From: Allostreptomyces psammosilenae
GTDB taxonomy: Bacteria > Actinomycetota > Actinomycetes > Streptomycetales > Streptomycetaceae
Length of the DNA: 64,000 nucleotides
Assembly: GCF_013407765.1 (NCBI RefSeq)
Contig: NZ_JACBZD010000002.1
Coordinates: 506,001-570,000 of the forward strand
Direction of reading: 5' to 3'
A model generated the notes under the pieces. It was not told where the DNA came from and searched no databases. It saw only the letters and a list, made by a program, of their open reading frames with translations. The position numbers and the translations under genes are program-made. Positions 1-64,000 of this stretch are shown piece after piece; positions within the stretch are counted from its first letter, which is position 1, and every line of letters starts with the position of its first letter.

Positions 1-479
1 CGCGGATCCTCCGCCACGCCGCCCGAGCCGGCGCCGCTGCGGCGCAGGACGGTGCGGATGCGGGCGATCAGCTCCTCCAGGTTGAACGGCTTGGTGACGT
101 AGTCGTCGCCGCCCGCGGTGAGGCCGGCGATCTTGTCCTCGGTGGCGTCCCGGGCCGTCAGGAAGAGCACTGGGATCTCCGCCGGTCGGCCGGCCCGCGA
201 CGGCGGCGCGGCCGGGGCGCGCAGCCGTCGCAGGACCTCGAACCCGTCCATGTCGGGCAGCATCACGTCGAGCAGCACCAGGTCCGGTGGGGTGGCGGCG
301 GCGAGCCGCAGGGCCTCCGCCCCGCTGGCCGCCGAGGTGACGGTGAAGCCGGCGAAGCGGAGGGTGGCGGACAGCAGCTCGCGCAGGTTCGGTTCGTCGT
401 CCACCACCAGCAGGTGTTCCGCCGCCGGCCGGCCGCCGCCCGCCCCGCCGTGCTCCCGAGCAATCTCCCGACTCGTCAT
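1..479 (-). CDS. OmpR-type response regulator, receiver domain (3'-truncated by window edge)
   Basis: Two-component response regulator, cytoplasmic. Reading the minus strand from the ATG gives a receiver domain: acidic pair DD27-28, phospho-acceptor D71 in LVLLDVML, T108 in VLFLTA and K130 in DYVTKPF. A Pro/Ala/Arg insert of about 11 residues lies between the alpha-3 region and beta-4 and is unusual. The frame stays open to the window start, so the winged-helix output domain and any partner kinase lie outside. It follows the streptophobe gene by about 40 bases on the same strand, so it may be the last gene of the ABC operon. The three 11-bp-phased repeats ahead of that operon fit binding by an OmpR-family regulator such as this one (inference). 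Confidence 0.85.
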   Translation of the reverse strand, partial: MTSREIAREHGGAGGGRPAAEHLLVVDDEPNLRELLSATLRFAGFTVTSAASGAEALRLAAATPPDLVLLDVMLPDMDGFEVLRRLRAPAAPPSRAGRPAEIPVLFLTARDATEDKIAGLTAGGDDYVTKPFNLEELIARIRTVLRRSGAGSGGVAEDP

Positions 480-518
480 CCGCCACCCGCCGTCCGTGCC
501 GATCGCTGTCCCAGGCGG

Positions 519-2527
<2,009 letters not shown>

Positions 2528-2528
<1 letters not shown>

Positions 2529-3481
2529 CAGGCGTCCCGGAGGCGGAAGGTCGCGACGGCGACGGCGTGGACGACGAGGAGGGTGGCGCACAGCAGCGCG
2601 AAACCGTCCCACGGCGCCAGCGCGACGGCGGGGTCGTACCGGACGGTGGTGATCTGGGTGCCGGCGGTCGTCGGCCAGTACTTCACCAGCACCTCCGACC
2701 AGCTCGCCGGGAGCAGGTTGGCCACGACCGGGATCAGCAGCGTGGCGCTGACCAGGGTGGCGACCGCGGCGGCGGTGGAGCGGTAGAGCACCCCGAGCGC
2801 GACGCCCAGCAGGGCCACCGCGGCGAGGTAGAGACCCACGCCCACCACCGCGCGCAGCGTGCCGGGATCGCCCAGGGTGTCCCGTGGGACGTCCTGGGCG
2901 CCGAGCACGTACTGCCCGGAGAAGAAGGCCGCGAAGCCGGCGACCACGCCGACGACCAGCACGACGGCGGCGATCACGATCGACTTGGCCGCCAGCAGCC
3001 GGATCCGGTGCGGAAGCACGGTCAGGCTGGTGCGGACCATGCCGGTGGCGTACTCGGAGGTGACGGCCAGCGCGCCGAGGGTGCCCACGACCAACTGGGC
3101 GATGACGACGCTGTTCAGGCTGACCGCAGTGGGGTCGAAGGCCGCCCGGAACTCGGGGGCCTGCTGGTACTCGCGGGCGCTGGCGAAGGCGAAGACCGCG
3201 GCAACGCCGGCACCGACGAGGACCACCGCGACCAGCGAGTAGACGGTGGAGCGCAGCGTGCGCAGCTTGGTCCACTCGGCGTGCAGGGTGTGGCGGAAGG
3301 TGGTCCGCGGCCAGGAGGCGGCGGGCGGGCGCGTGGTGGCGGGCGCCTCGACCGGTCCAGATCCACTGGTCGGGGCGGATGCGGTGGCGTCGGTGGTGGT
3401 GGCGGCGTCGGTGGTGGTGGGGGCCGTGCTGGGGACCGTGGAGGCGGCCTCCGGGGTGGAGCCGGTCGTGGTGGTGGTCAT
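2528..3481 (-). CDS. ABC-2 type transporter permease
   Basis: Permease of about 317 residues. A Thr/Ala/Pro-rich cytoplasmic N-terminus (residues 1-60) leads into the motif HAEWTKLRTLRST, which is typical of ABC-2 permeases in Streptomyces. About six hydrophobic segments follow, including SLVAVVLVGAGVAAVFAF, the VVIAQLVVGTLGALAVT region with SEYATGMVR just after it, and AATLVSATLLIPVVANLL. The SEYxTGMVR motif after the second segment is also family-typical. The start overlaps the ATPase stop by four bases (ATGA), so translation is coupled. Partner of the ATPase upstream; probable export or drug/peptide resistance, substrate unknown. Confidence 0.9.
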
Positions 3482-4416
3482 GCCCCGCCCTCCCCGTGCA
3501 CCGAGTACTCGACGCTGTCGCGCGTCATCCGCAGGTACGCCTCCTCCAGGGAGGTGTGGCGCGGGGACAGCTCGGCCAGCGGGATGCCCTCGGCGACGGC
3601 GATCCGGCCGATCTGCGCCCCGGTGAGGTCGGTGACCACCAGGCGGTCACCGTCGCCGCCGGCCTCCTCGACCGCCACCTCGGCGCCGGCCGCGCGCAGC
3701 GGGCCGGCCAGCCGCTCGCCGTCCCCGGCCTCGGCCGTGTGCACCAGGACGGAGCTGTCGGACTGCGTCCGCACGAAATCCTCGATGCCGGTGTCGGCGA
3801 TCAGGCGGCCCCGGCCGATCACGATCAGGTGGTCGGCGGTCAGCGCCATCTCGCTCATCAGGTGGCTGGAGAGCAGCACGGTGCGGCCCTCGGCCGCGAG
3901 CCGGCGCATCAGCGTGCGGATCCACAGGATGCCCTCGGGGTCGAGGCCGTTGACCGGCTCGTCCAGCATGAGCACCTCGGGATCGCCGAGGAGGGCGGCG
4001 GCGATGCCCAGGCGCTGGCTCATGCCGAGCGAGAAGGTGCCGGCGCGGCGGTGCGCGGCGCCCTTCAGGCCCACGTCCGCCAGCACCTCGTCCACCCGGC
4101 GGGCGGGTATGCCGTTGCTGTGGGCCAGCCAGAGCAGGTGGTTGCGGGCCGTCCGCCCGCCGTGGACGGCCTTGGCGTCCAGCAGGGCGCCGACCGTGCG
4201 CATCGGCACGGGCGCGTCCACGTAGGCGCGGCCGGCGACGGTGACCGTGCCGCTGGTGGGGGCGTCCAGGCCGAGGATCATCCGCATCGTGGTCGACTTG
4301 CCGGAGCCGTTGGGGCCCAGGAAGCCGGTGACGACGCCCGGCCGCACGGTGAAGGACAGGTGGTCGACGACGACCTTGTCGCCATAGGACTTGGTGAGCT
4401 GGTCGACGACGATCAC
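3478..4416 (-). CDS. ABC transporter ATP-binding protein
   Basis: Cytoplasmic ATPase subunit of about 312 residues. Walker A is GPNGSGKST (residues 34-42), the signature is SLGMSQRLG (about 129-137), and Walker B with catalytic Glu is VLMLDEP (E153). The switch His follows in LLSSHLMSE. A C-terminal extension of about 90 residues resembles that of DrrA/NatA-like exporters. The GTG start has an upstream GGAGGTG ribosome site. A 20-codon open frame (ATG at 4475) ends in the TGA overlapping this GTG, so a coupled leader peptide is possible. First gene of the minus operon; the heptad repeats lie about 95-120 bases upstream. Confidence 0.92.
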   Translation of the reverse strand: MIVVDQLTKSYGDKVVVDHLSFTVRPGVVTGFLGPNGSGKSTTMRMILGLDAPTSGTVTVAGRAYVDAPVPMRTVGALLDAKAVHGGRTARNHLLWLAHSNGIPARRVDEVLADVGLKGAAHRRAGTFSLGMSQRLGIAAALLGDPEVLMLDEPVNGLDPEGILWIRTLMRRLAAEGRTVLLSSHLMSEMALTADHLIVIGRGRLIADTGIEDFVRTQSDSSVLVHTAEAGDGERLAGPLRAAGAEVAVEEAGGDGDRLVVTDLTGAQIGRIAVAEGIPLAELSPRHTSLEEAYLRMTRDSVEYSVHGEGGA

Positions 4417-4475
4417 CGACGCACCTCCGGGGTCGGGACGGGCGCGTGCTCGCCGCCAGGGTGTGTTTCCTTCAT
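4413..4475 (-). other. Possible 20-codon leader ORF overlapping the ABC ATPase start
   Basis: Starting at ATG 4475 the minus strand reads MKETHPGGEHAPVPTPEVRR and stops at a TGA sharing bases with the ATPase GTG start (GTGA overlap). It has no strong ribosome site of its own. It could be translated and couple into the ATPase, or be chance; I cannot decide from sequence. Confidence 0.3.
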
Positions 4476-4508
4476 GCGGTCAGACTGGCTCGCCGTCCTG
4501 ACCTTCTC

Positions 4509-4537
4509 CTATGAGGGCTCTGTGAGATTCCTGTGAG
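4509..4537 (-). promoter_or_regulatory. Three direct heptad repeats at 11-bp phase (OmpR-family operator candidate)
   Basis: The plus strand shows CTATGAG (4509-4515), CTGTGAG (4520-4526) and CTGTGAG (4531-4537), each starting exactly 11 bases after the last. A weaker match starts at 4498 (CTGACCT). Direct heptamers at one-helical-turn spacing are the classic site of OmpR/SARP-type winged-helix regulators. It sits upstream of the minus ABC operon, which seems to end in an OmpR-type regulator gene, so autoregulation is likely (inference). Confidence 0.65.
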
Positions 4538-4718
4538 TCAGCCGCCCGGCGGGCCGGTGGCGCGGCACACGCGGCCGGCGACGCGCGGGGCGCCCGGAGA
4601 ACTCAGGGAACTCCCAGGAACCTGCCAGGATCCACGCACCCCGCCGGCCGGCCACTGCGCCCCAGAGGTCACACGCGTCACGGCCCACGCCCCGAACGGG
4701 TGGTCCGGCGCCGCGCCG

Positions 4719-4743
4719 GCATGTCCGCCCGGTGGCCGGGTAG
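4719..4743 (+). promoter_or_regulatory. Sigma-B-like promoter of first PPOX gene
   Basis: GCAT, 15 bases, then GGGTAG. This fits the Streptomyces general-stress sigma-B consensus GNNT-N14-16-GGGTAC/T except for the last base. It lies about 65 bases upstream of the start codon. The same element with identical spacing precedes the next two genes. Confidence 0.55.
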
Positions 4744-4809
4744 TCGCATTCCGTCGTGTTGCCGATCGCCCCGCGGCACCGTCCGTCGGGCCGCGGAAGG
4801 AGCCCCGTG

Positions 4810-5211
4810 ATGCCGAAGCCGCCCGTGTCCGAACCCGTCGCCGAACTGCTGGCCAAGGCGAACCCGGCCACCATCACCACGCTGCGCAAGGACGGCACGC
4901 CGGTGTCCGTGGCCACCTGGTACCTGTGGCAGAACGGCCAGGTGCTGGTGAACATGGACGTCAGCCGCAAGCGGCTGGAGCACATGCGGCGCGACCCCCG
5001 GGTGGCGCTCACCGTGCTGGACTCCGACGGCTGGTACCGGCACGTCTCCCTCCAGGGGCGCGTGGCGCGGCTCTACACGGACGGCGACCTGACGGACATC
5101 GACCGCCTGGCCCGCCACTACATCGGCAAGCAGTACCCGGAGCGCTCCCGCGGCCGGGTCAGCGCCCTGATCGACATCGACCAGTGGTTCGCCTGGGGCA
5201 TCGACGACTGA
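4810..5211 (+). CDS. PPOX-class (pyridoxamine-phosphate-oxidase-like split barrel) flavin/F420-dependent protein, copy 1
   Basis: A 133-residue cytoplasmic protein of the split-barrel FMN/F420 oxidoreductase superfamily. Family features: the early strand pair around TITTLRKDGTPVS, VLVNMDVSRKRLEHMRRDPRVAL, and the late WYRHVSLQGRVARLYTDGD. ATG 4810 is chosen over the GTG just before it because GGAAGGAG sits at the correct distance of about seven bases. It is a clear paralogue of the next gene (about half identical by eye), and the upstream DNA is duplicated too. Putative electron-transfer or detoxifying reductase; substrate unknown. The sigma-B-like promoter suggests stress induction. Confidence 0.88.
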   Translation: MPKPPVSEPVAELLAKANPATITTLRKDGTPVSVATWYLWQNGQVLVNMDVSRKRLEHMRRDPRVALTVLDSDGWYRHVSLQGRVARLYTDGDLTDIDRLARHYIGKQYPERSRGRVSALIDIDQWFAWGIDD

Positions 5212-5261
5212 GCCGCGCCCGGCTCGCCGACCCGTTCCACCCGACCCGCGACCAGGGCCGC

Positions 5262-5408
5262 AACCCCCCGTAGGAGGGCCGCGAGACCCCCTTCTTCAGG
5301 ATCCCACGCGGTGTCAGCGGGTCGCAGCCCCCGATTTCCGCCTGTGGAAAACTCCGCCACTCGCGCCTGTGGAAAACTCCGGCACTTCCGCCTGTGGGCG
5401 ACTCCGTC
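5262..5408 (+). repeat. Dispersed intergenic repeat, diverged copy, with three 25-bp tandem units
   Basis: Contains GACCCCCTTCTTCAGGATCC followed by CACGCGGTG, matching the left half of the repeats near 50.05 and 50.23 kb. It then ends in three tandem 25-base units, each carrying CGCCTGTGG (TGTGGAAAA at 5343 and 5368, TGTGGGCGA at 5393). The reverse complement TTTTCCACA is one base from the DnaA-box TTGTCCACA. Together with a duplicated promoter further on, this fills the gap between the two PPOX genes; no gene is seen here. Confidence 0.6.
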
Positions 5409-5498
5409 CCACGCCACCCGGCCGGGCGGCGCAGCTTAGCTCGGGCGGGTGCCGGCCGCACCCCCGGACGGGGGAACGGGTGGTTCGGCACCGGCGCG

Positions 5499-5523
5499 GC
5501 ATGGTGGTCGGGTGGCCGGGTAA
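5499..5523 (+). promoter_or_regulatory. Sigma-B-like promoter of second PPOX gene
   Basis: GCAT-N15-GGGTAA, with flanks (GAACGGGTGGTTCGG upstream, GGTGGCC inside the spacer) very like those of the first PPOX promoter. The promoter was therefore duplicated together with the gene. Confidence 0.55.
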
Positions 5524-5571
5524 CCCGGACGCGTCAGGCACCCGCAGTCTCACGTCGACAAGGAGCCCGCG

Positions 5572-5970
5572 ATGCCGAACGCCCCTGTTTCCGCCGAGGT
5601 CGCGAAGATGCTCACCAAGGCGAACCCCGCGGTCCTCACCACGCTGCGCCGGGACGGCACGCCGGTCTCCGGAACCGCCTGGTACCTGTGGCTGGGCGAC
5701 CGGATCCTGGTGAACATGGACGAGGGCCGCAAGAGCCTGGAGCACCTGCGCCGCGACCCCCGCGTCGCCATGGCCATCATGGACACGGAGGACTGGGACC
5801 GGCACGTCGGCATCCAGGGCCGGGTGACCACCCTGTACCCGGACGTCGGGCTGGCCGGCCTGGACCGGCTGTGCATGCACTACCTCGGCACGGAGTACCC
5901 GGAGCGGGAGCACGAGCGGGTCAACGGCGTGATCGAGATCGACCGCTGGTTCCCCTGGGGCTTCGACTGA
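5572..5970 (+). CDS. PPOX-class split-barrel flavin/F420-dependent protein, copy 2
   Basis: A 132-residue paralogue of the preceding PPOX protein. Shared blocks are KANPA..TTLRRDGTPVS, WYLW, ILVNMDEGRKSLEHLRRDPRVA, HVGIQGRV.TLY and the C-terminal EIDRWFPWGFD (compare DIDQWFAWGIDD). Probably a cytoplasmic FMN- or F420-binding reductase. Gene order, promoter duplication and similarity argue for tandem duplication in place. The sequences have diverged enough that the copies may have different substrates. Transcribed toward catalase but with its own promoter; the next gene also has one. Confidence 0.88.
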   Translation: MPNAPVSAEVAKMLTKANPAVLTTLRRDGTPVSGTAWYLWLGDRILVNMDEGRKSLEHLRRDPRVAMAIMDTEDWDRHVGIQGRVTTLYPDVGLAGLDRLCMHYLGTEYPEREHERVNGVIEIDRWFPWGFD

Positions 5971-6070
5971 CCGCACCGCCGCCTCCGCCCGGCCCCCGCG
6001 GCCCGCTGCGCCCGACGGGCCCGCCGTGACGTCGGCCCAGGCCGCGACCACCGGGACGACCCTTCCGCGT

Positions 6071-6095
6071 GAATCGCCGGCCCCGCTCGGGGTAA
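6071..6095 (+). promoter_or_regulatory. Sigma-B-like promoter of catalase
   Basis: GAAT-N15-GGGTAA about 60 bases upstream of the catalase ATG, the third element in this block with the same spacing. In S. coelicolor the catB catalase is known to be sigma-B dependent, which agrees. Confidence 0.6.
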
Positions 6096-6153
6096 CCGGG
6101 CGGGGCCGGCACCGGAGCCGGGACGGAACCCCCGAAAGCAGCGGAAGGTACCC

Positions 6154-7812
6154 ATGACCGACGTCTCCAGCCTGGGCCCTGAGGAAGGCGACAAGCGGGA
6201 AGTCCTCACCAACCGCCAGGGCCACCCGGTCTACGACAACCAGAACCAGCGCACGGTCGGGGCCCGCGGCCCGGCGACGCTGGAGAACTACCAGTTCCTG
6301 GAGAAGATCAGCCACTTCGACCGCGAGCGGATCCCCGAGCGCGTGGTGCACGCCCGCGGCGCCGTCGCGTTCGGCTACTTCGAGGCGTACGGCGCCTGGG
6401 GCGACGAACCCATCGACCGCTACACCCGCGCCAAGCTCTTCCAGGAGCGCGGCAAACGGACCCCGGTGGCCATCCGCTTCTCCACCGTCATCGGCGGCCA
6501 CGACTCCTCCGAGGCCGCCCGCGACCCGCGCGGCTTCGCCGTGAAGTTCTACACCGAGGACGGCAACTGGGACCTGGTCGGCAACAACCTCGCGGTGTTC
6601 TTCATCCGCGACGCCATCAAGTTCCCGGACGTCATCCACGCCCTCAAGCCCGACCCGGTGACCTTCCGGGACGATCCGAACCGGGTCTTCGACTTCATGT
6701 CGCAGACCCCCGAGGCCATGCACATGCTGGTCAACCTGTTCAGCCCGCGCGGCATCCCGTCGGACTACCGGCACATGCAGGGGTTCGGCGTGAACACCTA
6801 CAAGTGGGAGAACGCGCGCGGAGAGACCCGGCTGGTCAAGTACACCTGGATGCCCAAGCAGGGCGTGCGCAGCCTCACCGAGGCGGACGCCGCGAACATC
6901 CAGGCCGGCGACGTCGGGCACGCCACCCGCGACCTGCGCGACGCGATCGACCGCGGCGACCACCCGGAGTGGGAGCTGCTGGTCCAGATGATGAGCGACG
7001 ACGAGCACTCCGAGCTGGACTTCGACCCGCTGGACGACACCAAGACCTGGCCGGAGAACGAGTTCCCGCCCCGGGCGGTCGGCAAGATGGTGCTGGACCG
7101 CAACACCACCGACCACTTCACCGAGAACGAGCAGATCGCCTTCGGCACCGGCGTGCTGGTCGACGGCCTGGATTTCTCCGACGACAAGATGCTGGTCGGC
7201 CGCACCTTCGCCTACAGCGACACCCAGCGCTACCGCGTCGGCCCCAACTACCTGCAACTGCCGGTCAACCGGCCCAAGTCCGCCCCGGTGCGCACCAACC
7301 AGCGCGACGGCCAGATGGCGTACTACGTGGACGAGTCCGGGGAGAACCCGCACGTCAACTACGAGCCGTCGATCCGGGGCGGCCTGCGCGAGGGCCAGTA
7401 CCCCACCACCGACGACGAGGGCCCGGTGATCACCGGGCAGGTCACCCGCAAGCGCATCCCGCGCACCAACGACTACCAGCAGGCCGGGCAGCGCTTCCGG
7501 CTGATGGAGGAGTGGGAGCGGGACGACCTGGTGGACAACTTCGCCTCCCAGCTGGCCGCCTGCGACCGGCCGATCCAGGAACGGATGGTGTGGCACTTCC
7601 TCCTGGTGGAGGACGAGCTCGGGCTGCGGGTCGGCGACCGCCTCGGCATCACCCCGGCCGACGTCCGCCACCTGAAGCCGCTGGCCAGCCAGACCTTCAC
7701 CGAGGAGGACGGGCAGCGGCTGGCCAACCTCGGCGACAACGGCCCCCGGGACGTCAGCAACCTCACCATGACGCACTGCGTCCCCAACGAACGGGTGGTG
7801 GTCGAGCGGTAG
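6154..7812 (+). CDS. Monofunctional heme catalase
   Basis: Disproportionates hydrogen peroxide to water and oxygen in the cytoplasm. At 552 residues it is a little longer than the small-subunit (clade 3) catalases it resembles. Distal His66 lies in [15 protein letters not shown], the catalytic Asn in [13 protein letters not shown] (about 145), and the proximal heme ligand Tyr354 in [17 protein letters not shown]. All key residues are present. A GGAAGG ribosome site precedes the ATG. Its promoter type is shared with the two PPOX genes upstream, suggesting a small stress regulon. Gene name (katA or catB) cannot be assigned safely from sequence alone. Confidence 0.95.
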
Positions 7813-7997
7813 CCCGGCCCGGGGCGGCGGAGCCGGGCGGTGGCGGCGGAGCCGGCCGGGGACGGCCGGGGCCCCCGGGTGTCAGTGGCGGCGGGCATGG
7901 TGGATACCAGACCGAGCGGCACGGCGGACGGCAGTCCGGCGGAGCCTCACAGATCGGTCACGCCACGTCTGTTGACGCCCCGAGGGGGAGTAACGCC

Positions 7998-9134
7998 ATG
8001 TCCACCGCCGCCACCGACCTCGACGCCCCCGGCACCGGCTCCGCCGCGCCGGCGCCGGCCCTGCGCCCGCACGCCGAGCAGGCGTTCGCCGAGGAGCTGG
8101 CCGCGCTCGCCGCCGCCGACGACCGCCCCCGCCCGGCCCGCTGGAAGATGTCCCCGTGGGCCGTGGCCACCTACCTGCTCGGCGGCACCCTCCCCGACGG
8201 CACCGAGATCACCCCCAAGTACATCGGCCCGCGCCGGGTCATCGAGGTCGCCGTCACCACCCTGGCCACCGACCGGGCCCTGCTGCTCCTCGGCGTCCCC
8301 GGCACCGCCAAGACGTGGGTGTCCGAGCACCTCGCGGCGGCCGTCAGCGGCGACTCCACCCTGCTGGTCCAGGGCACCGCCGGCACCCCGGAGGAGGCCA
8401 TCCGCTACGGCTGGAACTACGCCCAGCTGCTCACCAAGGGCCCGAGCCGGGACGCCCTGGTGCCCAGCCCGGTGATGCGGGCCATGGCCGAGGGCGGCAT
8501 CGCCCGCGTCGAGGAGCTGACCCGCATCCCGGCCGACGTGCAGGACACCCTGATCACCATCCTGTCCGAGAAGACGCTGCCGGTGCCGGAGCTCGGCGAG
8601 GAGGTGCAGGCCGTCCGCGGCTTCAACCTGATAGCCACCGCCAACGACCGCGACCGCGGCGTCAACGACCTCTCCAGCGCGCTGCGCCGCCGCTTCAACA
8701 CGGTCGTGCTGCCGCTGCCGGGCAGCGTGGAGGACGAGGTGGACATCGTCTCCCGCCGCGTCGAGCAACTCGGCCGCTCGCTGGACCTGCCGCGGCTCCC
8801 GGACGGCTTCGAGGAGATCCGCCGGGTGGTGACCGTCTTCCGCGAGCTGCGCGACGGCGTGACGGCGGACGGCCGCACCAAGGTGAAGTCCCCCTCCGGC
8901 ACGCTCTCCACCGCCGAGGCCATCTCGGTGGTCACCGCCGGGCTGGCGCTGGCCGCGCACTTCGGCGACGGAGTGCTGCGCCCGTCGGACGTCGCGGCCG
9001 GCATCCAGGGCGCCGTCGTCCGTGACCCGTCCGCCGACACCCAGATCTGGCACGAGTACCTGGAGACGGTCGTCCGCGAGCGCGACGGCTGGAAGGACTT
9101 CTACCGCGCCTGCCGCGAGGTGCCGGCCCGATGA
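7998..9134 (+). CDS. MoxR-family AAA+ ATPase
   Basis: A 378-residue AAA+ ATPase of the MoxR type, which usually works with a VWA-domain partner in remodelling or metal-cofactor loading. Walker A is GVPGTAKTW (about residue 98), a MoxR-like form of GxxGxxK. Sensor 1 is FNLIATANDRD, and the arginine-finger region is SSALRRRFNTVVLPLP. The ATG is preceded by GGGGGAG at seven bases; longer in-frame readings run through the catalase gene and are not real. Its stop overlaps the next start (ATGA), so it is coupled to the DUF5682 gene, and the VWA gene follows. Confidence 0.92.
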   Translation: MSTAATDLDAPGTGSAAPAPALRPHAEQAFAEELAALAAADDRPRPARWKMSPWAVATYLLGGTLPDGTEITPKYIGPRRVIEVAVTTLATDRALLLLGVPGTAKTWVSEHLAAAVSGDSTLLVQGTAGTPEEAIRYGWNYAQLLTKGPSRDALVPSPVMRAMAEGGIARVEELTRIPADVQDTLITILSEKTLPVPELGEEVQAVRGFNLIATANDRDRGVNDLSSALRRRFNTVVLPLPGSVEDEVDIVSRRVEQLGRSLDLPRLPDGFEEIRRVVTVFRELRDGVTADGRTKVKSPSGTLSTAEAISVVTAGLALAAHFGDGVLRPSDVAAGIQGAVVRDPSADTQIWHEYLETVVRERDGWKDFYRACREVPAR

Positions 9135-11902
9135 CCTCCCAGACCGCATCCGCCAGCGCGCCCGAGGCGGAGGCCGGGGGCGCGGCGGGGGCCGCCGAGG
9201 GCGGCTCCGGGGCGAAGGGCCGCCCCCGCGCCGCCGGCACGAGCAGGACTCCCCGCGGCACGGCCTCCCGCACCGCCGCGTCCCGCACCACCGCCCCGAA
9301 GGGCGTGGAGTTCTTCGGCATCCGCCACCACGGGCCGGGCTCGGCGCGCAACCTGCGCGACGCGCTCGCCGCCTGGCAGCCCGACATCGTGCTGGTCGAG
9401 GGCCCCGGCGAGGCGGACGAGTTGCTGCCCCTCGCCGGCCACCCCGACATGGTCCCGCCCGTCGCCCTGCTCGCCCAGCCGGCCGACGACCCCGCGCAGG
9501 CGGCGTTCTGGCCGCTCGCCGAGTTCTCCCCGGAGTGGGTCGCGCTGCGGCACGCGGCCGGGCGCGGCATCCCGGTCCGGTTCATCGACCTGCCGGCCGC
9601 GCACACCTTCGCCCTGGCCCGGCAGCGCGCGGAGCGCCGCCGCCAGGAGGCGGCCGAGGCCGCGGAGGCCGCGGAGGCCGCCGAACGGTCTGCCGCCCCC
9701 GAGGAGCAGGCCACCGAGCAGGCCACCGCACAGCCGTCCAGCACGCAGCCGTCGGGCACGCAGCCGTCGTCCGCCGAGCCGGAGGGCCCGGGCGGACCGG
9801 AGCGGTACCTGGCGACCGACCCCATCGCCGCCCTGGCCGCCGCCGCCGGCTGCGAGGACGCCGAGCAGTGGTGGGAGGACGTCGTCGAGCACCGCTTCGC
9901 CGGCGCCACCCCCACCCGGTCCGCCGCGGGCGAGGGGGCCGCGGCGGACCGGGACGGGGCGGCCCCGGACGCGGCGGCCGGCGGCGACCCGCTGGCCACC
10001 GTCCTGGCCCCGTTCCGCGCCGTCGCCGAGGCCATGGCCGCGCTGCGCGAGGGCGAGACCCTCCCGGAGCCGGCCGGCGCGGACGCCGCCACCGGCTCCG
10101 CCCGGGACGCCGACGAGCGGACCGACGCGCTGCGCGAGGCGTGGATGCGCCTGCGGATCCGGGACGCCGTCAAGGAGGGGCACAGCCGCATCGCCGTGGT
10201 CTGCGGCGCCTGGCACGTGCCCGCCCTCGCCCGGATGCCGGCCGTCAGCGCCGACCGCGCGCTGGTCAAGGGCCTGCCGAAGATCCGCACCGGCGTCACC
10301 TGGGTGCCCTGGACGCACCGCCGGCTCACCGTGGACGGCGGCTACGGCGCCGGCATCGAGTCCCCCGGCTGGTACCACCACCTGTTCACCGCGCCGGACC
10401 GGCCGGTGGCCCGCTGGATGACCAAGGTCGCCGGGCTGCTCCGCGAGGAGGACATCGCCGTCTCCTCCGCGCACGTCATCGAGGCCGTGCGGCTCGCCGA
10501 GACCCTGGCCGTGATGCGCGGGCGCCCGCTGCCCGGGCTGGAGGAGGCCACCGACGCCGTCCGCGCCGTGATGTGCGACGGATCCGACGTGCCGCTCGCC
10601 CTCGTCCGGGACCGCCTGGTGATCGGCGACGCGCTCGGCGGCGTGCCCGACGAGGCGCCCGCCGTCCCGCTCCAGCAGGACCTCACCCGCTGGCAGCGCC
10701 GCCTCCGCTTGCTCCCGCAGGCCGACGGCAAGGACCTCGAACTCGACCTGCGCCGGGAGACCGACCAGCTGCGCAGCCGGCTGCTGCACCGCCTGCGGCT
10801 GCTGGACGTCGACTGGGGCACGCCCACCCACTCGCGCGGCTCCACCGGCACCTTCCGGGAGACCTGGCGGCTGCACTGGCGCCCCGAACTCGCCGTCTCG
10901 GTCGCCGAAGCGGCGGTGTGGGGCAGCACCGTGGAGACGGCCGCCACGGCCAGGGTGCGGGACCGGGCCACCCGCTCCGGCGACCTCGCCGACGTCACCG
11001 CGCTGGCCGAGCAGTGCCTGCTGGCCGACCTGCCCGAGGCGCTGGACACCGTCATCCAGGCGCTCACCGACCTGGCGGCCCTGGACACCGACGCCGGCCA
11101 GCTGGCCGAGGCACTGCCCGCGCTGGTCCGCTCGCTCCGCTACGGCGACGTGCGCGGCACCGACGCCGACGCGCTGCGCCGGGTGGCCCGCGGCATCGCG
11201 GTGCGGCTGTGCGTCGCGCTGCCGCCGGCCTGCACCGGGCTCGACGCCCGTGCCGCGGCCGGCCTGCGCGCCCACGTGGACCGCGCGCACGACGCCATCG
11301 GCCTGCTCGGCGAGCCGGACCTGTCCGACAGCTGGGCCGCGGCGCTGCTGCGGATCGCCGACCGGGCCCCGGTCAGCACCGGTGTCCCCGGGGGTCCGGC
11401 CGGCGGGGCGTCCGGCGCGGGGGCCGGCGGCATCCCGGGCCTGCTGCGCGGGCGGGCCGTGCGCCTGCTGCTGGACTCCGAGCGGGTCGACGCCGACGGC
11501 GCGGCGCGGCGGATGCGGCTCGCCCTCGCCCCCGCGGCCGCGCCCGACGACGCGGCCGGCTGGGCGGAGGGCTTCCTCTCCGGCGGCGGCCTGCTGCTGG
11601 TGCACGACCCGCACCTGCTGCGGCTGCTCGACTCCTGGCTCGCGGGCCTGAACGAACAGGCCTTCATCGACCTGCTGCCAGTGCTGCGCCGCACCTTCGC
11701 CGGCTTCGCCCAGGGCGAGCGGCGCAGCATCGGGGACCGGGTCGCCGGCTTCGGCGACCGGGGCGGGGCCGGTGCCGGGGCGCCGGGGGGCGCCACCGGC
11801 CCGGCGGCCGCCGCCGACACCCTGCCCGAGGACCCGGCCGTGCTGGCCCTCGCCGACACCGTCCTGCCCACCCTCGAACTTCTCCTCGGAGTGCCCCGAT
11901 GA
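9131..11902 (+). CDS. DUF5682 family protein with TraB/EreA-like motifs
   Basis: Large (923-residue) cytoplasmic protein. A disordered 55-residue head is followed by FFGIRHHGPGSARNLRDAL (H66, H67), then DIVLVEGPGEADE (E90), and later IAVVCGAWHVPAL (H362). This order (GxxHxG-like, E in a hydrophobic strand, GxxH) resembles the TIKI/TraB/EreA/ChaN hydrolase fold; the link is my inference. Between them lies a low-complexity Glu/Ala/Gln/Ser insert (about 175-220). The C-terminal half is rich in helices and may bind the ATPase or VWA partner. It is the middle gene of a MoxR-DUF5682-VWA operon with ATGA overlaps on both sides. Enzymatic activity unproven. Confidence 0.85.
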   Translation: MTSQTASASAPEAEAGGAAGAAEGGSGAKGRPRAAGTSRTPRGTASRTAASRTTAPKGVEFFGIRHHGPGSARNLRDALAAWQPDIVLVEGPGEADELLPLAGHPDMVPPVALLAQPADDPAQAAFWPLAEFSPEWVALRHAAGRGIPVRFIDLPAAHTFALARQRAERRRQEAAEAAEAAEAAERSAAPEEQATEQATAQPSSTQPSGTQPSSAEPEGPGGPERYLATDPIAALAAAAGCEDAEQWWEDVVEHRFAGATPTRSAAGEGAAADRDGAAPDAAAGGDPLATVLAPFRAVAEAMAALREGETLPEPAGADAATGSARDADERTDALREAWMRLRIRDAVKEGHSRIAVVCGAWHVPALARMPAVSADRALVKGLPKIRTGVTWVPWTHRRLTVDGGYGAGIESPGWYHHLFTAPDRPVARWMTKVAGLLREEDIAVSSAHVIEAVRLAETLAVMRGRPLPGLEEATDAVRAVMCDGSDVPLALVRDRLVIGDALGGVPDEAPAVPLQQDLTRWQRRLRLLPQADGKDLELDLRRETDQLRSRLLHRLRLLDVDWGTPTHSRGSTGTFRETWRLHWRPELAVSVAEAAVWGSTVETAATARVRDRATRSGDLADVTALAEQCLLADLPEALDTVIQALTDLAALDTDAGQLAEALPALVRSLRYGDVRGTDADALRRVARGIAVRLCVALPPACTGLDARAAAGLRAHVDRAHDAIGLLGEPDLSDSWAAALLRIADRAPVSTGVPGGPAGGASGAGAGGIPGLLRGRAVRLLLDSERVDADGAARRMRLALAPAAAPDDAAGWAEGFLSGGGLLLVHDPHLLRLLDSWLAGLNEQAFIDLLPVLRRTFAGFAQGERRSIGDRVAGFGDRGGAGAGAPGGATGPAAAADTLPEDPAVLALADTVLPTLELLLGVPR

Positions 11903-13200
11903 CCACCACCGCCGACACCTCCTCGGCAGCGCCGGAGCCCGGGGCGGAGCCCCGTCCACAGGCTGTGGACACCGGCTCCGGGATCGACGCGGCCGGGATC
12001 GACGCTGCGGGCATCGACGAGGCGGAGCGGATGCGGCGCTGGCGCCTGGTGCTCGGCGGGGCCGCCGCCGAGCAGTGCCCGAGCAACCTCAGCCGGGCCG
12101 ACGCCGCCATGGACGCCGCCCTCGCGGCGCTCTACGAGGCCGGTGAGGGCGGGGCCGGTGGGCGCCGGGGCAGGCGCGGCGGCAGCGGCGACCCCGACGG
12201 CAGCGGCGAGCGGAGCGCGAGCCTGTCCGGCTCGGCGCCCGCGGTGGTGCGCTGGCTCGGCGACATCCGGGAGTACTTCCCGAGCAGCGTGGTGCGGATG
12301 ATGCAGCAGGACGCCATCGAGCGGCTGCGGCTCGACCAGCTGCTGCTGGAGCCGGAGATGCTCCAGGCCGTCGAACCGGACGTCAACCTGGTCGCCACCC
12401 TGGTCTCACTGCACCGGGCGATGCCGGAGACCACCCGCACCACGGCCCGCCAGGTCGTCGACGGCGTGGTCAAGCAGCTGGAGCGGCGGCTGGCCGACCA
12501 CACCCGCTCGGTGATCGGCGGCGCGCTGGACCGCTCGGCGCGCACCTCCCGGCCCCGGCACGCGGACATCGACTGGAACCGCACCATCCTGGCGAACCTG
12601 AAGAACTACCTGCCGGAGTACGGCACGGTCGTGCCGGAGCGGCTGGTGGGGTACGCCCGGGCGCAGCGGTCGACGAAGAAGGACATCATCCTGTGCATCG
12701 ACCAGTCCGGGTCGATGGCGGAGTCGGTGGTGTACTCGGCGATCTTCGGCGCGGTGCTGGCCTCGATGAAGGCGGTGTCGACCCGCCTGGTGGTGTTCGA
12801 CACCTCGATCGTGGACCTCACCGACCAGATCGACGACCCGGTGGACGTGCTCTTCGGCACCCGGCTGGGCGGGGGCACCGACATCAACCGGGCGCTGGCC
12901 TACTGCCAGTCGAAGATCACCCGGCCGGCGGACACCGTGGTGGTGCTGATCAGCGACCTCTACGAGGGCGGGATCCGCAACGAGATGCTGCGCCGGGTGG
13001 CGGAGATGAAGGCGGCGGGGGTGCAGTTCGTGGCACTGCTGGCGCTGTCGGACTCCGGCGCCCCGGCCTACGACCGGCAGCACGCGGCGGCGCTGGCGGC
13101 CCTGGGCGCCCCGGCCTTCGCCTGCACCCCGGACCTCTTCCCGGACGTGATGGCGGCGGCCATCGACAAGCGCCCCATCCCGGTGCCCGAGACGGCGTGA
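11899..13200 (+). CDS. VWA domain-containing protein (CoxE/MoxR partner type)
   Basis: A 433-residue protein ending in a von Willebrand factor A domain. The full MIDAS metal site is visible: D268-x-S270-x-S272 in IDQSGSMAES, T327 in GGGTDIN, and D353 in LISDLYEGG. The N-terminal 110 residues are low complexity with repeats (GIDAAGIDAAGIDEAE), followed by a helical region with a CoxE-like character. Such proteins act with MoxR ATPases as a cargo or metal-dependent adhesion subunit. The start overlaps the DUF5682 stop (ATGA). A strong terminator follows, so this is the last gene of the operon. Confidence 0.92.
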   Translation: MTTTADTSSAAPEPGAEPRPQAVDTGSGIDAAGIDAAGIDEAERMRRWRLVLGGAAAEQCPSNLSRADAAMDAALAALYEAGEGGAGGRRGRRGGSGDPDGSGERSASLSGSAPAVVRWLGDIREYFPSSVVRMMQQDAIERLRLDQLLLEPEMLQAVEPDVNLVATLVSLHRAMPETTRTTARQVVDGVVKQLERRLADHTRSVIGGALDRSARTSRPRHADIDWNRTILANLKNYLPEYGTVVPERLVGYARAQRSTKKDIILCIDQSGSMAESVVYSAIFGAVLASMKAVSTRLVVFDTSIVDLTDQIDDPVDVLFGTRLGGGTDINRALAYCQSKITRPADTVVVLISDLYEGGIRNEMLRRVAEMKAAGVQFVALLALSDSGAPAYDRQHAAALAALGAPAFACTPDLFPDVMAAAIDKRPIPVPETA

Positions 13201-13232
13201 CGCCCCCGCCACGGGCGCGACGCGAACACGAC

Positions 13233-13273
13233 GCGCCCCCGCCCCGACCGGTGCCCGGTCGGGGCGGGGGCGC
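13233..13273. terminator. Bidirectional hairpin terminator
   Basis: Perfect 19-bp stem (13233-13251 with 13255-13273) around a TGC loop, almost all G/C. It lies between the convergent VWA and iron-binding lipoprotein genes and probably serves both. Confidence 0.85.
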
Positions 13274-13297
13274 GGTGCGCACGGCGCGTGGGGGGGA

Positions 13298-14305
13298 CTA
13301 CTTCGCCGGGTCGACGCCGAAGGCCTCGGCCATGTCGTCGAGCACGAACTCGGCGCCCTGCAGCGAGACGGAGGTCATCCAGGTGGCGTCGTCCACCTCG
13401 AAGACGTGGTCGTTCTGCACGGCGTTCAGCCGCTCCCACAGCGGGTTGGCCAGGAACTGCTCCCGCCGCTCCTCGCCGCCGCTGAAGGTGGTCATGAAGA
13501 TGTAGTCGGCGTCCGCCTGCTGGATCTGCTCCTCGCTGATCTCGATGTTGAACTCCTCGGGATCGCGCTGGTTCTCCGGGCGGGCGATGCCCATGTCCTC
13601 CAGGATGATCCCGACGAAGGTCTTCGGCAGGTAGATGCGGGTCGGGCCGTCCACGAAGCGGACGATGGAGACCGTCGGGTCGCCGGCCGCGGCGTTGATG
13701 GCGTCGCCGACCGCCTTGGCGCGCTCCTCGTAGGCGGCGAGCTCCTCGGCGGCCTTGTCCTCCTCGCCGAGGGCCTCGCCGAGCAGCGTGATGTTCTCCT
13801 TCCAGATCGGGCCGGTGGTCTCCACGAAGACGGTCGGCGCGATGGCGGAGAGCTGGTCGTAGAGGGCGTCGTGGCGGACCGTCGCGGAGACGATCAGGTC
13901 GGGCTGGAGCGAGGCGATGGCCTCCAGGTTGGGGTTGTCCAGCGGCCCGACGTCCATGGTGTCCTTCACCGCGTCGCCGAGGTAGTCCGGGAAACCGGAC
14001 TGGTCGCGGTAGGAGCCGATGCCGCCGACGAGCGGGGCCTCCAGCGCGATGACCGCCTCCACCAGGCTGTTGTCCAGGGCCACCACCCGCTCCGGCTTGG
14101 CCGGGATCTCGGTGGTGCCCTTGTGGTGCTCGATGGTGCGGGGGAAGGCGGCGGCGCTGTCGCCGGCCGCGGCGCTGGCGGAGCTCTCCGCCGGGGCACC
14201 GCCGGAGTCGGAGGAGCCGCAGGCGGTGAGCCCGGCGGCCACGCTGGCGGTCAGGAGGAGAGCGCCCACGCGGCTGACCCAGCGGCGTCGGGGATTCCGG
14301 CTCAT
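13298..14305 (-). CDS. Iron-siderophore ABC transporter substrate-binding lipoprotein
   Basis: A 335-residue periplasmic-binding-type protein (FhuD/FepB class). A basic N-terminus and hydrophobic stretch lead to the lipobox LTAC (Cys about 28), so it is exported and lipid-anchored outside the membrane. The mature start is low-complexity (GSSDSGG...SASAAAGDS). Family motifs: PERVVALDNSLVEAVIAL, LEAIASLQPDLIVS and WKENITLLGEALG. It is divergent from the permease-ATPase operon, with iron boxes on both sides. Captures ferric siderophore and delivers it to the two permeases; the exact siderophore is unknown. Confidence 0.93.
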   Translation of the reverse strand: MSRNPRRRWVSRVGALLLTASVAAGLTACGSSDSGGAPAESSASAAAGDSAAAFPRTIEHHKGTTEIPAKPERVVALDNSLVEAVIALEAPLVGGIGSYRDQSGFPDYLGDAVKDTMDVGPLDNPNLEAIASLQPDLIVSATVRHDALYDQLSAIAPTVFVETTGPIWKENITLLGEALGEEDKAAEELAAYEERAKAVGDAINAAAGDPTVSIVRFVDGPTRIYLPKTFVGIILEDMGIARPENQRDPEEFNIEISEEQIQQADADYIFMTTFSGGEERREQFLANPLWERLNAVQNDHVFEVDDATWMTSVSLQGAEFVLDDMAEAFGVDPAK

Positions 14306-14387
14306 TGTGTTCTCTCCGTGGGGGACATGAGGGAGAAGCAGGGACAGCCGGGGATGTCCGGCTTGTCGGCGCTTGTCGGGATCGCGT

Positions 14388-14417
14388 AAAGATTAGCCTT
14401 GCCTAAGTATTTGTCAA
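14388..14417 (-). promoter_or_regulatory. Iron-box promoter of the binding-protein gene
   Basis: On the minus strand TTGACA (14417-14412), a 16-base spacer and TAATCT (14395-14390) form a good promoter. A 19-mer at 14406-14388 matches the DmdR/IdeR iron-box consensus (TTAGGTTAGGCTAACCTAA) at 14 of 19 positions and covers spacer and -10. Iron-loaded DmdR would repress here. Confidence 0.75.
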
Positions 14418-14487
14418 TCGCGTCTTGCCCGGTGGATGGCCGTGGATGGCCGCCGGATGGCCGCCGCCGTCCGCCTGGTGAGGCAGG

Positions 14488-14519
14488 GTGACAAAAACGA
14501 CAAGGCATGCCTTACCTTA
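14488..14519 (+). promoter_or_regulatory. Iron-box promoter of the permease operon (leaderless start)
   Basis: GTGACA (14488-14493) and TACCTT (14513-14518) form a plausible promoter with a 19-base spacer. An iron-box-like sequence, AAGGCATGCCTTACCTTA, overlaps the -10. Transcription would start near 14525, exactly at a GTG codon, which implies a leaderless message. Confidence 0.55.
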
Positions 14520-14524
14520 CGGAC

Positions 14525-15580
14525 GTGCCTGTGACGCTCGAAGCCGCGACAAAGCCGGCCCATCACCCCCCGCCGCACCGCGCCGCCTGGGCGCGGCCCG
14601 CCCTGCTGCTCGGGCTGCTCGTCGCGCTCGCCGCCGCGGTCTTCGCGTCGCTGGCGATCGGCACGAAGGCGGTGCCGATGGCCGACGTCCTGGCCGCGCT
14701 GGGCGGCAGCGACGCCGGGGACGCGGTGGTGGTCCGGGAACTGCGGATGCCGCGCACCCTGCTCGGGCTGCTGGTCGGCCTGGCCCTGGGCGTGGCGGGG
14801 GCCGTCGCCCAGGACATCACCCGCAACCCGCTCGGCGATCCCGGCCTGCTCGGCATCAGCGCCGGCGGGGCCTTCGCGGTGGCGGCCAGCATCGGCCTGC
14901 TGGGGCTCACCGGCCCCCTGGAGTACGTGTGGTTCGGCTTCCTCGGCGCGGCCCTGGCCGGCGCCCTGGCCTACCTGGTCGGCGGCACCGGGCGCGGCGG
15001 CTCCACCCCGGCGAAGCTGGCCCTGGCCGGAGCGGCCGTCACCTTCCTGCTGGACGGGTTCACCAGCGCCCTGGTGCTGCTCAACGTCCGCACCCTGGAC
15101 CAGTACCGCTACTGGGCCGTCGGCTCGCTGGCCGGCCGCGACGGCGAGGTGGGGCTGCTCCTGCTGCCGTTCGTCGCCGCCGGCCTGCTGCTCGCCCTGG
15201 CGATCAGCAGCCGGCTGAACGCGCTGGCGCTCGGCGACGACGTCGCCACCTCGCTCGGCACCCGGGTCGGGCTGACCCGCGGCCTCGGTGCGCTCGCGGT
15301 GATCCTGCTCACCGGCGCGGCGGTCGCCGCGGCCGGCCCGATCACCTTCGTCGGACTGGTCGTCCCACACGCGGTGCGCGCCTTCATCGGCCCGGACGCC
15401 CGCTGGCTGATCCCCTGCTCGGGCCTGGCCGGCGGCACGCTGGTGCTGGCCGCCGACGTGGTCGGCCGGATGGTCGCCCGCCCCGGCGAACTGGAGGTCG
15501 GCGTGGTGACCGCGCTGGTGGGCGCCCCCTTCCTGATCGCGCTGGTCAAGCGCGGCAAGCTCAAGGAGCACAGCCGGTGA
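14525..15580 (+). CDS. Iron-siderophore ABC transporter permease, FecCD family (first)
   Basis: About 351 residues with nine to ten hydrophobic segments. FecCD hallmarks: RELRMPRTLLGLLVGLALGVAG, RNPLGDPGLLGISAGGAFAV, and late GPITFVGLVVPHAVRAFIG with GRMVARPGELEVGVVTALVGAPFLI. I choose the GTG at 14525 because the ATG at 14507 lies inside the predicted -10/iron-box region and would not be transcribed; no ribosome site is visible for either, consistent with leaderless translation. First gene of the plus-strand operon; coupled to the second permease by a GTGA overlap. Moves ferric siderophore across the membrane. Confidence 0.88.
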   Translation: MPVTLEAATKPAHHPPPHRAAWARPALLLGLLVALAAAVFASLAIGTKAVPMADVLAALGGSDAGDAVVVRELRMPRTLLGLLVGLALGVAGAVAQDITRNPLGDPGLLGISAGGAFAVAASIGLLGLTGPLEYVWFGFLGAALAGALAYLVGGTGRGGSTPAKLALAGAAVTFLLDGFTSALVLLNVRTLDQYRYWAVGSLAGRDGEVGLLLLPFVAAGLLLALAISSRLNALALGDDVATSLGTRVGLTRGLGALAVILLTGAAVAAAGPITFVGLVVPHAVRAFIGPDARWLIPCSGLAGGTLVLAADVVGRMVARPGELEVGVVTALVGAPFLIALVKRGKLKEHSR

Positions 15581-16746
15581 GTCAGACGACGTCCACGGGC
15601 CGGCCGAAGGACGCGCCCCAGCCCCAACCCTCTTCCCAGGCCCAGCCCCAGCCCCAGCCGCGGCCCCGTCTCCGGCAGGCGGGCTGGACGGCCCGGCCGC
15701 TGCGGCTGGAGGCCGGGCCGATCGGGGTGAGCGCCCGGCCGCGGGTGGTGGCGGCGGTGCTCGCGCTGGCCGCCGTGGTCTTCGCCGGGCTGGTCGCCTC
15801 CGTCTCGCTGGGGCAGTTCGCCATCCCGGCGGGCGACGTCGTCCGCTCGCTGTTCGGCGGCGGGCCGGAGCAGGCCGACCTGATCGTCCACCAGCTGCGG
15901 CTGCCGCGCGCCCTGACCGCCGTGCTGGTCGGGCTGGCGTTCGGGCTGGCCGGGGCGGTCTTCCAGGCCGTCACCCGCAACCCGCTGGCCAGCCCGGACC
16001 TCATCGGCATCTCGGCCGGTGCCAGCGTCGGCGGCGTGGGCGTGGTGCTGCTCGCGGGCGTCACCGCCGCCGGCGCCGGCTCCTACGCGGCCGTGCCGTT
16101 CGGGGCGCTGGTCGGCGCCCTGGCCGCCGCCGCGGTGATCTACCTGATGGCGTACCGCGGCGGCGCCATCACCGGCTACCGGTTCGTCGTGGTCGGCCTC
16201 GCCATGCAGGGCGCGCTGACCGCGCTGAACCGGTGGATGCTGGCCCGCGCCGACATCGACCAGGCCGGGCGCGCCATGGTGTGGCTGACCGGGAGCCTCA
16301 ACGGCCGCGGCTACGAGCACGTCCGCTGGGTGGGGCTGGCGCTGCTGGTGCTGGTCCCGCTGACGCTCGCGCTCATCCGGCCGTACCAGCTCCTCCAGTA
16401 CGACGACGACACCGCGCTGGGCCTCGGCATGCCGATCCGGCGTGCCCGGATCGCCCTGCTGACCCTCGGCGTGGCGCTGGCCGCCGCGGCCACCGCCGCC
16501 GCCGGGCCGATCTCCTTCGTCGCGCTGGCGTCCGCGCAGATCGCCCGGCGGATCACCGGCACCGGCCCGATCCCGCTGGTCACCAGCGGCCTGGTGGGCG
16601 CGGCCCTGCTGCTGGTGGCGGACCTGGCCGGCCGACTGCTCTTCGCGCCGATCGAACTGCCGGTCGGCATCGTCACGGGCGTGATCGGAGCCCCGTACCT
16701 GATGTGGCTGCTCGCCCGGGCGAACCGGGCCGGAAAGGGAGGCTGA
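15577..16746 (+). CDS. Iron-siderophore ABC transporter permease, FecCD family (second)
   Basis: 389 residues starting with GTG, which overlaps the previous stop (GTGA); AAGGAG lies eight bases upstream. A 55-residue polar, Gln/Pro-rich N-terminal tail (QPQPSSQAQPQPQP) precedes the membrane part, longer than usual. FecCD signatures: RLPRALTAVLVGLAFGLAG, RNPLASPDLIGISAGASVGG and the C-terminal ELPVGIVTGVIGAPYLMWLL. It forms the heterodimeric channel with the first permease. The ATPase gene begins two bases after its stop. Confidence 0.92.
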   Translation: MSQTTSTGRPKDAPQPQPSSQAQPQPQPRPRLRQAGWTARPLRLEAGPIGVSARPRVVAAVLALAAVVFAGLVASVSLGQFAIPAGDVVRSLFGGGPEQADLIVHQLRLPRALTAVLVGLAFGLAGAVFQAVTRNPLASPDLIGISAGASVGGVGVVLLAGVTAAGAGSYAAVPFGALVGALAAAAVIYLMAYRGGAITGYRFVVVGLAMQGALTALNRWMLARADIDQAGRAMVWLTGSLNGRGYEHVRWVGLALLVLVPLTLALIRPYQLLQYDDDTALGLGMPIRRARIALLTLGVALAAAATAAAGPISFVALASAQIARRITGTGPIPLVTSGLVGAALLLVADLAGRLLFAPIELPVGIVTGVIGAPYLMWLLARANRAGKGG

Positions 16747-16748
16747 CC

Positions 16749-17669
16749 GTGACCGCCGCGACGACCGGATCGACCGACGCGACCACCCCGAACGACCGCT
16801 CGGCCGGGAGGGTCTCGGCGACCGGGCAGGACCCGGCGTCCGGCCCGGAGGCGGGCACCGCCGCGTTGCGCGGCGACGGCCTGCGGCTGGCCTACGGCGA
16901 CCGGATCGTCGCCGACGGCCTCGACCTGGAGATCCCCGCCGGCCAGGTGACCGCCCTGGTCGGCCCGAACGCCTGCGGCAAGTCCACCGCCCTGCGCGCC
17001 CTGGCCCGACTGCTGAAGCCGGCCGCCGGCGCCGTCTACCTGGACGGCGAGCGGATCGCCGACCTGGCCGGCCGCGACCTGGCCCGCCGTCTCGCCCTGC
17101 TGCCGCAGACCCCGACCGCCCCGGACGGCATCACCGTGCGCGACCTGGTGGCCCGGGGCCGCACCCCGCACCAGCGGTGGTGGCGCCAGTGGTCCTCCGC
17201 CGACGACCGGGTGGTGGACGCCGCCCTGGAGGCCACTGGTGTCGCCGCGCTGGCCGCCCGCTCGGTGGACGAGCTGTCCGGCGGGCAGCGCCAGCGGGTG
17301 TGGATCGCCATGACGCTGGCCCAGGACACCTCGCTGCTGCTGCTCGACGAGCCCACCACCTACCTCGACCTGGCCCACCAGGTGGACGTGCTGGAGCTGG
17401 TCACCGAGCTCAACCGGGCCGACGGGCGCACCGTCGTCATGGTGCTGCACGAGCTCAACCACGCCTGCCGGTACGCCGACCACCTGATCGCGATGCGCGA
17501 CGGGCGGGTGGTCGCCGCCGGTCCGCCCGGCGAGATCGTGACGGCGGAGCTGGTGCGGGAGGTGTTCGGGCTTCAGGCGGTGGTGATCGACTGCCCGGTG
17601 GCCGGAACCCCGCTGGTGGTGCCGGTCAGCGGTCGCCGGGAGCGCGGGGAGGGCGCGGCGGCCGGGTAG
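16749..17669 (+). CDS. Iron-siderophore ABC transporter ATP-binding protein, FecE family
   Basis: 306-residue ATPase. Walker A is GPNACGKST (about residues 72-80), the variant usual for ferric-siderophore importers. The signature is LSGGQRQR and Walker B LLLLDEPTTYLD, with switch His in VLHELNHACRYADH. GTG start with GGGAGG six bases upstream. An acidic, low-complexity N-terminal 40 residues precedes the domain. Its last 97 bases overlap tail to tail with the minus-strand monooxygenase gene, so no terminator separates them. Powers import through the two permeases. Confidence 0.93.
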   Translation: MTAATTGSTDATTPNDRSAGRVSATGQDPASGPEAGTAALRGDGLRLAYGDRIVADGLDLEIPAGQVTALVGPNACGKSTALRALARLLKPAAGAVYLDGERIADLAGRDLARRLALLPQTPTAPDGITVRDLVARGRTPHQRWWRQWSSADDRVVDAALEATGVAALAARSVDELSGGQRQRVWIAMTLAQDTSLLLLDEPTTYLDLAHQVDVLELVTELNRADGRTVVMVLHELNHACRYADHLIAMRDGRVVAAGPPGEIVTAELVREVFGLQAVVIDCPVAGTPLVVPVSGRRERGEGAAAG

Positions 17670-18838
17670 TCCGGCAGGGTGATCGCCTCGGCCGCCCTGG
17701 TGGCCATCTTGGCGATCAGCCCCTTCCACGGCACGTGCGGCAGCGTGCCCCAGATCAGGTCGCGCTGCCAGATGTGGCGGCGCCTGGCCGGCACCATGAA
17801 GCGGTCGGCGCCCTCGCCCTGCTTCTGGCAGACGGTCACATAGGGGCGCATCCGCTCCTCGTAGCGGGCGAAGGCGGCGGCGTGGTTGCCCCGGGCCGCC
17901 GCCATCTCGCCGGCCAGCACGTACGCCCCGACCACGGCCAGCCCGGTGCCCATGCCGCCCGGGCCGGGGGCGTAGCCGGCGTCGCCGAGCAGCACCACGC
18001 GTCCGCGCGAGTAGCGGTCGACGCGGATCTGGCTGGTGGAGTCGAAGTAGAAGTCCGGGGCGTCCCACATGGCCTCCAGCAGCCGGGGCACCTCCCAGCC
18101 CTCCCCGGCGAAGCGTTCGGCGACCTGCCGCCGGGCCCACTCGGTGTCGTGGTGGTCGTAGGCCAGCGGCGCGGAGGCGAAGTACAGCGCCACCGTCGCG
18201 CGTGCCGCGTCCCGGGCGCTGGAGACGTTGGCGGACTTGCCGGGGACGCTGTACATGATCCCGGTGTGGTCCAGGCCGAGGTGGTTCCCGGTGCTGAAGA
18301 CCGCGTGGTACATGCCCAGCTCGCGGCGGTAGGCCGACTCCGGGCCGAAGGCGAGCCGGCGGACCCCGGAGTGCACGCCGTCGGCACCGACCACCAGGTC
18401 GAAGGTGCGCGGGGCGCCGTGCCGGAAGGTGACGTGGGCGCCGGCGGCGTCCTCGGTGATCGAGGTGATCCAGTCGCCGAAGACGTACTCGGCGTCCTCG
18501 GAGGTCGCCTCGTACAGGATGCGGGCGAGGTCGCCGCGCAGGATCTCCACCTCGCCGCTGGCGATCTCGGACGGCAGGCTGGTGCGCCGCCGCCCCCGGG
18601 CGTCGATCACGGTGACCTCGCCCATGTGGGTCTGCTGGCGCCGGATCTCCTCCAGGACGCCCATCCGCTCCAGCACGCCCATCTGCGGCCGGCCGCGGAA
18701 GTCGACCGCCTGGCCGCCCTCGCGCAGCGCACCGGCGCGCTCCACGACCGTGACGTCGAAGCCGTACCGGACCAGCCAGTGGGCCAGCGCGGGGCCGGCG
18801 ACGCTGGCGCCGGAGATGAGGACACGTCGTCCGTTCAT
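17573..18838 (-). CDS. FAD-dependent aromatic-hydroxylase-type monooxygenase
   Basis: 421-residue NAD(P)H/FAD monooxygenase of the PHBH class, cytoplasmic. N-terminal dinucleotide fold VLISGASVAGPALAHWL, then RADLARIL-type residues in EILRGDLARILYEA, the DG motif in LVVGADGVHSGVRR, and the second FAD motif RVVLLGDAGYAPGPGGMGTGLAV. Substrate unknown; family members hydroxylate antibiotics (tetracyclines, rifampicin) or aromatic intermediates. ATG 18838 has GGGGGA upstream; longer in-frame readings cross the promoter. The C-terminal tail (last about 32 residues) overlaps the FecE gene. Divergent TetR gene and a long palindrome between them indicate TetR control. Confidence 0.9.
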   Translation of the reverse strand: MNGRRVLISGASVAGPALAHWLVRYGFDVTVVERAGALREGGQAVDFRGRPQMGVLERMGVLEEIRRQQTHMGEVTVIDARGRRRTSLPSEIASGEVEILRGDLARILYEATSEDAEYVFGDWITSITEDAAGAHVTFRHGAPRTFDLVVGADGVHSGVRRLAFGPESAYRRELGMYHAVFSTGNHLGLDHTGIMYSVPGKSANVSSARDAARATVALYFASAPLAYDHHDTEWARRQVAERFAGEGWEVPRLLEAMWDAPDFYFDSTSQIRVDRYSRGRVVLLGDAGYAPGPGGMGTGLAVVGAYVLAGEMAAARGNHAAAFARYEERMRPYVTVCQKQGEGADRFMVPARRRHIWQRDLIWGTLPHVPWKGLIAKMATRAAEAITLPDYPAAAPSPRSRRPLTGTTSGVPATGQSITTA

Positions 18839-18926
18839 GAGGCTTTTCCCCCTGTTTGTCGCGTGGTTCGCGTCAGTGGTTGCCGCTGTCTGGGCACGAC
18901 CATAGCCAGGATTTGGGCGCTTGCAC

Positions 18927-18960
18927 AAGACGGACGTCTTAGGCATGCGCCTAAGACGTC
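18927..18960. promoter_or_regulatory. TetR operator between monooxygenase and TetR genes
   Basis: GACGTCTTAGGC (18933-18944) and GCCTAAGACGTC (18949-18960) form a perfect 12-bp inverted repeat with a 4-base centre. An extra half site AAGACG lies at 18927. It covers the promoter region of both divergent genes, so the TetR protein probably represses both. Confidence 0.8.
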
Positions 18961-18980
18961 TGCTCGGGTAGTCTCCGGGC

Positions 18981-19631
18981 ATGGGAAATCGCGAGGACCT
19001 GCTGGCCGGCGCCCGGCGCTGCCTGATCGAGAAGGGGTACGGGCGGACCACCGTCCGCGACATCGTGGCGGCGGCCGGAGGCGTCTCCATGGCCGCCATC
19101 GGCTACCACTTCGGCTCCCGGGAGGCGCTGCTGAACGCGGCGCTGATGCAGGCGCTGGACGAGTGGGGCGAGGAGGTCGGCCGGGTGCTGGCCGAGGCCG
19201 AGTCTCCTGATCAGGCCAGCCCGGCGGAGCGGGCCGAGGCGATGTGGCAGCGGATGATCGACACCTTCGCCACCCACCGCTCGCTCTGGCTGGCCAGCGT
19301 CGAGGCGTTCGTGCAGGCGGAGCACTCGCCCGAGCTGCGGGAGCAGATCGCCGCCGGTCAGCGGGAGGGGCGGCGCGGGATGGCGGCCTCGGTGAGCGGG
19401 CTGGAGGAGGGGAGCGTGCCGGAGCGGACGGTGCGCACGCTCGGCTCGGTGCAGCTGGCGCTGTTCTCCGGGGTGATGCTCCAGTGGCTGGGGGACCCGG
19501 AGCACGCGCCGAGCGGGGCGGAGGTCGTGGAGGGGCTGCGCGCCCTGATGGAGGGCATGACGGGGCGGCCCGCCGATTCGGCGACGGAGTCGGCGGGCGA
19601 GTCGGGGACCGCTGCGGGGGAGGCGGGTTAG
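18981..19631 (+). CDS. TetR family transcriptional regulator
   Basis: 216-residue regulator. N-terminal helix-turn-helix: GARRCLIEKGYGRTTVRDIVAAAGGVSMAAIGYHFGSREAL spans residues about 9-49 and has the TetR pattern (TTVRDIA...YYHFGSKEAL). The C-terminal ligand domain is generic; the last 25 residues are polar and repetitive (SATESAGESGTAAGEAG). Divergent from the monooxygenase gene with a long shared palindrome, so it probably senses that enzyme's substrate and is autoregulated. Convergent with the PAP2 gene downstream. Confidence 0.92.
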   Translation: MGNREDLLAGARRCLIEKGYGRTTVRDIVAAAGGVSMAAIGYHFGSREALLNAALMQALDEWGEEVGRVLAEAESPDQASPAERAEAMWQRMIDTFATHRSLWLASVEAFVQAEHSPELREQIAAGQREGRRGMAASVSGLEEGSVPERTVRTLGSVQLALFSGVMLQWLGDPEHAPSGAEVVEGLRALMEGMTGRPADSATESAGESGTAAGEAG

Positions 19632-19642
19632 CGGCGCACGGG

Positions 19643-20518
19643 TCAGCGCCGGCCGGGGGAGGACATCCCGGCGCGCTGTTCCGGCAGGCAGGCGTCGGGC
19701 GCCGTCTCACCGGGGTCGCCGGTCAGCGGCGGCGGCCACGTCCGGGTCCGGGTCCGGGGCCGGGTCCGTCTGCGCCCGGACCACCAGGCGCGCAGGGCGG
19801 CGTGGGTCCAGTTGATGCCCGGGGTGCTGATGGGGAGGGCGAGCATCACCAGGATGCCGGCGATCCAGCCGGCGAGGACGTCGGAGATCCAGTGGGTGCC
19901 GAGGTAGACGGTGGTCATGCCGACGCCGAAGGCGGCAGCGGCCGCGACGGCGGCGAGGGTCCGGCGGTTGCGGTGGGCGAGGTAGGCGAGGACTCCCCAG
20001 GTGACCACCGCGTTGGCGGTGTGGCCGGAGGGGAAGATGTCGCCGCCGGAGAACATCTCGGGGGAGCCGATGTCGTCAGTCTGCCGGGGGCCGAGGCGGC
20101 CGAGGCCGTACTTGACGGCGCCCACGCTGACGTTGAGCAGGAGGAGTGCCCACAGGAGGGTGAGGAGGGGGCGGGCGTCGCGGGTGCGGTGCCAGCGCCA
20201 CAGCATTATCAGGATGACGATGGCGGCGGTGGGGCCGCGCTGGCCGGCGAGGACGAGCACTTCGAGGGCGGGCTGCCACTCGGGCCAGTGGTGCCAGGGG
20301 CGGAAGAGCTTGATCCGCCAGTCGAGGGTGACCAGCGGGGAGTCGACCTGCACGGCGATGACGATGGCCGCGTAGGAGACGAGAGAGAGTGCGACGGCCC
20401 AGCGCCACCAGAGGGGGGTTCGGGCGAGGACGTGGCGCGGGGGCGGGGGTGGTGGGGGAGGCGTCCACGATCTGGGGAGCCGTGCGGGGGTGTCCGGCTT
20501 TCCGTTCGGGTTCGTCAT
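19643..20518 (-). CDS. Phosphatase PAP2 family membrane protein
   Basis: About 291 residues. After a Pro-rich N-terminus (eight consecutive prolines near residue 24) there are about six hydrophobic segments. PAP2 catalytic motifs: KYGLGRLGPR (motif 1, with variant spacing), FPSGHT (motif 2, PSGH) and YLGTHWISDVLAGW (motif 3, His and Asp present; the Ser-Arg pair is not conserved). Probably dephosphorylates lipid phosphates (undecaprenyl pyrophosphate or phosphatidate) at the outer membrane face. ATG 20518 is preferred over the ATG ten codons upstream, because GGGGTGG precedes it. The C-terminus is Arg/Thr/Pro-rich. Confidence 0.85.
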   Translation of the reverse strand: MTNPNGKPDTPARLPRSWTPPPPPPPPRHVLARTPLWWRWAVALSLVSYAAIVIAVQVDSPLVTLDWRIKLFRPWHHWPEWQPALEVLVLAGQRGPTAAIVILIMLWRWHRTRDARPLLTLLWALLLLNVSVGAVKYGLGRLGPRQTDDIGSPEMFSGGDIFPSGHTANAVVTWGVLAYLAHRNRRTLAAVAAAAAFGVGMTTVYLGTHWISDVLAGWIAGILVMLALPISTPGINWTHAALRAWWSGRRRTRPRTRTRTWPPPLTGDPGETAPDACLPEQRAGMSSPGRR

Positions 20519-20548
20519 GACCACCCCGCCAGTCCACCACGCGGGCAT

Positions 20549-20855
20549 GGTCGGGGGACGACCGGGCTGTGGAGCGGACCTCCTCGATGGTGGATGAGCA
20601 TCACGACCTCAACGACCTCCCCCAGGATGTTCCCCGGGCACGACGCTGGGCGCCCGTTCGGGGGCGCCCAGTACAGATAACTGTCCGGAGGGTGGTGGGT
20701 TCAGTCCGGGCAGTCGATGTGGCGGCACAGTGTCATCAAGAAGAACGGTGCGTCGCCAGCCTGGGTGCCTGGGGGCGGAATCATCCGATCCGGTTGTTTT
20801 TGGTGGATGAGAGGGGAATCGGAGGTTAAGGGGAGGTGGCGTCAAGGGGAACAAG
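20549..20855. other. Intergenic region without recognisable gene
   Basis: About 300 bases between the PAP2 start and the DUF397 terminator. An 86-codon plus-strand frame here has no family resemblance and atypical composition. I see no strong promoter motif or structure. It may contain the PAP2 promoter. Confidence 0.5.
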
Positions 20856-20897
20856 CGTGCGCCGGGCCTGCCTCGTTGGAGGAAGGCCCGGCGCACG
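20856..20897 (-). terminator. Hairpin terminator after DUF397 gene
   Basis: Perfect 14-bp stem (20856-20869 with 20884-20897) and a 14-base loop that can itself pair CCTC with GAGG. It lies 19 bases past the DUF397 stop. Confidence 0.75.
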
Positions 20898-20916
20898 GGG
20901 GTAGAGAGGGGGTGGA

Positions 20917-21123
20917 TCAGCGCGGGTCGAATTCCCCCTTTCGGGCGCCGTCCAGGAAGCAGGCCCACTCGTGCGAGGTGAAGACGTGCGGGGGTTTGCT
21001 GCGGTCCTTGGAGTCACGGAGGGCTACGGACCCGTCGTCAAGGAACGCGACCTCTACGCAGTTCTTGTTGTCGCTGGCGGAGGCGGTGAACCAGCGGGCG
21101 TTGCTCAGGTTCGGCGTGGGCAT
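20917..21123 (-). CDS. DUF397 small protein
   Basis: 68 residues. The typical DUF397 pattern is seen: NARWFTASASDNKNCVEVAF then VALRDSKD and HEWACFLDGARKGEFD. Small acidic partners of this family are paired with WhiJ-like XRE regulators in Streptomyces and are thought to antagonise them. It starts three bases after the XRE stop, so the pair is cotranscribed. Part of a three-gene module with the divergent ATPase. Confidence 0.92.
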   Translation of the reverse strand: MPTPNLSNARWFTASASDNKNCVEVAFLDDGSVALRDSKDRSKPPHVFTSHEWACFLDGARKGEFDPR

Positions 21124-21126
21124 CCG

Positions 21127-21987
21127 TCACACATCCTTAGCTGCTGCCTTGATCATCTGGAGGGACTCGTCCCCATCAAGGGCCTTCGCACGTAGCCGGT
21201 CGAACGTGTCGGCCGCCTGGCGGACCTCGGCAGACTTCTCCAGGTAGAGGTTGCCTCCCGGCCCGTCGATGTAGACGACGTCCTTGTCAGCATCAGACAG
21301 GAACTCGATCAGTGTGAAGGCGCCAGAGAGACCAGGGTGCCATCCCTTGGAGAACGGCAGCACCTGCAAATCCACGCAAGGGCGCTCCGCCTCCCTGAGC
21401 AGCCGCTGGAGCTGTGCTCTCATCACCTCGCGACCTCCGATTGGACGCCGCAGTATGGCCTCGTCGATGATGGTCCACAGCTTCAGGGGCTCCGGAGTGC
21501 GATCCAGAAGCCGCTGCCGCTCACAGCGCAGGGCTACCAGGCGATCGACGCTCTCGCCGTCCATCCCGGGGTTCACCTGCCGGATGAGCGTGCGGGCGTA
21601 GTCCTCCGTCTGCAACAGGCCATGGAGGACGGTGACCGAGAAGGCTCGGAGGCTCGCGGCATCGGCCTCCAGACCCACGTAGGTCTCGAAGCCAGTTGGC
21701 AGCACGTCCTCGTATTGAGCCCACCAACCGCGCTCCCGAGCCTGACGGGTCAGCGTGAGCAACGCCTCTCGCTGCTCGGGGTCATGCAGTCCGTACAAGT
21801 CCAGCATCGCGCGTACGTCGATCACTCGCGCCGTGAGGTTGCCCCGCTCGATCCGGTTGATCTTCGCTTCGCTGATCTCCAGGCTGCGGGCGACGTCCTT
21901 GGTGGTCAGTCCTGCCGCGTCACGGAGGCGTCTCAGTTCGAGCCCCAGCCGGCGGCGCCTGACCGTGGGGCTCTGGGGGTTGCTCAT
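21127..21987 (-). CDS. XRE family regulator (WhiJ-like, HTH plus DUF5753)
   Basis: 286 residues. N-terminal helix-turn-helix (about 14-65): ELRRLRDAAGLTTKDVA then EISEAKINRIERG. The rest is the DUF5753 ligand-like domain, with marks such as LLQTEDYARTLI and VLPFSKGWHPGLSGAFTLIEF. ATG 21987 has AAGGTGG upstream; a longer frame to 22056 lacks support. Forms with DUF397 (downstream) and a GHKL ATPase (divergent) the classic developmental-type triad. A double palindrome between the divergent genes is the likely operator. Confidence 0.92.
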   Translation of the reverse strand: MSNPQSPTVRRRRLGLELRRLRDAAGLTTKDVARSLEISEAKINRIERGNLTARVIDVRAMLDLYGLHDPEQREALLTLTRQARERGWWAQYEDVLPTGFETYVGLEADAASLRAFSVTVLHGLLQTEDYARTLIRQVNPGMDGESVDRLVALRCERQRLLDRTPEPLKLWTIIDEAILRRPIGGREVMRAQLQRLLREAERPCVDLQVLPFSKGWHPGLSGAFTLIEFLSDADKDVVYIDGPGGNLYLEKSAEVRQAADTFDRLRAKALDGDESLQMIKAAAKDV

Positions 21988-22091
21988 CCGACCACCTTCT
22001 TCATCGTCCTGGCATCCTCTCGCGGACCACCGCGCGCCCCGCTGACCCGGCGTCACTCGCCCGTGTGAAATCCACGAATGGCGTTCAGGAG

Positions 22092-22116
22092 GTAAATTTA
22101 CACGCTACGGTGTAGC
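22092..22116. promoter_or_regulatory. Double palindrome, candidate operator of the WhiJ-like regulator
   Basis: GTAAATTTAC (22092-22101) is a perfect AT-rich palindrome, striking in this genome, followed at once by GCTAC-GGT-GTAGC (22104-22116). It lies in the divergent promoter region of the XRE and ATPase genes. Confidence 0.55.
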
Positions 22117-22162
22117 CGTTCAGCAACAGTCCGTGCCCGCCGTGGACATGGAGGTCTCCCCC

Positions 22163-22882
22163 GTGCCTGTCACGACCTCTCACCCCTCCCTCTTCGACCA
22201 GGCCCAGCCCCGCCGGGGACGCCTCGGCTCCGCCCTCCTCACCGTGGCCGGAGACGACCGCGCCCCCTCCTCCCTCCGCCGCTTCACCCGCCAGGCCCTC
22301 ACCCGCTGGCGACTCCACCACCCCGACACCCTCGACACCGCCGAGCTCACCGTCTCCGAACTGGCCACCAACAGCGTCCGCCACGCCACCAGCCCCTACC
22401 TCACCTGCTGTCTGTGGCCCACCTCCTCCCACCTCTTCATCGAGATCCACGAATCCACCCCCACCCCCGACCTCCTCCGCCCCCTCCCGCACCCCGCCCC
22501 CGAACTCCGCAACCCCACCCCCACCTGCGAGAGCGGCCGCGGCCTCCTCCTCGTCGAACACCTCGCCGCCGGGTGGGGAGTCACCACCCCGCCCGCCGGG
22601 TCCCGCACCGTCTGGGCCGCCCTCACCCGGCGACCCGCCATCCCCACCCCGCTCCCCCCACACACCCCACCCATCCCATCCCCGCCACCACCCATCCCCG
22701 CCCCACCCCCACGCGGAGGCGACATCCTCACCCGCGCCCGCGCGGCCGACCAGACCTACCGCGCCAGCCGCCACCGCCCCGCCGACGCCCTCACCCCCGA
22801 AGAACTCCGCGCCCTCGTCGTCCTCCTCCAGGCCTCCCTGGGCGACATGCTCGACCTCCTCTTCGGCCCCCGCCCCACCTGA
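22163..22882 (+). CDS. GHKL-type ATP-binding protein (anti-sigma/AbaA-like)
   Basis: 239 residues with a histidine-kinase-like ATPase fold. N box ELATNSVRHA and G box ESGRGLLLVEHLA are present; there is no phospho-acceptor domain. The C-terminal half has a run of Pro (about residues 150-185) and then a short helical domain (LTPEELRALVVLLQASLGDMLDLL). Start uncertain: GTG 22163 has GGAGG eight bases upstream; ATG 22148 and GTG 22133 are in frame without ribosome sites. Proteins of this kind beside XRE/DUF397 pairs regulate development and antibiotic production in Streptomyces. A strong terminator follows. Confidence 0.85.
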   Translation: MPVTTSHPSLFDQAQPRRGRLGSALLTVAGDDRAPSSLRRFTRQALTRWRLHHPDTLDTAELTVSELATNSVRHATSPYLTCCLWPTSSHLFIEIHESTPTPDLLRPLPHPAPELRNPTPTCESGRGLLLVEHLAAGWGVTTPPAGSRTVWAALTRRPAIPTPLPPHTPPIPSPPPPIPAPPPRGGDILTRARAADQTYRASRHRPADALTPEELRALVVLLQASLGDMLDLLFGPRPT

Positions 22883-22898
22883 CCGACATGACCAGAAA

Positions 22899-22936
22899 CG
22901 CCGCCGCCCGCCCCCGGAGAGGGGCGGGCGGCGGCG
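22899..22936 (+). terminator. Hairpin terminator after the ATPase gene
   Basis: Perfect 16-bp GC stem (22899-22914 with 22921-22936), loop CGGAGA, 16 bases past the stop codon. Confidence 0.85.
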
Positions 22937-23056
22937 GGAGAGATGTTTATGCCGGAAGGGGAATAGTCCAGCGTTCGCGACCTCCGCTCACGCCGAGGCC
23001 CCTACGCTCGTCCCGACCGACCTCACCGGAGCAATCCGCATGCAAGGGGGTTCACG

Positions 23057-23278
23057 ATGGCCGACCAGTTGGGCCTCACCCGCCTCACGGGCACGGGGAG
23101 CGGAAGTGGTTCGGGGGAGTGCACTGGAGACGACTGTCCGAACGTGTACGCGACCGACCGGAACACCTTCGTGGTACAGGGCGACACGTTCACCGGGTTC
23201 GAGCCACCGACGGGGGAGTCCCTCGTAGAGATCCCGGAGCACACCCTGCGGGAGGCCTTCCGTGCGCTTGGATGGTAA
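23057..23278 (+). CDS. Small hypothetical protein (73 aa) upstream of DUF6879
   Basis: Begins MADQLGLTRLTG, then a Gly/Ser stretch and ECTGDDCPNVYATDRNTFVVQG with two cysteines five residues apart, and an acidic C-terminus. AAGGGGG eight bases before the ATG supports translation. Its end overlaps the next start by 17 bases, so it is coupled to DUF6879. Function unknown; I infer it is part of the XRE-linked regulatory module, in the role DUF397 has in the neighbouring triad. Confidence 0.75.
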   Translation: MADQLGLTRLTGTGSGSGSGECTGDDCPNVYATDRNTFVVQGDTFTGFEPPTGESLVEIPEHTLREAFRALGW

Positions 23279-23777
23279 GGACTGGCGAGCCTTCTTCGAC
23301 TCCATGGAGCGCGATGCCTGGCGGCTGGAGACGCACCCCGTCTACACAGTCCCCCAGGAGGAGGACGCCATCCGTCGCTTCCTCGCGGGGCAACCCCTCG
23401 AACCGTCGGACGCCGCCGCGTGGATCGAACGTGTCAAGGGTTTCCGAAACACCGGACGCACCGTTGGCAGGGTCCACGTCCTCACTCGCCCGCTGACGGA
23501 CTACCTCAGGTTCGAGTTCGCGCACTATCATCACAACGTGGCCGCTGGAGAGGACGTCAGGATCCTCGACCTGACCGACCGCGACAACCCGGGACTCCCC
23601 GAGCAGGACTTCTGGCTGTTCGACGAAAGCAAGGTGGTTCTGATGAACTACCGCCCTGACGGAACGCAGATCAGCCGTGAACTCATCGATGGGGATCCCA
23701 CTCCATACGTCGAATGGAAGCGGTTGGCGGTGGCGCACTCGGTACCGTTCGCGGAGTATGTGAAAGAACACGGGTGA
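23262..23777 (+). CDS. DUF6879 family protein
   Basis: 171 residues, cytoplasmic, no membrane segment. Pattern: WRAFFDSMERDAWRLET near the N-terminus, RVHVLTRPLTDYLRFEFA in the middle, and EQDFWLFDESKVVLMNY then the YVEWKRLAVAHSVPFAEY end, as in the DUF6879 family often found beside XRE regulators in Streptomyces. GTG start with GGGAGG six bases upstream. Its stop overlaps the XRE GTG (GTGA). Function unknown; the neighbourhood suggests a regulator-associated protein. Confidence 0.85.
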   Translation: MRLDGKDWRAFFDSMERDAWRLETHPVYTVPQEEDAIRRFLAGQPLEPSDAAAWIERVKGFRNTGRTVGRVHVLTRPLTDYLRFEFAHYHHNVAAGEDVRILDLTDRDNPGLPEQDFWLFDESKVVLMNYRPDGTQISRELIDGDPTPYVEWKRLAVAHSVPFAEYVKEHG

Positions 23778-24613
23778 CACTGGAGCCGGAGCAACTGGGG
23801 AAGTCCCGAACCGACCTGGGGAGAATGCTCCGAGAGCTACGCGGGCGAGCCGGTCTCAGCGGAGACCGGCTCGCTCGGCGTTGCGCGATGTCCCAGAGCA
23901 CCATCAGCAAGATCGAGACAGGGAGAAAGACTCCCAGTCTCGTGGAGGTCGAGCGTATCCTGCGGGCGCTCGGTGCTCCCCCCGACTACGCCGACGAAGT
24001 AATGGCACTCGCCCGGGTCGCCAACACCGAGTGGCAGGTGAGCCGGGAACTGTGGCGCAGAGGCCTGGAGAAAAGGCAGGCCGAGCTTGCCGCGCTGGAA
24101 GCCGGGGCGACGCAGCTCAGATACTTCCTTCCGGCCATGGTCACCGGTCTGCTCGCCATACCGGAGTACGTCCGCGCGAGCCTCGAATACTCGCCGGGCG
24201 ACGTCAGCAAGACCGTCGCGCGTAAGCTGGAGCGGCAGGCGGTGCTCTACGACACGGCGAAGTCTTTCACCTTCCTGCTCACCGAGCAGGCGGTGAAATG
24301 GGCCGTGGTGGAGCCCGCCGCGATGTCTGTGCAGATCGATCGGCTGGCCTCGATCTCCCGGCTGCCGAACGTACGCATCGGGCTGATCCCGTACGGCACC
24401 CGCATGAGTCGTGGCCCGATGAACACCTTCACCATCTACGACGACCGGCTCGTGACCGTCGAGGTGTTCACCGGCCGCATCGTCTTTCGGGACTCCCGGG
24501 ATATCGCGGAGCATCTGGAAATTTTCGCCCTCTACGAGCAACGTGCCGTGTTCGGCGAGCAGGCGAGGGAACTTCTGTCCGAATGGGCAGAGATGTACCG
24601 GGAGGCAATTTAG
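23774..24613 (+). CDS. XRE family regulator with DUF5753
   Basis: 279 residues. Helix-turn-helix LRELRGRAGLSGDRLA then MSQSTISKIETGRKTPSLVEV (residues about 16-55), then a DUF5753-like domain (YFLPAMVTGLLAIPEYVRASL, LEYSPGD, VRIGLIPYG). GTG start overlaps the DUF6879 stop; a longer in-frame reading begins inside DUF6879 and is not favoured. It is a diverged relative of the XRE protein at 21-22 kb. Third gene of an operon with the 73-aa protein and DUF6879, and probably controls it and/or the downstream peptide-methyltransferase pair. Confidence 0.9.
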   Translation: MTLEPEQLGKSRTDLGRMLRELRGRAGLSGDRLARRCAMSQSTISKIETGRKTPSLVEVERILRALGAPPDYADEVMALARVANTEWQVSRELWRRGLEKRQAELAALEAGATQLRYFLPAMVTGLLAIPEYVRASLEYSPGDVSKTVARKLERQAVLYDTAKSFTFLLTEQAVKWAVVEPAAMSVQIDRLASISRLPNVRIGLIPYGTRMSRGPMNTFTIYDDRLVTVEVFTGRIVFRDSRDIAEHLEIFALYEQRAVFGEQARELLSEWAEMYREAI

Positions 24614-24722
24614 TCCGGTACGAGAATATCCTGGAAGAGGGCGGCCGAACAGCCTTAGCGTGGGTTTCCCGCCGGTTGTTGCCTGGCGGTGTCGCGTCAC
24701 CATCTGCCAAACGGAGGACCGA

Positions 24723-24836
24723 ATGCCCGACGGAGGACACGGGGGTAACCCTGCCCCCATCCAACCGCCGCCGCCCCCGCCACCGCCCTCCCCCGACGGC
24801 ACCTCGCCGCCCGGTAACGGAGGTCACCGCAAGTGA
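24723..24836 (+). CDS. 37-residue Pro/Gly-rich peptide
   Basis: Reads MPDGGHGGNPAPIQ, eight prolines, then SPDGTSPPGNGGHRK. A GGAGG ribosome site lies five bases before the ATG, and the stop TGA overlaps the methyltransferase GTG start (GTGA), so it is very probably translated and coupled. No Cys, no membrane segment. It looks like a RiPP-type precursor or a small partner of the methyltransferase, but no leader/core division is evident. Codon use matches its neighbours. I know of no named family. Confidence 0.6.
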   Translation: MPDGGHGGNPAPIQPPPPPPPPSPDGTSPPGNGGHRK

Positions 24837-26017
24837 CACGTCCCTCCACTGAGGGAACGGACCGCCCCGGCTTTCCGCTGGGGCGGTTCCTCCTCGACAA
24901 CGGCTGCCTGACCCGTGACTGGGCCGGCTCCTTCGAGGCCGTGCCCCGCTCGCTCTTCCTGCCCGATTTGATGTGGGCCCACGACATGGCCACCGGCCGG
25001 AGCACCGCCCTGAACCGGTATGAGGAGCCCGCCGCGTGGCGGCGGGCGGCGCTGGCCAACGTGCCGATCGTCACCCAGTGGGACGACGGCGAGCACACCG
25101 GCACCGCCCCCGGCTCCGTGCCGACGAGTTCGGCCAGCATGCCCTCCGTCGTCGCGTCGATGCTGCGCGACCTCGACGTGAAGCCCGGCATGCGGGTGCT
25201 GGAGGTCGGCACCGGCACCGGTTGGAACGCCGGGCTCCTCGCCCACCGCCTCGGCGGCGACCACGTAGTCAGTGTGGAGGTGGACGCCGCCGTCGCCGCC
25301 CGGGCCCGTGCCGCCCTCGACCGGGCCGGACTGCACCCGGAGGTCGTCGTGGCCGACGGCCGCGAGGGCTGGCCGCCGGGGGCGCCGTACGACCGGCTGA
25401 TCGCCACCTGCGGGATCCGCGAGGTACCCGCCCCCTGGCTGGAGCAGGTCCGGCCGGGTGGGCTGATCCTCGCGCCCTGGGGCACCCACTACGCCAACCA
25501 GGACGCCGTGCTGCGGCTCACCGTGGCGGCGGACGGAACGGCGTCGGGACGCTTCACCGAACTGGTGGAGTTCATGAAGCTCCGTGCCCACCGGCTCCAG
25601 TGGCCGCGTCACGCTGAGTACGCGCCGGAGTTCCCCGGGGGCGCCGACATCTCCCTGGCCACCACGCTGGAACTGGACGACCTCGGCGGCACCTTCGACG
25701 CCGCCACCTTCGTCACCGGCCTGGCCGTTTCGGACTGCGCCCACCTGGTTCACCGGCAGAACGAGGAGACCACCACCGCCTGGTTCTACGGCCTCACCGA
25801 TCGCTCCTGGGCGGCCGTGGTGTTCCGGGGGAAGGAGCCGGCGATCGTGTACCAGTCCGGTGCCCGGCGCCTGGCGAGCGCCGTGGAGCGGGCGATGCGG
25901 TGGTGGAACGGGCGGGGGCGGCCGGGCCTGCCGCGCTTCGGCGTGACCGTCACTCCGACCGGCCAGCAGATCCCCTGGCTGGACGAGCCCGGCAGCCCGG
26001 TGCCTCGGCAGGTATGA
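24833..26017 (+). CDS. PCMT-like SAM-dependent methyltransferase (peptide-maturase type)
   Basis: 394 residues. The N-terminal half is like protein-L-isoaspartate O-methyltransferase: a SVPTSSASMPSVVASML loop (compare ISQPxxVAxM), SAM motif I VLEVGTGTGWNAGLLA (about 122-137), and a Pro/Gly-rich post-motif. The C-terminal 150 residues are an extra domain, as in methyltransferases of lanthipeptide and graspetide clusters. No ATP-grasp, LanM or radical-SAM gene is nearby. Coupled to the 37-residue peptide upstream. Acting on that peptide, or on a protein isoaspartate, are both possible; unproven. Ends one base before the convergent glycosyltransferase stop. Confidence 0.85.
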   Translation: MTRPSTEGTDRPGFPLGRFLLDNGCLTRDWAGSFEAVPRSLFLPDLMWAHDMATGRSTALNRYEEPAAWRRAALANVPIVTQWDDGEHTGTAPGSVPTSSASMPSVVASMLRDLDVKPGMRVLEVGTGTGWNAGLLAHRLGGDHVVSVEVDAAVAARARAALDRAGLHPEVVVADGREGWPPGAPYDRLIATCGIREVPAPWLEQVRPGGLILAPWGTHYANQDAVLRLTVAADGTASGRFTELVEFMKLRAHRLQWPRHAEYAPEFPGGADISLATTLELDDLGGTFDAATFVTGLAVSDCAHLVHRQNEETTTAWFYGLTDRSWAAVVFRGKEPAIVYQSGARRLASAVERAMRWWNGRGRPGLPRFGVTVTPTGQQIPWLDEPGSPVPRQV

Positions 26018-26018
26018 C

Positions 26019-27260
26019 TCACCGGGGCTGGTGGCCCTCGCGGCCCTCTCCACTGGCCGCCTCCAGCAGGAGCTTGGCGGCGACCGTCGCGCCGTCGGTG
26101 CGGGTCACTTCGGCTACGGCCTGCGCTCGGGCGCGGGTCTCCGGCTTCAGAACCGTGCCGAGCGCGGCGGACAGGGACTCGAACGTGGGGACCGGCCCGT
26201 CGTGGGCCACGCCGATGCCCAGGTCGGCCACCCGGCCCGCCCAGTACGGCTGGTCCGCCGCCTGGGGCACCACCACCTGGGGCGCGCCGGCACGGGTGGC
26301 CGTCGTCGTGGTGCCCGCGCCGCCGTGGTGGACGACGGCGGCCACCCGGCCGAACAGCGCCTGGTGGTTCACCTCGCCGACGACGAAGCAGTCGTCCCGC
26401 CCGTCCAGCGGGGCCAGCTCGGCCCAGCCCCGCGCCACCACCACCCGGCGGCCCTGCGCGCGGACCGCCGCGACGGCCACCTGGGCGGCGTCCGCCGAAG
26501 CGTGCATCGGCATGCTGCCGAAGCCCACGTACACCGGCGGCGCGCCGGCGTCCAGGAACGCCGCCAGATCCTCCGGCAGCGGGCGTTCGTCCGGCGGGAA
26601 CCAGGCGCCGGTCTGCACGACGTCGAGGTCCGGCGTCGCCCGCCACGGGTCCAGGACCGGGTCCGTCGCCAGCCACGGCCGGTCGCCGACGGCGTAGGCG
26701 CGGACGTCGTCCACCGGGGGCAGGCCGTTCGCCACCCGGTTGGAGTTGAGCGCCTCGCCGAACAGCGCGTTGACGGTGCGCGCGTTCAGCTTCCACAGCT
26801 CCCGGTTGTCGGTCACCTCCGGCGGGAACGGGTGGCCCGGATACGCCATCGGCGGGTGGTGCGGCGACGGCAGGCTGATCTGCTGGAAGGCCACGGACAC
26901 CGAGCGGATGCCCAGCTTCTCGGCCACTGACAGCGCGCCGGCCACGGTCGGCAGCATCCCGGTCGCCACCACCACGTCACACCCCTCGGCCGCCGCGGTC
27001 ACCACGTCGAACTGGGTGGCGATCAGCTCGGCCGCGTACCGGGGGAGGGACGACGGCGGCGGCGCCGCCTTGGTCAGCTCGCGTGCCGACGGGCCGACCG
27101 GCACCAGCGGCACGCCGACACCGGCCAGCCGCCGCGCGAAGTCCTCGTCCGGTGGCGCGCACACCCGCACCTCCGCACCGAGCTCCCGCAGCCGCAGCGC
27201 GAGGCCCACCAGCGGTTCGACATCCCCGCGCGACCCATACGTCGACACCAGCACACGCAC
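26019..27260 (-). CDS. GT1-family (GtfA/macrolide-type) glycosyltransferase
   Basis: 413 residues from GTG 27260. N-terminal VRVLVSTYGSRGDVEPLVGLAL (acceptor Rossmann domain) and C-terminal nucleotide-sugar site VVHHGGAGTTTTATRAGAPQ then DQPYWAGRV, the classic GT-B signature. These enzymes glycosylate antibiotics, sterols or glycopeptides. The GTG is chosen because the family begins at this point (MRVLVSTYGSRGD-like) and GGAG lies upstream; an ATG 18 codons earlier adds an unlikely Pro-rich head. Isolated gene, without sugar-biosynthesis neighbours, so the acceptor is unknown; macrolide inactivation is one possibility. Confidence 0.9.
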   Translation of the reverse strand: MRVLVSTYGSRGDVEPLVGLALRLRELGAEVRVCAPPDEDFARRLAGVGVPLVPVGPSARELTKAAPPPSSLPRYAAELIATQFDVVTAAAEGCDVVVATGMLPTVAGALSVAEKLGIRSVSVAFQQISLPSPHHPPMAYPGHPFPPEVTDNRELWKLNARTVNALFGEALNSNRVANGLPPVDDVRAYAVGDRPWLATDPVLDPWRATPDLDVVQTGAWFPPDERPLPEDLAAFLDAGAPPVYVGFGSMPMHASADAAQVAVAAVRAQGRRVVVARGWAELAPLDGRDDCFVVGEVNHQALFGRVAAVVHHGGAGTTTTATRAGAPQVVVPQAADQPYWAGRVADLGIGVAHDGPVPTFESLSAALGTVLKPETRARAQAVAEVTRTDGATVAAKLLLEAASGEGREGHQPR

Positions 27261-27411
27261 TTCGGGACTCCGATCTCCGCAGGTTTCCGGGCTCGGCGGG
27301 CGATTCTGCGGCATGACCGGGGTCTTGCCACAAGCCCCCCGGTGCGCTATACGTTGAGCGTGGCGAGGAGCGGTGATCTCCTTGCCTTCTGTTTTTCCTC
27401 GGGGAGTCGGC

Positions 27412-28323
27412 TCACGGCCTGTGGAGGCTGCCGCCGCCGAGGGCGAATTCGCCGCCGTGTTCGTCGGTCCCGGTCATGACGGAGGCCTGGCGCACGCCGT
27501 CCGTGGCGATGGTCCAGGACCTCAGCGTGATGGCGCCGGACTCGGAGCGGGTGCAGGTCTGGATCGGGGGATCCAGCTTGGCGGTGTTCCCGCGGGCCAC
27601 CAGTGACCACGTGCAGCCGTCCCCCGTCCGGGCGGTGATCCGGTGGCCGTAGTCCCGGCTGATCGTCAGCTCGCCCTGCTCCGCCGAGCGCTCCACGGTC
27701 CGCGTGCCGTCGGGCGCGGTGCGGACGGTGGTGCGGACGTTCACCCCTTCCTCCAGGTCGGCCGGGTCGTGGGCCCAGCTGCCGGTGAACTTCGCCGCGG
27801 CCCGCGGGTCGTACTCGTCGGCCCGGGTGCGGGTTCCGTCCCGCAGCACGAAGGAGTAGTCCCCCTGCGGGTGGTGGCTGGTGGCGACGATGGTCTCCCG
27901 CTCGCGCGCTCCCCCCACCGTGACGGTCCACTGGTGGATGGTGTACGAGACACCCGCGGTGGGGTTGTGGCAGAGCTGGTTCGAGGGGTGCAGTTCGAGC
28001 GAGTCGGGGGTGACCCGGAACCTCCAGGTGCACCCGACGTCCGTGCGGCCGACGACCGTGCGGGCGTCCTCCGCGGTGAACACGACGTCGCCGACCTGCG
28101 GCACCCGGCTCCGGCCGGGCAGGTCGGACGTCGCGATGTTGGCCATGGTGGCGCGGTCCGGCAGGTCGTAGTTCCACCTGCCGAGGTACTGCTCGACGGC
28201 GGCGGGGGCGTCGCCCCGCGCTTCCGCCTGGCTCGGCCAGGGCGCGCCGATGGCCGTCACGGCCAGTAGCAGCAGTAACAGGCCGCCGACACGCCACGTG
28301 GTCGCGGGTTTGGGATAGTGCAT
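27412..28323 (-). CDS. Secreted protein with two tandem Cys-containing repeats
   Basis: 303 residues. Signal peptide: basic MHYPKPATTWR, hydrophobic VGGLLLLLLAVTAIGA, likely cut after QAEA. The mature protein has two similar halves: LGRWNYDLPD...GCTWRFRVTPDSLELHP..LC and FTGSWAHDPAD...GCTWSLVARGNTAKLDPP..TC, each followed by a W-T-V/I strand motif (HQWTVTV, RSWTIATD). The two Cys of each repeat suggest one disulfide per domain. ATG 28323 has GGGAGG six bases upstream; an upstream in-frame ATG at 28464 overlaps the MarR start and is rejected. Family not recognised. Divergent MarR gene probably regulates it. Confidence 0.75.
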   Translation of the reverse strand: MHYPKPATTWRVGGLLLLLLAVTAIGAPWPSQAEARGDAPAAVEQYLGRWNYDLPDRATMANIATSDLPGRSRVPQVGDVVFTAEDARTVVGRTDVGCTWRFRVTPDSLELHPSNQLCHNPTAGVSYTIHQWTVTVGGARERETIVATSHHPQGDYSFVLRDGTRTRADEYDPRAAAKFTGSWAHDPADLEEGVNVRTTVRTAPDGTRTVERSAEQGELTISRDYGHRITARTGDGCTWSLVARGNTAKLDPPIQTCTRSESGAITLRSWTIATDGVRQASVMTGTDEHGGEFALGGGSLHRP

Positions 28324-28417
28324 TCGGTCCTCCCGAGGTACAGGGCTCTTCGGGCCGGGCCGGCCGCGGCGTTCGGAGGCACGCCGGGGCGCGGCACGCC
28401 GGGGCGCCCGCAAATAG

Positions 28418-28430
28418 CTAGATTTTCTAG
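28418..28430. promoter_or_regulatory. Candidate MarR operator
   Basis: CTAGA-TTT-TCTAG, a perfect 5-bp inverted repeat in an unusually AT-rich patch between the divergent secreted-protein and MarR genes, 28 bases before the MarR start. Confidence 0.5.
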
Positions 28431-28457
28431 AGATCAGATTGTCGAGGTAAGTGCGGA

Positions 28458-28925
28458 GTGTCAAGCGAACAGGCGCGGCTCGTCAGGGAGATCTCGGAAC
28501 GGCTCAGAAGCACCACCCAGCGCGCCATGCGGATGAACGCCACCGCGGCCGGCGTGATCGGCGTCAACCCCACCGACCTGCAGTGCATCCAGCTGCTCCA
28601 GCACGGCCCGCTCACCGCCGGCGAACTCGCGCGCCGGACCGGGCTGACCACCGCGTCCATGACCACCGTCATCGACCGCCTGGAACGGGCCGGGTTCGTG
28701 GCCCGCACCCGGGACGCCGCGGACCGCCGCCGCGTCCTGGTCGAGCTCGACGCCGAGCGGGCCGGCTCGGACGTCGCGCCGGTGTTCCTCCCGGTCGTCC
28801 AGGCCTGGCGGGAGCTGATGGCCGACTACGACGCCCGCGACCTCCAGCTCATCGCCACCTTCCTCGGCCGGGTCGAGCAGGCCATCGAGGACGCCATCGA
28901 GTCGTACCGCGAGGACCGGGAGTAG
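28458..28925 (+). CDS. MarR family transcriptional regulator
   Basis: 155 residues, dimeric winged-helix. Recognition region: LTAGELARRTGLTTASMTTVIDRLERAGFVARTRDAADRRRVLVEL spans about residues 52-97, with the DRR wing motif typical of MarR. Helices on both sides form the dimer interface. GTG start; only a weak GAGG lies upstream at ten bases. Divergent from the secreted two-repeat protein, with a candidate operator between. Ligand unknown. Confidence 0.9.
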   Translation: MSSEQARLVREISERLRSTTQRAMRMNATAAGVIGVNPTDLQCIQLLQHGPLTAGELARRTGLTTASMTTVIDRLERAGFVARTRDAADRRRVLVELDAERAGSDVAPVFLPVVQAWRELMADYDARDLQLIATFLGRVEQAIEDAIESYREDRE

Positions 28926-29056
28926 GCGGGCGGTCCGCGACGCCAGGGGGCGGGATCACGCCAATCGATCGGGGGTTTCGTAACTTCTGTACACGGCTGG
29001 GCGAGGCAGCCACAATGCCAGGATGGGTGGGGTGGCGTCACGCGCGGGGGGTCGCG

Positions 29057-30004
29057 ATGGGTGAGCCGTGGGGCCTGACGGGGGCCGATTTCCTGACGTT
29101 GTACAGCGGGCTGCTGATCATCTGTGTGACGGGTGTGATGGCCCGTCGGCGTCGCGTCCTGGAGCACTACCAGCTGACCTCCGGGCCGCAACGCCAGCTC
29201 GACGTGTACGAGCTGGCGTACCTCGCCGGCGGGCCCGCCCGGGTCGTGGACACGGCCGCCTCCGCGCTGGTCGCGGAGGGGCGGTTACGCGCCCGGCGGG
29301 ACGGCCGGCTGGCCAGGGTCAGCGGCGCCGGCGGCGGGTACGGGCACGACGTCGAGCGCCTGGTGCACGACAACCTGCTGCCGCACACCGCCACCTCCCT
29401 CCAGCGCGTCCGGGAGCGGGCCGTGGCGGACCCGCGGATGGTCGCCATCCGTGACCGGCTGCGCCGGGACGGACTGCTCGTCACCGAACACCAGATCACC
29501 CAGGTGCGCCGGCCGGTGCTGGCCCTCGGCATCCCGCTGACCCTCGGCATCGTCCGGCTGGTCAACGCCGCCCGGCTCGGCTACCCGGTCACCCAGCTCG
29601 CCGTGGTGCTCTCCCTCACCGTCCTGCTCGCCGCCCTGCTGTGGTGGCCGCCGCACTACACCGAGCACGGGCGTGACCTGCTGCGACGGCTGCGCGAGGC
29701 GGGCCCGGCGGAGCGGGCGCCGCGGGCCGTGGCCTTACCCGGGGGCGGTGGCCCGGGCGGTGGCCGCAGCGGTGGCCCGGGCGGTGCGGCGGGCGTGGGC
29801 CCGGGGTTCGAGGTCGCGGCGGTGGCGCTGTTCGGGGCCGCCGCCATCACGGAGGCCGGCCTGCGCGGCGCGCTCTTCCCGGCCGGCCGGAAGCCGGACA
29901 CGGGGGGTGACGGCGGCGGGAACGGCTCGGGCGCCGACGGCGTCTGTGGGGGTGACGGCGGCTGCGGCGGGGCCTGCGGCGGCTGCGGCGGCTGCGGCGG
30001 CTGA
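29057..30004 (+). CDS. TIGR04222 membrane protein with Gly/Cys-rich tail (first)
   Basis: 315 residues. An N-terminal hydrophobic segment (FLTLYSGLLIICVTGVMA), a soluble domain with YELAYLAGGPARVVDTA and the VERLVHDNLL region, then two more membrane segments (PVLALGIPLTLGIVRLVN and LAVVLSLTVLLAALLWW). After a conserved block (VALFGAAAITEAGLRGALFP) comes a low-complexity tail ending CGGACGGCGGCGG, with five cysteines in 20 residues. TIGR04222 proteins are known for such tails and for lying beside DUF692 genes. GGGGGG lies five bases before the ATG. Probably the substrate or scaffold modified by the DUF692 enzyme three genes on (inference). Confidence 0.88.
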   Translation: MGEPWGLTGADFLTLYSGLLIICVTGVMARRRRVLEHYQLTSGPQRQLDVYELAYLAGGPARVVDTAASALVAEGRLRARRDGRLARVSGAGGGYGHDVERLVHDNLLPHTATSLQRVRERAVADPRMVAIRDRLRRDGLLVTEHQITQVRRPVLALGIPLTLGIVRLVNAARLGYPVTQLAVVLSLTVLLAALLWWPPHYTEHGRDLLRRLREAGPAERAPRAVALPGGGGPGGGRSGGPGGAAGVGPGFEVAAVALFGAAAITEAGLRGALFPAGRKPDTGGDGGGNGSGADGVCGGDGGCGGACGGCGGCGG

Positions 30005-30027
30005 GACGCGGGGACGGGGGAGACATC

Positions 30028-30894
30028 GTGAACGACGAACCGTGGGGCATCTCCGGCCCCACCTTCCTGCTGCTGTACATCGCCCTGTACGCCGCCTGCC
30101 TGGTGGCGGTCGTGCTGCTCCGGCGCCGGGCGCTCGCCGGCGACGGATCGGCCTCCGGCGCGGCGCGGACGCGTCGGGACCGCGACCCGTACCAGGTCGC
30201 CTACCTCTGCGGTGGGCCGGAACGGGTGGTCGCCACGGCGGCGGCCTCGCTGGTCGCCCAACAGCGGGTGCGGGCCGCGCGCGGCGGCAGGCTCACCGCC
30301 GTCAAGGGCGCGTCCTCCCCCTCACACGAGGTGGAACGGCTGCTGAGGGAGAGCCTCAGCGAACACCAGGAGACCCCGCTGCGGATGGTCCGCCTGGAGT
30401 TCCGCGGCCACCCCAGGATCCGGGCCATCCGGGACGACCTCGTCTCCGACGGGCTGATCCCCACGGACCACCAGGTCGCCCAGGCCCGACGGGCGGCGCT
30501 GCTGCTGCTCGTCCCGCTGGTCGTCGGCATCGCGCGCCTGGTGAACGGGATCCGCCTGGACCGCCCGGTCGGCTTCCTGATCGCCCTGCTCGTCCTCAGC
30601 CTGGTCGTCGGCGCCCTGCTGTGGCACGTGCCGCCGCTCAGCCGGCAGGGGTACGCCGAGCTTCGACGGCTGCGGCAGGCCACCCCGCTGCGCCGCGGAC
30701 AGTCGGGTTCGGACGTCGACCTCGCCATGGTGGCCGTCTGGGGTGGCCTCGCGATCAGCGACACCGCCCTGCGCGGCGCGCTCTTCCCCAGCTCCTCCAG
30801 CGGTGGTGGCGGTGACGGTGGTGGCGGTGGTGGCGGCGGCGGTGACGGCGGTGGCGGAGGCGGCTGCGGCGGCGGAGGCGGGTGCGGCGGATGA
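30028..30894 (+). CDS. TIGR04222 membrane protein with Gly/Cys-rich tail (second)
   Basis: 288 residues, GTG start, clear paralogue of the preceding gene ([67 protein letters not shown]). The architecture is the same: one N-terminal and two central membrane segments, then a Gly-rich tail of about 40 residues ending CGGGGGCGG. The tail has only two Cys, against five in the first copy. The stop overlaps the DUF692 start (ATGA), so it is directly coupled to the modifying enzyme. Confidence 0.88.
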
Positions 30895-31766
30895 CGCCCC
30901 GACTCGGCGTCGGAATCGGCTGGCGGCCGGAGATCGACCTGACCGTGGAGCGGCTGCCCGGGGTGGACTTCGTCGAGGTCGTCGCGGAGAACGTCCGCCC
31001 CGAGCGGCTGCCCGACTCGCTCGTCGAACTCCGCGCACGCGGCCTGCCCGTCGTCCCGCACGGCGTGACCCTCTCGCTCGGCGGGGCGGAGCGGCCCGAT
31101 CCGGCGCGACTCGACCGCCTGGCGCGCACCGCCGCCGCGCTGGACGCCCCGCTGGTCAGCGAGCACCTGGCGTTCGTCCGCGCCGGCGACCTGGAGGCCG
31201 GCCACCTGCTGCCGCTCCCACGCACCCGCGAGGCGCTGGCGGTGGTGGCGGAGAACGTCCGGATCGCGCAGGACGCGCTGCCGGTGCCGCTCGCCCTGGA
31301 GAACGTCGCCGCCCTGCTCAGCTGGCCCCAGGACGAGCTGACCGAGGCGCAGTTCCTGGGCGAACTGGTCGAGCGCACCGGCGTGCTGCTGCTGATCGAC
31401 GTCGCCAACCTCTACACCAACCAGGTCAACGTGGGCCTCGACCCGGTCACCGTCCTCGACGCCGTCCCGCCGGACCACCTCGCCTACGTGCACGTCGCCG
31501 GCGGCGTCATGCGCGACGGCGTCTGGCACGACACCCACGCCCACCCGGTGCCGGCGCCGGTGCTGGACCTGCTCGCCGCGCTGTGCGAACGCGTCCCACC
31601 GCCCGGGGTCCTGCTGGAGCGTGACGACAACTACCCCTCCGACGCCGACCTCGCCGCCGAACTGGCCGCCATCCGGGCCGTGATCCAGCCGGGGCACGAC
31701 CCGGGGCCCGCCACGCGGCCCGAGCCGGGGCCCGCGGCGGACGGCGGCGCCGCCCGTGACGACTGA
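30891..31766 (+). CDS. DUF692 multinuclear non-heme iron-dependent oxidase (MNIO)
   Basis: 291 residues with a TIM-barrel DUF692 fold related to MbnB (methanobactin) and TglH. Metal-ligand motifs: [59 protein letters not shown] and LLERDDNYP. Such enzymes modify cysteines (oxazolone/thioamide, Cys excision) or Asp/Asn in precursor peptides. ATG 30891 overlaps the TIGR04222 stop; a GTG three codons earlier is possible. Cys-rich tails encoded immediately upstream are the obvious candidate substrates; the small next gene is probably the required partner. Confidence 0.92.
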
Positions 31767-32151
31767 CCAGCCGCCGGCCGGCGGGGAGCGGCCGGACGAC
31801 GGCGCCCGGGGCCGCCTCGCCGCCGCCCAGGCGGAACTGCTGGCCGCGCTGGTCGCCGGCGGCCCCGCCCCCGCCGGCTTCGACCCGGCCCGCCTGCGGA
31901 CCCAGGCCGCCGCGCTGGCCGCCAAGCGCCGCCGGGTGGCGCGGCGGGTCTGGCCGGAACTGGCCCACGCCCTCGGCGACCGCTTCGACCCGCTCTTCGA
32001 CGACTACGCCGCCCGCCATCCCCGCCCCGCCGAGGGCGCACGGGCCGACGTCCGCGCCTTCGCCGCCGACCTGCGCGCCCGCGGCCTCCTCCCAGCCGGC
32101 CTCGTCCCCTCCCCGCTGCGCCGCCTGCTGCGCCGGATCACCCGCCGCTGA
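31756..32151 (+). CDS. Small DUF692-partner protein (HvfC/SCO6045-like)
   Basis: 131 residues, GTG start inside the end of the DUF692 gene (11-base overlap). After an acidic, disordered head there is a helical domain: [27 protein letters not shown] then [26 protein letters not shown]. This pattern (Arg-rich helix, P-x-L-x-x-x-LG, HPRP) recalls the DUF2063/HvfC partner of DUF692 enzymes, and the small protein beside SCO6044 in S. coelicolor. Likely binds substrate and delivers it to the MNIO enzyme (inference). Ends in a basic tail ([10 protein letters not shown]). Confidence 0.78.
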
Positions 32152-32162
32152 CCGCCCCCGCC

Positions 32163-32203
32163 GCTGGGACCCGGCTGCTGGGACCCGGCTGCTGGGACCC
32201 GGC
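32163..32203 (+). repeat. Three tandem 15-bp units
   Basis: GCTGGGACCCGGCTG repeats without break in the gap between the partner gene and the convergent FG-GAP gene; the third copy is partial. It may also act in termination, though no simple stem is clear. Confidence 0.7.
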
Positions 32204-32228
32204 CGGGCGGCGGATGGCCTGCGGGCGC

Positions 32229-33905
32229 TCAGTACAGGCCGACGTCGGGGGAGGAGGACGTGGTGCTGTCGCGCCACAGGCTGCCCCGGCGGTCGGCGAA
32301 GTAGACCCGCATCAACTCGTTGTCGCTGGCCAGCAGATCGGCGTAGCCGTCGCCGTTGATGTCCCCCGGGGAGACGAGGTCCCGGAAGGCGGACCAGCCG
32401 CCGCCGAGCCGCACCCGGGTCTGGAACGGCGCGCTCGCGCTGCCGGTGCCCCTGTAGAGGTAGAGGTCGCCGGCGGGCGTGCGGGCGAGCAGGTCGGCGC
32501 GGCCGTCACCGGTGATGTCCCCGCCGCCCAGCAGGCGGTTGTACGCCTGCCAGCCGGGGCCGATAAGCCGGCGCGTCGCGAAGCCGGCGCCGCTGCCGTT
32601 GCCCGCGTACAGGTACAGCTCCCCGGCGGGGGTCCGGGCGACCAGGTCGCCCTTGCCGTCGCCGGTGAGGTCGCCCGGGCCGACGATGGCGTTGAACATG
32701 TTCCAGCCGGGGCCGATGCGCGTGCTGCCGTTGTAGAGCACACCGCTGGTGTCACGGCGGAGCAGGTCGCCGGGGGAGTGCTCGGTCAGGGCGTTGGCGT
32801 ACACCAGGGTGCCGCCGGTCGGGGTGTCGACGAGGCGGGGGGAGACGAAGGCGCCGTCGAACACCCGGTGGTGGTAGAGCTGCCCGGTCGAGGTGCGGTG
32901 GTAGTAGTCGGTGCGGCCGTGGTAGCCGTTGCCGCCGGCACCGGCGTAGGAGAAGCCGATGTGCCAGCCGGCGTCGGGGCCGCTCGTGCGGGCCAGGAAG
33001 CCGCCGGAGCCGTTGCCCCGGTGCAGGTGCAGCACCGGGTCGCGGTACTGGTTGGTGGTGCGGGCGAGCAGGTCGGCGACGCCGTCGCCGGTGTAATCGC
33101 CCACCCCGATCAGCTGGGTGTAGCCGCCCCACCCGGGGCCGTGCAGCCGCCGGAGGGCCAGTGGCGCGGTGGCGGAACCGGTGCCGTGGTAGAGGTACAG
33201 GTCGCCGGCGGGGGTGCGGGCGGCGACGTCGCCGAGGCCGTCGCGGTTGATGTCGCCGAGGCCGACGAGTTGGTCGTAGCCCTGCCAGCCGCCGCCGACC
33301 CGGACGCGCGGGGCGAACGGGTTGGTCCGGTCACCGGTCGCCACGTAGAGGTAGAGGTCCCCGCCGGGAGTCCGGGCCAGCAGGTCGGCGAGGCCGTCGC
33401 CGGTGACGTCGCCGGGCCCGAGGACCTTGTTGAACATCTGCCAGCCGATCCCCCTCCAGTAGGAGGACAGGAAGTCGTTCTCCGCCCGAGTGTCGAACAG
33501 GCGCAGCGAGCCGGTGGCGGTGAGCCCCAGGAGGTCGCTGGAGCCGTCCCCGGTGACGTCGCCGGGGGCGATGAGGTCCTTCCAGTCGGGCGGGGCGCTC
33601 TCACCGAGGACGTCCAGGCCCCACAGGTACATCTCTCCCGAGGGCAGGCTGGCCAGCACCTCCGGCATGCGGCTGCCGCTGTACGGCCGGACCGGGCGGA
33701 ACAGCACGAGGTCGGAGCGCCCGTCCCCGTTAAAGTCGTTGCGTGGCGCGACGGCGGCGGCCGTCGACGCCGCCGGGGCCGCCACGGCGGGCGGAGCCGG
33801 CACGGCGGTGGACAGCACGGCGGAGGCGACCAGGGCGGAGCAGGTCGCGAGGAGGCGCGCCGCACGACGCGCGGAGCGTGCGGGCGGACGCGTGCCGGAA
33901 GACAT
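32229..33905 (-). CDS. Secreted FG-GAP/VCBS repeat protein
   Basis: 558 residues. Signal peptide: Arg-rich start (RSARRAARLLA), hydrophobic LVASAVLSTAVPAPPAV, likely cleavage after AVA. The mature protein consists of eight calcium-binding repeats of about 55-60 residues, each with DxNGDGxxDL-type loops: DFNGDGRSDLVLF, DVTGDGSSDLLGL, DVTGDGLADLLAR, DINRDGLGDVAAR, DYTGDGVADLLAR, DLTGDGKGDLVAR, DITGDGRADLLAR and DINGDGYADLLAS. These should fold as a beta-propeller. No catalytic domain is seen, so a binding or structural extracellular role is likely. It stands alone. Confidence 0.9.
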   Translation of the reverse strand: MSSGTRPPARSARRAARLLATCSALVASAVLSTAVPAPPAVAAPAASTAAAVAPRNDFNGDGRSDLVLFRPVRPYSGSRMPEVLASLPSGEMYLWGLDVLGESAPPDWKDLIAPGDVTGDGSSDLLGLTATGSLRLFDTRAENDFLSSYWRGIGWQMFNKVLGPGDVTGDGLADLLARTPGGDLYLYVATGDRTNPFAPRVRVGGGWQGYDQLVGLGDINRDGLGDVAARTPAGDLYLYHGTGSATAPLALRRLHGPGWGGYTQLIGVGDYTGDGVADLLARTTNQYRDPVLHLHRGNGSGGFLARTSGPDAGWHIGFSYAGAGGNGYHGRTDYYHRTSTGQLYHHRVFDGAFVSPRLVDTPTGGTLVYANALTEHSPGDLLRRDTSGVLYNGSTRIGPGWNMFNAIVGPGDLTGDGKGDLVARTPAGELYLYAGNGSGAGFATRRLIGPGWQAYNRLLGGGDITGDGRADLLARTPAGDLYLYRGTGSASAPFQTRVRLGGGWSAFRDLVSPGDINGDGYADLLASDNELMRVYFADRRGSLWRDSTTSSSPDVGLY

Positions 33906-34071
33906 CAGGGGACCCCCACGGGCCGGAGTAAGGAGGTGGCGCGTGCGTCCCGACCGTCACCTCAGGGTGAGTTGCCGGATCGTCAGGTCCTCGCGCGGCG
34001 GCGAGAGCCTATCCCACCGGATCCCGCGCCCGCCCCCGGATTCCCGCTCCCGCGGGGTGCCCCGTCCCTGG

Positions 34072-34869
34072 CTACGGCTTGCGGCCGACGGCGATGTAGC
34101 CGCCGAGGTCCTCCTCGCGGGGGCGCTCGGCGCCCTCCGGGTACGGCCAGTAGGGGGAGACGCCCTCGCCGGCCAGCTCCATGCCGGTGTAGAAGCGCTC
34201 CACCTCGGCCTTGGTGCGGGTGACCAGGGTGATGCCGGAGGCGGTGTAGACCTTGACGATCTCCTGGAAGGCGGTGGAGGGGAAGTCGGCGGTCGCGTGG
34301 GAGATGACCAGGTGGCTGCCGGAGGGCAGGGCGTCCATCAGGGTCTGGACGACCGGGTAGGCCTCCTCGTCCGGGACGAAGTGCAGGGTGGCGATGAACA
34401 TCAGGGCGACCGGCTGGGTGAGGTCCAGCGTGGCGCGCAGGTCCGGGTGGTCCAGGATGGAGCGCGGGTCGCGCAGGTCGGCGTCGATGTAGGCGGTGCG
34501 GCCCTCGGGGCTGGACTTCAGCAGGGCGCGGGCGTGCGCCAGGACGATCGGGTCGTTGTCGACGTACACGATCCGGGCGTCCGGGGCGAGGGACTGGGCC
34601 ACCTCGTGGGTGTTGTCCTCGGTGGGGATGCCGGTGCCGATGTCCAGGAACTGGCGTATGCCCGCCTCGCGCACCAGGTAGGTGACGGCGGAACCCAGGA
34701 AGCGGCGGTTGGCGATCGCGCCGGTGCGGATCGACGGGGCGATGGCCAGGACCTTCTCGGCCGCCTCGCGGTCCGCGGGGAAGTTGTCCTTGCCTCCGAG
34801 GAAGTAGTTGTACATGCGTGCCGAGTGCGGCACGTCGGTACGCAGGTCGATCGGTCCGTCGGCGGCCAT
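34072..34869 (-). CDS. DUF574-type SAM-dependent methyltransferase (first)
   Basis: 265 residues of the SAM-dependent methyltransferase family PF04672, abundant in Streptomyces. Marks: HSARMYNYFLGGKDNFPADREAAEK, QFLDIGTGIPTEDNTHEVAQ (SAM motif I), IVYVDNDPIVLAHARALL and GSHLVISHATADF. ATG 34869 has GGGGGAG upstream; a frame to 34908 is not needed. Substrate unknown. Divergent from glyA; paralogue of the gene on the other side of glyA (about 45% identical by eye). Confidence 0.9.
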   Translation of the reverse strand: MAADGPIDLRTDVPHSARMYNYFLGGKDNFPADREAAEKVLAIAPSIRTGAIANRRFLGSAVTYLVREAGIRQFLDIGTGIPTEDNTHEVAQSLAPDARIVYVDNDPIVLAHARALLKSSPEGRTAYIDADLRDPRSILDHPDLRATLDLTQPVALMFIATLHFVPDEEAYPVVQTLMDALPSGSHLVISHATADFPSTAFQEIVKVYTASGITLVTRTKAEVERFYTGMELAGEGVSPYWPYPEGAERPREEDLGGYIAVGRKP

Positions 34870-34982
34870 GGAGACTCCCCCTGTTGCGCGGTGATCGGGC
34901 GTCAGCATCCTACGGGGGCGCAGGAGGGACGGGCCCGGCGCGTACCGGGGAAAACCCGGGTCGCGCGGCGGGCGCGGCTGGG

Positions 34983-34988
34983 TACTCT
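34983..34988 (+). promoter_or_regulatory. -10 element of glyA
   Basis: TACTCT fits TAnnnT and lies about eight bases before the start of the riboswitch fold. The -35 is not obvious. Confidence 0.4.
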
Positions 34989-34992
34989 GGGA

Positions 34993-35100
34993 GTGCCGCG
35001 ACTGGCGAGAGCGTGGAACCGACCACGAGGAAGCGGCAACCGTCCGGCGCGGGCACGCGCACTGGCCACCATCGGCCGGCGCCGCCCCTCCGCCCGGTCG
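34993..35100 (+). promoter_or_regulatory. ZTP (pfl-motif) riboswitch upstream of glyA
   Basis: The leader has the conserved pfl elements in order: GCCGCGACTGGCG (34995-35007), a hairpin CGTGG-AACCGA-CCACG (35012-35027), AGGAAGCGGC closing P1 (GCCGC with GCGGC, 34995-34999/35033-35037), and a distal CCGCCCGGTCG (35090-35100) in the place of the usual CCGCCTGGGC. This class binds ZTP/ZMP and switches on one-carbon and purine genes when 10-formyl-THF is short. glyA is a known target. The variable linker between the halves is about 50 bases. Confidence 0.75.
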
Positions 35101-35193
35101 GGAACCGAGGGGCCGTCCGCCTGGGCTCCCGGGTCATCCGTCCGCGCCGCGCGAAGACACTCCGCGGCAGACCGACCCGGGAGCGAGCAGCCC

Positions 35194-36480
<1,287 letters not shown>

Positions 36481-36510
36481 TGGTCTGACCTGACCGGGAG
36501 TGGACGGAGG

Positions 36511-36528
36511 CCGGTCGGGCCGGACCGG
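36511..36528. terminator. Weak hairpin between glyA and DUF574 gene
   Basis: CCGGTC (36511-36516) with GACCGG (36523-36528), six-base loop, 30 bases after the glyA stop and just before the convergent stop. Short stem, so only a candidate. Confidence 0.4.
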
Positions 36529-36538
36529 GCGGGTGGGG

Positions 36539-37339
36539 TCAGTGGCCCCGGCGGCCCAGGGCGCCGTAGGAGACGTGCCAGTGGCCCTCCTGCGGGGGCT
36601 CCAGGCTGGCCGGGCGCCACTGGGCCTCCGGGACCACGCCCGGCTCGACCAGCTCCATGCCGGTGAAGAAGCGGGCCACCTCCGCCCGGGACCGGCCGGT
36701 CACCGGGATGCCGGACGCCCGGTACACCGTGCCGACCCGGTCGGCGACCATCGGCGGGGTGTAGTCCCCGGTGGCGTGCGAGACCGCCAGGTGGCTGCCG
36801 GGCGCCAGCGCCGCCTTCAGCCCCTCCACCAACCGGTACGCCGACGGCCCGGGGAAGTAGTGCAGCAGGCCGGTGACCAGCAGGCCGACCGGCCGGCGCA
36901 GGTCGATGGTGTCGTTCAGCACGGGGTGCCGCAGCAGCGCCTCGGTGTCCAGCGCGTCGGCCTCCACGTAGACGGTGGCCCCCTCCGGGCTGCTCTTGAG
37001 CAGGGCGCGGGCGTGCGCCAGGACGAGCGGGTCGTTGTCGACGTACACCACCCGGGCGTCGGGCGCGATCGCCTGGGCCACCTCGTGGGTGTTGCAGTGG
37101 GTGGGCATCCCGGTGCCGACGTCGAGGAACTGCCGGATGCCCACCTCGCCGGCGAGGTACTCCACCACCCGTCCCACGAACCCGCGGTGCTCCAGCAGGG
37201 CGGAGCGCATGAACGGCACCGCGCCGAGCACGCCGATGGCGGCGTCGCGGTCGGCCGGGAAGTAGTCCTTGCCGCCGAGGAAGTAGTTCCCCATGCGCGC
37301 CGGATGCGGGGCGTCCGTCCCGAGCGTCATGAGCGTCAC
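36539..37339 (-). CDS. DUF574-type SAM-dependent methyltransferase (second)
   Basis: 266 residues, same family as the gene before glyA. HPARMGNYFLGGKDYFPADRDAA, QFLDVGTGMPTHCNTHEVAQ, VVYVDNDPLVLAHARALLKS and SHLAVSHATGDYTPP. Sequence shared with the paralogue includes the invariant LLKSSPEG. It is convergent with glyA. The two copies lie on the same strand on either side of glyA, so glyA interrupts, or was inserted into, a tandem pair. Confidence 0.9.
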   Translation of the reverse strand: MTLMTLGTDAPHPARMGNYFLGGKDYFPADRDAAIGVLGAVPFMRSALLEHRGFVGRVVEYLAGEVGIRQFLDVGTGMPTHCNTHEVAQAIAPDARVVYVDNDPLVLAHARALLKSSPEGATVYVEADALDTEALLRHPVLNDTIDLRRPVGLLVTGLLHYFPGPSAYRLVEGLKAALAPGSHLAVSHATGDYTPPMVADRVGTVYRASGIPVTGRSRAEVARFFTGMELVEPGVVPEAQWRPASLEPPQEGHWHVSYGALGRRGH

Positions 37340-37429
37340 GACATCACCACCATGCCCTCATGATCTGATGCTCTGTCACTCGAATGGTAGTTCGCGCGAC
37401 GGTGCGCCACCACGGCGACCCGCGCCGGC

Positions 37430-39052
37430 TCAGGCGTTGCGCGGCCAGGGCAGCGGCGCCGTGCGCACCTGCGTGGCCGCGTCGCCGTCGAGCCCCGCCG
37501 CCCGCAGCGTCCGGGCCACCACCGCCAGCGGCAGCGAGGGCGCCACCCGCACCACCTCCCGCACCGTCGTGCCGTCCACCCGGACCACCGCCGTCGGCGC
37601 GTCCGACTCCCCCAGCAGCAGCCAGCGGTCCCGCGGCCCCCACGAACGCCGCACCGCCTCCGGCCCCGGCTCGCCCGCGGCCAGCGCCAGGTAGCGCACC
37701 AGCGGCGCGCTCGGCCGCACCGGCCGCGGCGCCGGCAACCCCGGCACGCCGTGCGGGTCGACCGAGCCGGCGAGCAGCGCGACCTGCTGCCAGCCGGTCA
37801 GCTCCTCCGGGCCGCCCCCCTCCAGGCCCACCGAACGCCGCAGCGGACGCGGCAGCAGCGCCCCCGGCACCGCGGCGCCCACCCGCCCGACGACCTGACG
37901 CCCCCACCGCCCGAGCGCCGGCCGCGGATCCACCCGCCGCCGGTAGGCGTGCAGCCGGCGCACGGCCGCCCGCCGGCGCGGCCGCAGCCAGCGCGCCGCC
38001 CGCGCCGCGCCCGCCCGCCCCCACACCACCGGACGGGCCAGCACCCCACCGAGTTGGGCGTCCACGTCCAGCAGCTGCGGCCGTTCGGTGGCCAGCCGCT
38101 CCTTCTCCGGGGTGATCCCCGGGATGAAGTCGAGCAGCCGCGGCGGCGTCTCCGCGAACAGCTGCCGCTGCGCCGACCACTGCACCACCGTGCCGGCGCC
38201 GAGGCCGGGCAGGCTGCGGTCGTAGGCGGTGGTGCGCCACACCGCGACGTCCCCCAGCCGCACCCAGGTCTGCGCCGCCACCGGCATGCCGGCGACCCGC
38301 AGCAGGAACAGCCGCGCCCAGCCGTTGCGGTCGGCGCGCCGCATGAAGTCGGACTCCTCGTGCCGCAGGCGCGGATCGGCCACCCCCTGCCAGCTGCGGG
38401 CGTGCAGCTCCCGGTAGGCCGGCAGGCCGTCCGCCAGCGGCTTGCCGAACGGGCCGCCGTACACCTCCAGCTCCACCCCCCAGGAGGCGACCAGGCGGTT
38501 CTCGAAGCGGCGGGCGTAGCCGTCGAAGCCGCGCAGCCGCTCCCGGTGCGACGCCCAGGGGCCGTCGACCGGGGTGACCATGTCGCAGCCGTGGTGGCGC
38601 AGGGCGACGGCGAAGCCGTTGTCCCGCAGCGCCCGCACGAAGGCCCGGGTGGCCGGGTCGCGGACCGGCAGCCGGTACAGCGCGACCCGGCGGGCGCCGG
38701 TGGCGGTCACCGCGCGGGCCAGGTGGTCCAGCACCTCGCCGAGCGGGTGGTCGGTGCCCACCGCGATGCGGGAGCGCACCCGGCCGGGGCGGTCCCAGCC
38801 GGCCGTGCGCACCACGGAGCCGTCCTGCACCAGCGGGAGCACGGCGACCGGACGGCTGCCGTCCAGCACCGCCGCTATCCGGATGCGGGAGGGCGCGACC
38901 TCGGGCCCGGGGCCCTCGGACCAGGAGGCGTACCACACGTGGGAGTCGAAGAAGTCGGCCTGAAGTGGCCGCGCCGCGCTGAGCGCGTCCCAGCGCCGGG
39001 CGAAGGTCTCGTCGATGTCGTCGGCGGACAGTACCCGCGCGGTCAACCCCAT
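37430..39052 (-). CDS. GNAT-like acetyltransferase-domain protein (BioF2/FemAB-type) with C-terminal extension
   Basis: 540 residues. The first 330 resemble the Acetyltransf_6 (CelD/BioF2-like) fold used in extracellular polymer or lipid modification: FFDSHVWYASW, GFDGYARRFENRLVASWGVELEVYGG, and AGMPVAAQTWVRLGDVAVWRTTAYDRSLPGLGAG followed by VVQWSAQ. The last 200 residues are Arg- and Pro-rich with no clear domain. ATG 39052 has GAGGGAGGG upstream; the frame stays open to 39304 but without start evidence. No operon partner. Substrate unknown. Confidence 0.72.
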   Translation of the reverse strand: MGLTARVLSADDIDETFARRWDALSAARPLQADFFDSHVWYASWSEGPGPEVAPSRIRIAAVLDGSRPVAVLPLVQDGSVVRTAGWDRPGRVRSRIAVGTDHPLGEVLDHLARAVTATGARRVALYRLPVRDPATRAFVRALRDNGFAVALRHHGCDMVTPVDGPWASHRERLRGFDGYARRFENRLVASWGVELEVYGGPFGKPLADGLPAYRELHARSWQGVADPRLRHEESDFMRRADRNGWARLFLLRVAGMPVAAQTWVRLGDVAVWRTTAYDRSLPGLGAGTVVQWSAQRQLFAETPPRLLDFIPGITPEKERLATERPQLLDVDAQLGGVLARPVVWGRAGAARAARWLRPRRRAAVRRLHAYRRRVDPRPALGRWGRQVVGRVGAAVPGALLPRPLRRSVGLEGGGPEELTGWQQVALLAGSVDPHGVPGLPAPRPVRPSAPLVRYLALAAGEPGPEAVRRSWGPRDRWLLLGESDAPTAVVRVDGTTVREVVRVAPSLPLAVVARTLRAAGLDGDAATQVRTAPLPWPRNA

Positions 39053-39629
39053 CTGCCGGAGCCCTCCCTCAGAGTCCCGGCGAATATACGACGCGTGACG
39101 TAAGGCGGGTGAGGGGTTGGCGAACTCGGTCGCTCGCACGAGTGATGGAGCCGCCACGGACCGGCACGGCGGGCGGGCACGGCGGGCGGCACGGTGGGTG
39201 GACGGCCGGTGGACGGCGGGTGGGACGGCCGGGATCCGCGGCGGGGGGACGAACCCGGTGGGTTGACCCGCCGCGGGGCGGGCACCCCCTGTGACAGGTG
39301 TCACGGGTTATGGTCACAAGTGGGGGGAGGGCATCCCGGCGTGTCGGGTCTAGGCTTGGCGACCGGACATGCCGCGCGTCGCGTGCCCCACCTGTGGTGG
39401 ACGCTCCGGCGCACCGCCGAAACCGACCGCCCGGACCACCGCCGCCGAGGCGGGGGCCGTGGCGGCGCCGGATGGCGAGCTGTGCCGCCATGCGTGAGCC
39501 GTTCCGAACACCCTCCCGGCCGACGGTGGCCGGGCGGGGGCGAGGAACAGCCGACCGTCGTCCGGTCGGCGGTGACGTCGGTCGCGTCGGCACGCCCGAA
39601 ACGAACCGCGATCACAAGGACGGACGCGC
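39053..39629. other. Intergenic region upstream of sucC
   Basis: About 580 bases. Low-complexity GGGCGG/GGTGGACGG runs (39165-39235), then a Crp-like site and a TATGGT -10 candidate at 39309-39314. No convincing gene. It should carry the sucC promoter and a long leader of up to about 300 bases. Confidence 0.6.
39291..39304. promoter_or_regulatory. Crp-like binding site
   Basis: GTGACAGGTGTCAC is a perfect palindrome and fits the S. coelicolor Crp consensus GTG-N6-GNCAC. A further half site GTCAC lies at 39313. It is upstream of sucC and could tie the TCA cycle to cAMP-Crp. Confidence 0.55.
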
Positions 39630-40808
39630 GTGGACCTGTTCGAGTACCAGGCGAGGGACATCTTCGCCAAGCATGGCGTACCGGTGCTGGCCGGTGAAGT
39701 CATCGAGACGCCCGAGGCGGCTCGTGAGGCGGCCGAGCGGCTGGGCGGCCGGGCCGTCGTCAAGGCGCAGGTGAAGACCGGCGGCCGCGGCAAGGCCGGC
39801 GGCGTGAAGCTGGCCGCCGACCCGGACGACGCCGTCGTCAAGGCCGGCCAGATCCTGGGCATGGACATCAAGGGCCACACCGTCCACAAGGTGATGCTCG
39901 CCCAGACCGCGGACATCGCGGAGGAGTACTACGTCTCCTTCCTGCTGGACCGCACCAACCGCACCTTCCTCGCCATGGCGTCCGTCGAGGGCGGCATGGA
40001 GATCGAGGAGGTCGCCGCCACCAAGCCGGAGGCGCTGGCCAAGGTGCCGGTGGACGCGAACGAGGGCGTGACCGAGGCCAAGGCCCGCGAGATCGTCAAG
40101 GCCGCCCGGTTCCCCGAGGAGGTCGCCGAGCAGGTCGCGCAGACCCTCGTCACCCTGTGGGACGTCTTCGTCAAGGAGGACGCCACCCTGGTCGAGGTGA
40201 ACCCGCTGGTCAAGACCGGCGACGGCAAGATCATCGCCCTCGACGGCAAGGTCACCCTGGACGCCAACGCGGACTTCCGCCACGCGGACCACGCCGAGCT
40301 GGAGGACAAGGCCGCCGCCGACCCGCTGGAGGCCGCGGCCAAGGCCAAGGACCTCAACTACGTCAAGCTGGACGGCGAGGTCGGCATCATCGGCAACGGC
40401 GCCGGCCTGGTCATGTCCACCCTGGACGTGGTCGCCTACGCCGGTGAGGCGCACGGCGGCGTCAAGCCCGCCAACTTCCTCGACATCGGCGGCGGCGCCT
40501 CCGCCGAGGTGATGGCCAACGGCCTGGAGATCATCCTCGGCGACCCGGCCGTGAAGTCGGTGTTCGTCAACGTCTTCGGCGGCATCACCGCCTGCGACGC
40601 GGTCGCCAACGGCATCGTCCAGGCCCTGGAGCTGCTCCAGAGCAAGGGCGAGGAGGTCACCAAGCCGCTCGTGGTGCGTCTGGACGGCAACAACGCCGAG
40701 GAGGGTCGCCGGATCCTCACCGAGGCGAACCACCCGCTGGTGCAGCAGGTGGACACGATGGACGGTGCGGCCGAGCGGGCCGCCGAGCTCGCCGCCGCCG
40801 CCGTCTGA
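39630..40808 (+). CDS. sucC: Succinyl-CoA ligase (ADP/GDP-forming) beta subunit
   Basis: TCA-cycle enzyme converting succinyl-CoA to succinate with NTP formation. 392 residues, GTG start. ATP-grasp domain: [50 protein letters not shown]-terminal [23 protein letters not shown] and [13 protein letters not shown]. sucD starts 41 bases on and is cotranscribed. Crp-like site upstream. Confidence 0.97.
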
Positions 40809-40849
40809 CACGGCGCGTCTTTCGACACGAGTAGGGACCGGACCCCCAC

Positions 40850-41740
40850 ATGGCAATTTTCCTCACCAAGGACAGCAAGGTCATCGTCCAGGGCATGACC
40901 GGCTCCGAGGGCACCAAGCACACCCGCCGGATGCTCGCGGCCGGCACCAACATCGTCGGCGGCGTGAACCCGCGCAAGGCCGGCACCACCGTGGACTTCG
41001 ACGGCACCGCCGTGCCGGTGTTCGGCTCGGTCAAGGAGGCCATGGAGGCCACCGGCGCCGACGTCACCGTCATCTTCGTCCCCCCGAAGTTCGCCAAGGA
41101 CGCGGCCGTCGAGGCGATCGACGCCGAGATCCCGCTGGCCGTGGTGATCACCGAGGGCATCCCGGTGCACGACACGGCCTCCTTCTGGGCGCACGCCGTC
41201 GCGCGCGGCGGCAAGACCCGGGTGATCGGCCCCAACTGTCCCGGCCTGATCACCCCCGGGCAGTCCAACGCCGGCATCATCCCCGCCGACATCACCAGCT
41301 CCGGCCGCATCGGCCTGGTGTCCAAGTCCGGCACGCTGACCTACCAGCTGATGTACGAGCTGCGCGACATCGGCTTCTCCTCCGCGGTCGGCATCGGCGG
41401 CGACCCGATCATCGGCACCACGCACATCGACTGCCTCCAGGCGTTCCAGGACGACCCGGACACCGACGTCATCGTGATGATCGGCGAGATCGGCGGCGAC
41501 GCCGAGGAGCGGGCCGCGGCCTACATCAAGGAGCACATCACCAAGCCGGTCGTCGGCTACGTGGCGGGCTTCACCGCGCCCGAGGGCAAGACGATGGGCC
41601 ACGCCGGCGCGATCGTCTCCGGCTCCTCCGGCACCGCGCAGGCGAAGAAGGAGGCCCTGGAGGCCGCCGGCGTCAAGGTCGGCAAGACCCCCTCGGAGAC
41701 CGCCCGCCTCGCCCGCGAGATCGTCGAGCGGCTCGGCTGA
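40850..41740 (+). CDS. sucD: Succinyl-CoA ligase alpha subunit
   Basis: 296 residues, normal length; binds CoA (Rossmann fold, [15 protein letters not shown]) and carries the phospho-histidine H251 in [35 protein letters not shown] is the conserved ligase motif. ATG start. Forms the alpha2/beta2 or alpha/beta enzyme with SucC. A hairpin about 100 bases downstream ends the operon. Confidence 0.97.
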
Positions 41741-41838
41741 CCCGACCGGACGCCGGACGCCCGGCGCGTCCGGCCAGGTCGGCGGCCACCCGCGGCGCCG
41801 CCCCACGGCGCCGCGGCACCCCCCACGGCGGCACACAC

Positions 41839-41875
41839 GGCCCGTGGACACCGGAACACCCGGCGTCCACGGGCC
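41839..41875 (+). terminator. Hairpin terminator after sucCD
   Basis: GGCCCGTGGAC (41839-41849) pairs with GTCCACGGGCC (41865-41875), 11 bp. The 15-base loop can pair CCGG with CCGG. Confidence 0.75.
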
Positions 41876-41919
41876 GCCCGCTTTCCCGGCCGGGGTCTCC
41901 CGCCGGAGGCTTCCCGAAC

Positions 41920-41960
41920 CGGGGTTTCCCGTCCCGGGGTTTTCCGTCCCGGTTTCCGGA
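41920..41960 (+). repeat. Degenerate tandem repeat
   Basis: Units like CCGGGGTTTCCCGTC repeat about two and a half times between sucD and the transketolase gene. No function inferred. Confidence 0.5.
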
Positions 41961-42039
41961 AAGCAGCCGGGGTCGGGCGCCGAACACGGCACGGCGCCGA
42001 GCACGGCACCCGCCCACCTGGCTACCCGGGAGGACCAGC

Positions 42040-43920
42040 ATGACCGTGACCCACCACACCACCGGACACGTCACGCCCTCGACCGACCTGGCGGACGTCT
42101 TCGAACTCGCGCAGCAGCTGCGGGTCGACTCCGTGCGGGCCAGCACCGCCGCCGGCTCCGGACACCCCACCTCCAGCATGTCCGCCGCCGACGTGATGGC
42201 CGTGCTGCTCGCCCGCCACCTCACCTTCGACTGGCGACGCCCGGACCACCCGGCCAACGACCACCTGATCCTGTCCAAGGGCCACGCCTCCCCGCTGCTG
42301 TACGCGATGTTCAAGGCCGCCGGCGTCATCTCCGACGACGAACTGGTCACGACGTACCGCCGGGCGGGCAGCCGGCTCCAGGGACACCCCACCCCGATCC
42401 TGCCCTGGGTCGACGTCGCGACCGGATCGCTCGGCCAGGGGCTGCCCTACGGCGTCGGCGTGGCCCTGGCCGGACGGGTGCTGGAACTGCTGCCCTACCG
42501 GGTGTGGGTGCTGTGCGGGGACAGCGAGATGAGCGAGGGCTCCATCTGGGAGGCCCTGGACAAGGCGTCGTACTACGGCCTGACCAACCTCACCGCCATC
42601 GTGGACGTCAACCGGCTCGGCCAGCGCGGCCCCACCGAACTCGGCTGGGACATCGACGCCTACGCCAGCCGGATCACCGCCTTCGGCTGCCACGCGCTGA
42701 TGATCGACGGCCACGACCTGCGCGAGATCGACGCCGCCCTCGACGCCGTCTCGCACGCCGACCGCCCCACCGTGATCCTCGCCCGCACCCTCAAGGGCCG
42801 CGGCTTCTCCGAGGTCGAGGACGCCGACGGCTGGCACGGCAAGGCCCTGCCGCAGGACATGGCCGACCGGGCCGTGGCCGAACTCGGCGGGGTGCGGCAG
42901 CTCACCGTCGCCGGCCCCGCCCCCACCGCGCGCCAGGAACCCGCCCCGGCCCAGGCCCCGGCGTCCGTGGACCTGCCGCGCTATGAGGTCGGCGAGAAGG
43001 TCGCCACCCGGCTGGCCTTCGGCAAGGCGCTGGCCGCCCTCGGCGCCCGCCCGGAGGTGGTGGCGCTGGACGCGGAGGTCGGCAACTCCACCCACGCGGA
43101 GGAGTTCGGCAAGGTCCACCCCGAGCGCTACTTCCAGACCTTCATCGCCGAACAGGCCATGATCGCGGCGGCCGTCGGGCTGTCGGTGCGCGGCTACCGG
43201 CCGTTCGCCAGCACCTTCGCCGCCTTCCTCACCCGCGCCCACGACTTCGTCCGGATGGCCGCCATCTCCCAGGCCACCCTGGCCCTGAGCGGCTCGCACT
43301 GCGGCGTGGAGATCGGCGAGGACGGCCCCTCCCAGATGGGCCTGGAGGACCTGGCGATGATGCGCTCCGTGCAGGGTTCCACCGTCCTCTACCCGAGCGA
43401 CGCCACCAGCGCCACCGCCCTCACCGCCGCCATGGCCGACCTCCCCGGCATCAGCTACCTGCGCACCACCCGCGGCAAGTACCCCGTGCTCTACCCGGCC
43501 GACGAGCCCTTCCCGGTCGGCGGCTGCAAGATCCTGCGCAGCAGCGGCACGGAGGACCACGTCACGCTGGTCGGGGCGGGGGTGACCGTGCACGAGTGCC
43601 TGGCCGCCGCCGACGACCTGAGCCAGCGCGGCATCCGGGCCCGGGTGATCGACCTGTACTCGGTCAAGCCGGTCGACGACGAGACGCTGCGCCGCGCCGT
43701 AGCCGAGACCGGCGCGCTCGTCGTCGTGGAGGACCACCACCCCGAGGGCGGCCTCGGGGAGGCCGTGCTGAGCGCCCTGGCGCCGCACGGCGGCACCGGC
43801 CGCTTCGCCCACCTCGCCGTCCGTGAGCTGCCGGCGTCCGGCAGCTCCGCGGAACTGCTGGAGGCCGCCGGCATCTCCGCCCGCCACATCGCCTGGGCCG
43901 CCCGCCGCGTCGCCGGCTGA
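42040..43920 (+). CDS. Transketolase (short, animal-type)
   Basis: 626 residues, shorter than typical bacterial transketolase (about 660-700) and closer to the mammalian TKT class. TPP-binding motif CGDSEMSEGSIWEALDKA to VDVNRLGQ (GDS...N pattern), SKGHASPLLYAMF and GSLGQGLPYGVGVAL. The pyrimidine and C-terminal domains carry FIAEQAMIAAAVGLSVRGYRPF, GEDGPSQMGLED, and VVVEDHHPEGGLGEAVL. A Pro/Ala linker (residues about 290-310) separates the halves. ATG with GGGAGG six bases upstream. Transfers two-carbon ketol units in the pentose phosphate pathway or in a related secondary pathway. Single gene, not beside tal/zwf. Confidence 0.92.
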   Translation: MTVTHHTTGHVTPSTDLADVFELAQQLRVDSVRASTAAGSGHPTSSMSAADVMAVLLARHLTFDWRRPDHPANDHLILSKGHASPLLYAMFKAAGVISDDELVTTYRRAGSRLQGHPTPILPWVDVATGSLGQGLPYGVGVALAGRVLELLPYRVWVLCGDSEMSEGSIWEALDKASYYGLTNLTAIVDVNRLGQRGPTELGWDIDAYASRITAFGCHALMIDGHDLREIDAALDAVSHADRPTVILARTLKGRGFSEVEDADGWHGKALPQDMADRAVAELGGVRQLTVAGPAPTARQEPAPAQAPASVDLPRYEVGEKVATRLAFGKALAALGARPEVVALDAEVGNSTHAEEFGKVHPERYFQTFIAEQAMIAAAVGLSVRGYRPFASTFAAFLTRAHDFVRMAAISQATLALSGSHCGVEIGEDGPSQMGLEDLAMMRSVQGSTVLYPSDATSATALTAAMADLPGISYLRTTRGKYPVLYPADEPFPVGGCKILRSSGTEDHVTLVGAGVTVHECLAAADDLSQRGIRARVIDLYSVKPVDDETLRRAVAETGALVVVEDHHPEGGLGEAVLSALAPHGGTGRFAHLAVRELPASGSSAELLEAAGISARHIAWAARRVAG

Positions 43921-43948
43921 GCCGACGGCCCGGTCCCCTGGGGCCGGG

Positions 43949-43972
43949 GCCGCCGCGACCGGCCGCGGCGGC
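43949..43972. terminator. Bidirectional hairpin terminator
   Basis: GCCGCCGCG (43949-43957) with CGCGGCGGC (43964-43972), six-base loop, between convergent transketolase and MFS genes. Confidence 0.7.
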
Positions 43973-45601
43973 TCAGCGGCGTGGCGGCGGCTGGTCGGGT
44001 GGCCCGGGGGTGGGCGGCGGCGCCGTGGGGGTGGGCGGCGGCGCGTCGAGGCCGCAGTGGAAGCACGGGCTCGGGTGGTCCCCGTCCTCCCGCTCACCCC
44101 CGTCGCCCTTCCTGGCTCCGGCTCCGGCTCCGACCTCCGCCTCCGCTCCGGCAGTGCCGTCGGGGCCGGGCCGGCGCGGCGGGTTGCGGATCAGCAGGGC
44201 GGCGAGCACGCCTCCCACGGCACAGGCCACCGCGCAGACCAGCATCGCGACACGGAACCCGGCCAGCAGCACCTCCGGACGCAGGTAGGCGTCCGCCGTG
44301 ATGCCGGACACCGGCGGCACCACCGCGACGGCCAGCAGACCGGCGGCGCGGGCGACGTCGTTGTTCACCGCGGAGGCGATCCCGGCGTGCTCCGGCGGGG
44401 CCGAACCGAGCGCGGTGGCGGTCAGCGGCGCGACCGTGATCGCCAACCCCAGCCCGAGCACCACGGCCCCGGGCAGCACCTGCGTCGGGTAGTCGCCGAC
44501 GGTGTCGATCCGCACGAACAGGGCGATCCCGACGGCCGCCACCACCGGCCCGACGGCCATCTGCGCCCGCGGGCCGATCCGCGTGGCCAACTCCCCCGAC
44601 GCGCTGGACAGCAGCAGCATCAGCACGGTCAGCGGCAGCAGGGCCACCCCGGAGGCCAGCGGCGAGTACCCGGCGCTGCCCTGGAGCACCACCGGCAGCA
44701 GGAACACCGCCGCCCCCAGCGCCCCGTAGACCACGAAGGTCACCACGTTGGCGGCGGTCAGCTGCCGGGAGGAGAAGATCGACAGCGGCAGCAGCGGCGA
44801 CGCCGTCCGGCCCTCCCAGAACACGAAGGCCACCAGCAGCCCGAGCCCGAGGACCAGCGCGCCGACGATCGGCCAGGACGACCAGCCCCGCCCCTCGCCC
44901 GCGATCAGGGCGTAGGTGAGCAGGCCCAGCCCGCCGGTGATCACGGCCGCGCCCACCACGTCCAACCGGCCGTGGACGCCCGGCGCCCGGGACTCCGGCA
45001 CGTGCCGCAGGCCGACGAACCAGACGGCGGCGGCCAGCGGCAGGTTGATCAGGAAGATCAGCCGCCAGGACGCCGCGTCGATCAGCCACCCCCCGATGAA
45101 CGGCCCGGCGGCGGTGGCCACCCCGCCCAGCCCGGACCAGGCCCCGATGGCCCGCGCACGGTGCTCCCGCACGAACGACGCCTCCAGCAGCGCCAGGCTG
45201 CCCGGCACCAGCAGCGCCGCGCCGACGCCCTGCAGCGCCCGCCCGGCGATCAGCACGGGCGCGTTGGGCGCGAGCGCGCACAGCGCCGACGCCACCGCGA
45301 AGGCCGCGGTGCCCTGGAGGAAGATCCGCCGCCGGCCGAGGCGGTCACCGAGCGAGCCACCGAGCAGCAGCAGGCCGGACAGCACCAGCGTGTAGGCGTT
45401 GACCACCCACTGCAGGGCGCCGACGTCCGCCTCGAACTCCCGGCCGATCACCGGCACGGCGATGCCGACGACCGTGGCGTCCAGCATCGCCATGCCCGAG
45501 CCCAGCACGGTCACCAGCAGCACGCGACGGCCGCGCGGGGTGCCCATCCGCACCGCGGGCCCGGTCGCCGGGGGAGGGTCGGGAGTGCTCGCCTGGTCCA
45601 T
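43973..45601 (-). CDS. MFS transporter, DHA2 (EmrB/QacA) family
   Basis: 542 residues, about 14 membrane segments. Marks: MLDATVVGIAVPVIGREF (motif D1), GSLGDRLGRRRIF (motif A), GRALQGVGAALLVPGSLALL (motif B) and GAWSGLGGVATAAGPFIGGWL (motif C of drug exporters). The C-terminal cytoplasmic tail holds PCFHCGL with a CxxC pair, then a Pro-rich end. Proton-driven export of drugs or secondary metabolites. The MarR gene upstream on the same strand probably controls it. Confidence 0.93.
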   Translation of the reverse strand: MDQASTPDPPPATGPAVRMGTPRGRRVLLVTVLGSGMAMLDATVVGIAVPVIGREFEADVGALQWVVNAYTLVLSGLLLLGGSLGDRLGRRRIFLQGTAAFAVASALCALAPNAPVLIAGRALQGVGAALLVPGSLALLEASFVREHRARAIGAWSGLGGVATAAGPFIGGWLIDAASWRLIFLINLPLAAAVWFVGLRHVPESRAPGVHGRLDVVGAAVITGGLGLLTYALIAGEGRGWSSWPIVGALVLGLGLLVAFVFWEGRTASPLLPLSIFSSRQLTAANVVTFVVYGALGAAVFLLPVVLQGSAGYSPLASGVALLPLTVLMLLLSSASGELATRIGPRAQMAVGPVVAAVGIALFVRIDTVGDYPTQVLPGAVVLGLGLAITVAPLTATALGSAPPEHAGIASAVNNDVARAAGLLAVAVVPPVSGITADAYLRPEVLLAGFRVAMLVCAVACAVGGVLAALLIRNPPRRPGPDGTAGAEAEVGAGAGARKGDGGEREDGDHPSPCFHCGLDAPPPTPTAPPPTPGPPDQPPPRR

Positions 45602-45725
45602 CGCGCCATCCGTCGGGGCCGTCCGCGCTCTACCGTCCCACCCATCCTGACCAGTGCACCGCCGCGGCGCGCGGCGATTCGGTGCGGCGCGCGGCCGATC
45701 GCTGCCTTCGCCGTGCGCGGGTCGG

Positions 45726-46181
45726 TCAGCGCAGGCCCGTCGGCTCCAGGGCGCGGACCAGCGGGACCAGTTCGGGCCGCTCGGCGGCCTCGGCGAGGGC
45801 GTCGCGCAGCGCGGCGTCGTGGGTGGGACGCGCCTCCTCCAGCACCCGGCGGCCCTTCTCGCTCACCTCGGTGTAGATGCCCCGGCGATCCGTCGCGCAC
45901 AGGTAGCGGGTCAGCAGCCCCTGGTCCTCCAGCCGGGACACCAGCCGGGTGGTGGCGCTCTGGCTGAGCACCACGGCCTGTGCCAGCTGCTGCATCCGCA
46001 TGTGCCAGCCCTGCTGGTTGCTGAGCACGTCCAGCACGGTGTACTCGCTCACGCTCAGGCCGTGCCCCGCCTGGAGCGCGCGCTCGATCCGGATCTCGAT
46101 CCGGGCGTGCAGGGCAGCGAGCGCCCGCCATCCCTCGGCGCGCGCCGCGCCCGACTCCTCGGCACCGTCACGCACCGACAT
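45726..46181 (-). CDS. MarR family transcriptional regulator
   Basis: 151 residues. Helix-turn-helix/wing: MRMQQLAQAVVLSQSATTRLVSRLEDQGLLTRYLCATDRRGIYTEV spans residues about 61-106; the DRRG wing is typical. ATG 46181 has GGGAGGG close upstream; the open frame farther upstream shows no start evidence. It precedes the MFS gene by 124 bases on the same strand, forming a regulator-pump unit. Confidence 0.9.
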   Translation of the reverse strand: MSVRDGAEESGAARAEGWRALAALHARIEIRIERALQAGHGLSVSEYTVLDVLSNQQGWHMRMQQLAQAVVLSQSATTRLVSRLEDQGLLTRYLCATDRRGIYTEVSEKGRRVLEEARPTHDAALRDALAEAAERPELVPLVRALEPTGLR

Positions 46182-46303
46182 GGGCCCTCCCGTCCGCGCC
46201 GCCGAACACTTCGGTCCCGAGCATACGACCAGCGCGTCGGAGCCGGAGCGGGGCGGGGGACCGTTCCCTCCCGGGCCGCCTCCGTCCGGCCCCCGGCCCG
46301 CCG

Positions 46304-47680
46304 TCAGGGGGATCCCGGGGGCGCTCCCGGGAGCGGACCGGAGGAATCGACGGACGCGGCGGACGCGGCGGGATCCGCCGGCGATCCGATGACGGGGAGC
46401 GCCGGTCCGGGGGCCAGCGGGCACTCTGGGCCGCCCAGGGGCGGGCAGACCAGCGAGGGAACGCCGGCCGGGGTGACCGGGGCGACCGCCGTCGCGTCGA
46501 CGATGCCCAGGCCCGGCGCGTGGCGGGGCAGCGCGCCGCGCGGCACCAGTCCCGGGGCGACCGCGCCGACCTGCGCCCGGCTCGGCGGCGCCCACCGTGC
46601 CGCGGTGTCGCTGCCCACACCCGTGTAGCCGTCGGTCGGTGCCGGGTGGTGGTTGCCCGCGTCCGGCTGGGCCGGCGGCGTCGACCCCTCGTTGAGCAGG
46701 TTCGCGACGAACACGCCGCCGGCCACGCCCGCGGCCGTCGCGGACGCGACGAGCGCCGTGCCGGCGGCCAGCCGACGGCGCCGCCTGCGACGGACGGACC
46801 GGCGCACCAGATCCGGGGCTGGTGGGGACGGGACCAGGGCGGTGGCCGCGCGGTTGAGCAGCAGGGCGATCTCCCGCCCGGCCTCGGTGCCGTCCGGTTC
46901 GCTCCGGGCCCGCTCGGACAGCTCCGCGGCCAGCAGCCTGGCCAGCCGGGCGCGCCCCCCGCGCAGCCGGCTCCGTGTCGTCCACCGGCCGTACCCGGCG
47001 TCCTCGGCGACCGCCGCCGGCGGGAGGCCCACGCCGTCGTGCAGCAGGACCACGAGCCGCTGGCCGGCGGACAGCCGCAGCATCGCGTCCAGGACGCACC
47101 ACACCTGTAGCTCCGTCGGGCGTGGTTCGGTCGGTCGTGGCTCCGTCGGGCGGTGCACCCGGGCCGGTGCGCCCGGCTGGTCGGCTGCCGGTCCGGTGGC
47201 CGTCTCCGTCCCGGTGGCCGTCTCCGTCCCGGTGGCCGGCTTCGTCCCCGGGGGCGTCTCCGCCGTCGGGCACGGCTCACGCAGCTCGTGGGGCGGGCGG
47301 CGGGGGAGGCGTCGCCGGTGCGCGGCCCGTCGGGGCGCGCGGAGCGCCTCCTCGCAGGCGACGGCCCGGATCCACGCCTCCGGGTCCGGTTCACCGCGGA
47401 CCCGCTTCCATTGGCGCCACGCGCGCATGAACGCGCGGTGCGCGGCCCGCTCCGCGTCGCTCTGCCGGCCCGTCAGCAGCCAGAGCTGCCGGACCACGCG
47501 ATCCGCGCAGTGGGCGTAGACCTGGTCGAACTCCCACTCCAGGGCCCTGGCCCGGGTCCTGGCGGACGACCTGGGCGGTGGCGGCGAAGCGGACGACGGA
47601 GGCGGCGCAGCGGCCGGGCGAGGCGACGCCGGCCGGGCGCTGGAGGTGGGCGGCTCGGGGGGTGCGGGGGTACGGGACAT
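46304..47680 (-). CDS. Sigma-70-like protein with C-terminal membrane segment
   Basis: 458 residues. After a Pro/Ser-rich head, residues about 45-115 (LEWEFDQVYAHCADRVVRQLW.. and AFMRAWRQWKRV..DPEAWIRAVA) resemble sigma factor region 2. About residues 190-260 (LQVWCVLDAMLRLSAGQRLVVLLHDGVG then AAVAEDAGY) resemble region 4. A Thr/Glu repeat linker (TGTETATGTETATG; EPRPTEPRPTE) joins them. A single hydrophobic segment (LAAGTALVASATAAGVAGGVFVANLL) about residue 320 is followed by a 120-residue Pro/Gly-rich external part. ATG 47680 has GGAG upstream; a TTG at 47731 is less likely. Weak sigma motifs, so it may be a degenerate sigma or membrane-tethered regulator. Confidence 0.7.
   Translation of the reverse strand: MSRTPAPPEPPTSSARPASPRPAAAPPPSSASPPPPRSSARTRARALEWEFDQVYAHCADRVVRQLWLLTGRQSDAERAAHRAFMRAWRQWKRVRGEPDPEAWIRAVACEEALRAPRRAAHRRRLPRRPPHELREPCPTAETPPGTKPATGTETATGTETATGPAADQPGAPARVHRPTEPRPTEPRPTELQVWCVLDAMLRLSAGQRLVVLLHDGVGLPPAAVAEDAGYGRWTTRSRLRGGRARLARLLAAELSERARSEPDGTEAGREIALLLNRAATALVPSPPAPDLVRRSVRRRRRRRLAAGTALVASATAAGVAGGVFVANLLNEGSTPPAQPDAGNHHPAPTDGYTGVGSDTAARWAPPSRAQVGAVAPGLVPRGALPRHAPGLGIVDATAVAPVTPAGVPSLVCPPLGGPECPLAPGPALPVIGSPADPAASAASVDSSGPLPGAPPGSP
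47100..47250 (-). repeat. Coding tandem repeats in the sigma-like gene
   Basis: Two short arrays: CGTCGGGCGTGG/GGTTCGGTCGGTCG units and an 18-base GGTGGCCGTCTCCGTCCC unit repeated about three times. They encode the Thr/Glu/Pro linker; length may vary between strains. Confidence 0.7.
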
Positions 47681-47820
47681 GGCGGGCTCCGGCAGGGGCG
47701 AGGGCGGCTCGTCGCGAATCCCACCCTTCAATCCGAAAAGCTGGTATTCGTATCATCCGGGACATGTCGGCCATTCTCCTGTTACCGGGTCAGAATGGGT
47801 GTACTTGCCACCATGGGCCC

Positions 47821-49872
47821 ATGACCCAGCTGAACCCGGACACCGGCCGAATCGGGCTGAGCGGTTCCGCCGGTCCTGCCGGTTCCGCCGGTGGTACGGG
47901 GCGGCGTGCGGCCCAACCCGCCCCCGCGGCGCTCCGTGCAGCCGGAGCCGGTGCCGGAGCCCTGATCGGAGCGGCCACCGCCTGCCTCGGCCTGCTGATC
48001 CACGGCCTGGTCGGCATCGGCCTGTGGGTCGCCTCCCCGTACCACGACGGCACGATGGACGCGGCGCTGCACACGGCCATGTGCCTGTGGTTCGCCGGAC
48101 ACGGCGCCGACCTGGTGCGCGAGGTGAGCCCCGGCCTGCCCACCGTCCCGGCCAGCCTGACGCCGCTCGGCCTGGCGGTGCTGCCGGCCCTCCTGCTGGT
48201 GCGGTCCGGCCGCGCGCTGGCCCACGGCCCGTGGACGCGCGACAGCGCGGAACCGGGCCACCACGCGGATCACGCCCCGGATCGCCACCCGGGCGGGGCC
48301 ACCGCCGGCGCACACGTCCCCGCCGCGGGCGCCGATCGCTCCGTTCGTGCCGACCGCGGCGTTCCTGCCGATCACGCCGTTGGTGCCGATCACGCCGTTC
48401 GTGCCGACTCGCCGACGCACCCGGCCCCGGGCGGGCGCGGTGGGCCCGAGCCGATCCGCATGCTGCCGCCGCTTGGCGGGCTCGTCCTCGGATACGCCAC
48501 CACCGCCGTGCTGGTCGCCGGCGCCACCGACGCCGCCCGGCTGAGCGCACCCGCCGCCTCCGTGGCCGTGATGTGTGCGGCCGTGGCGCTGCTGTTCGCG
48601 GCGATCGGCGCCTGCCTGGAGTCCGGCTCGCGGCCGTGGCGCGACCTGCTGCTGTGGTGGCAGTGGCGCGCCGACGACCCGGACGGACCGCAGTCGTGGG
48701 TCCTGCGTGCCTGCGCGCCCGCCGTCGCCCGCGGCGCCCTGCACGGCGCCTGCGCGATGGCCACGGCGCTGGTCGGCGCGGGCGCCCTGCTGGCGGCCGT
48801 CGCCCTGACGCTGCACGCCGGCCTCGCCGTCGAGTACCTGCGCGTGCTCGCCCGCGACCTCCCCGGGGGCGTCGCCGTCACGCTGCTCTGCCTGGCCGCC
48901 GTGCCGAACGCGGCGGCGTGGGGCGCCGCCTACCTGCTCGGGCCTGGTTTCGCGGTCGGCGCCGGCACGTCCGTCTCCCCGGCCGGCGTCACGCTGGGGC
49001 CCCTCCCGGACTTCCCGCTGCTCGCCGCCCTCCCCACGCCGCCCGGCACGGCCGGTGGCTGGGCGTGGGCCGCCCTCGCCGCGCCGGCGCTCGGCGGCGT
49101 TGTGGCCGGGGCCGTGGTGCTCCGCGCCGCCGCCGACTGGGAGGCGACAGCCCGCGCCCACGGCTGCGGGGGACGGGCCGGGGAGGGCGTCGACGCTTCT
49201 GCCGCGGGGGCCGACGGCGGTGCGGGTTGCGGGGGCGGCGGTGGGTTGCCGTCGGCCGGGCTCGGTACCGGCGCCACGGCCGTGGCGGTGCTGGGCGCGG
49301 CGGTGTTCGCCGGGGTGGTGATGGCGGTGGCATCGTGGCTGTGCGGGGGCGCGATGGGCGACGGGCGGATGGCCGAGCTCGGTCCGCGCCCGTGGTTGGT
49401 GGGCGTTGCCACCGGCGGGTGGACGGCGGGCGCCGGCCTCCCCACCGCCCTGCTGCTGCGTCGCCGGGCTGCCGGTGGGGGTGAGGCCGTGGATGGCGTT
49501 GAGGCCGTGGGTGCCGCTGAGGCCGGCGGCGGGGCGGCGGAACCGGCGGCATCGGGGGAGGCCTCCTTCCGGCCCGCCGCTGCTCGGGACACCGCGGGGG
49601 CGTGGTGGGGGCGGGTGCGGGCGACCTGCCGCCGGCGGGCCAAGGGCCACGGCCGAGGCGCCGAGCGGCGGCCGGGGGACGATGGCGACGGCGACGACTT
49701 CGGCACGTTGCCCGGCTACCGCGACTACCTGCACCTGGTCCGCCAGGGCGGTCACGCGCCGGACGACGAGGGGGATGTGGATGTGGAGGACGCGCCGGCC
49801 GGCGACGCGGCGGAAAGTGCCGCAGGGCTCGTGCCCCGACACACGACCGGCGGCGTGCCCCCGAACGTGTGA
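47821..49872 (+). CDS. DUF6350 multi-spanning membrane protein
   Basis: 683 residues with about nine to ten hydrophobic segments. It matches the large membrane protein before purN in Streptomyces (DUF6350, also called cell division protein PerM in some annotations). Marks: LLIHGLVGIGLWVASPYHDGTM, GLAVLPALLLVRSGRALA, LRACAPAVARGALHGACAM and VEYLRVLARDLPGGVAVTLLCLAAVPN. The middle loop has a repetitive insert (DHAVGADHAVRADS, about residues 175-200), and the C-terminal 130 residues are polar. ATG 47821 is chosen as the first Met in frame with family-like sequence; no strong ribosome site. Function unknown. Confidence 0.85.
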   Translation: MTQLNPDTGRIGLSGSAGPAGSAGGTGRRAAQPAPAALRAAGAGAGALIGAATACLGLLIHGLVGIGLWVASPYHDGTMDAALHTAMCLWFAGHGADLVREVSPGLPTVPASLTPLGLAVLPALLLVRSGRALAHGPWTRDSAEPGHHADHAPDRHPGGATAGAHVPAAGADRSVRADRGVPADHAVGADHAVRADSPTHPAPGGRGGPEPIRMLPPLGGLVLGYATTAVLVAGATDAARLSAPAASVAVMCAAVALLFAAIGACLESGSRPWRDLLLWWQWRADDPDGPQSWVLRACAPAVARGALHGACAMATALVGAGALLAAVALTLHAGLAVEYLRVLARDLPGGVAVTLLCLAAVPNAAAWGAAYLLGPGFAVGAGTSVSPAGVTLGPLPDFPLLAALPTPPGTAGGWAWAALAAPALGGVVAGAVVLRAAADWEATARAHGCGGRAGEGVDASAAGADGGAGCGGGGGLPSAGLGTGATAVAVLGAAVFAGVVMAVASWLCGGAMGDGRMAELGPRPWLVGVATGGWTAGAGLPTALLLRRRAAGGGEAVDGVEAVGAAEAGGGAAEPAASGEASFRPAAARDTAGAWWGRVRATCRRRAKGHGRGAERRPGDDGDGDDFGTLPGYRDYLHLVRQGGHAPDDEGDVDVEDAPAGDAAESAAGLVPRHTTGGVPPNV

Positions 49873-50012
49873 CCCTCTCGCGCCCGCAGGGCAACGGCCC
49901 CCACGTGGGGGCCGGCCCGCAGAGCGGGGACGAGTCCTGGAGTGGGCCGCGGGTGGAGGGATGAGCCTTGGGGTGGGCGCGCGCTGGAGCCCCCCGCCCG
50001 ATAGCGCCGCGC

Positions 50013-50124
50013 GCATGCCAAAAATCCGGCTCCACCACCCCACATCGCCTGGGGGGACCCCCTGTTTCAGGATCCCACGAGTTGGTCACGGAGAGGCAGC
50101 CCTCTTGTGCAGCCTGTGGATAAC
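50013..50124 (+). repeat. Dispersed intergenic repeat, copy 2 (complete)
   Basis: Left boundary near GCATGCCA, then CCACCCCACATCGCC, a GGGGGACCCCC palindrome, TTTCAGGATCCCACG, a hairpin CACG-G-AGAGG-CAGC-CCTCT-TGTG, and TGTGGATAA (50115-50123), the reverse complement of a perfect DnaA box. The hairpin is shared with copy 3 with a compensatory base-pair change. Confidence 0.75.
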
Positions 50125-50190
50125 TTGCTCTGCCTGGGGCATGTGAGCCTGGTGGTGCCCTGGAGTTTGGCTGCCGGTAGTGGGATGGGG

Positions 50191-50303
50191 GCATGTCAAG
50201 GCTTCAGTTGCACCACCCCACCTCGCCCGGGGGGACCCCCTGTTTTCAGGATGGCACGGGGTGATCACGGAGGGGCAGTCCCCTCGTGCAGCCTGTGGAT
50301 AAC
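50191..50303 (+). repeat. Dispersed intergenic repeat, copy 3 (complete)
   Basis: Starts GCATGTCA; same blocks as copy 2: CCACCCCACCTCGCC, GGGGGACCCCC, TTTTCAGGAT, hairpin CACG-G-AGGGG-CAGT-CCCCT-CGTG and TGTGGATAA at 50294-50302. Compared with copy 2, an A-T pair of the stem is replaced by G-C. Confidence 0.75.
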
Positions 50304-50370
50304 GTGGCTCGTCCCTCCAGTCCCCGCGGCGGCTAAGGAGCAGCGGCTCATCGGGGCGGCGCCACGGGGG

Positions 50371-50466
50371 CAGGGCGAAGGAGGCAGAGGGGGCCGGCCA
50401 GGGCAGGGATGGGCGGGCCAGGGCGAGGGAGGCAGAGGCGGCGGGCCAGGGCAGGGATGGGCGGGC
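50371..50466 (+). repeat. 48-bp tandem duplication
   Basis: CAGGGCGAAGGAGGCAGAGG and following bases are repeated head to tail (50371-50418 and 50419-50466), with a few changes and a partial third copy after. Purine-rich, G on the plus strand. No gene. Confidence 0.75.
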
Positions 50467-50683
50467 AGGGGAGCGGAGGCAGGTGGGGAATCCGGAGTTC
50501 CCGGGCGCGTCACGCGGCTATCCGCAGCTACCCGCAGCTATCGGCAACCTCGCGCGACGCGCCCGGTGCGCCTGAAACCCCCGCTCGCGATCCCCTCCCG
50601 ATCCGCATCCGCACATGAACGAGGCGTGCGGCCCCGGCCCGCTCCAGGGCCGGGCCCGCACGCCTCGGGGAACGCCTCGCCGA

Positions 50684-51445
50684 TCAGTTCTGGTCGTATA
50701 CGGTGCGCAGGGGCTCCGGGAGCCTGGTGAGGCAGGCGTCCCGGGCCGTGAGGGTGAGGGACTGGTCCACGCAGGTGAAGTAGTCGTCGTACGCGAAGCG
50801 GATGGTGAACGTCCCCGCGACGAACGACAGCGCCACCACTCCCGACGCCAGCCCCATGAACGCGGCCGTCGCCTGGGAGCGTCCACCCGCCGGGCGCCCC
50901 TCCGGCCGGGCGGCCGCGCCGGCCGCGCCCGCCGCGCCGGCGCCCCAGGGGCCGCCGTTCGGCCGCCGGCCCGCCGCCCCGGCCGCGCCCGCCGCCCCGG
51001 CGGGTGCCTCGCGGCGCCCGCCGAGGGCCCGGAAGGAGGTCCAGCCCCAGTACACGGCGAGCGCGCCGGCCAGCAGGGCGACCTGCCACAGGCCGATCAG
51101 CCCGGCGAACACGCCCCACACGCCCGCGAGGATGCCGTAGCGGGCGCGGCGCTGCATCGGGTCGCGCGGGTCGAAGTCGGCGCCGGGGCGCGGACGGCCC
51201 TGGTCGCCGCCCGGGGGCGTGCCGCCGTCGCGGTCGCCGAGGCGCCCGGGCCACGGTCCGGGGCCGCGCCCCTCGCCGTCGCCGGTGTGGCCGGTGCCGT
51301 CCCCGTCCTGCCGGGGGCTCTGCCGGGGCCGCCACGGCCGCTCCGGGGCACCCTCCGGCGGCGGCCCGAACGGGTTGTGTTCCTGGGGAACGTCCGGCCC
51401 GGGCCCGGTGGTCCCGTGCCCGCTGGTGCTCTGGCCGCTGCTCAT
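50684..51445 (-). CDS. Integral membrane protein of the purN neighbourhood
   Basis: 253 residues. The Pro/Gly/Asp-rich N-terminal 105 residues are cytoplasmic and disordered. They are followed by two membrane segments (YGILAGVWGVFAGLIGLW, VALLAGALAVYWGW), an Ala/Gly/Arg linker and a third segment (AAFMGLASGVVALSFVAGTF). A short outside tail with two Cys (CVDQSLTLTARDACL) follows, perhaps disulfide-bonded. ATG 51445 is the first reasonable start; the frame is open upstream but without support. Divergent from purN. Function unknown. Confidence 0.72.
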   Translation of the reverse strand: MSSGQSTSGHGTTGPGPDVPQEHNPFGPPPEGAPERPWRPRQSPRQDGDGTGHTGDGEGRGPGPWPGRLGDRDGGTPPGGDQGRPRPGADFDPRDPMQRRARYGILAGVWGVFAGLIGLWQVALLAGALAVYWGWTSFRALGGRREAPAGAAGAAGAAGRRPNGGPWGAGAAGAAGAAARPEGRPAGGRSQATAAFMGLASGVVALSFVAGTFTIRFAYDDYFTCVDQSLTLTARDACLTRLPEPLRTVYDQN

Positions 51446-51824
51446 GGTGTGAAGGATGTCCCCAATCGTCTCCAGGGCCCGGCGGGGCCCCGTGCCGTCA
51501 TGCGACGGGGCGTGCTGTCCGCCCCGGTCCGGTGCCTGATTTTGCCCACACCTGACCAACGCAACGGTTCCACATTTCGTCCCCGAGACGCACGCGGCCC
51601 GTCCCGGAGACCCGTGCGGCCCGTCCCGGAGCCGCATCCGGATCGCGCCGGAGCCGCACCCGGGTCGTGCCCCAGCCCCAAGCGCTACGCGCGTAGAGTC
51701 ACCGTTGGGCGACGCTGCGTGCGAGGCGCCATCGGGACGCAAGTATCGTTACCGGGGTGAACCGGTGCCCGCCGCCGGGCGTCGCACCGCCACACCGCCG
51801 CACACCTTCCTGGAGAACCTCCCC
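51446..51824. other. Divergent intergenic region between membrane protein and purN
   Basis: About 380 bases. It holds a 22-base tandem repeat of GCGGCCCGTCCCGGAG (51594 and 51616), a perfect 12-bp palindrome CTACGCGCGTAG (51685-51696) and a TATCGT -10 candidate (51744-51749) about 75 bases before purN. No gene. Confidence 0.6.
51685..51696. promoter_or_regulatory. Palindrome upstream of purN (operator candidate)
   Basis: CTACGCGCGTAG, perfect 12-bp palindrome in the purN promoter region. A purine regulator might bind here, but no known consensus can be matched with certainty. Confidence 0.4.
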
Positions 51825-52481
51825 GTGGTACCCCCCGCTCCGAGCGTCGTGTCGTTCCCCGCCCGGACCCCCGGCCCCGCCCGGCTGGTCGTGCTGGTCT
51901 CCGGCTCCGGCACCAATCTCCAGGCCCTCATTGACGCCTGCGCGGACCCCTCCTACGGCGCGCGCGTCGTCGCCGTCGGCTCCGACCGCCTCGGCATCGC
52001 CGGTCTGGAGCGCGCCGAGCGCGCCGGCATACCCACCTTCACCGCCTCGCTCGCGGACTTCCCGGACCGCGCGGCCTGGGATCACGCCCTCACCGAGGCG
52101 ACCGCCGCCCACGACCCGGACCTGGTGGTCTCCGCCGGGTTCATGAAGATCGTCGGCGCCCAGTTCCTCGCCCGCTTCGCCGGCCGGATCGTCAACACCC
52201 ACCCGGCCCTGCTGCCGGCCTTCCCCGGGGCCCACGGGGTCCGCGACGCCCTCGCCTACGGCGCCAAGGTGACCGGCTGCACGGTCCACCTCGTCGACGA
52301 GGGGGTGGACACCGGCCCGATCATCGCCCAGGGCGCCGTCCCCGTCCTGCCCGAGGACGACGAGGACACGCTCCACGAGCGCATCAAGCAGGTGGAGCGC
52401 TCCCTGCTCGTCGACGTCGTGGGCCGCATCGCCCGCGAGGGTCACCGCATCGAAGGCAGAAAGGTCACCATCCCCTCATGA
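51825..52481 (+). CDS. purN: Phosphoribosylglycinamide formyltransferase (GART)
   Basis: Uses 10-formyl-THF to formylate GAR in purine synthesis. About 218 residues. [19 protein letters not shown] at the N-terminus; the catalytic region with [23 protein letters not shown] and [12 protein letters not shown] is complete. GTG 51825 has GGAG nine bases upstream; the frame extends upstream to 51705 without family similarity. The stop overlaps purH (ATGA). Confidence 0.94.
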
Positions 52482-54061
52482 GTTCCACCCCCGACGCCCC
52501 CGCCGCCGGCGCCGAGCGGCGCCCGATCCGTCGCGCGCTCGTCAGCGTCTACGACAAGACCGGCCTGGAGGAGCTGGCCCGCGGCCTGCACGCCGCCGGC
52601 GTCGAGCTGGTCTCCACCGGCTCCACGGCCGCCCGGATCGCCGCGGCCGGCGTGCCCGTCACCCGGGTGGAGGAGCTGACCGGCTTCCCCGAGTGCCTGG
52701 ACGGCCGGGTCAAGACCCTGCACCCCCGGGTGCACGCCGGCATCCTCGCCGACCTCCGCCTGGACTCCCACCGCGGGCAGCTCGCCGAGTTGGGCGTGGA
52801 GCCGTTCGAGCTGGTCGTGGTGAACCTCTACCCCTTCCGGGAGACCGTCGCCTCCGGCGCCACCCCCGACGAGTGCGTGGAGCAGATCGACATCGGCGGG
52901 CCCTCCATGGTGCGCGCCGCGGCCAAGAACCACCCCTCCGTGGCCGTGGTCACCGACCCCTCGCGGTACGGCGACGTCCTGGCGGCCGTGGCGGCCGGCG
53001 GGTTCGACCTGGCCGCCCGCAAGCGGCTGGCCGGCGAGGCGTTCCGGCACACCGCCGCCTACGACATCGCGGTGGCCACCTGGTTCGCCGAGGACTACGC
53101 CCCGGCCGACTCCGAGGACTTCCCGCCGTTCACCGCCGCGCTGCGCACCCGGCAGGAGGTGCTGCGCTACGGCGAGAACCCGCACCAGGCCGCCGCCCTG
53201 TACTCCGACGGCACCGGCGCCGGCCTCGCCGCCGCCGAGCAGCTGCACGGCAAGGCGATGTCCTACAACAACTGGGTGGACACCGACGCGGCCCGCCGCG
53301 CCGCCTACGACCACGCCGAGCCCTGCGTGGCCATCATCAAGCACGCCAACCCGTGCGGCATCGCGGTCGGCGCGGACGTCGCCGAGGCGCACCGGCTGGC
53401 CCACGCCTGCGACCCGGTGTCCGCGTACGGCGGTGTGATCGCGGTCAACCGGCCGGTGTCGGTGGCCATGGCCGAGCAGGTCGCGGAGATCTTCACCGAG
53501 GTCATCGTGGCCCCCGAGTTCGAGGACGGCGCGGTCGAGGTGCTCGCCCGGAAGAAGAACATCCGGGTGCTGCGCGCCCCCGGCGCCCCGGGTGGTCCGG
53601 TGGAGACCCGGGCGATCGACGGCGGCCTGCTGCTCCAGCAGGTCGACCGCTACCAGGCGGACGGCGACGACCCGGCGAACTGGACGCTGGCCACCGGCGC
53701 GGCGCTGGGCGAGGACGACCTGCGCGACCTCGCCTTCGCCTGGCGCGCGGTCCGCTCCGTGAAGTCCAACGCGATCCTGCTGGCCTCCGGCGGCGCCACC
53801 GTCGGTGTCGGCATGGGGCAGGTCAACCGGGTGGACTCGGCCCGCCTGGCGGTGGGCCGCGCCGGCGAGCGGGCGGCCGGCTCGGTGGCCGCCTCGGACG
53901 CCTTCTTCCCCTTCCCGGACGGCCTCCAGGTGCTGATCGACGGCGGCGTCAAGGCCGTGGTGCAGCCCGGTGGTTCGGTGCGGGACAACGAGGTGATCGA
54001 GGCGGCGAAGGCCGCCGGCATCACCATGTACCTCACCGGGACCCGGCACTTCTTCCACTGA
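52478..54061 (+). CDS. purH: Bifunctional AICAR formyltransferase/IMP cyclohydrolase
   Basis: Last two steps of IMP synthesis. 527 residues, normal length. N-terminal MGS-like cyclohydrolase domain ([62 protein letters not shown]). C-terminal transformylase domain with [12 protein letters not shown] (catalytic Lys-His), [25 protein letters not shown] and [17 protein letters not shown] overlap with purN. A strong terminator follows. Confidence 0.97.
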
Positions 54062-54097
54062 TTCCGCGGACCCCACCGGTCCCACCGAGTGACTCCT

Positions 54098-54144
54098 CCG
54101 AGCCCACCCGAGCCCGTGCAGTACCAGGGCCCGGGTGGGCTCGG
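54098..54144 (+). terminator. Hairpin terminator after purH
   Basis: CCGAGCCCACCCG (54098-54110) with CGGGTGGGCTCGG (54132-54144), 13 bp perfect; inner GCCC/GGGC extends the stem. Confidence 0.8.
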
Positions 54145-54208
54145 TGCGGTGAGGGCCCGGTGCGGTGAGGGCCCGTGTGGTGAGAGCCCGGTGCGGTGAG
54201 GGCGGGGC
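54143..54208 (+). repeat. Four tandem 16-bp units
   Basis: GGTGCGGTGAGGGCCC is repeated four times (third copy altered to GTGTGGTGAGAGCCC) just after the purH terminator and before the convergent decarboxylase stop. Confidence 0.75.
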
Positions 54209-54220
54209 GCTCCGCGGTGG

Positions 54221-55765
54221 TCACTCCATGGTGGCCAGGATCTCCCGCACCACCCCGGTCGTGGTGCCGGGGTGCAGGAAGGCCAGGCGGGCCACCGTCT
54301 CGCCCTGCCAGGTGGTCGGCGTCACGAACGCCACCTGCCCGGCCAGCAGCCGCTCCGACCAGGCGTGGTAGTCCTCCGGCGCCCAGCCCGGGCGGCGCAG
54401 CAGCACCACGGACAGCTCCGGTTCGCGCACCAGCTCGACGTGCGGGGCCCGCCGCACCAGTTCGGCCGCCTCCCGCGCCAGCGTCAGCGCCGCCTCGATG
54501 GCGTCGCGGTAGGCGTCGGTGCCGTGCACGGCGAGCGAGAACCACAGCGGCAGGCCGCGCGCCCGCCGGGTGAGGTGGTAGGCGTAGTCGGTGGGGTTCC
54601 ACTCCTCGGGGGAGTCGGTGTGGATGACGTCCAGGTAGGACGCGTCCTGGGTGTGCACGGCCTTGGCCAGCCGCGGCCGGCGGTACAGCAGCGCGGCGCA
54701 GTCGAACGGGGCGAAGAGCCACTTGTGCGGGTCGACGACGAGCGAGTCGGCGTGCTCGATGCCGGCGAACCGTTCCCGCACGCTGGGTGCGAAGAGCGCG
54801 GCGCCGCCGTAGGCGCCGTCCACGTGGAACCACATGCCGTGCTCGCGGGCCACCTCGGCGACGCCCGCCAGGTCGTCGACGATGCCGGCGTTGGTGGTGC
54901 CGGCGGTCGCCACGACGGCCACGACGTCGCCGGGGGCCGGGTCCCGGGCCAGGGCTTGGCGCAGCGCCCGCCCGGTCATCCGGTGGTCCGGGGAGGGGAC
55001 GACCAGGGGGTCCGCGCCGATGATGCGCAGGGTGCTGGCGATCGAGGAGTGGGCCTGCTCCCCGACGGCGATCCGCACCCGTGGCGGGGGCTGACGCGGT
55101 GTCCCAGTGGCGTCGGGTTCGGCCAGCCGGCGCAGGCCGGTGTCCCGGGCCACCACCAGGGCGGCGAGGTTGCCGGCGGAGCCGCCGGTGACGAAGCAGC
55201 CGCCGGCCTGCGCCGGCATTCCCGCCTGGTCGGCGATCAGCCGCAGCACCTGGTTCTCGGCCGCCACCGCCCCGGCCGCCTCCAGCCAGGAGATGCCCTG
55301 GAGGGAGGCGCAGGAGACCACCATGTCGAAGAGCAGGGCGGCCTTGGTGGGGGCGGCGGGGATGAAGGAGAGGAAGCGCGGGCTGTCGCAGGAGATGACC
55401 GCCGGCGCCAGGTGGTCGGCGTAGATCGCCAGCACCTCGGCCGGGTCCCGTCCGGTGGGGCCGAGCAGGCCGTTGAGGACGCGTTCCAGCTTGTCGCGGG
55501 AGCCGGGATGGTCCAGGGGCACCGGATCGAGTTGCAGCCGGCCGCGCATGTAGTCGAACACCAGGTCGGCGAGGCGGTCGTCGTAGGTGTGCATCGAGGT
55601 GACGGGGCGGCGGGCCGTGCCGCCCGGGGGCGCCGTGCCGTCGGGGCTCGTGGTGGTGGGGGTGGTGATGGGAGTGGCGCTGGTGGGATCGGCGGTGGCC
55701 GGGGTGGCGGTGGGGGCGGGGCCGGCGGTGCGGGGCGTGGAACGGGCGGGGAGGGTGGGCTCCAT
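54221..55765 (-). CDS. Group II PLP-dependent decarboxylase (aromatic-L-amino-acid/DABA type)
   Basis: 514 residues. A Thr/Pro-rich N-terminal extension of about 55 residues is dispensable. Then HPGSRDKLERVLNGLL, FVTGGSAGNLAALVVARD, FHVDGAYGGAALFAPSVRERF, and the PLP Lys in VVDPHKWLFAPFDC. Decarboxylates an amino acid such as tryptophan, tyrosine, DOPA or diaminobutyrate, forming amines; substrate not decidable here. The Lrp/AsnC gene is next upstream on the same strand, with repeats between, and probably controls it. Confidence 0.88.
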   Translation of the reverse strand: MEPTLPARSTPRTAGPAPTATPATADPTSATPITTPTTTSPDGTAPPGGTARRPVTSMHTYDDRLADLVFDYMRGRLQLDPVPLDHPGSRDKLERVLNGLLGPTGRDPAEVLAIYADHLAPAVISCDSPRFLSFIPAAPTKAALLFDMVVSCASLQGISWLEAAGAVAAENQVLRLIADQAGMPAQAGGCFVTGGSAGNLAALVVARDTGLRRLAEPDATGTPRQPPPRVRIAVGEQAHSSIASTLRIIGADPLVVPSPDHRMTGRALRQALARDPAPGDVVAVVATAGTTNAGIVDDLAGVAEVAREHGMWFHVDGAYGGAALFAPSVRERFAGIEHADSLVVDPHKWLFAPFDCAALLYRRPRLAKAVHTQDASYLDVIHTDSPEEWNPTDYAYHLTRRARGLPLWFSLAVHGTDAYRDAIEAALTLAREAAELVRRAPHVELVREPELSVVLLRRPGWAPEDYHAWSERLLAGQVAFVTPTTWQGETVARLAFLHPGTTTGVVREILATME

Positions 55766-55898
55766 GGGGTCGGTGCTCCGCGGGAATCCGATGAGGGTGG
55801 GAGGGCGCGCCGGTCACCGGACGGCTCCGGTGCGTGTCCCGACGGCCTGCAACGACCCTAAGCACCCGTCTGACGTGGCCCAATGCACCACGCTTGCG

Positions 55899-55950
55899 CG
55901 TTGCGGGCGATCCGTTGCGCGCACACCCGTACGGCCGTCGATCCGTTGCG
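55899..55950. promoter_or_regulatory. Repeated CGTTGCG elements (Lrp/AsnC operator candidate)
   Basis: CGTTGC occurs at 55899, 55913 and 55944. The longer CGATCCGTTGCG occurs at 55908 and 55939, 31 bases apart (about three helical turns). Located between the decarboxylase and AsnC genes. Confidence 0.45.
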
Positions 55951-56015
55951 TGCGGCTTCTGGGGCAGCGGGCGCGGGCGCGGATTCCGGGGCGCTGGAGG
56001 GGGTGGGACGGCCGG

Positions 56016-56471
56016 TCAGCCGGCGACGTCGGAGCCGGAGCGCCGAACCAGCCGGGAGAGCACGACGGAGCTGCGGGTCCGCACGACGAACGGCTCGGCG
56101 TTGATCCGCTCCAGGGTCGCCTCGAAGTGCTGCACGTCGGCGGTGAGCAGGTGCACCAGGGCGTCGGCGTCGCCCGTGACGGTGCTGGCGGAGAGCACCT
56201 CGGGGTGCTTCTCCAGGGCCCGGGCGATCTCCGCCGGCGAGGTGCGGCCCCGGCAGTAGAGCTCCACGTACGCCTCGGTCGTCCAGCCCAGCGCGGCGGG
56301 TTCCACGGACGCCGAGAAGCCGGTGATGGCCCCGGACTCCACCAGCCGGTCGACCCGCCGCTTGACGGCGGGGGCGGAGAGCCCGACCAGCGCGCCGATC
56401 TCGGCGTACGTCGCGCGGGCGTCGTTGATCAACGCCGCGACGATACGGCGGTCGACGGGGTCGAGGGTCAT
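56016..56471 (-). CDS. Lrp/AsnC family transcriptional regulator
   Basis: 151 residues. N-terminal helix-turn-helix: LDPVDRRIVAALINDARATYAEIGALVGLSAPAVKRRVDRLVESGAITGF spans about residues 3-52. C-terminal RAM ligand-binding domain: VYVELYCRG-like TEAYVELYCRGRT, PEVLSASTVTGDADALVHLLTADV. ATG 56471; the longer reading to 56762 has no family support. Amino-acid-responsive octamer/dimer. Upstream on the same strand as the PLP decarboxylase, whose promoter region has repeated elements. Confidence 0.92.
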   Translation of the reverse strand: MTLDPVDRRIVAALINDARATYAEIGALVGLSAPAVKRRVDRLVESGAITGFSASVEPAALGWTTEAYVELYCRGRTSPAEIARALEKHPEVLSASTVTGDADALVHLLTADVQHFEATLERINAEPFVVRTRSSVVLSRLVRRSGSDVAG

Positions 56472-56644
56472 CGCGGGCGTCCTGGGGCGGGGAGGGGTGG
56501 GGGAGCGGAAGCCGGGGATACGGGAGCGGGGACGGGGGGTGTACGGGGGAACCGGTCGAGGACGCGGTTCGGCTCGCCCGTCGGCCGGGTGCGACGCGGC
56601 CAGCGGGCGAGCCGGGGAGTGAACCGGGTGGGACGGCGGACGCG

Positions 56645-57334
56645 TCAGCGCGGGGTGCGCACCACCACGGTGCCGACGATCTTGTCGGCGAACGTCTGCT
56701 TCCGCTCGTCCCACAGCGGCCACAGGTAGCCGAGCATCAGGAAGCCGTCCACCACGTGGCACAGCCGCCGGACGAACGCCATGCCGAAGCCGATCGGCTG
56801 CCCGTCGGAGGCGCGGACCAGCCGGATGCCCATCGAGCGCTTGCCCGGGGTCTGGCCGGTGCGGCCCTCGCGGGCGATGAAGACCAGGCCGATGATGAAG
56901 CCCAGCAGGCCGCCGAGGCCGAGCAGCAGGTAGGCGACGGGGTTCACCTCGGGCGTGCTGTTGTAGGTGCCGCTGTAGGCGTCGTACGAGTTGGCGTAGT
57001 CCACCGTCGCGGAGATGATCATCACGTAGCCGATGGTGATCAGGATGCCCGGGATCAGGCCCGCGATCAGGTAGTCCATGAAGTAGGCCGCCACGCGGGC
57101 GCCCCAGTTGGCGTAGGACGGCGCGGCGTAGCCGCCACCGCCGCCGTAACCGTAGCCGGCCTGCGGCTGCTGGTAGCCGTAGGGGGCCTGGGGCGGGACC
57201 CCGGCGGGACCGGGCTGCGGGTAGCCGTAGCCCGGCTGGGCCTGGGGCTGCGGGGCGCCGTAGCCGCCCTGCTGCGGGTAGCCGTAGCCGGGCTGCTGGC
57301 CGGCGTAGGGGTTGGGGCCGGACGGGTAACTCAC
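56645..57334 (-). CDS. RDD family membrane protein
   Basis: 229 residues. The first 95 residues are Pro/Gly/Tyr/Gln-rich (repeats of GYGYPQ), then the RDD domain: WGARVAAYFMDYLIAGLIPG (the R and DD-like positions), a loop with NSYDAYSGTYNSTPEVN, LLLGLGGLLGFIIGLVF, and the ending GKRSMGIRLVRASDGQPIGFGMAFVRRLCHVVDG with FADKIVGTVVV. Three to four membrane segments. GTG 57334 has AAGGAG upstream. Role of RDD proteins is unclear (ion exchange or membrane quality control have been proposed). Confidence 0.9.
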   Translation of the reverse strand: MSYPSGPNPYAGQQPGYGYPQQGGYGAPQPQAQPGYGYPQPGPAGVPPQAPYGYQQPQAGYGYGGGGGYAAPSYANWGARVAAYFMDYLIAGLIPGILITIGYVMIISATVDYANSYDAYSGTYNSTPEVNPVAYLLLGLGGLLGFIIGLVFIAREGRTGQTPGKRSMGIRLVRASDGQPIGFGMAFVRRLCHVVDGFLMLGYLWPLWDERKQTFADKIVGTVVVRTPR

Positions 57335-57542
57335 CGGGGCTCCTTCGACGTGGGTCTGAGGACGGGACTGGTTGGGTGGTGACTGGCTGGGTGGTAACTG
57401 ACTCGGTGTGGTGACTGGCGGGGTGTGCGGAGGTGCGCTGTGCCCGTGGTCGGCGGGTTCGGCGGGGCGGCGGGTCCGGTGACGGTCGGTGGGCCGTGCG
57501 GACGGCTCCTGCCCGGCCGTCAGGTGGCGCGGGTGGCGGACG

Positions 57543-58118
57543 TCACGGGCGGCCGATGCCGATCCGCCACAGTTGCCAGGCCCATGCCACCGCAAGCGCC
57601 ACGGCGAGCAGCGCCCAGCGGCTGACCACCGGGACGGCCGGCCAACGGCCGGGCGGCACGGCGGGGGCGGCGACCGCGGCGGACGCGGCCAGCGCCGTCA
57701 CCGGATTGGCCAGCAGGGCCGCCGACCAGTTCCCGCGGCCGAGCTCGACGAGGAACGTCGTGCTGCCGCACGCCGGACACGGCAGACCGGCCACCAGTCG
57801 TAATGGACACAGCACCCCCGGGTCGTGCCAGGAGTGCAGGCGGGCCGCGGCCACCGCGGCCCCGCCGGCCAGCGCGCCCCGGAGCAGCACCTCGCCGCCG
57901 CGCCCCGCGGGGCGCCGTCGCCAGCCGGCCAGACGGGCGGCCAGCGGACCGGCCGGCCTGGGCGCGGGAGCGAAGCCGCCGCCAGGCGGGGCGACGGCCG
58001 CGCGGCCGGTCCGCCCGTGCCGCGCCCGCGGGCGCGCGGCGGATCCGTGGGCCGTGGTCCGCGCCCCGGTTTCCACCTCGGTCCGCCCGGCGGACGGCGC
58101 GGCGCTGCGATCGGGCAC
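57543..58118 (-). CDS. DUF2752 membrane protein
   Basis: 191 residues, GTG start. Polar Arg/Pro-rich N-terminal 80 residues, then a hydrophobic segment, the DUF2752 motif CPLRLVAGLPCPACGSTTF with three Cys (CxxCGxT pattern), and two further segments, NPVTALAASAAVAAPAV and WALLAVALAVAWAWQLW. Function unknown. Starts two bases after the DUF4190 stop, so the two genes form one operon. Confidence 0.85.
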   Translation of the reverse strand: MPDRSAAPSAGRTEVETGARTTAHGSAARPRARHGRTGRAAVAPPGGGFAPAPRPAGPLAARLAGWRRRPAGRGGEVLLRGALAGGAAVAAARLHSWHDPGVLCPLRLVAGLPCPACGSTTFLVELGRGNWSAALLANPVTALAASAAVAAPAVPPGRWPAVPVVSRWALLAVALAVAWAWQLWRIGIGRP

Positions 58119-58120
58119 GC

Positions 58121-58732
58121 TCAGCCCCCGAAGGCCACCGGGGCGAGGAGCGCCGCCGAGTCCGGCAGGGCGGCCGGACCTGGCCGGGCCGCCGAATCGG
58201 GGAGGGGGCCGGCGGGGGCGTCGACCGCGAGCGTCACGGACGCCGGCGCCGTCGTCGACGGCATCACCTCGACGCTGTCCAGCCGGATGGCGACGGCCAC
58301 CCAGGCGAGCGTCAGCGCGATGGTGGCGACGTTCAGCACCAGGCCGCCGACCGCGGCGGTGCGGCCGATCCCGGTGCGCCCGGCCTGCCGCAGCGCGGCG
58401 ATGCCGAGGCCCAGGCCGACGCAGGCCAGCACCCCGCCGATGAAGAAGATCGCCAGCAGCGCGGAGATCACGCCGATGACCAGCGAGGCCGTCGCGTAGC
58501 CGTTGCTCTGCGGGGGCGCCTGCACCACGCCCGGGACGTAACCGGGGGGCACCGGCGGCTGCGCCGGGTACCCGACCGGGGGCTGCTGCGGGCCCGGGCC
58601 CGGCTGGGGGTAGCCGTACTGACCGGAAGGGCTGTGCGGGTAGCCGTAGCCTCCCGGCCCGCCGGCCCCACCGGTCCCCCCGCCGGCCGGCCCTGGCTGG
58701 GGCTGCGGCGGCCCCGCGTAGGGATTCGACAT
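58121..58732 (-). CDS. DUF4190 membrane protein
   Basis: 203 residues. Pro/Gly/Tyr-rich N-terminal 90 residues (repeated YGYPQPGP), then the DUF4190 block: ATASLVIGVISALLAIFFIGGVLACVGLGLGIAALRQ, spanning about residues 87-123, with AVGGLVLNVATIALTLAWVAVAI. Two membrane segments with a short tail of Ala/Pro/Ser. ATG 58732; the longer frame is not supported. Operon with DUF2752. The N-terminal low-complexity style matches the RDD gene nearby. Confidence 0.85.
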   Translation of the reverse strand: MSNPYAGPPQPQPGPAGGGTGGAGGPGGYGYPHSPSGQYGYPQPGPGPQQPPVGYPAQPPVPPGYVPGVVQAPPQSNGYATASLVIGVISALLAIFFIGGVLACVGLGLGIAALRQAGRTGIGRTAAVGGLVLNVATIALTLAWVAVAIRLDSVEVMPSTTAPASVTLAVDAPAGPLPDSAARPGPAALPDSAALLAPVAFGG

Positions 58733-59856
58733 CCGTACTGCCCCCGTTCCGGCACGACGCCGCGCCGTGCCGTCCTCTCCGTATCGCTGTCCGCCGCACG
58801 CTCGCCCGCCCGGGCCACCTGGCGCGCCTCGGGCGCGCCGACGCCGAGCGCCCGTCGGGGCGCCGGCTGGCACGGGCCGGCCGGGTGGTCCACTTGCCGG
58901 CCGCGAGGGCCGGTGGGTTGGTGGTCGGCGATCCGTGCGACTGCCGGCCGCCATCGTCCATGCCGCGCGGGGGAGGTGTCCAGCCGATACGAGGCTTCGT
59001 TGCCCATTCGGAACGAATCGTCGCTTTCCGGCCACCCGTACGTGCGATTTCCATTCTGCCTGTCGAACACCTGTCAACGGTGCCCGACACGGCCGGGGAG
59101 TGCCGGTCGGCGCTCGCGCGGGGGGCCGTCAGTCCGCCCGCGGGGGGCGGCCGTTGCCCGAATGCTCGCCTGGGGCGCCCTGCCCGTTCCGGAATATCCC
59201 GCTCCGTCACACATATCCGCTTTTCGGACAACGCCCCGTAGGGGGCCCGAAGGGGGACCCCCTTACTTCAACGATGGCATGGAGCGTCGGCGCGCCGCAG
59301 CCCCCCGGTTCCGGCCTGTGGATAACTTCGCGGCGAGCCGGGCGGGCGCCCTACGGCGGGGCCCTGCGGGCGGGTGCCCGGCGGCGGGGCTCTCCCGGTG
59401 GGGCCCTGCGGGCGGGGCTCCCCGGACGGGTGCCCGGCGGCGGGGAGGGGGCGCGTGCGCGAACACTCCTCCTGATCCGGGAGGATGTACGTCGTGGGGG
59501 AGACGAGCCCGCCGGCGCGGGCCCGCGCTTCCCTCGCCCATCTCTCCCCGTGGTCCCCGGGCCCGGCGGCCCGCACCCCGGTCGGGCCGGCCAGCGCGTG
59601 GCGCCGGTACGCCGGTGCCCCTCGGGCCTGGACGGGGCGGGCCCCGAACGGGGGCCGTGGCCGGGAACGGGTCGCGCCTCGCCGAGCGTCGCCAGGATCG
59701 GGAGGCGGGGCACGCGCGGACCGCGAGGGAGCCGAGGAGCGCGAGGAGCACGGGGGGCGCAAGGAGTTGCCCCGCCGAGCGGCCGTGGCCCTCGCGGGGC
59801 AGGCTGGGACACAGCCAGGCTTGGACACAGCGAAGCACAGCTAAGGAGACGTCCGC
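58733..59856. other. Long intergenic region upstream of folD
   Basis: About 1.1 kb. It holds a palindrome ATTCG-GAA-CGAAT (59006-59018), a diverged copy of the dispersed repeat ending in TGTGGATAA (59317-59325), a GGGGCCCTGCGGGCGGG direct repeat at 59358 and 59400, and a hairpin TCCTCC-N7-GGAGGA near 59470. No convincing gene; long readings here are Pro/Arg/Gly-only. Confidence 0.6.
59229..59326 (+). repeat. Dispersed intergenic repeat, copy 4 (diverged)
   Basis: CCCCGTAGGGGGCCC and GGGGGACCCCCTTACTTCA resemble the left part of copies 1-3; the central hairpin is degenerate, and the right end is GCCTGTGGATAACTT as in copy 2. TGTGGATAA lies at 59317-59325. Confidence 0.55.
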
Positions 59857-60720
59857 ATGAACGCCCGGGTCCTCGACGGTAAGGCCACCGCCGCCGCGAT
59901 CAAGTCCGAACTCGCCGGCAGGGTCGCCGCGCTGCGGGAACGCGGCATCACTCCGGGCCTCGGCACCGTGCTGGTCGGCGACGACCCCGGCAGCCGCTCC
60001 TACGTCGCCGGCAAGCACCGCGACTGCGCGCAGGTCGGCATCGCCAGCATCCAGCGCGAGCTGCCGGCCGACGCCACGCAGGCGGACGTGGAGGCGGTCG
60101 TCGCCGAGCTCAACGCCGACCCGGCCTGCACCGGCTACATCGTCCAGCTGCCGCTGCCGGACGGCCTCGACGCCAACCGGGTGCTGGAGCTGATGGACCC
60201 GGCCAAGGACGCGGACGGCCTGCACCCCACCAACCTCGGCCGGCTGGTGCTCGGCCAGGAGGCGCCGCTGCCCTGCACCCCGCGCGGGATCGTGGAGCTG
60301 CTGCGCCGCTACGAGGTGGACATCGCCGGGGCGCACGTCGTGGTCGTCGGGCGCGGGGTCACGGTGGGGCGCCCGATCGGGCTGCTGCTCACCCGGCGCA
60401 GCGAGAACGCCACGGTGACGCTCTGCCACACCGGCACCAAGGACCTCGCCGCTCACGTGCGGCAGGCGGACATCGTGGTGGCGGCGGCCGGGGTGGCCGG
60501 GCTGATCACGGCCGACATGGTGCGCCCCGGGGCGGCCGTGCTGGACGTGGGCATCACCCGCACGGACGCCGGTCTGGTCGGCGACGTGCACCCCGACGTC
60601 CGGGACAAGGCGGCCTGGGTGGCCCCGATGCCGGGCGGTGTCGGGCCGATGACCCGGGCCATGCTGCTGACCAACGTGGTGGAGGCCGCCGAGCGCGCGG
60701 CGGCGGGTTCCGCGCGGTAA
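59857..60720 (+). CDS. folD: Bifunctional methylene-THF dehydrogenase/cyclohydrolase
   Basis: 287 residues. Converts 5,10-methylene-THF to 10-formyl-THF, the cofactor used by PurN and PurH. Catalytic Y49-x3-K53 in SYVAGKH, NADP fold [18 protein letters not shown] and [21 protein letters not shown] lies upstream of the ATG. Followed by the DUF3017 gene, the usual Streptomyces order. Confidence 0.96.
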
Positions 60721-60887
60721 CGACGGCGAGGACCGGGCCGCCCGGGCGAGCAGTGGGGCCGGCGCGGCCCGGGAGGCTCGGGTGGCCGGGGCCGCCGCGG
60801 CGTCCGGGGGCGGCGTCCGCGGGCGGCCGGCGGGTGCGGGGACAGGCGGGACGAGGACGGGACCGGGAGACGGGACGGAGCAGGACG

Positions 60888-61382
60888 ATGGCAATCGTGC
60901 AGGACGCCGGCGGGGCCGCGGGCGAGCGGGGGGCCGGCCCGGACGCCGAGGGTCGGGGCGCCGAGGGGCGGGGCGGCGGGGACGGGACCCGGCCGCCGGC
61001 CGGCGCCACCGGGATCCGGCCGCGCTCTGCCAGGAGCGGGCGCACGGAGGGCGTCTACCCGCCGGAGGGCGGGATGCCGCGGCGCCGCGGGGGGGCGTTC
61101 CGGGAGTGGCCGATCACGCTGCTGCTGCTGGGGGCGGCGGCCGGCCTGGGGATCACGGCCACCGGCTCGTTCCGGGTGGGCATGGTGGTGCTGGGCTGCA
61201 CGCTGCTGCTCGGCGCGGTGCTGCGCGGGGCGCTGCCGCGGGTGGGCATGCTGGCCGTGCGCAGCCGGTTCACCGACGTGCTGACGCTGACCGTGTTCGG
61301 CGCCGCCGTGGTGCTGTTCGCGCTGATCGCGCTGCCCGATCCGGTGCTGGACGTGCCCCTGGACGAGTTGAACTGGCGCTGA
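60888..61382 (+). CDS. DUF3017 membrane protein
   Basis: 164 residues. Hydrophilic Gly/Arg-rich head (about 70 residues) followed by three membrane segments: [39 protein letters not shown] and [21 protein letters not shown]. The DUF3017 family consistently follows folD in actinomycetes. ATG with GGAG seven bases upstream. Function unknown. Confidence 0.9.
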
Positions 61383-61500
61383 GCCGCCGGTGGGGCCCTG
61401 GCGGCGCCCGCCGGGGCGGCCCTCGGCGGAACGCCGCCCGGGCCGGGGGCCGAGGGGGCCCGGGGCCCGGGGTGGGGAGCGTGCGAGCGAGCGCGCCGGG

Positions 61501-62190
61501 TCACGGCTGTCGGCCGTGGCCCGGCGCCGCCGTGTCCTCGGGGTCGCCGGTGCCCGTCGGGGGCGGCTTGGCCTGGGTGTGGCCGTCCCCGGCGTGGTCG
61601 GCCTGGGCGTCCGCCGGGCCGCCGACCGGGGGCAGCATGAGGTGGGCGAGCTCCTTGGCGACGTCGATGATCTCCTCGTCGTCCGCGTCGAGGTCCTGGG
61701 CCGCCACGATCGCCACCTGGACGCTGATCAGCGCCATCCGGACCCGCAGCTGGTCGGCGACGGAGGCCTGCGGGTCGGTGAGGATGGCGAAGAGCTCGCG
61801 CAGCCGGCCGTGCATGCCGGCGTGCTTGGGGCTGAACTCCCGCAGCACGTGCTGGTTGGCCAGGGCGAAGCGGACCATCCGCAGGCCGCGGTCGCTGATC
61901 GTCTCCGCCCACCGGTCGACGACCTTGCGGGGCAGGTCGGGGGTGCGGGGCTGCGCGGAGGCCCAGGAGATGAGCTCGTCGACGACTTCGAGGCGATCGT
62001 CCAGCAGGGTGTGGACGATGTCCTCCTTGCTCTTGAAGTGGTAGTACAGGGCGGCCTTGGTGATGCCCAGCCGCTCCGCGATCTCCCGGAGCGAGGTGGC
62101 CTCGTAGCCCTTCTCCGTGAAGAGCGTCAGCGCGACTTCCTGGATCTCCGCCCGGGTGTCGCTGCCCCTGCGTCGCCTGGTGGCCTGCAT
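61501..62190 (-). CDS. TetR family transcriptional regulator
   Basis: 229 residues. HTH region RAEIQEVALTLFTEKGYEATSLREIAERLGITKAALYYHFKSKEDI (residues about 13-58) has the strict TetR pattern. The C-terminal domain lies at about 70-190, ending in a low-complexity Asp/Gly/Pro tail. Divergent from the DHA2 pump with two palindromic sites between; standard repressor of drug efflux. Confidence 0.94.
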   Translation of the reverse strand: MQATRRRRGSDTRAEIQEVALTLFTEKGYEATSLREIAERLGITKAALYYHFKSKEDIVHTLLDDRLEVVDELISWASAQPRTPDLPRKVVDRWAETISDRGLRMVRFALANQHVLREFSPKHAGMHGRLRELFAILTDPQASVADQLRVRMALISVQVAIVAAQDLDADDEEIIDVAKELAHLMLPPVGGPADAQADHAGDGHTQAKPPPTGTGDPEDTAAPGHGRQP

Positions 62191-62253
62191 GTCTCGCCCG
62201 CTCCTGTCCTGACCGACAACCTTGATCGTCCCCAGTCAAGGCTCCGGTTGCCA

Positions 62254-62296
62254 ACTTACCGGTCGGCAAGTAGCTTACTAACCTGCCGGTAGGTAG
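62254..62296. promoter_or_regulatory. Two TetR operators between TetR and MFS genes
   Basis: ACTTACCGGTCGGCAAGT (62254-62271) and ACCTGCCGGTAGGT (62281-62294) are imperfect palindromes with the same CCGGT core; TACCTAC flanks follow. They lie in the shared divergent promoter. Confidence 0.75.
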
Positions 62297-62332
62297 ATAG
62301 TCCTACCCTCAGATTTTCGAGAACGGGGCGCC

Positions 62333-63946
62333 ATGGCAACCAACACACCAGCGAGCACACCACAGGCTCCACCCGAACAGGCGGTGCTCACCCCCCGCGA
62401 GATCCTCGTCGCGATGAGCGGCCTGGTCATCGCGATGCTGCTCGCCATGCTGGACAACATGATCGTGGCGCCGGCGCTGCCCACGATCGTCGGGGACCTC
62501 GGCGGTCTGGACCGCCTCGCGTGGGTGACCACGGCCTACATCCTGGCCTCCACGGCGGCCACCCCGATCTGGGGCAAGCTCGGCGACCTCTACGGCCGCA
62601 AGGGCGTCTTCATGTCCGCGGTGGTCATCTTCCTGGTCGGCTCCGCGCTGTGCGGCGTCGCACAGGACATGAACCAGCTCATCGCCTTCCGCGCCCTCCA
62701 GGGCCTGGGGGCGGGCGGTCTGATGGTCGGCGTCATGGCGATCATCGGCGAGATGGTCCCGCCCCGGGAGCGCGGGCGCTACCAGGGCGTGATGGCGGCC
62801 GTGATGCCCATCGCCATGATCGGCGGCCCGCTGGTCGGCGGCTTCATCACCGACAACCTCAACTGGCGCTGGGCCTTCTACGTCAACCTGCCGCTGGGCG
62901 CCGTCGCGCTCGCCGTGATCTGGTTCACCCTCAAGCTGCCCCGCCGGACGCGCGCCGGCGGGCGGGCGAGCATCGACTGGTCCGGCGCCGCGCTGCTCAC
63001 CCTGTGGATCACCACGCTGGTGCTGATCACCAGCTGGGGCGGGACGGAGTACGCGTGGGGCTCGGGCCGGATCATCGGGCTGGGCGTGGTCACCGTGCTG
63101 GGCTTCGTCGCCTTCCTGATAGTGGAGCGGCGGGCGGTGGAGCCGGTCATGCCGCTGAGCGTGTTCCGCAACGCGAACTTCTCGCTCGCCGGCGCCCTCA
63201 GCTTCATCGTCGGCTTCGCGATGTTCGGCGGGGTGACCTTCCTGCCGCAGTTCCAGCAGTTCGTCCAGGGCTCCTCGGCCACCAACAGCGGCCTGCTGCT
63301 GATGCCGATGATGATCTCCGCGATGGCGGTCTCGGTGGCCGGCGGCCTGCTGATCACCCGCACCGGCCGCTACCGGGCCCTGCCGATCGCCGGCGGCGCC
63401 CTGCTGACCGCCGGGCTGGCGCTGATGTCCACGATGGAGCTCGACACCTCGCGGACCACCAGCGCCCTCTACATGATCGTGCTGGGCGCCGGCATGGGCT
63501 GCCTGATGCAGACCACCATGCTCATCGCGCAGAACAGCGTCGCGCTGCGGGACATGGGCGCCGCCACCGGCGCCTCCACCTTCCTGCGCAACATGGGCGG
63601 CTCGCTCGGCGTCTCCCTGCTGGGGTCGCTCTACACCAACCGCCTGCGGGACTCCCTGGAGGCCCAGGGCGGCGGCGCGGCGGCCGGCACGGAGGGGCTG
63701 GGGTCGATCGCGGAGGTCACCCCGGAGGTGCTGCGCCAGATGGCCGAGCCCGTCCGGCACGCCTTCCAGGTCGCGGTGACCGAGGGCATCCAGGTCGTCT
63801 TCGTCGGCAGCGCGGTGGTGGCGGCCGTGGGCTTCGTGCTGGCCTGGTTCATCCGCCACGTCCCGCTGCGCGGCTCGGGCCCGGCGCCCTCCGCGCCCCG
63901 GCAGGACGATCCGGTGCCGGTCGAGGCGGGCGCCGCGAAGGGCTGA
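62333..63946 (+). CDS. MFS transporter, DHA2 family
   Basis: 537 residues, 14 membrane segments. MLDNMIVAPALPTIVGDLGG (motif D1), GKLGDLYGRKGVFMSAV (motif A), FRALQGLGAGGLMVGVMAII (motif B) and GVMAAVMPIAMIGGPLVGGFI (motif C). ATG with family-typical start. Export of drugs; controlled by the divergent TetR. Relative of the other DHA2 pump at 44-45.6 kb but not a close duplicate. Confidence 0.94.
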   Translation: MATNTPASTPQAPPEQAVLTPREILVAMSGLVIAMLLAMLDNMIVAPALPTIVGDLGGLDRLAWVTTAYILASTAATPIWGKLGDLYGRKGVFMSAVVIFLVGSALCGVAQDMNQLIAFRALQGLGAGGLMVGVMAIIGEMVPPRERGRYQGVMAAVMPIAMIGGPLVGGFITDNLNWRWAFYVNLPLGAVALAVIWFTLKLPRRTRAGGRASIDWSGAALLTLWITTLVLITSWGGTEYAWGSGRIIGLGVVTVLGFVAFLIVERRAVEPVMPLSVFRNANFSLAGALSFIVGFAMFGGVTFLPQFQQFVQGSSATNSGLLLMPMMISAMAVSVAGGLLITRTGRYRALPIAGGALLTAGLALMSTMELDTSRTTSALYMIVLGAGMGCLMQTTMLIAQNSVALRDMGAATGASTFLRNMGGSLGVSLLGSLYTNRLRDSLEAQGGGAAAGTEGLGSIAEVTPEVLRQMAEPVRHAFQVAVTEGIQVVFVGSAVVAAVGFVLAWFIRHVPLRGSGPAPSAPRQDDPVPVEAGAAKG

Positions 63947-64000
63947 CCCGGGCGGTCCGGACGGCCTGACCCGTCCGGACGGCCGAGCGGGGGAACCGCA
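63947..64000. other. Window end, no feature
   Basis: 54 bases after the MFS stop; GTCCGGACGGCCTGACCCGTCCGGACGG contains a GTCCGGACGG direct repeat that may start a terminator. Too short to judge. Confidence 0.3.

Follow-up and report, generated by a model that had tools for sequence, protein, structure and literature searches.

The Operon and Its Gene Products

The window (the whole stretch of DNA that was analysed, 64,000 nucleotides in length) contains an operon of four genes: two tandem genes for TIGR04222 membrane proteins with Cys-containing tails (T1 and T2), a gene for a DUF692 oxidase of the MNIO type (M), and a gene for a small partner protein (P). This set had been proposed in a sequence-only reading of the locus, and all four members were confirmed. 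The genes, and the features of T1 and T2 referred to below, are as follows, in window coordinates:

29057..30004, + strand: T1, TIGR04222 membrane protein, 315 amino acids, Gly/Cys tail with five Cys; ATG start; 123.2 bits
29903..30001, + strand: T1 tail, last 33 residues, five Cys with Gly after each; presumed MNIO target (from sequence)
30028..30894, + strand: T2, TIGR04222 membrane protein, 288 amino acids, tail with two Cys; GTG start; 143.5 bits
30055..30135, + strand: T2 TM1, residues 10–36, N-terminus predicted outside (charge reading, AF2)
30178..30483, + strand: T2 soluble, putatively GOLPH3/GPP34-like part, first half, residues 51–152, predicted cytoplasmic (profile and fold comparison)
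30466..30624, + strand: T2 TM2–TM3 hairpin, helices 147–176 and 182–199 (AF2); in the global alignment, at the GPP34 LGxFPxTR loop
30721..30753, + strand: T2 helix 4, residues 232–242 (11 amino acids), of mild hydrophobicity; assigned to the soluble fold rather than to the TM helices (AF2, alignment)
30790..30891, + strand: T2 tail, last 34 residues, two Cys; residues 258–271 and 274–285 have pLDDT <50 (AF2)
30891..31766, + strand: M, MNIO (DUF692) enzyme, 291 amino acids (Pfam PF05114)
31756..32151, + strand: P, small partner protein, 131 amino acids, belonging to the family of the domain that many relatives have fused to the C-terminal end of their MNIO

An in-frame ATG at position 29015 is also a possible start for T1. 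Overlaps had been claimed throughout the operon; these are present between T2 and M (ATGA) and between M and P (11 bases), but T1 and T2 are separated by a gap of 23 bases, without overlap. T1 and T2 share 50% identity, both pass the TIGR04222 cut-off (43 bits, NCBIfam), and they are the only TIGR04222 matches in the genome at E ≤ 0.001.

The Enzyme and Its Partner

M matches PF05114 with 277.4 bits against a cut-off of 25 (E = 1.3e-82, Pfam) and is the only such match in the genome. The MNIO His/Asp/Glu motifs are present in M and invariant across 35 proteins in which MNIO and partner are fused; the candidate metal-site residues are H57, E91/H92, E137, D170, H201, D214, H216, E243 and D245, which we take to be metal (iron) ligands, as enzymes of the MNIO class carry multinuclear iron and oxidise peptides with O2. 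The model of a fused relative (L091), used in place of the window's M, has the MNIO TIM-barrel fold, with VIA-align Z scores of 24–27 to MbnB, TglH and 3bww, in a list that was filled by TIM barrels. The enzyme fold of this relative is thus that of TglHI and MbnBC (Z 25–27), which also pair an MNIO with a partner, but those systems act on short peptide substrates and their partners belong to families other than that of P. Among the named maturase models, M scores best against BufB and HvfB, although it misses both cut-offs: 197.8 versus 310 bits for BufB (NF050167) and 161.1 versus 360 bits for HvfB (NF003818).

The P domain was found at 61 of the 62 sampled loci with both an MNIO and a TIGR04222 protein in the fetched stretch, being fused to the C-terminus of the MNIO at 45 and separate at 16 (the sampled loci were hand-chosen, heavily from the window's family, and counts here and below are not frequencies in nature). 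The sole such locus without P (L060) is cut by a contig end. P had been described as HvfC-like, a label with weak support, as its matches to DUF2063 and PqqD both lie below the cut-off: 14.2 versus 27.2 bits for DUF2063 (PF09836, Pfam) and, narrowly, 22.3 versus 23.4 bits for PqqD. DUF2063 matched only 4 of 35 relatives of P, even at E ≤ 1, hhalign of P against two DUF2063 sequences gave a probability of 6.6, and a search with a P profile gave no solved relative below an E value of 0.9. In the model of the fused protein the P domain is all-helical, and P is encoded beside the MNIO, as a PME-type 2 partner would be. Antoine et al. 2025 described many TIGR04222/MNIO clusters in which they found no partner gene, some others having a short partner of PME-type 2 (PMC12452194); the frequent fusion of P to the MNIO could explain these partner-less clusters.

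The Cysteine Tails

The tails of T1 and T2 contain five and two Cys, respectively, as had been counted before. Just 4 of the 320 stop-to-stop open reading frames of at least 100 amino acids in the window have two or more Cys and 40% or more Gly plus Ser in their last 50 residues, and two of these are T1 and T2; thus, the tails are no chance product of composition. The difference between T1 and T2 in Cys number had been read as a hint of two products; related tails contain 2 to 10 Cys each. Over 43 tails (one of them trimmed to a single residue and contributing nothing), Gly follows the Cys in 205 of 264 cases, compared with 99 ± 7.5 in shuffled tails, and Cys-Cys occurs 0 times, compared with 18 in shuffles: the tail Cys stand in a constrained Cys-Gly context, far beyond composition.

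The bufferins and captophorins (BufA, FonA and HvfA, with an MNIO and a DUF2063 partner) resemble the operon in the window in having Cys-Gly repeats, as in EGKCG, and in that M is nearest to BufB/HvfB. However, their precursors carry Sec signal peptides, whereas T1 and T2 read as membrane proteins with several helices and some relatives of these are soluble; in addition, P is not recognisable as a DUF2063 protein. EGKCG repeats are reported to be converted to 5-thiooxazoles with the loss of four hydrogens per repeat (PMC13097082), and for fontiphorin a new UV absorbance near 300 nm has been reported. In the tails the residue before the Cys is mostly Ser or Gly, not Lys, which counts against the mechanism proposed below.

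The pairing of TIGR04222 proteins with an MNIO has been put forward before: from in silico work, Antoine et al. 2025 proposed that Cys-tailed TIGR04222 proteins are MNIO substrates, and TIGR04222 proteins make up 40% of their candidate substrates without a signal peptide (PMC12452194). The window has the same layout and is a further member of these clusters. The earlier statement that there is no settled description therefore holds for the product, as no tested product was found in the literature searched, but not for the pairing. What the present analysis suggests beyond that study is a partner that is nearly always present and often fused, an apparently cytoplasmic tail, members without TM helices, a likeness to GOLPH3, and the Cys-Gly bias.

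A Remote Likeness to GOLPH3

GOLPH3 is a membrane adaptor: GOLPH3/GPP34 proteins bind PI4P and the tails of cargo, and a hairpin of GOLPH3 dips into the membrane. Profiles and a structural model suggest that the soluble domain of the TIGR04222 proteins is distantly related to GOLPH3/GPP34. In hhalign comparisons with GOLPH3/GPP34 it gave probabilities of 87–91, the best of 60 shuffles giving 0.72. When Foldseek's own list of 327 chains was re-examined with VIA-align, GOLPH3 ranked third and Vps74 seventh for the model of T2, with Z scores of 6.9–7.7 over 142–159 residues, which are middling by the tool's own note. Foldseek itself gave no match for this model in the PDB at E ≤ 0.001, neither T1 nor T2 matched GPP34 (PF05719) in Pfam at E ≤ 1, and 1 of 64 TIGR04222 members matched PF05719 itself (E = 0.0028). 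Individual members scored similarly against GPP34, HTH_20, MarR_2 and further Pfam families. In a PDB search with the family profile, the best 60 of 96 matches were mostly to Gly-rich or linker sequence, along with weak winged-helix ones (MarR/Crp), the best of which stood at 0.013. Because of these weak MarR/Crp, HTH_20 and MarR_2 matches, the GPP34 signal may reflect a general winged-helix resemblance. Compared with GOLPH3/GPP34, to which they show a remote likeness in profile and apparently in fold over the soluble domain, the TIGR04222 proteins have three additions: TM1, the Gly/Cys tail, and a TM hairpin where GPP34 has its loop.

Orientation in the Membrane

The first hydrophobic helix of T1 and T2 reads as an N-out TM1 and is followed by two more TM helices; the AF2 model of T2 (pLDDT 86.2, pTM 0.79) has three long hydrophobic helices. 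The distribution of charges gave an N-out/C-in orientation in 33 of 34 representatives, the exception (L053) looking mis-segmented; this set came from 37 representatives of 87 TIGR04222 proteins, after three without a three-segment reading had been dropped, including the M-linked, Cys-tailed L111 and L052. Cys-tailed proteins without TM helices, each above the TIGR04222 cut-off, are encoded directly before the MNIO in L060 and L062 (L070 is ambiguous). Together, the charge distribution, the TM-less relatives and the AF2 model suggest that the tail is cytoplasmic, and the earlier proposal of a modified tail on the cell surface found no support.

Antoine et al. predicted the tail and the large domains to be periplasmic (PMC12452194). 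If so, the tail would be an MNIO substrate that ends outside, like bufferins, after a fourth TM helix has carried it across following its modification. Some members do have a helix 4 of mild hydrophobicity (KD 1.44 and 1.61 in the window, 2.46 in L057), but this helix is just 11 residues long in the model of T2, is charged in tail-less paralogs, recurs in TM-less relatives and is aligned with a core helix of GPP34 (in that half of the global alignment where confidence is low), all of which make an exported tail unlikely.

Association of the Tails with the MNIO

Co-occurrence of the tails with DUF692 enzymes was found across genomes. In the class sample a Cys tail was present in 20 of 27 TIGR04222 proteins encoded near an MNIO (<3 kb) versus 1 of 14 from MNIO-less genomes; six of these 14 belong to a single genus (g43), and odd or weak reading frames occur in a few (e.g. 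L058, L061, L071). Outside the window's family the counts were 16 of 17 versus 1 of 14, and at the level of families the comparison gave a Fisher p of 0.024, resting on 11 family rows. In the order sample an MNIO was present in 155 of 157 genomes with a TIGR04222 protein versus 20 of 40 without, in a hand-counted table; scoring covered, for each genome, the 13 to 16 TIGR04222 candidates that ranked best at a first look, making absences soft. This co-occurrence, the Cys-Gly context and the near-constant partner domain back the view that the Cys tails are the likely MNIO substrate.

There are exceptions in both directions. At 23 of the 62 loci only tail-less TIGR04222 proteins accompany a fused MNIO–partner protein; these loci form one branch of the MNIO tree (a quick tree, with L060 and the duplicate L125 left out), all in the window's family, and count against a strict pairing of tail and MNIO. 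At some (e.g. L096, L100, L103, L106, L108) the TIGR04222 gene lies several kb from the MNIO within the fetched stretch. No alternative Cys-rich precursor stood out beside the tail-less proteins among the entries shown in a noisy listing, and for a conserved protein encoded between the fused enzyme and the tail-less protein, a guessed known family was unconfirmed by Pfam. Weak TIGR04222 matches fell mostly outside the locus sample; in L082, which was sampled, the family profile found no TIGR04222 protein. Conversely, Cys-tailed proteins occur without a PF05114 match in three of six genomes checked (Planktothricoides and two Modestobacter), and the tail may therefore have a role independent of the MNIO.

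These three genomes and the 23 tail-less loci would fit an unmodified, thiol- or metal-binding tail, with the substrate of M and P encoded elsewhere and the linkage to TIGR04222 reflecting a shared stress response. Such an arrangement is nevertheless quite improbable, given that M is the sole PF05114 gene in the genome, that T2 and M are joined by an ATGA overlap, and that the tail follows the MNIO so closely outside the window's family.

A Proposed Mechanism

The explanation to which we incline, with moderate confidence, is that M and P modify the cytoplasmic Cys tails of the GOLPH3-like membrane proteins T1 and T2. T1 and T2 would be tethered in the membrane, with the remotely GOLPH3-like soluble domain and the flexible Gly/Cys tail both on the cytoplasmic side. 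M, guided by P, would oxidise the tail Cys in their x-Cys-Gly units; by analogy with BufB/HvfB-type relatives, the product would probably be 5-thiooxazole-like and bind copper or another soft metal. The tail would stay attached, and the result would be a modified protein on the inner side of the membrane rather than a released peptide. Possibly, and this is put forward much more tentatively, TIGR04222 belongs to the GOLPH3 superfamily as a bacterial branch, with a TM hairpin in place of the membrane-dipping loop, and on its cytoplasmic tails the MNIO writes a non-cleaved, non-exported metal site of several thiooxazoles: an internal, membrane-bound protein metallophore as opposed to a secreted RiPP.

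Least probable is that the TIGR04222 proteins are a scaffold placing M and P at the membrane, with a tail that recruits the enzyme instead of serving as its product. The persistence of tail-less paralogs beside fused enzymes and the adaptor role of GOLPH3 itself might suggest this, but the constrained Cys-Gly pattern and the variable number of Cys are more in keeping with a series of modification sites than with a docking motif. The alternatives considered here are not mutually exclusive.

If the tail is cytoplasmic, as we favour, the enzyme can reach the finished membrane protein, export of the modified tail becomes unnecessary, and the target of assays shifts from secreted copper buffering to metal handling at the inner face. 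A GOLPH3-like fold, if true, would tie this large family, whose function is unknown, to a membrane-adaptor fold that is already known. Where partner and MNIO are fused, the enzyme for reconstitution comes from a single gene, and the TM-less TIGR04222 proteins provide soluble substrates; therefore, the question of the substrate is directly testable.

The operon and its neighbours

Four genes on one strand of the window encode two TIGR04222 membrane proteins whose Gly-rich tails carry five and two Cys (T1 and T2), an MNIO (DUF692) enzyme (M) and a small partner protein (P).

Features of the operon and its surroundings
28458-28925: MarR-type regulator, immediately upstream of T1
29057-32151: the four genes, in the order T1, T2, M, P
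T1: 315 aa, TIGR04222, 123 bits (NCBIfam cut-off 43)
T2: 288 aa, TIGR04222, 143 bits (NCBIfam cut-off 43)
M: 291 aa, MNIO/DUF692, PF05114, 277 bits
P: 131 aa, last of the four genes
32229-33905 (-): FG-GAP repeat protein, immediately downstream on the opposite strand, probably unrelated to the operon
34072-34908 and 36539-37339 (-): two mutually similar proteins, presumably resembling SAM-dependent methyltransferases, flanking a third gene that we take to be glycine hydroxymethyltransferase-like

The sequence-only reading of a four-gene operon is sound, as all four genes are present and T1, T2 and M score above their family cut-offs. The overlaps it described exist between T2 and M (a shared ATGA) and between M and P (11 bases), whereas T1 and T2 are 23 bases apart. 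T1 and T2 are 50% identical. The best named models for M are BufB and HvfB, yet it falls below the cut-off of each. A whole-genome search gave no TIGR04222 or PF05114 matches beyond T1, T2 and M.

The pairing of TIGR04222 proteins with MNIOs is already known in silico [Antoine et al. 2025, PMC12452194], and a 2016 paper places a TIGR04222 peptide within a predicted bacteriocin cluster (PMC5183585). A full-text search of open-licence literature for TIGR04222 found no tested product of the pairing. The operon adds one more member to a group that is published but experimentally untested; what is new here is a partner that is near-universal in the sample and often fused, TIGR04222 proteins without transmembrane (TM) segments, a cytoplasmic reading of the tail, and a link to GOLPH3.

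The partner protein

Profiles of the TIGR04222 proteins (T), M and P were searched against 80 regions, six named loci and further loci. M and T occurred together inside the stretch examined in 62 loci, and 61 of these also encode P, joined to the C-terminal end of the MNIO in 45 and as a gene of its own in 16; the sole locus without it, L060, stops at a contig edge. M and P occur without a neighbouring T in six additional loci, and nine others have an MNIO but neither P nor T. A quick tree groups all 67 M proteins with P on one branch (SH-aLRT 98), outside which the nine without P fall. P scores far under the DUF2063 (PF09836, PME-type 1) cut-off, and its tentative placement as PME-type 2 (a DUF2063-like fold without the signature) is made on position and helical make-up only. 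In 12 of the 13 places of the PMC12452194 main text with “fusion” or “chimaera”, an MNIO-nitroreductase fusion is named and an MNIO-partner fusion is not.

Four M-P pairs without T nearby (L137, L138, L140, L141) belong to the same MNIO branch and to one family (f20). The genomes of L138 and L140 have a Cys-tailed T elsewhere (L048 and L043, respectively), and that of L137 has a T (L064) in which a Cys-Gly stretch lies internally; modification in trans is thus possible in these three genomes.

Co-occurrence of Cys tails and MNIOs

A Cys tail was defined as a Gly/Ser-rich stretch of 50 C-terminal residues with at least two Cys, and T was taken as near M when within 3 kb. In the class-wide sample, tails were found in 20/27 T near M versus 1/14 in MNIO-less genomes (Fisher 5e-5), in 16/17 versus 1/14 when the window's own family was left out (9e-7), and in 7/7 versus 1/4 at family level (0.024), these p-values being too strong because the sampled genomes are kin. 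The co-occurrence of tail and DUF692 across genomes, whose absence would have told against the sequence-only reading, was found, although the pairing is not strict. Where the genome has an MNIO only elsewhere, 2/10 T have a Cys tail. In an order-wide sample, 155/157 genomes with T have an MNIO, versus 20/40 without T.

Against strict pairing, 23 loci in the window's family (L096, L097, L099-L104, L106-L110, L112-L115, L120, L129-L132, L134; genus g2, probably Streptomyces) have fused M and P with only tail-less T found. They form one branch of the quick M tree (support 83), and all 23 stretches carry the motif of a chlorite-dismutase-family (HemQ-like) gene, an assignment confirmed by Pfam in L109 and made by motif in the others. 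The motif also occurs in L094 (tail-less T, stretch without M); a motif search of the sampled stretches found it in none with a Cys-tailed T. A small CxxC-pair protein of about 60 residues is conserved near some of these tail-less loci with fused M and P (L097:8428-8613, L107:8993-9199, L109:848-1045). Also against strict pairing, 3/6 genomes checked (Planktothricoides and two Modestobacter) have a Cys-tailed T without a PF05114 match. In Modestobacter genomes without any such match, TM-less TIGR04222 proteins with a two-Cys Gly tail are encoded at two loci (L004:2875-3552, L006:5989-6657).

Membrane topology

Three TM segments could be read in 34 of 37 T representatives below 60% identity; in 33 of these 34 the Lys/Arg excess fits an outer N-terminus and inner C-terminus (mean K+R: N-terminal 1.1, after TM1 3.1, before TM2 2.9, hairpin loop 1.0, after TM3 4.9). 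The TIGR04222 proteins of L060 and L062, immediately before M, have no TM-like stretch and carry four and six Cys, respectively, in the last 50 residues; that of L070 resembles them, with one ambiguous stretch. TM-less members retain the helix corresponding to the would-be fourth TM segment of membrane members. In the AF2 model of T2 (pLDDT 86.2, pTM 0.79) the long helices are 10-36, 147-176 and 182-199, and the helix at 232-242 has only 11 residues. Together, charge bias, TM-less members and model suggest that tail and soluble domain share one side of the membrane, probably the cytoplasmic one, which would leave the tail accessible to an iron enzyme. This contradicts the published prediction of a periplasmic tail [Antoine et al., PMC12452194], and a tail at the cell surface, one possibility in the sequence-only reading, is not supported.

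Fold of the soluble domain

When T profiles were compared with a GPP34 (GOLPH3, PF05719) profile of 27 sequences, the TM-less set gave probability 87 (E 4e-6), the full set 89 (E 2e-6), and the set with TM hairpin and tail excised 91.4 (E 9e-7); controls gave 0.72 (best of 60 column shuffles), 0.38 (reversed profile) and 0.1-0.2 (unrelated profiles). In the global alignment the excised hairpin sits at the GPP34 LGxFPxTR loop and helix 4 on a core helix, the C-terminal half being of low confidence. VIA-align of the T2 model ranked GOLPH3 third (3kn1, Z 7.7, rmsd 5.1, 142 residues) and Vps74 seventh (2zih, Z 7.1, 143 residues) and eleventh (2zii, Z 6.9, 159 residues), where Z below 8 may mean only a common arrangement. 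These matches span residues 50-259; most of the other matches listed begin within the first 19 residues and end near 204, with a few reaching about 250. PF05719 matched 1/64 T members (E 0.0028), and single members also match HTH_20 and MarR_2 in Pfam. The soluble domain is probably a remote relative of GOLPH3. Literature searches found no paper linking GOLPH3 with TIGR04222 or DUF692. The Streptomyces GOLPH3-like protein SCO4440, a PF05719 protein and not TIGR04222 as far as the available text shows, affects peptidoglycan and wall-deficient cells (PMC12402492).

Tail sequence and proposed mechanism

Among 43 non-redundant tails from M-bearing loci, 264 Cys are not the last residue; 205 of them directly precede Gly (within-tail shuffles 99 ± 7.5) and Cys-Cys never occurs (shuffles 18), statistics inflated by tail kinship and repeat growth; the most frequent Cys spacing is 6. 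MNIO enzymes convert EGKCG repeats to 5-thiooxazoles, with four H lost per repeat (PMC13097082). Gly after Cys is common to these repeats and the T tails, whereas the Lys that precedes Cys in EGKCG is not.

Most likely, M with the help of P would oxidise tail Cys in x-Cys-Gly units, and the tail would stay attached to its GOLPH3-like carrier, tethered to the membrane on the inner side, and may bind a soft metal there. By our own estimates, the Cys tail is likely the MNIO substrate, a thiooxazole-like product is a tentative assignment, and copper as the bound metal is rather doubtful.

Between two larger T genes, L055 (4481-4939) encodes a mini-T of 137 residues, which comprises only the TM hairpin region, the next helix and a three-Cys tail.
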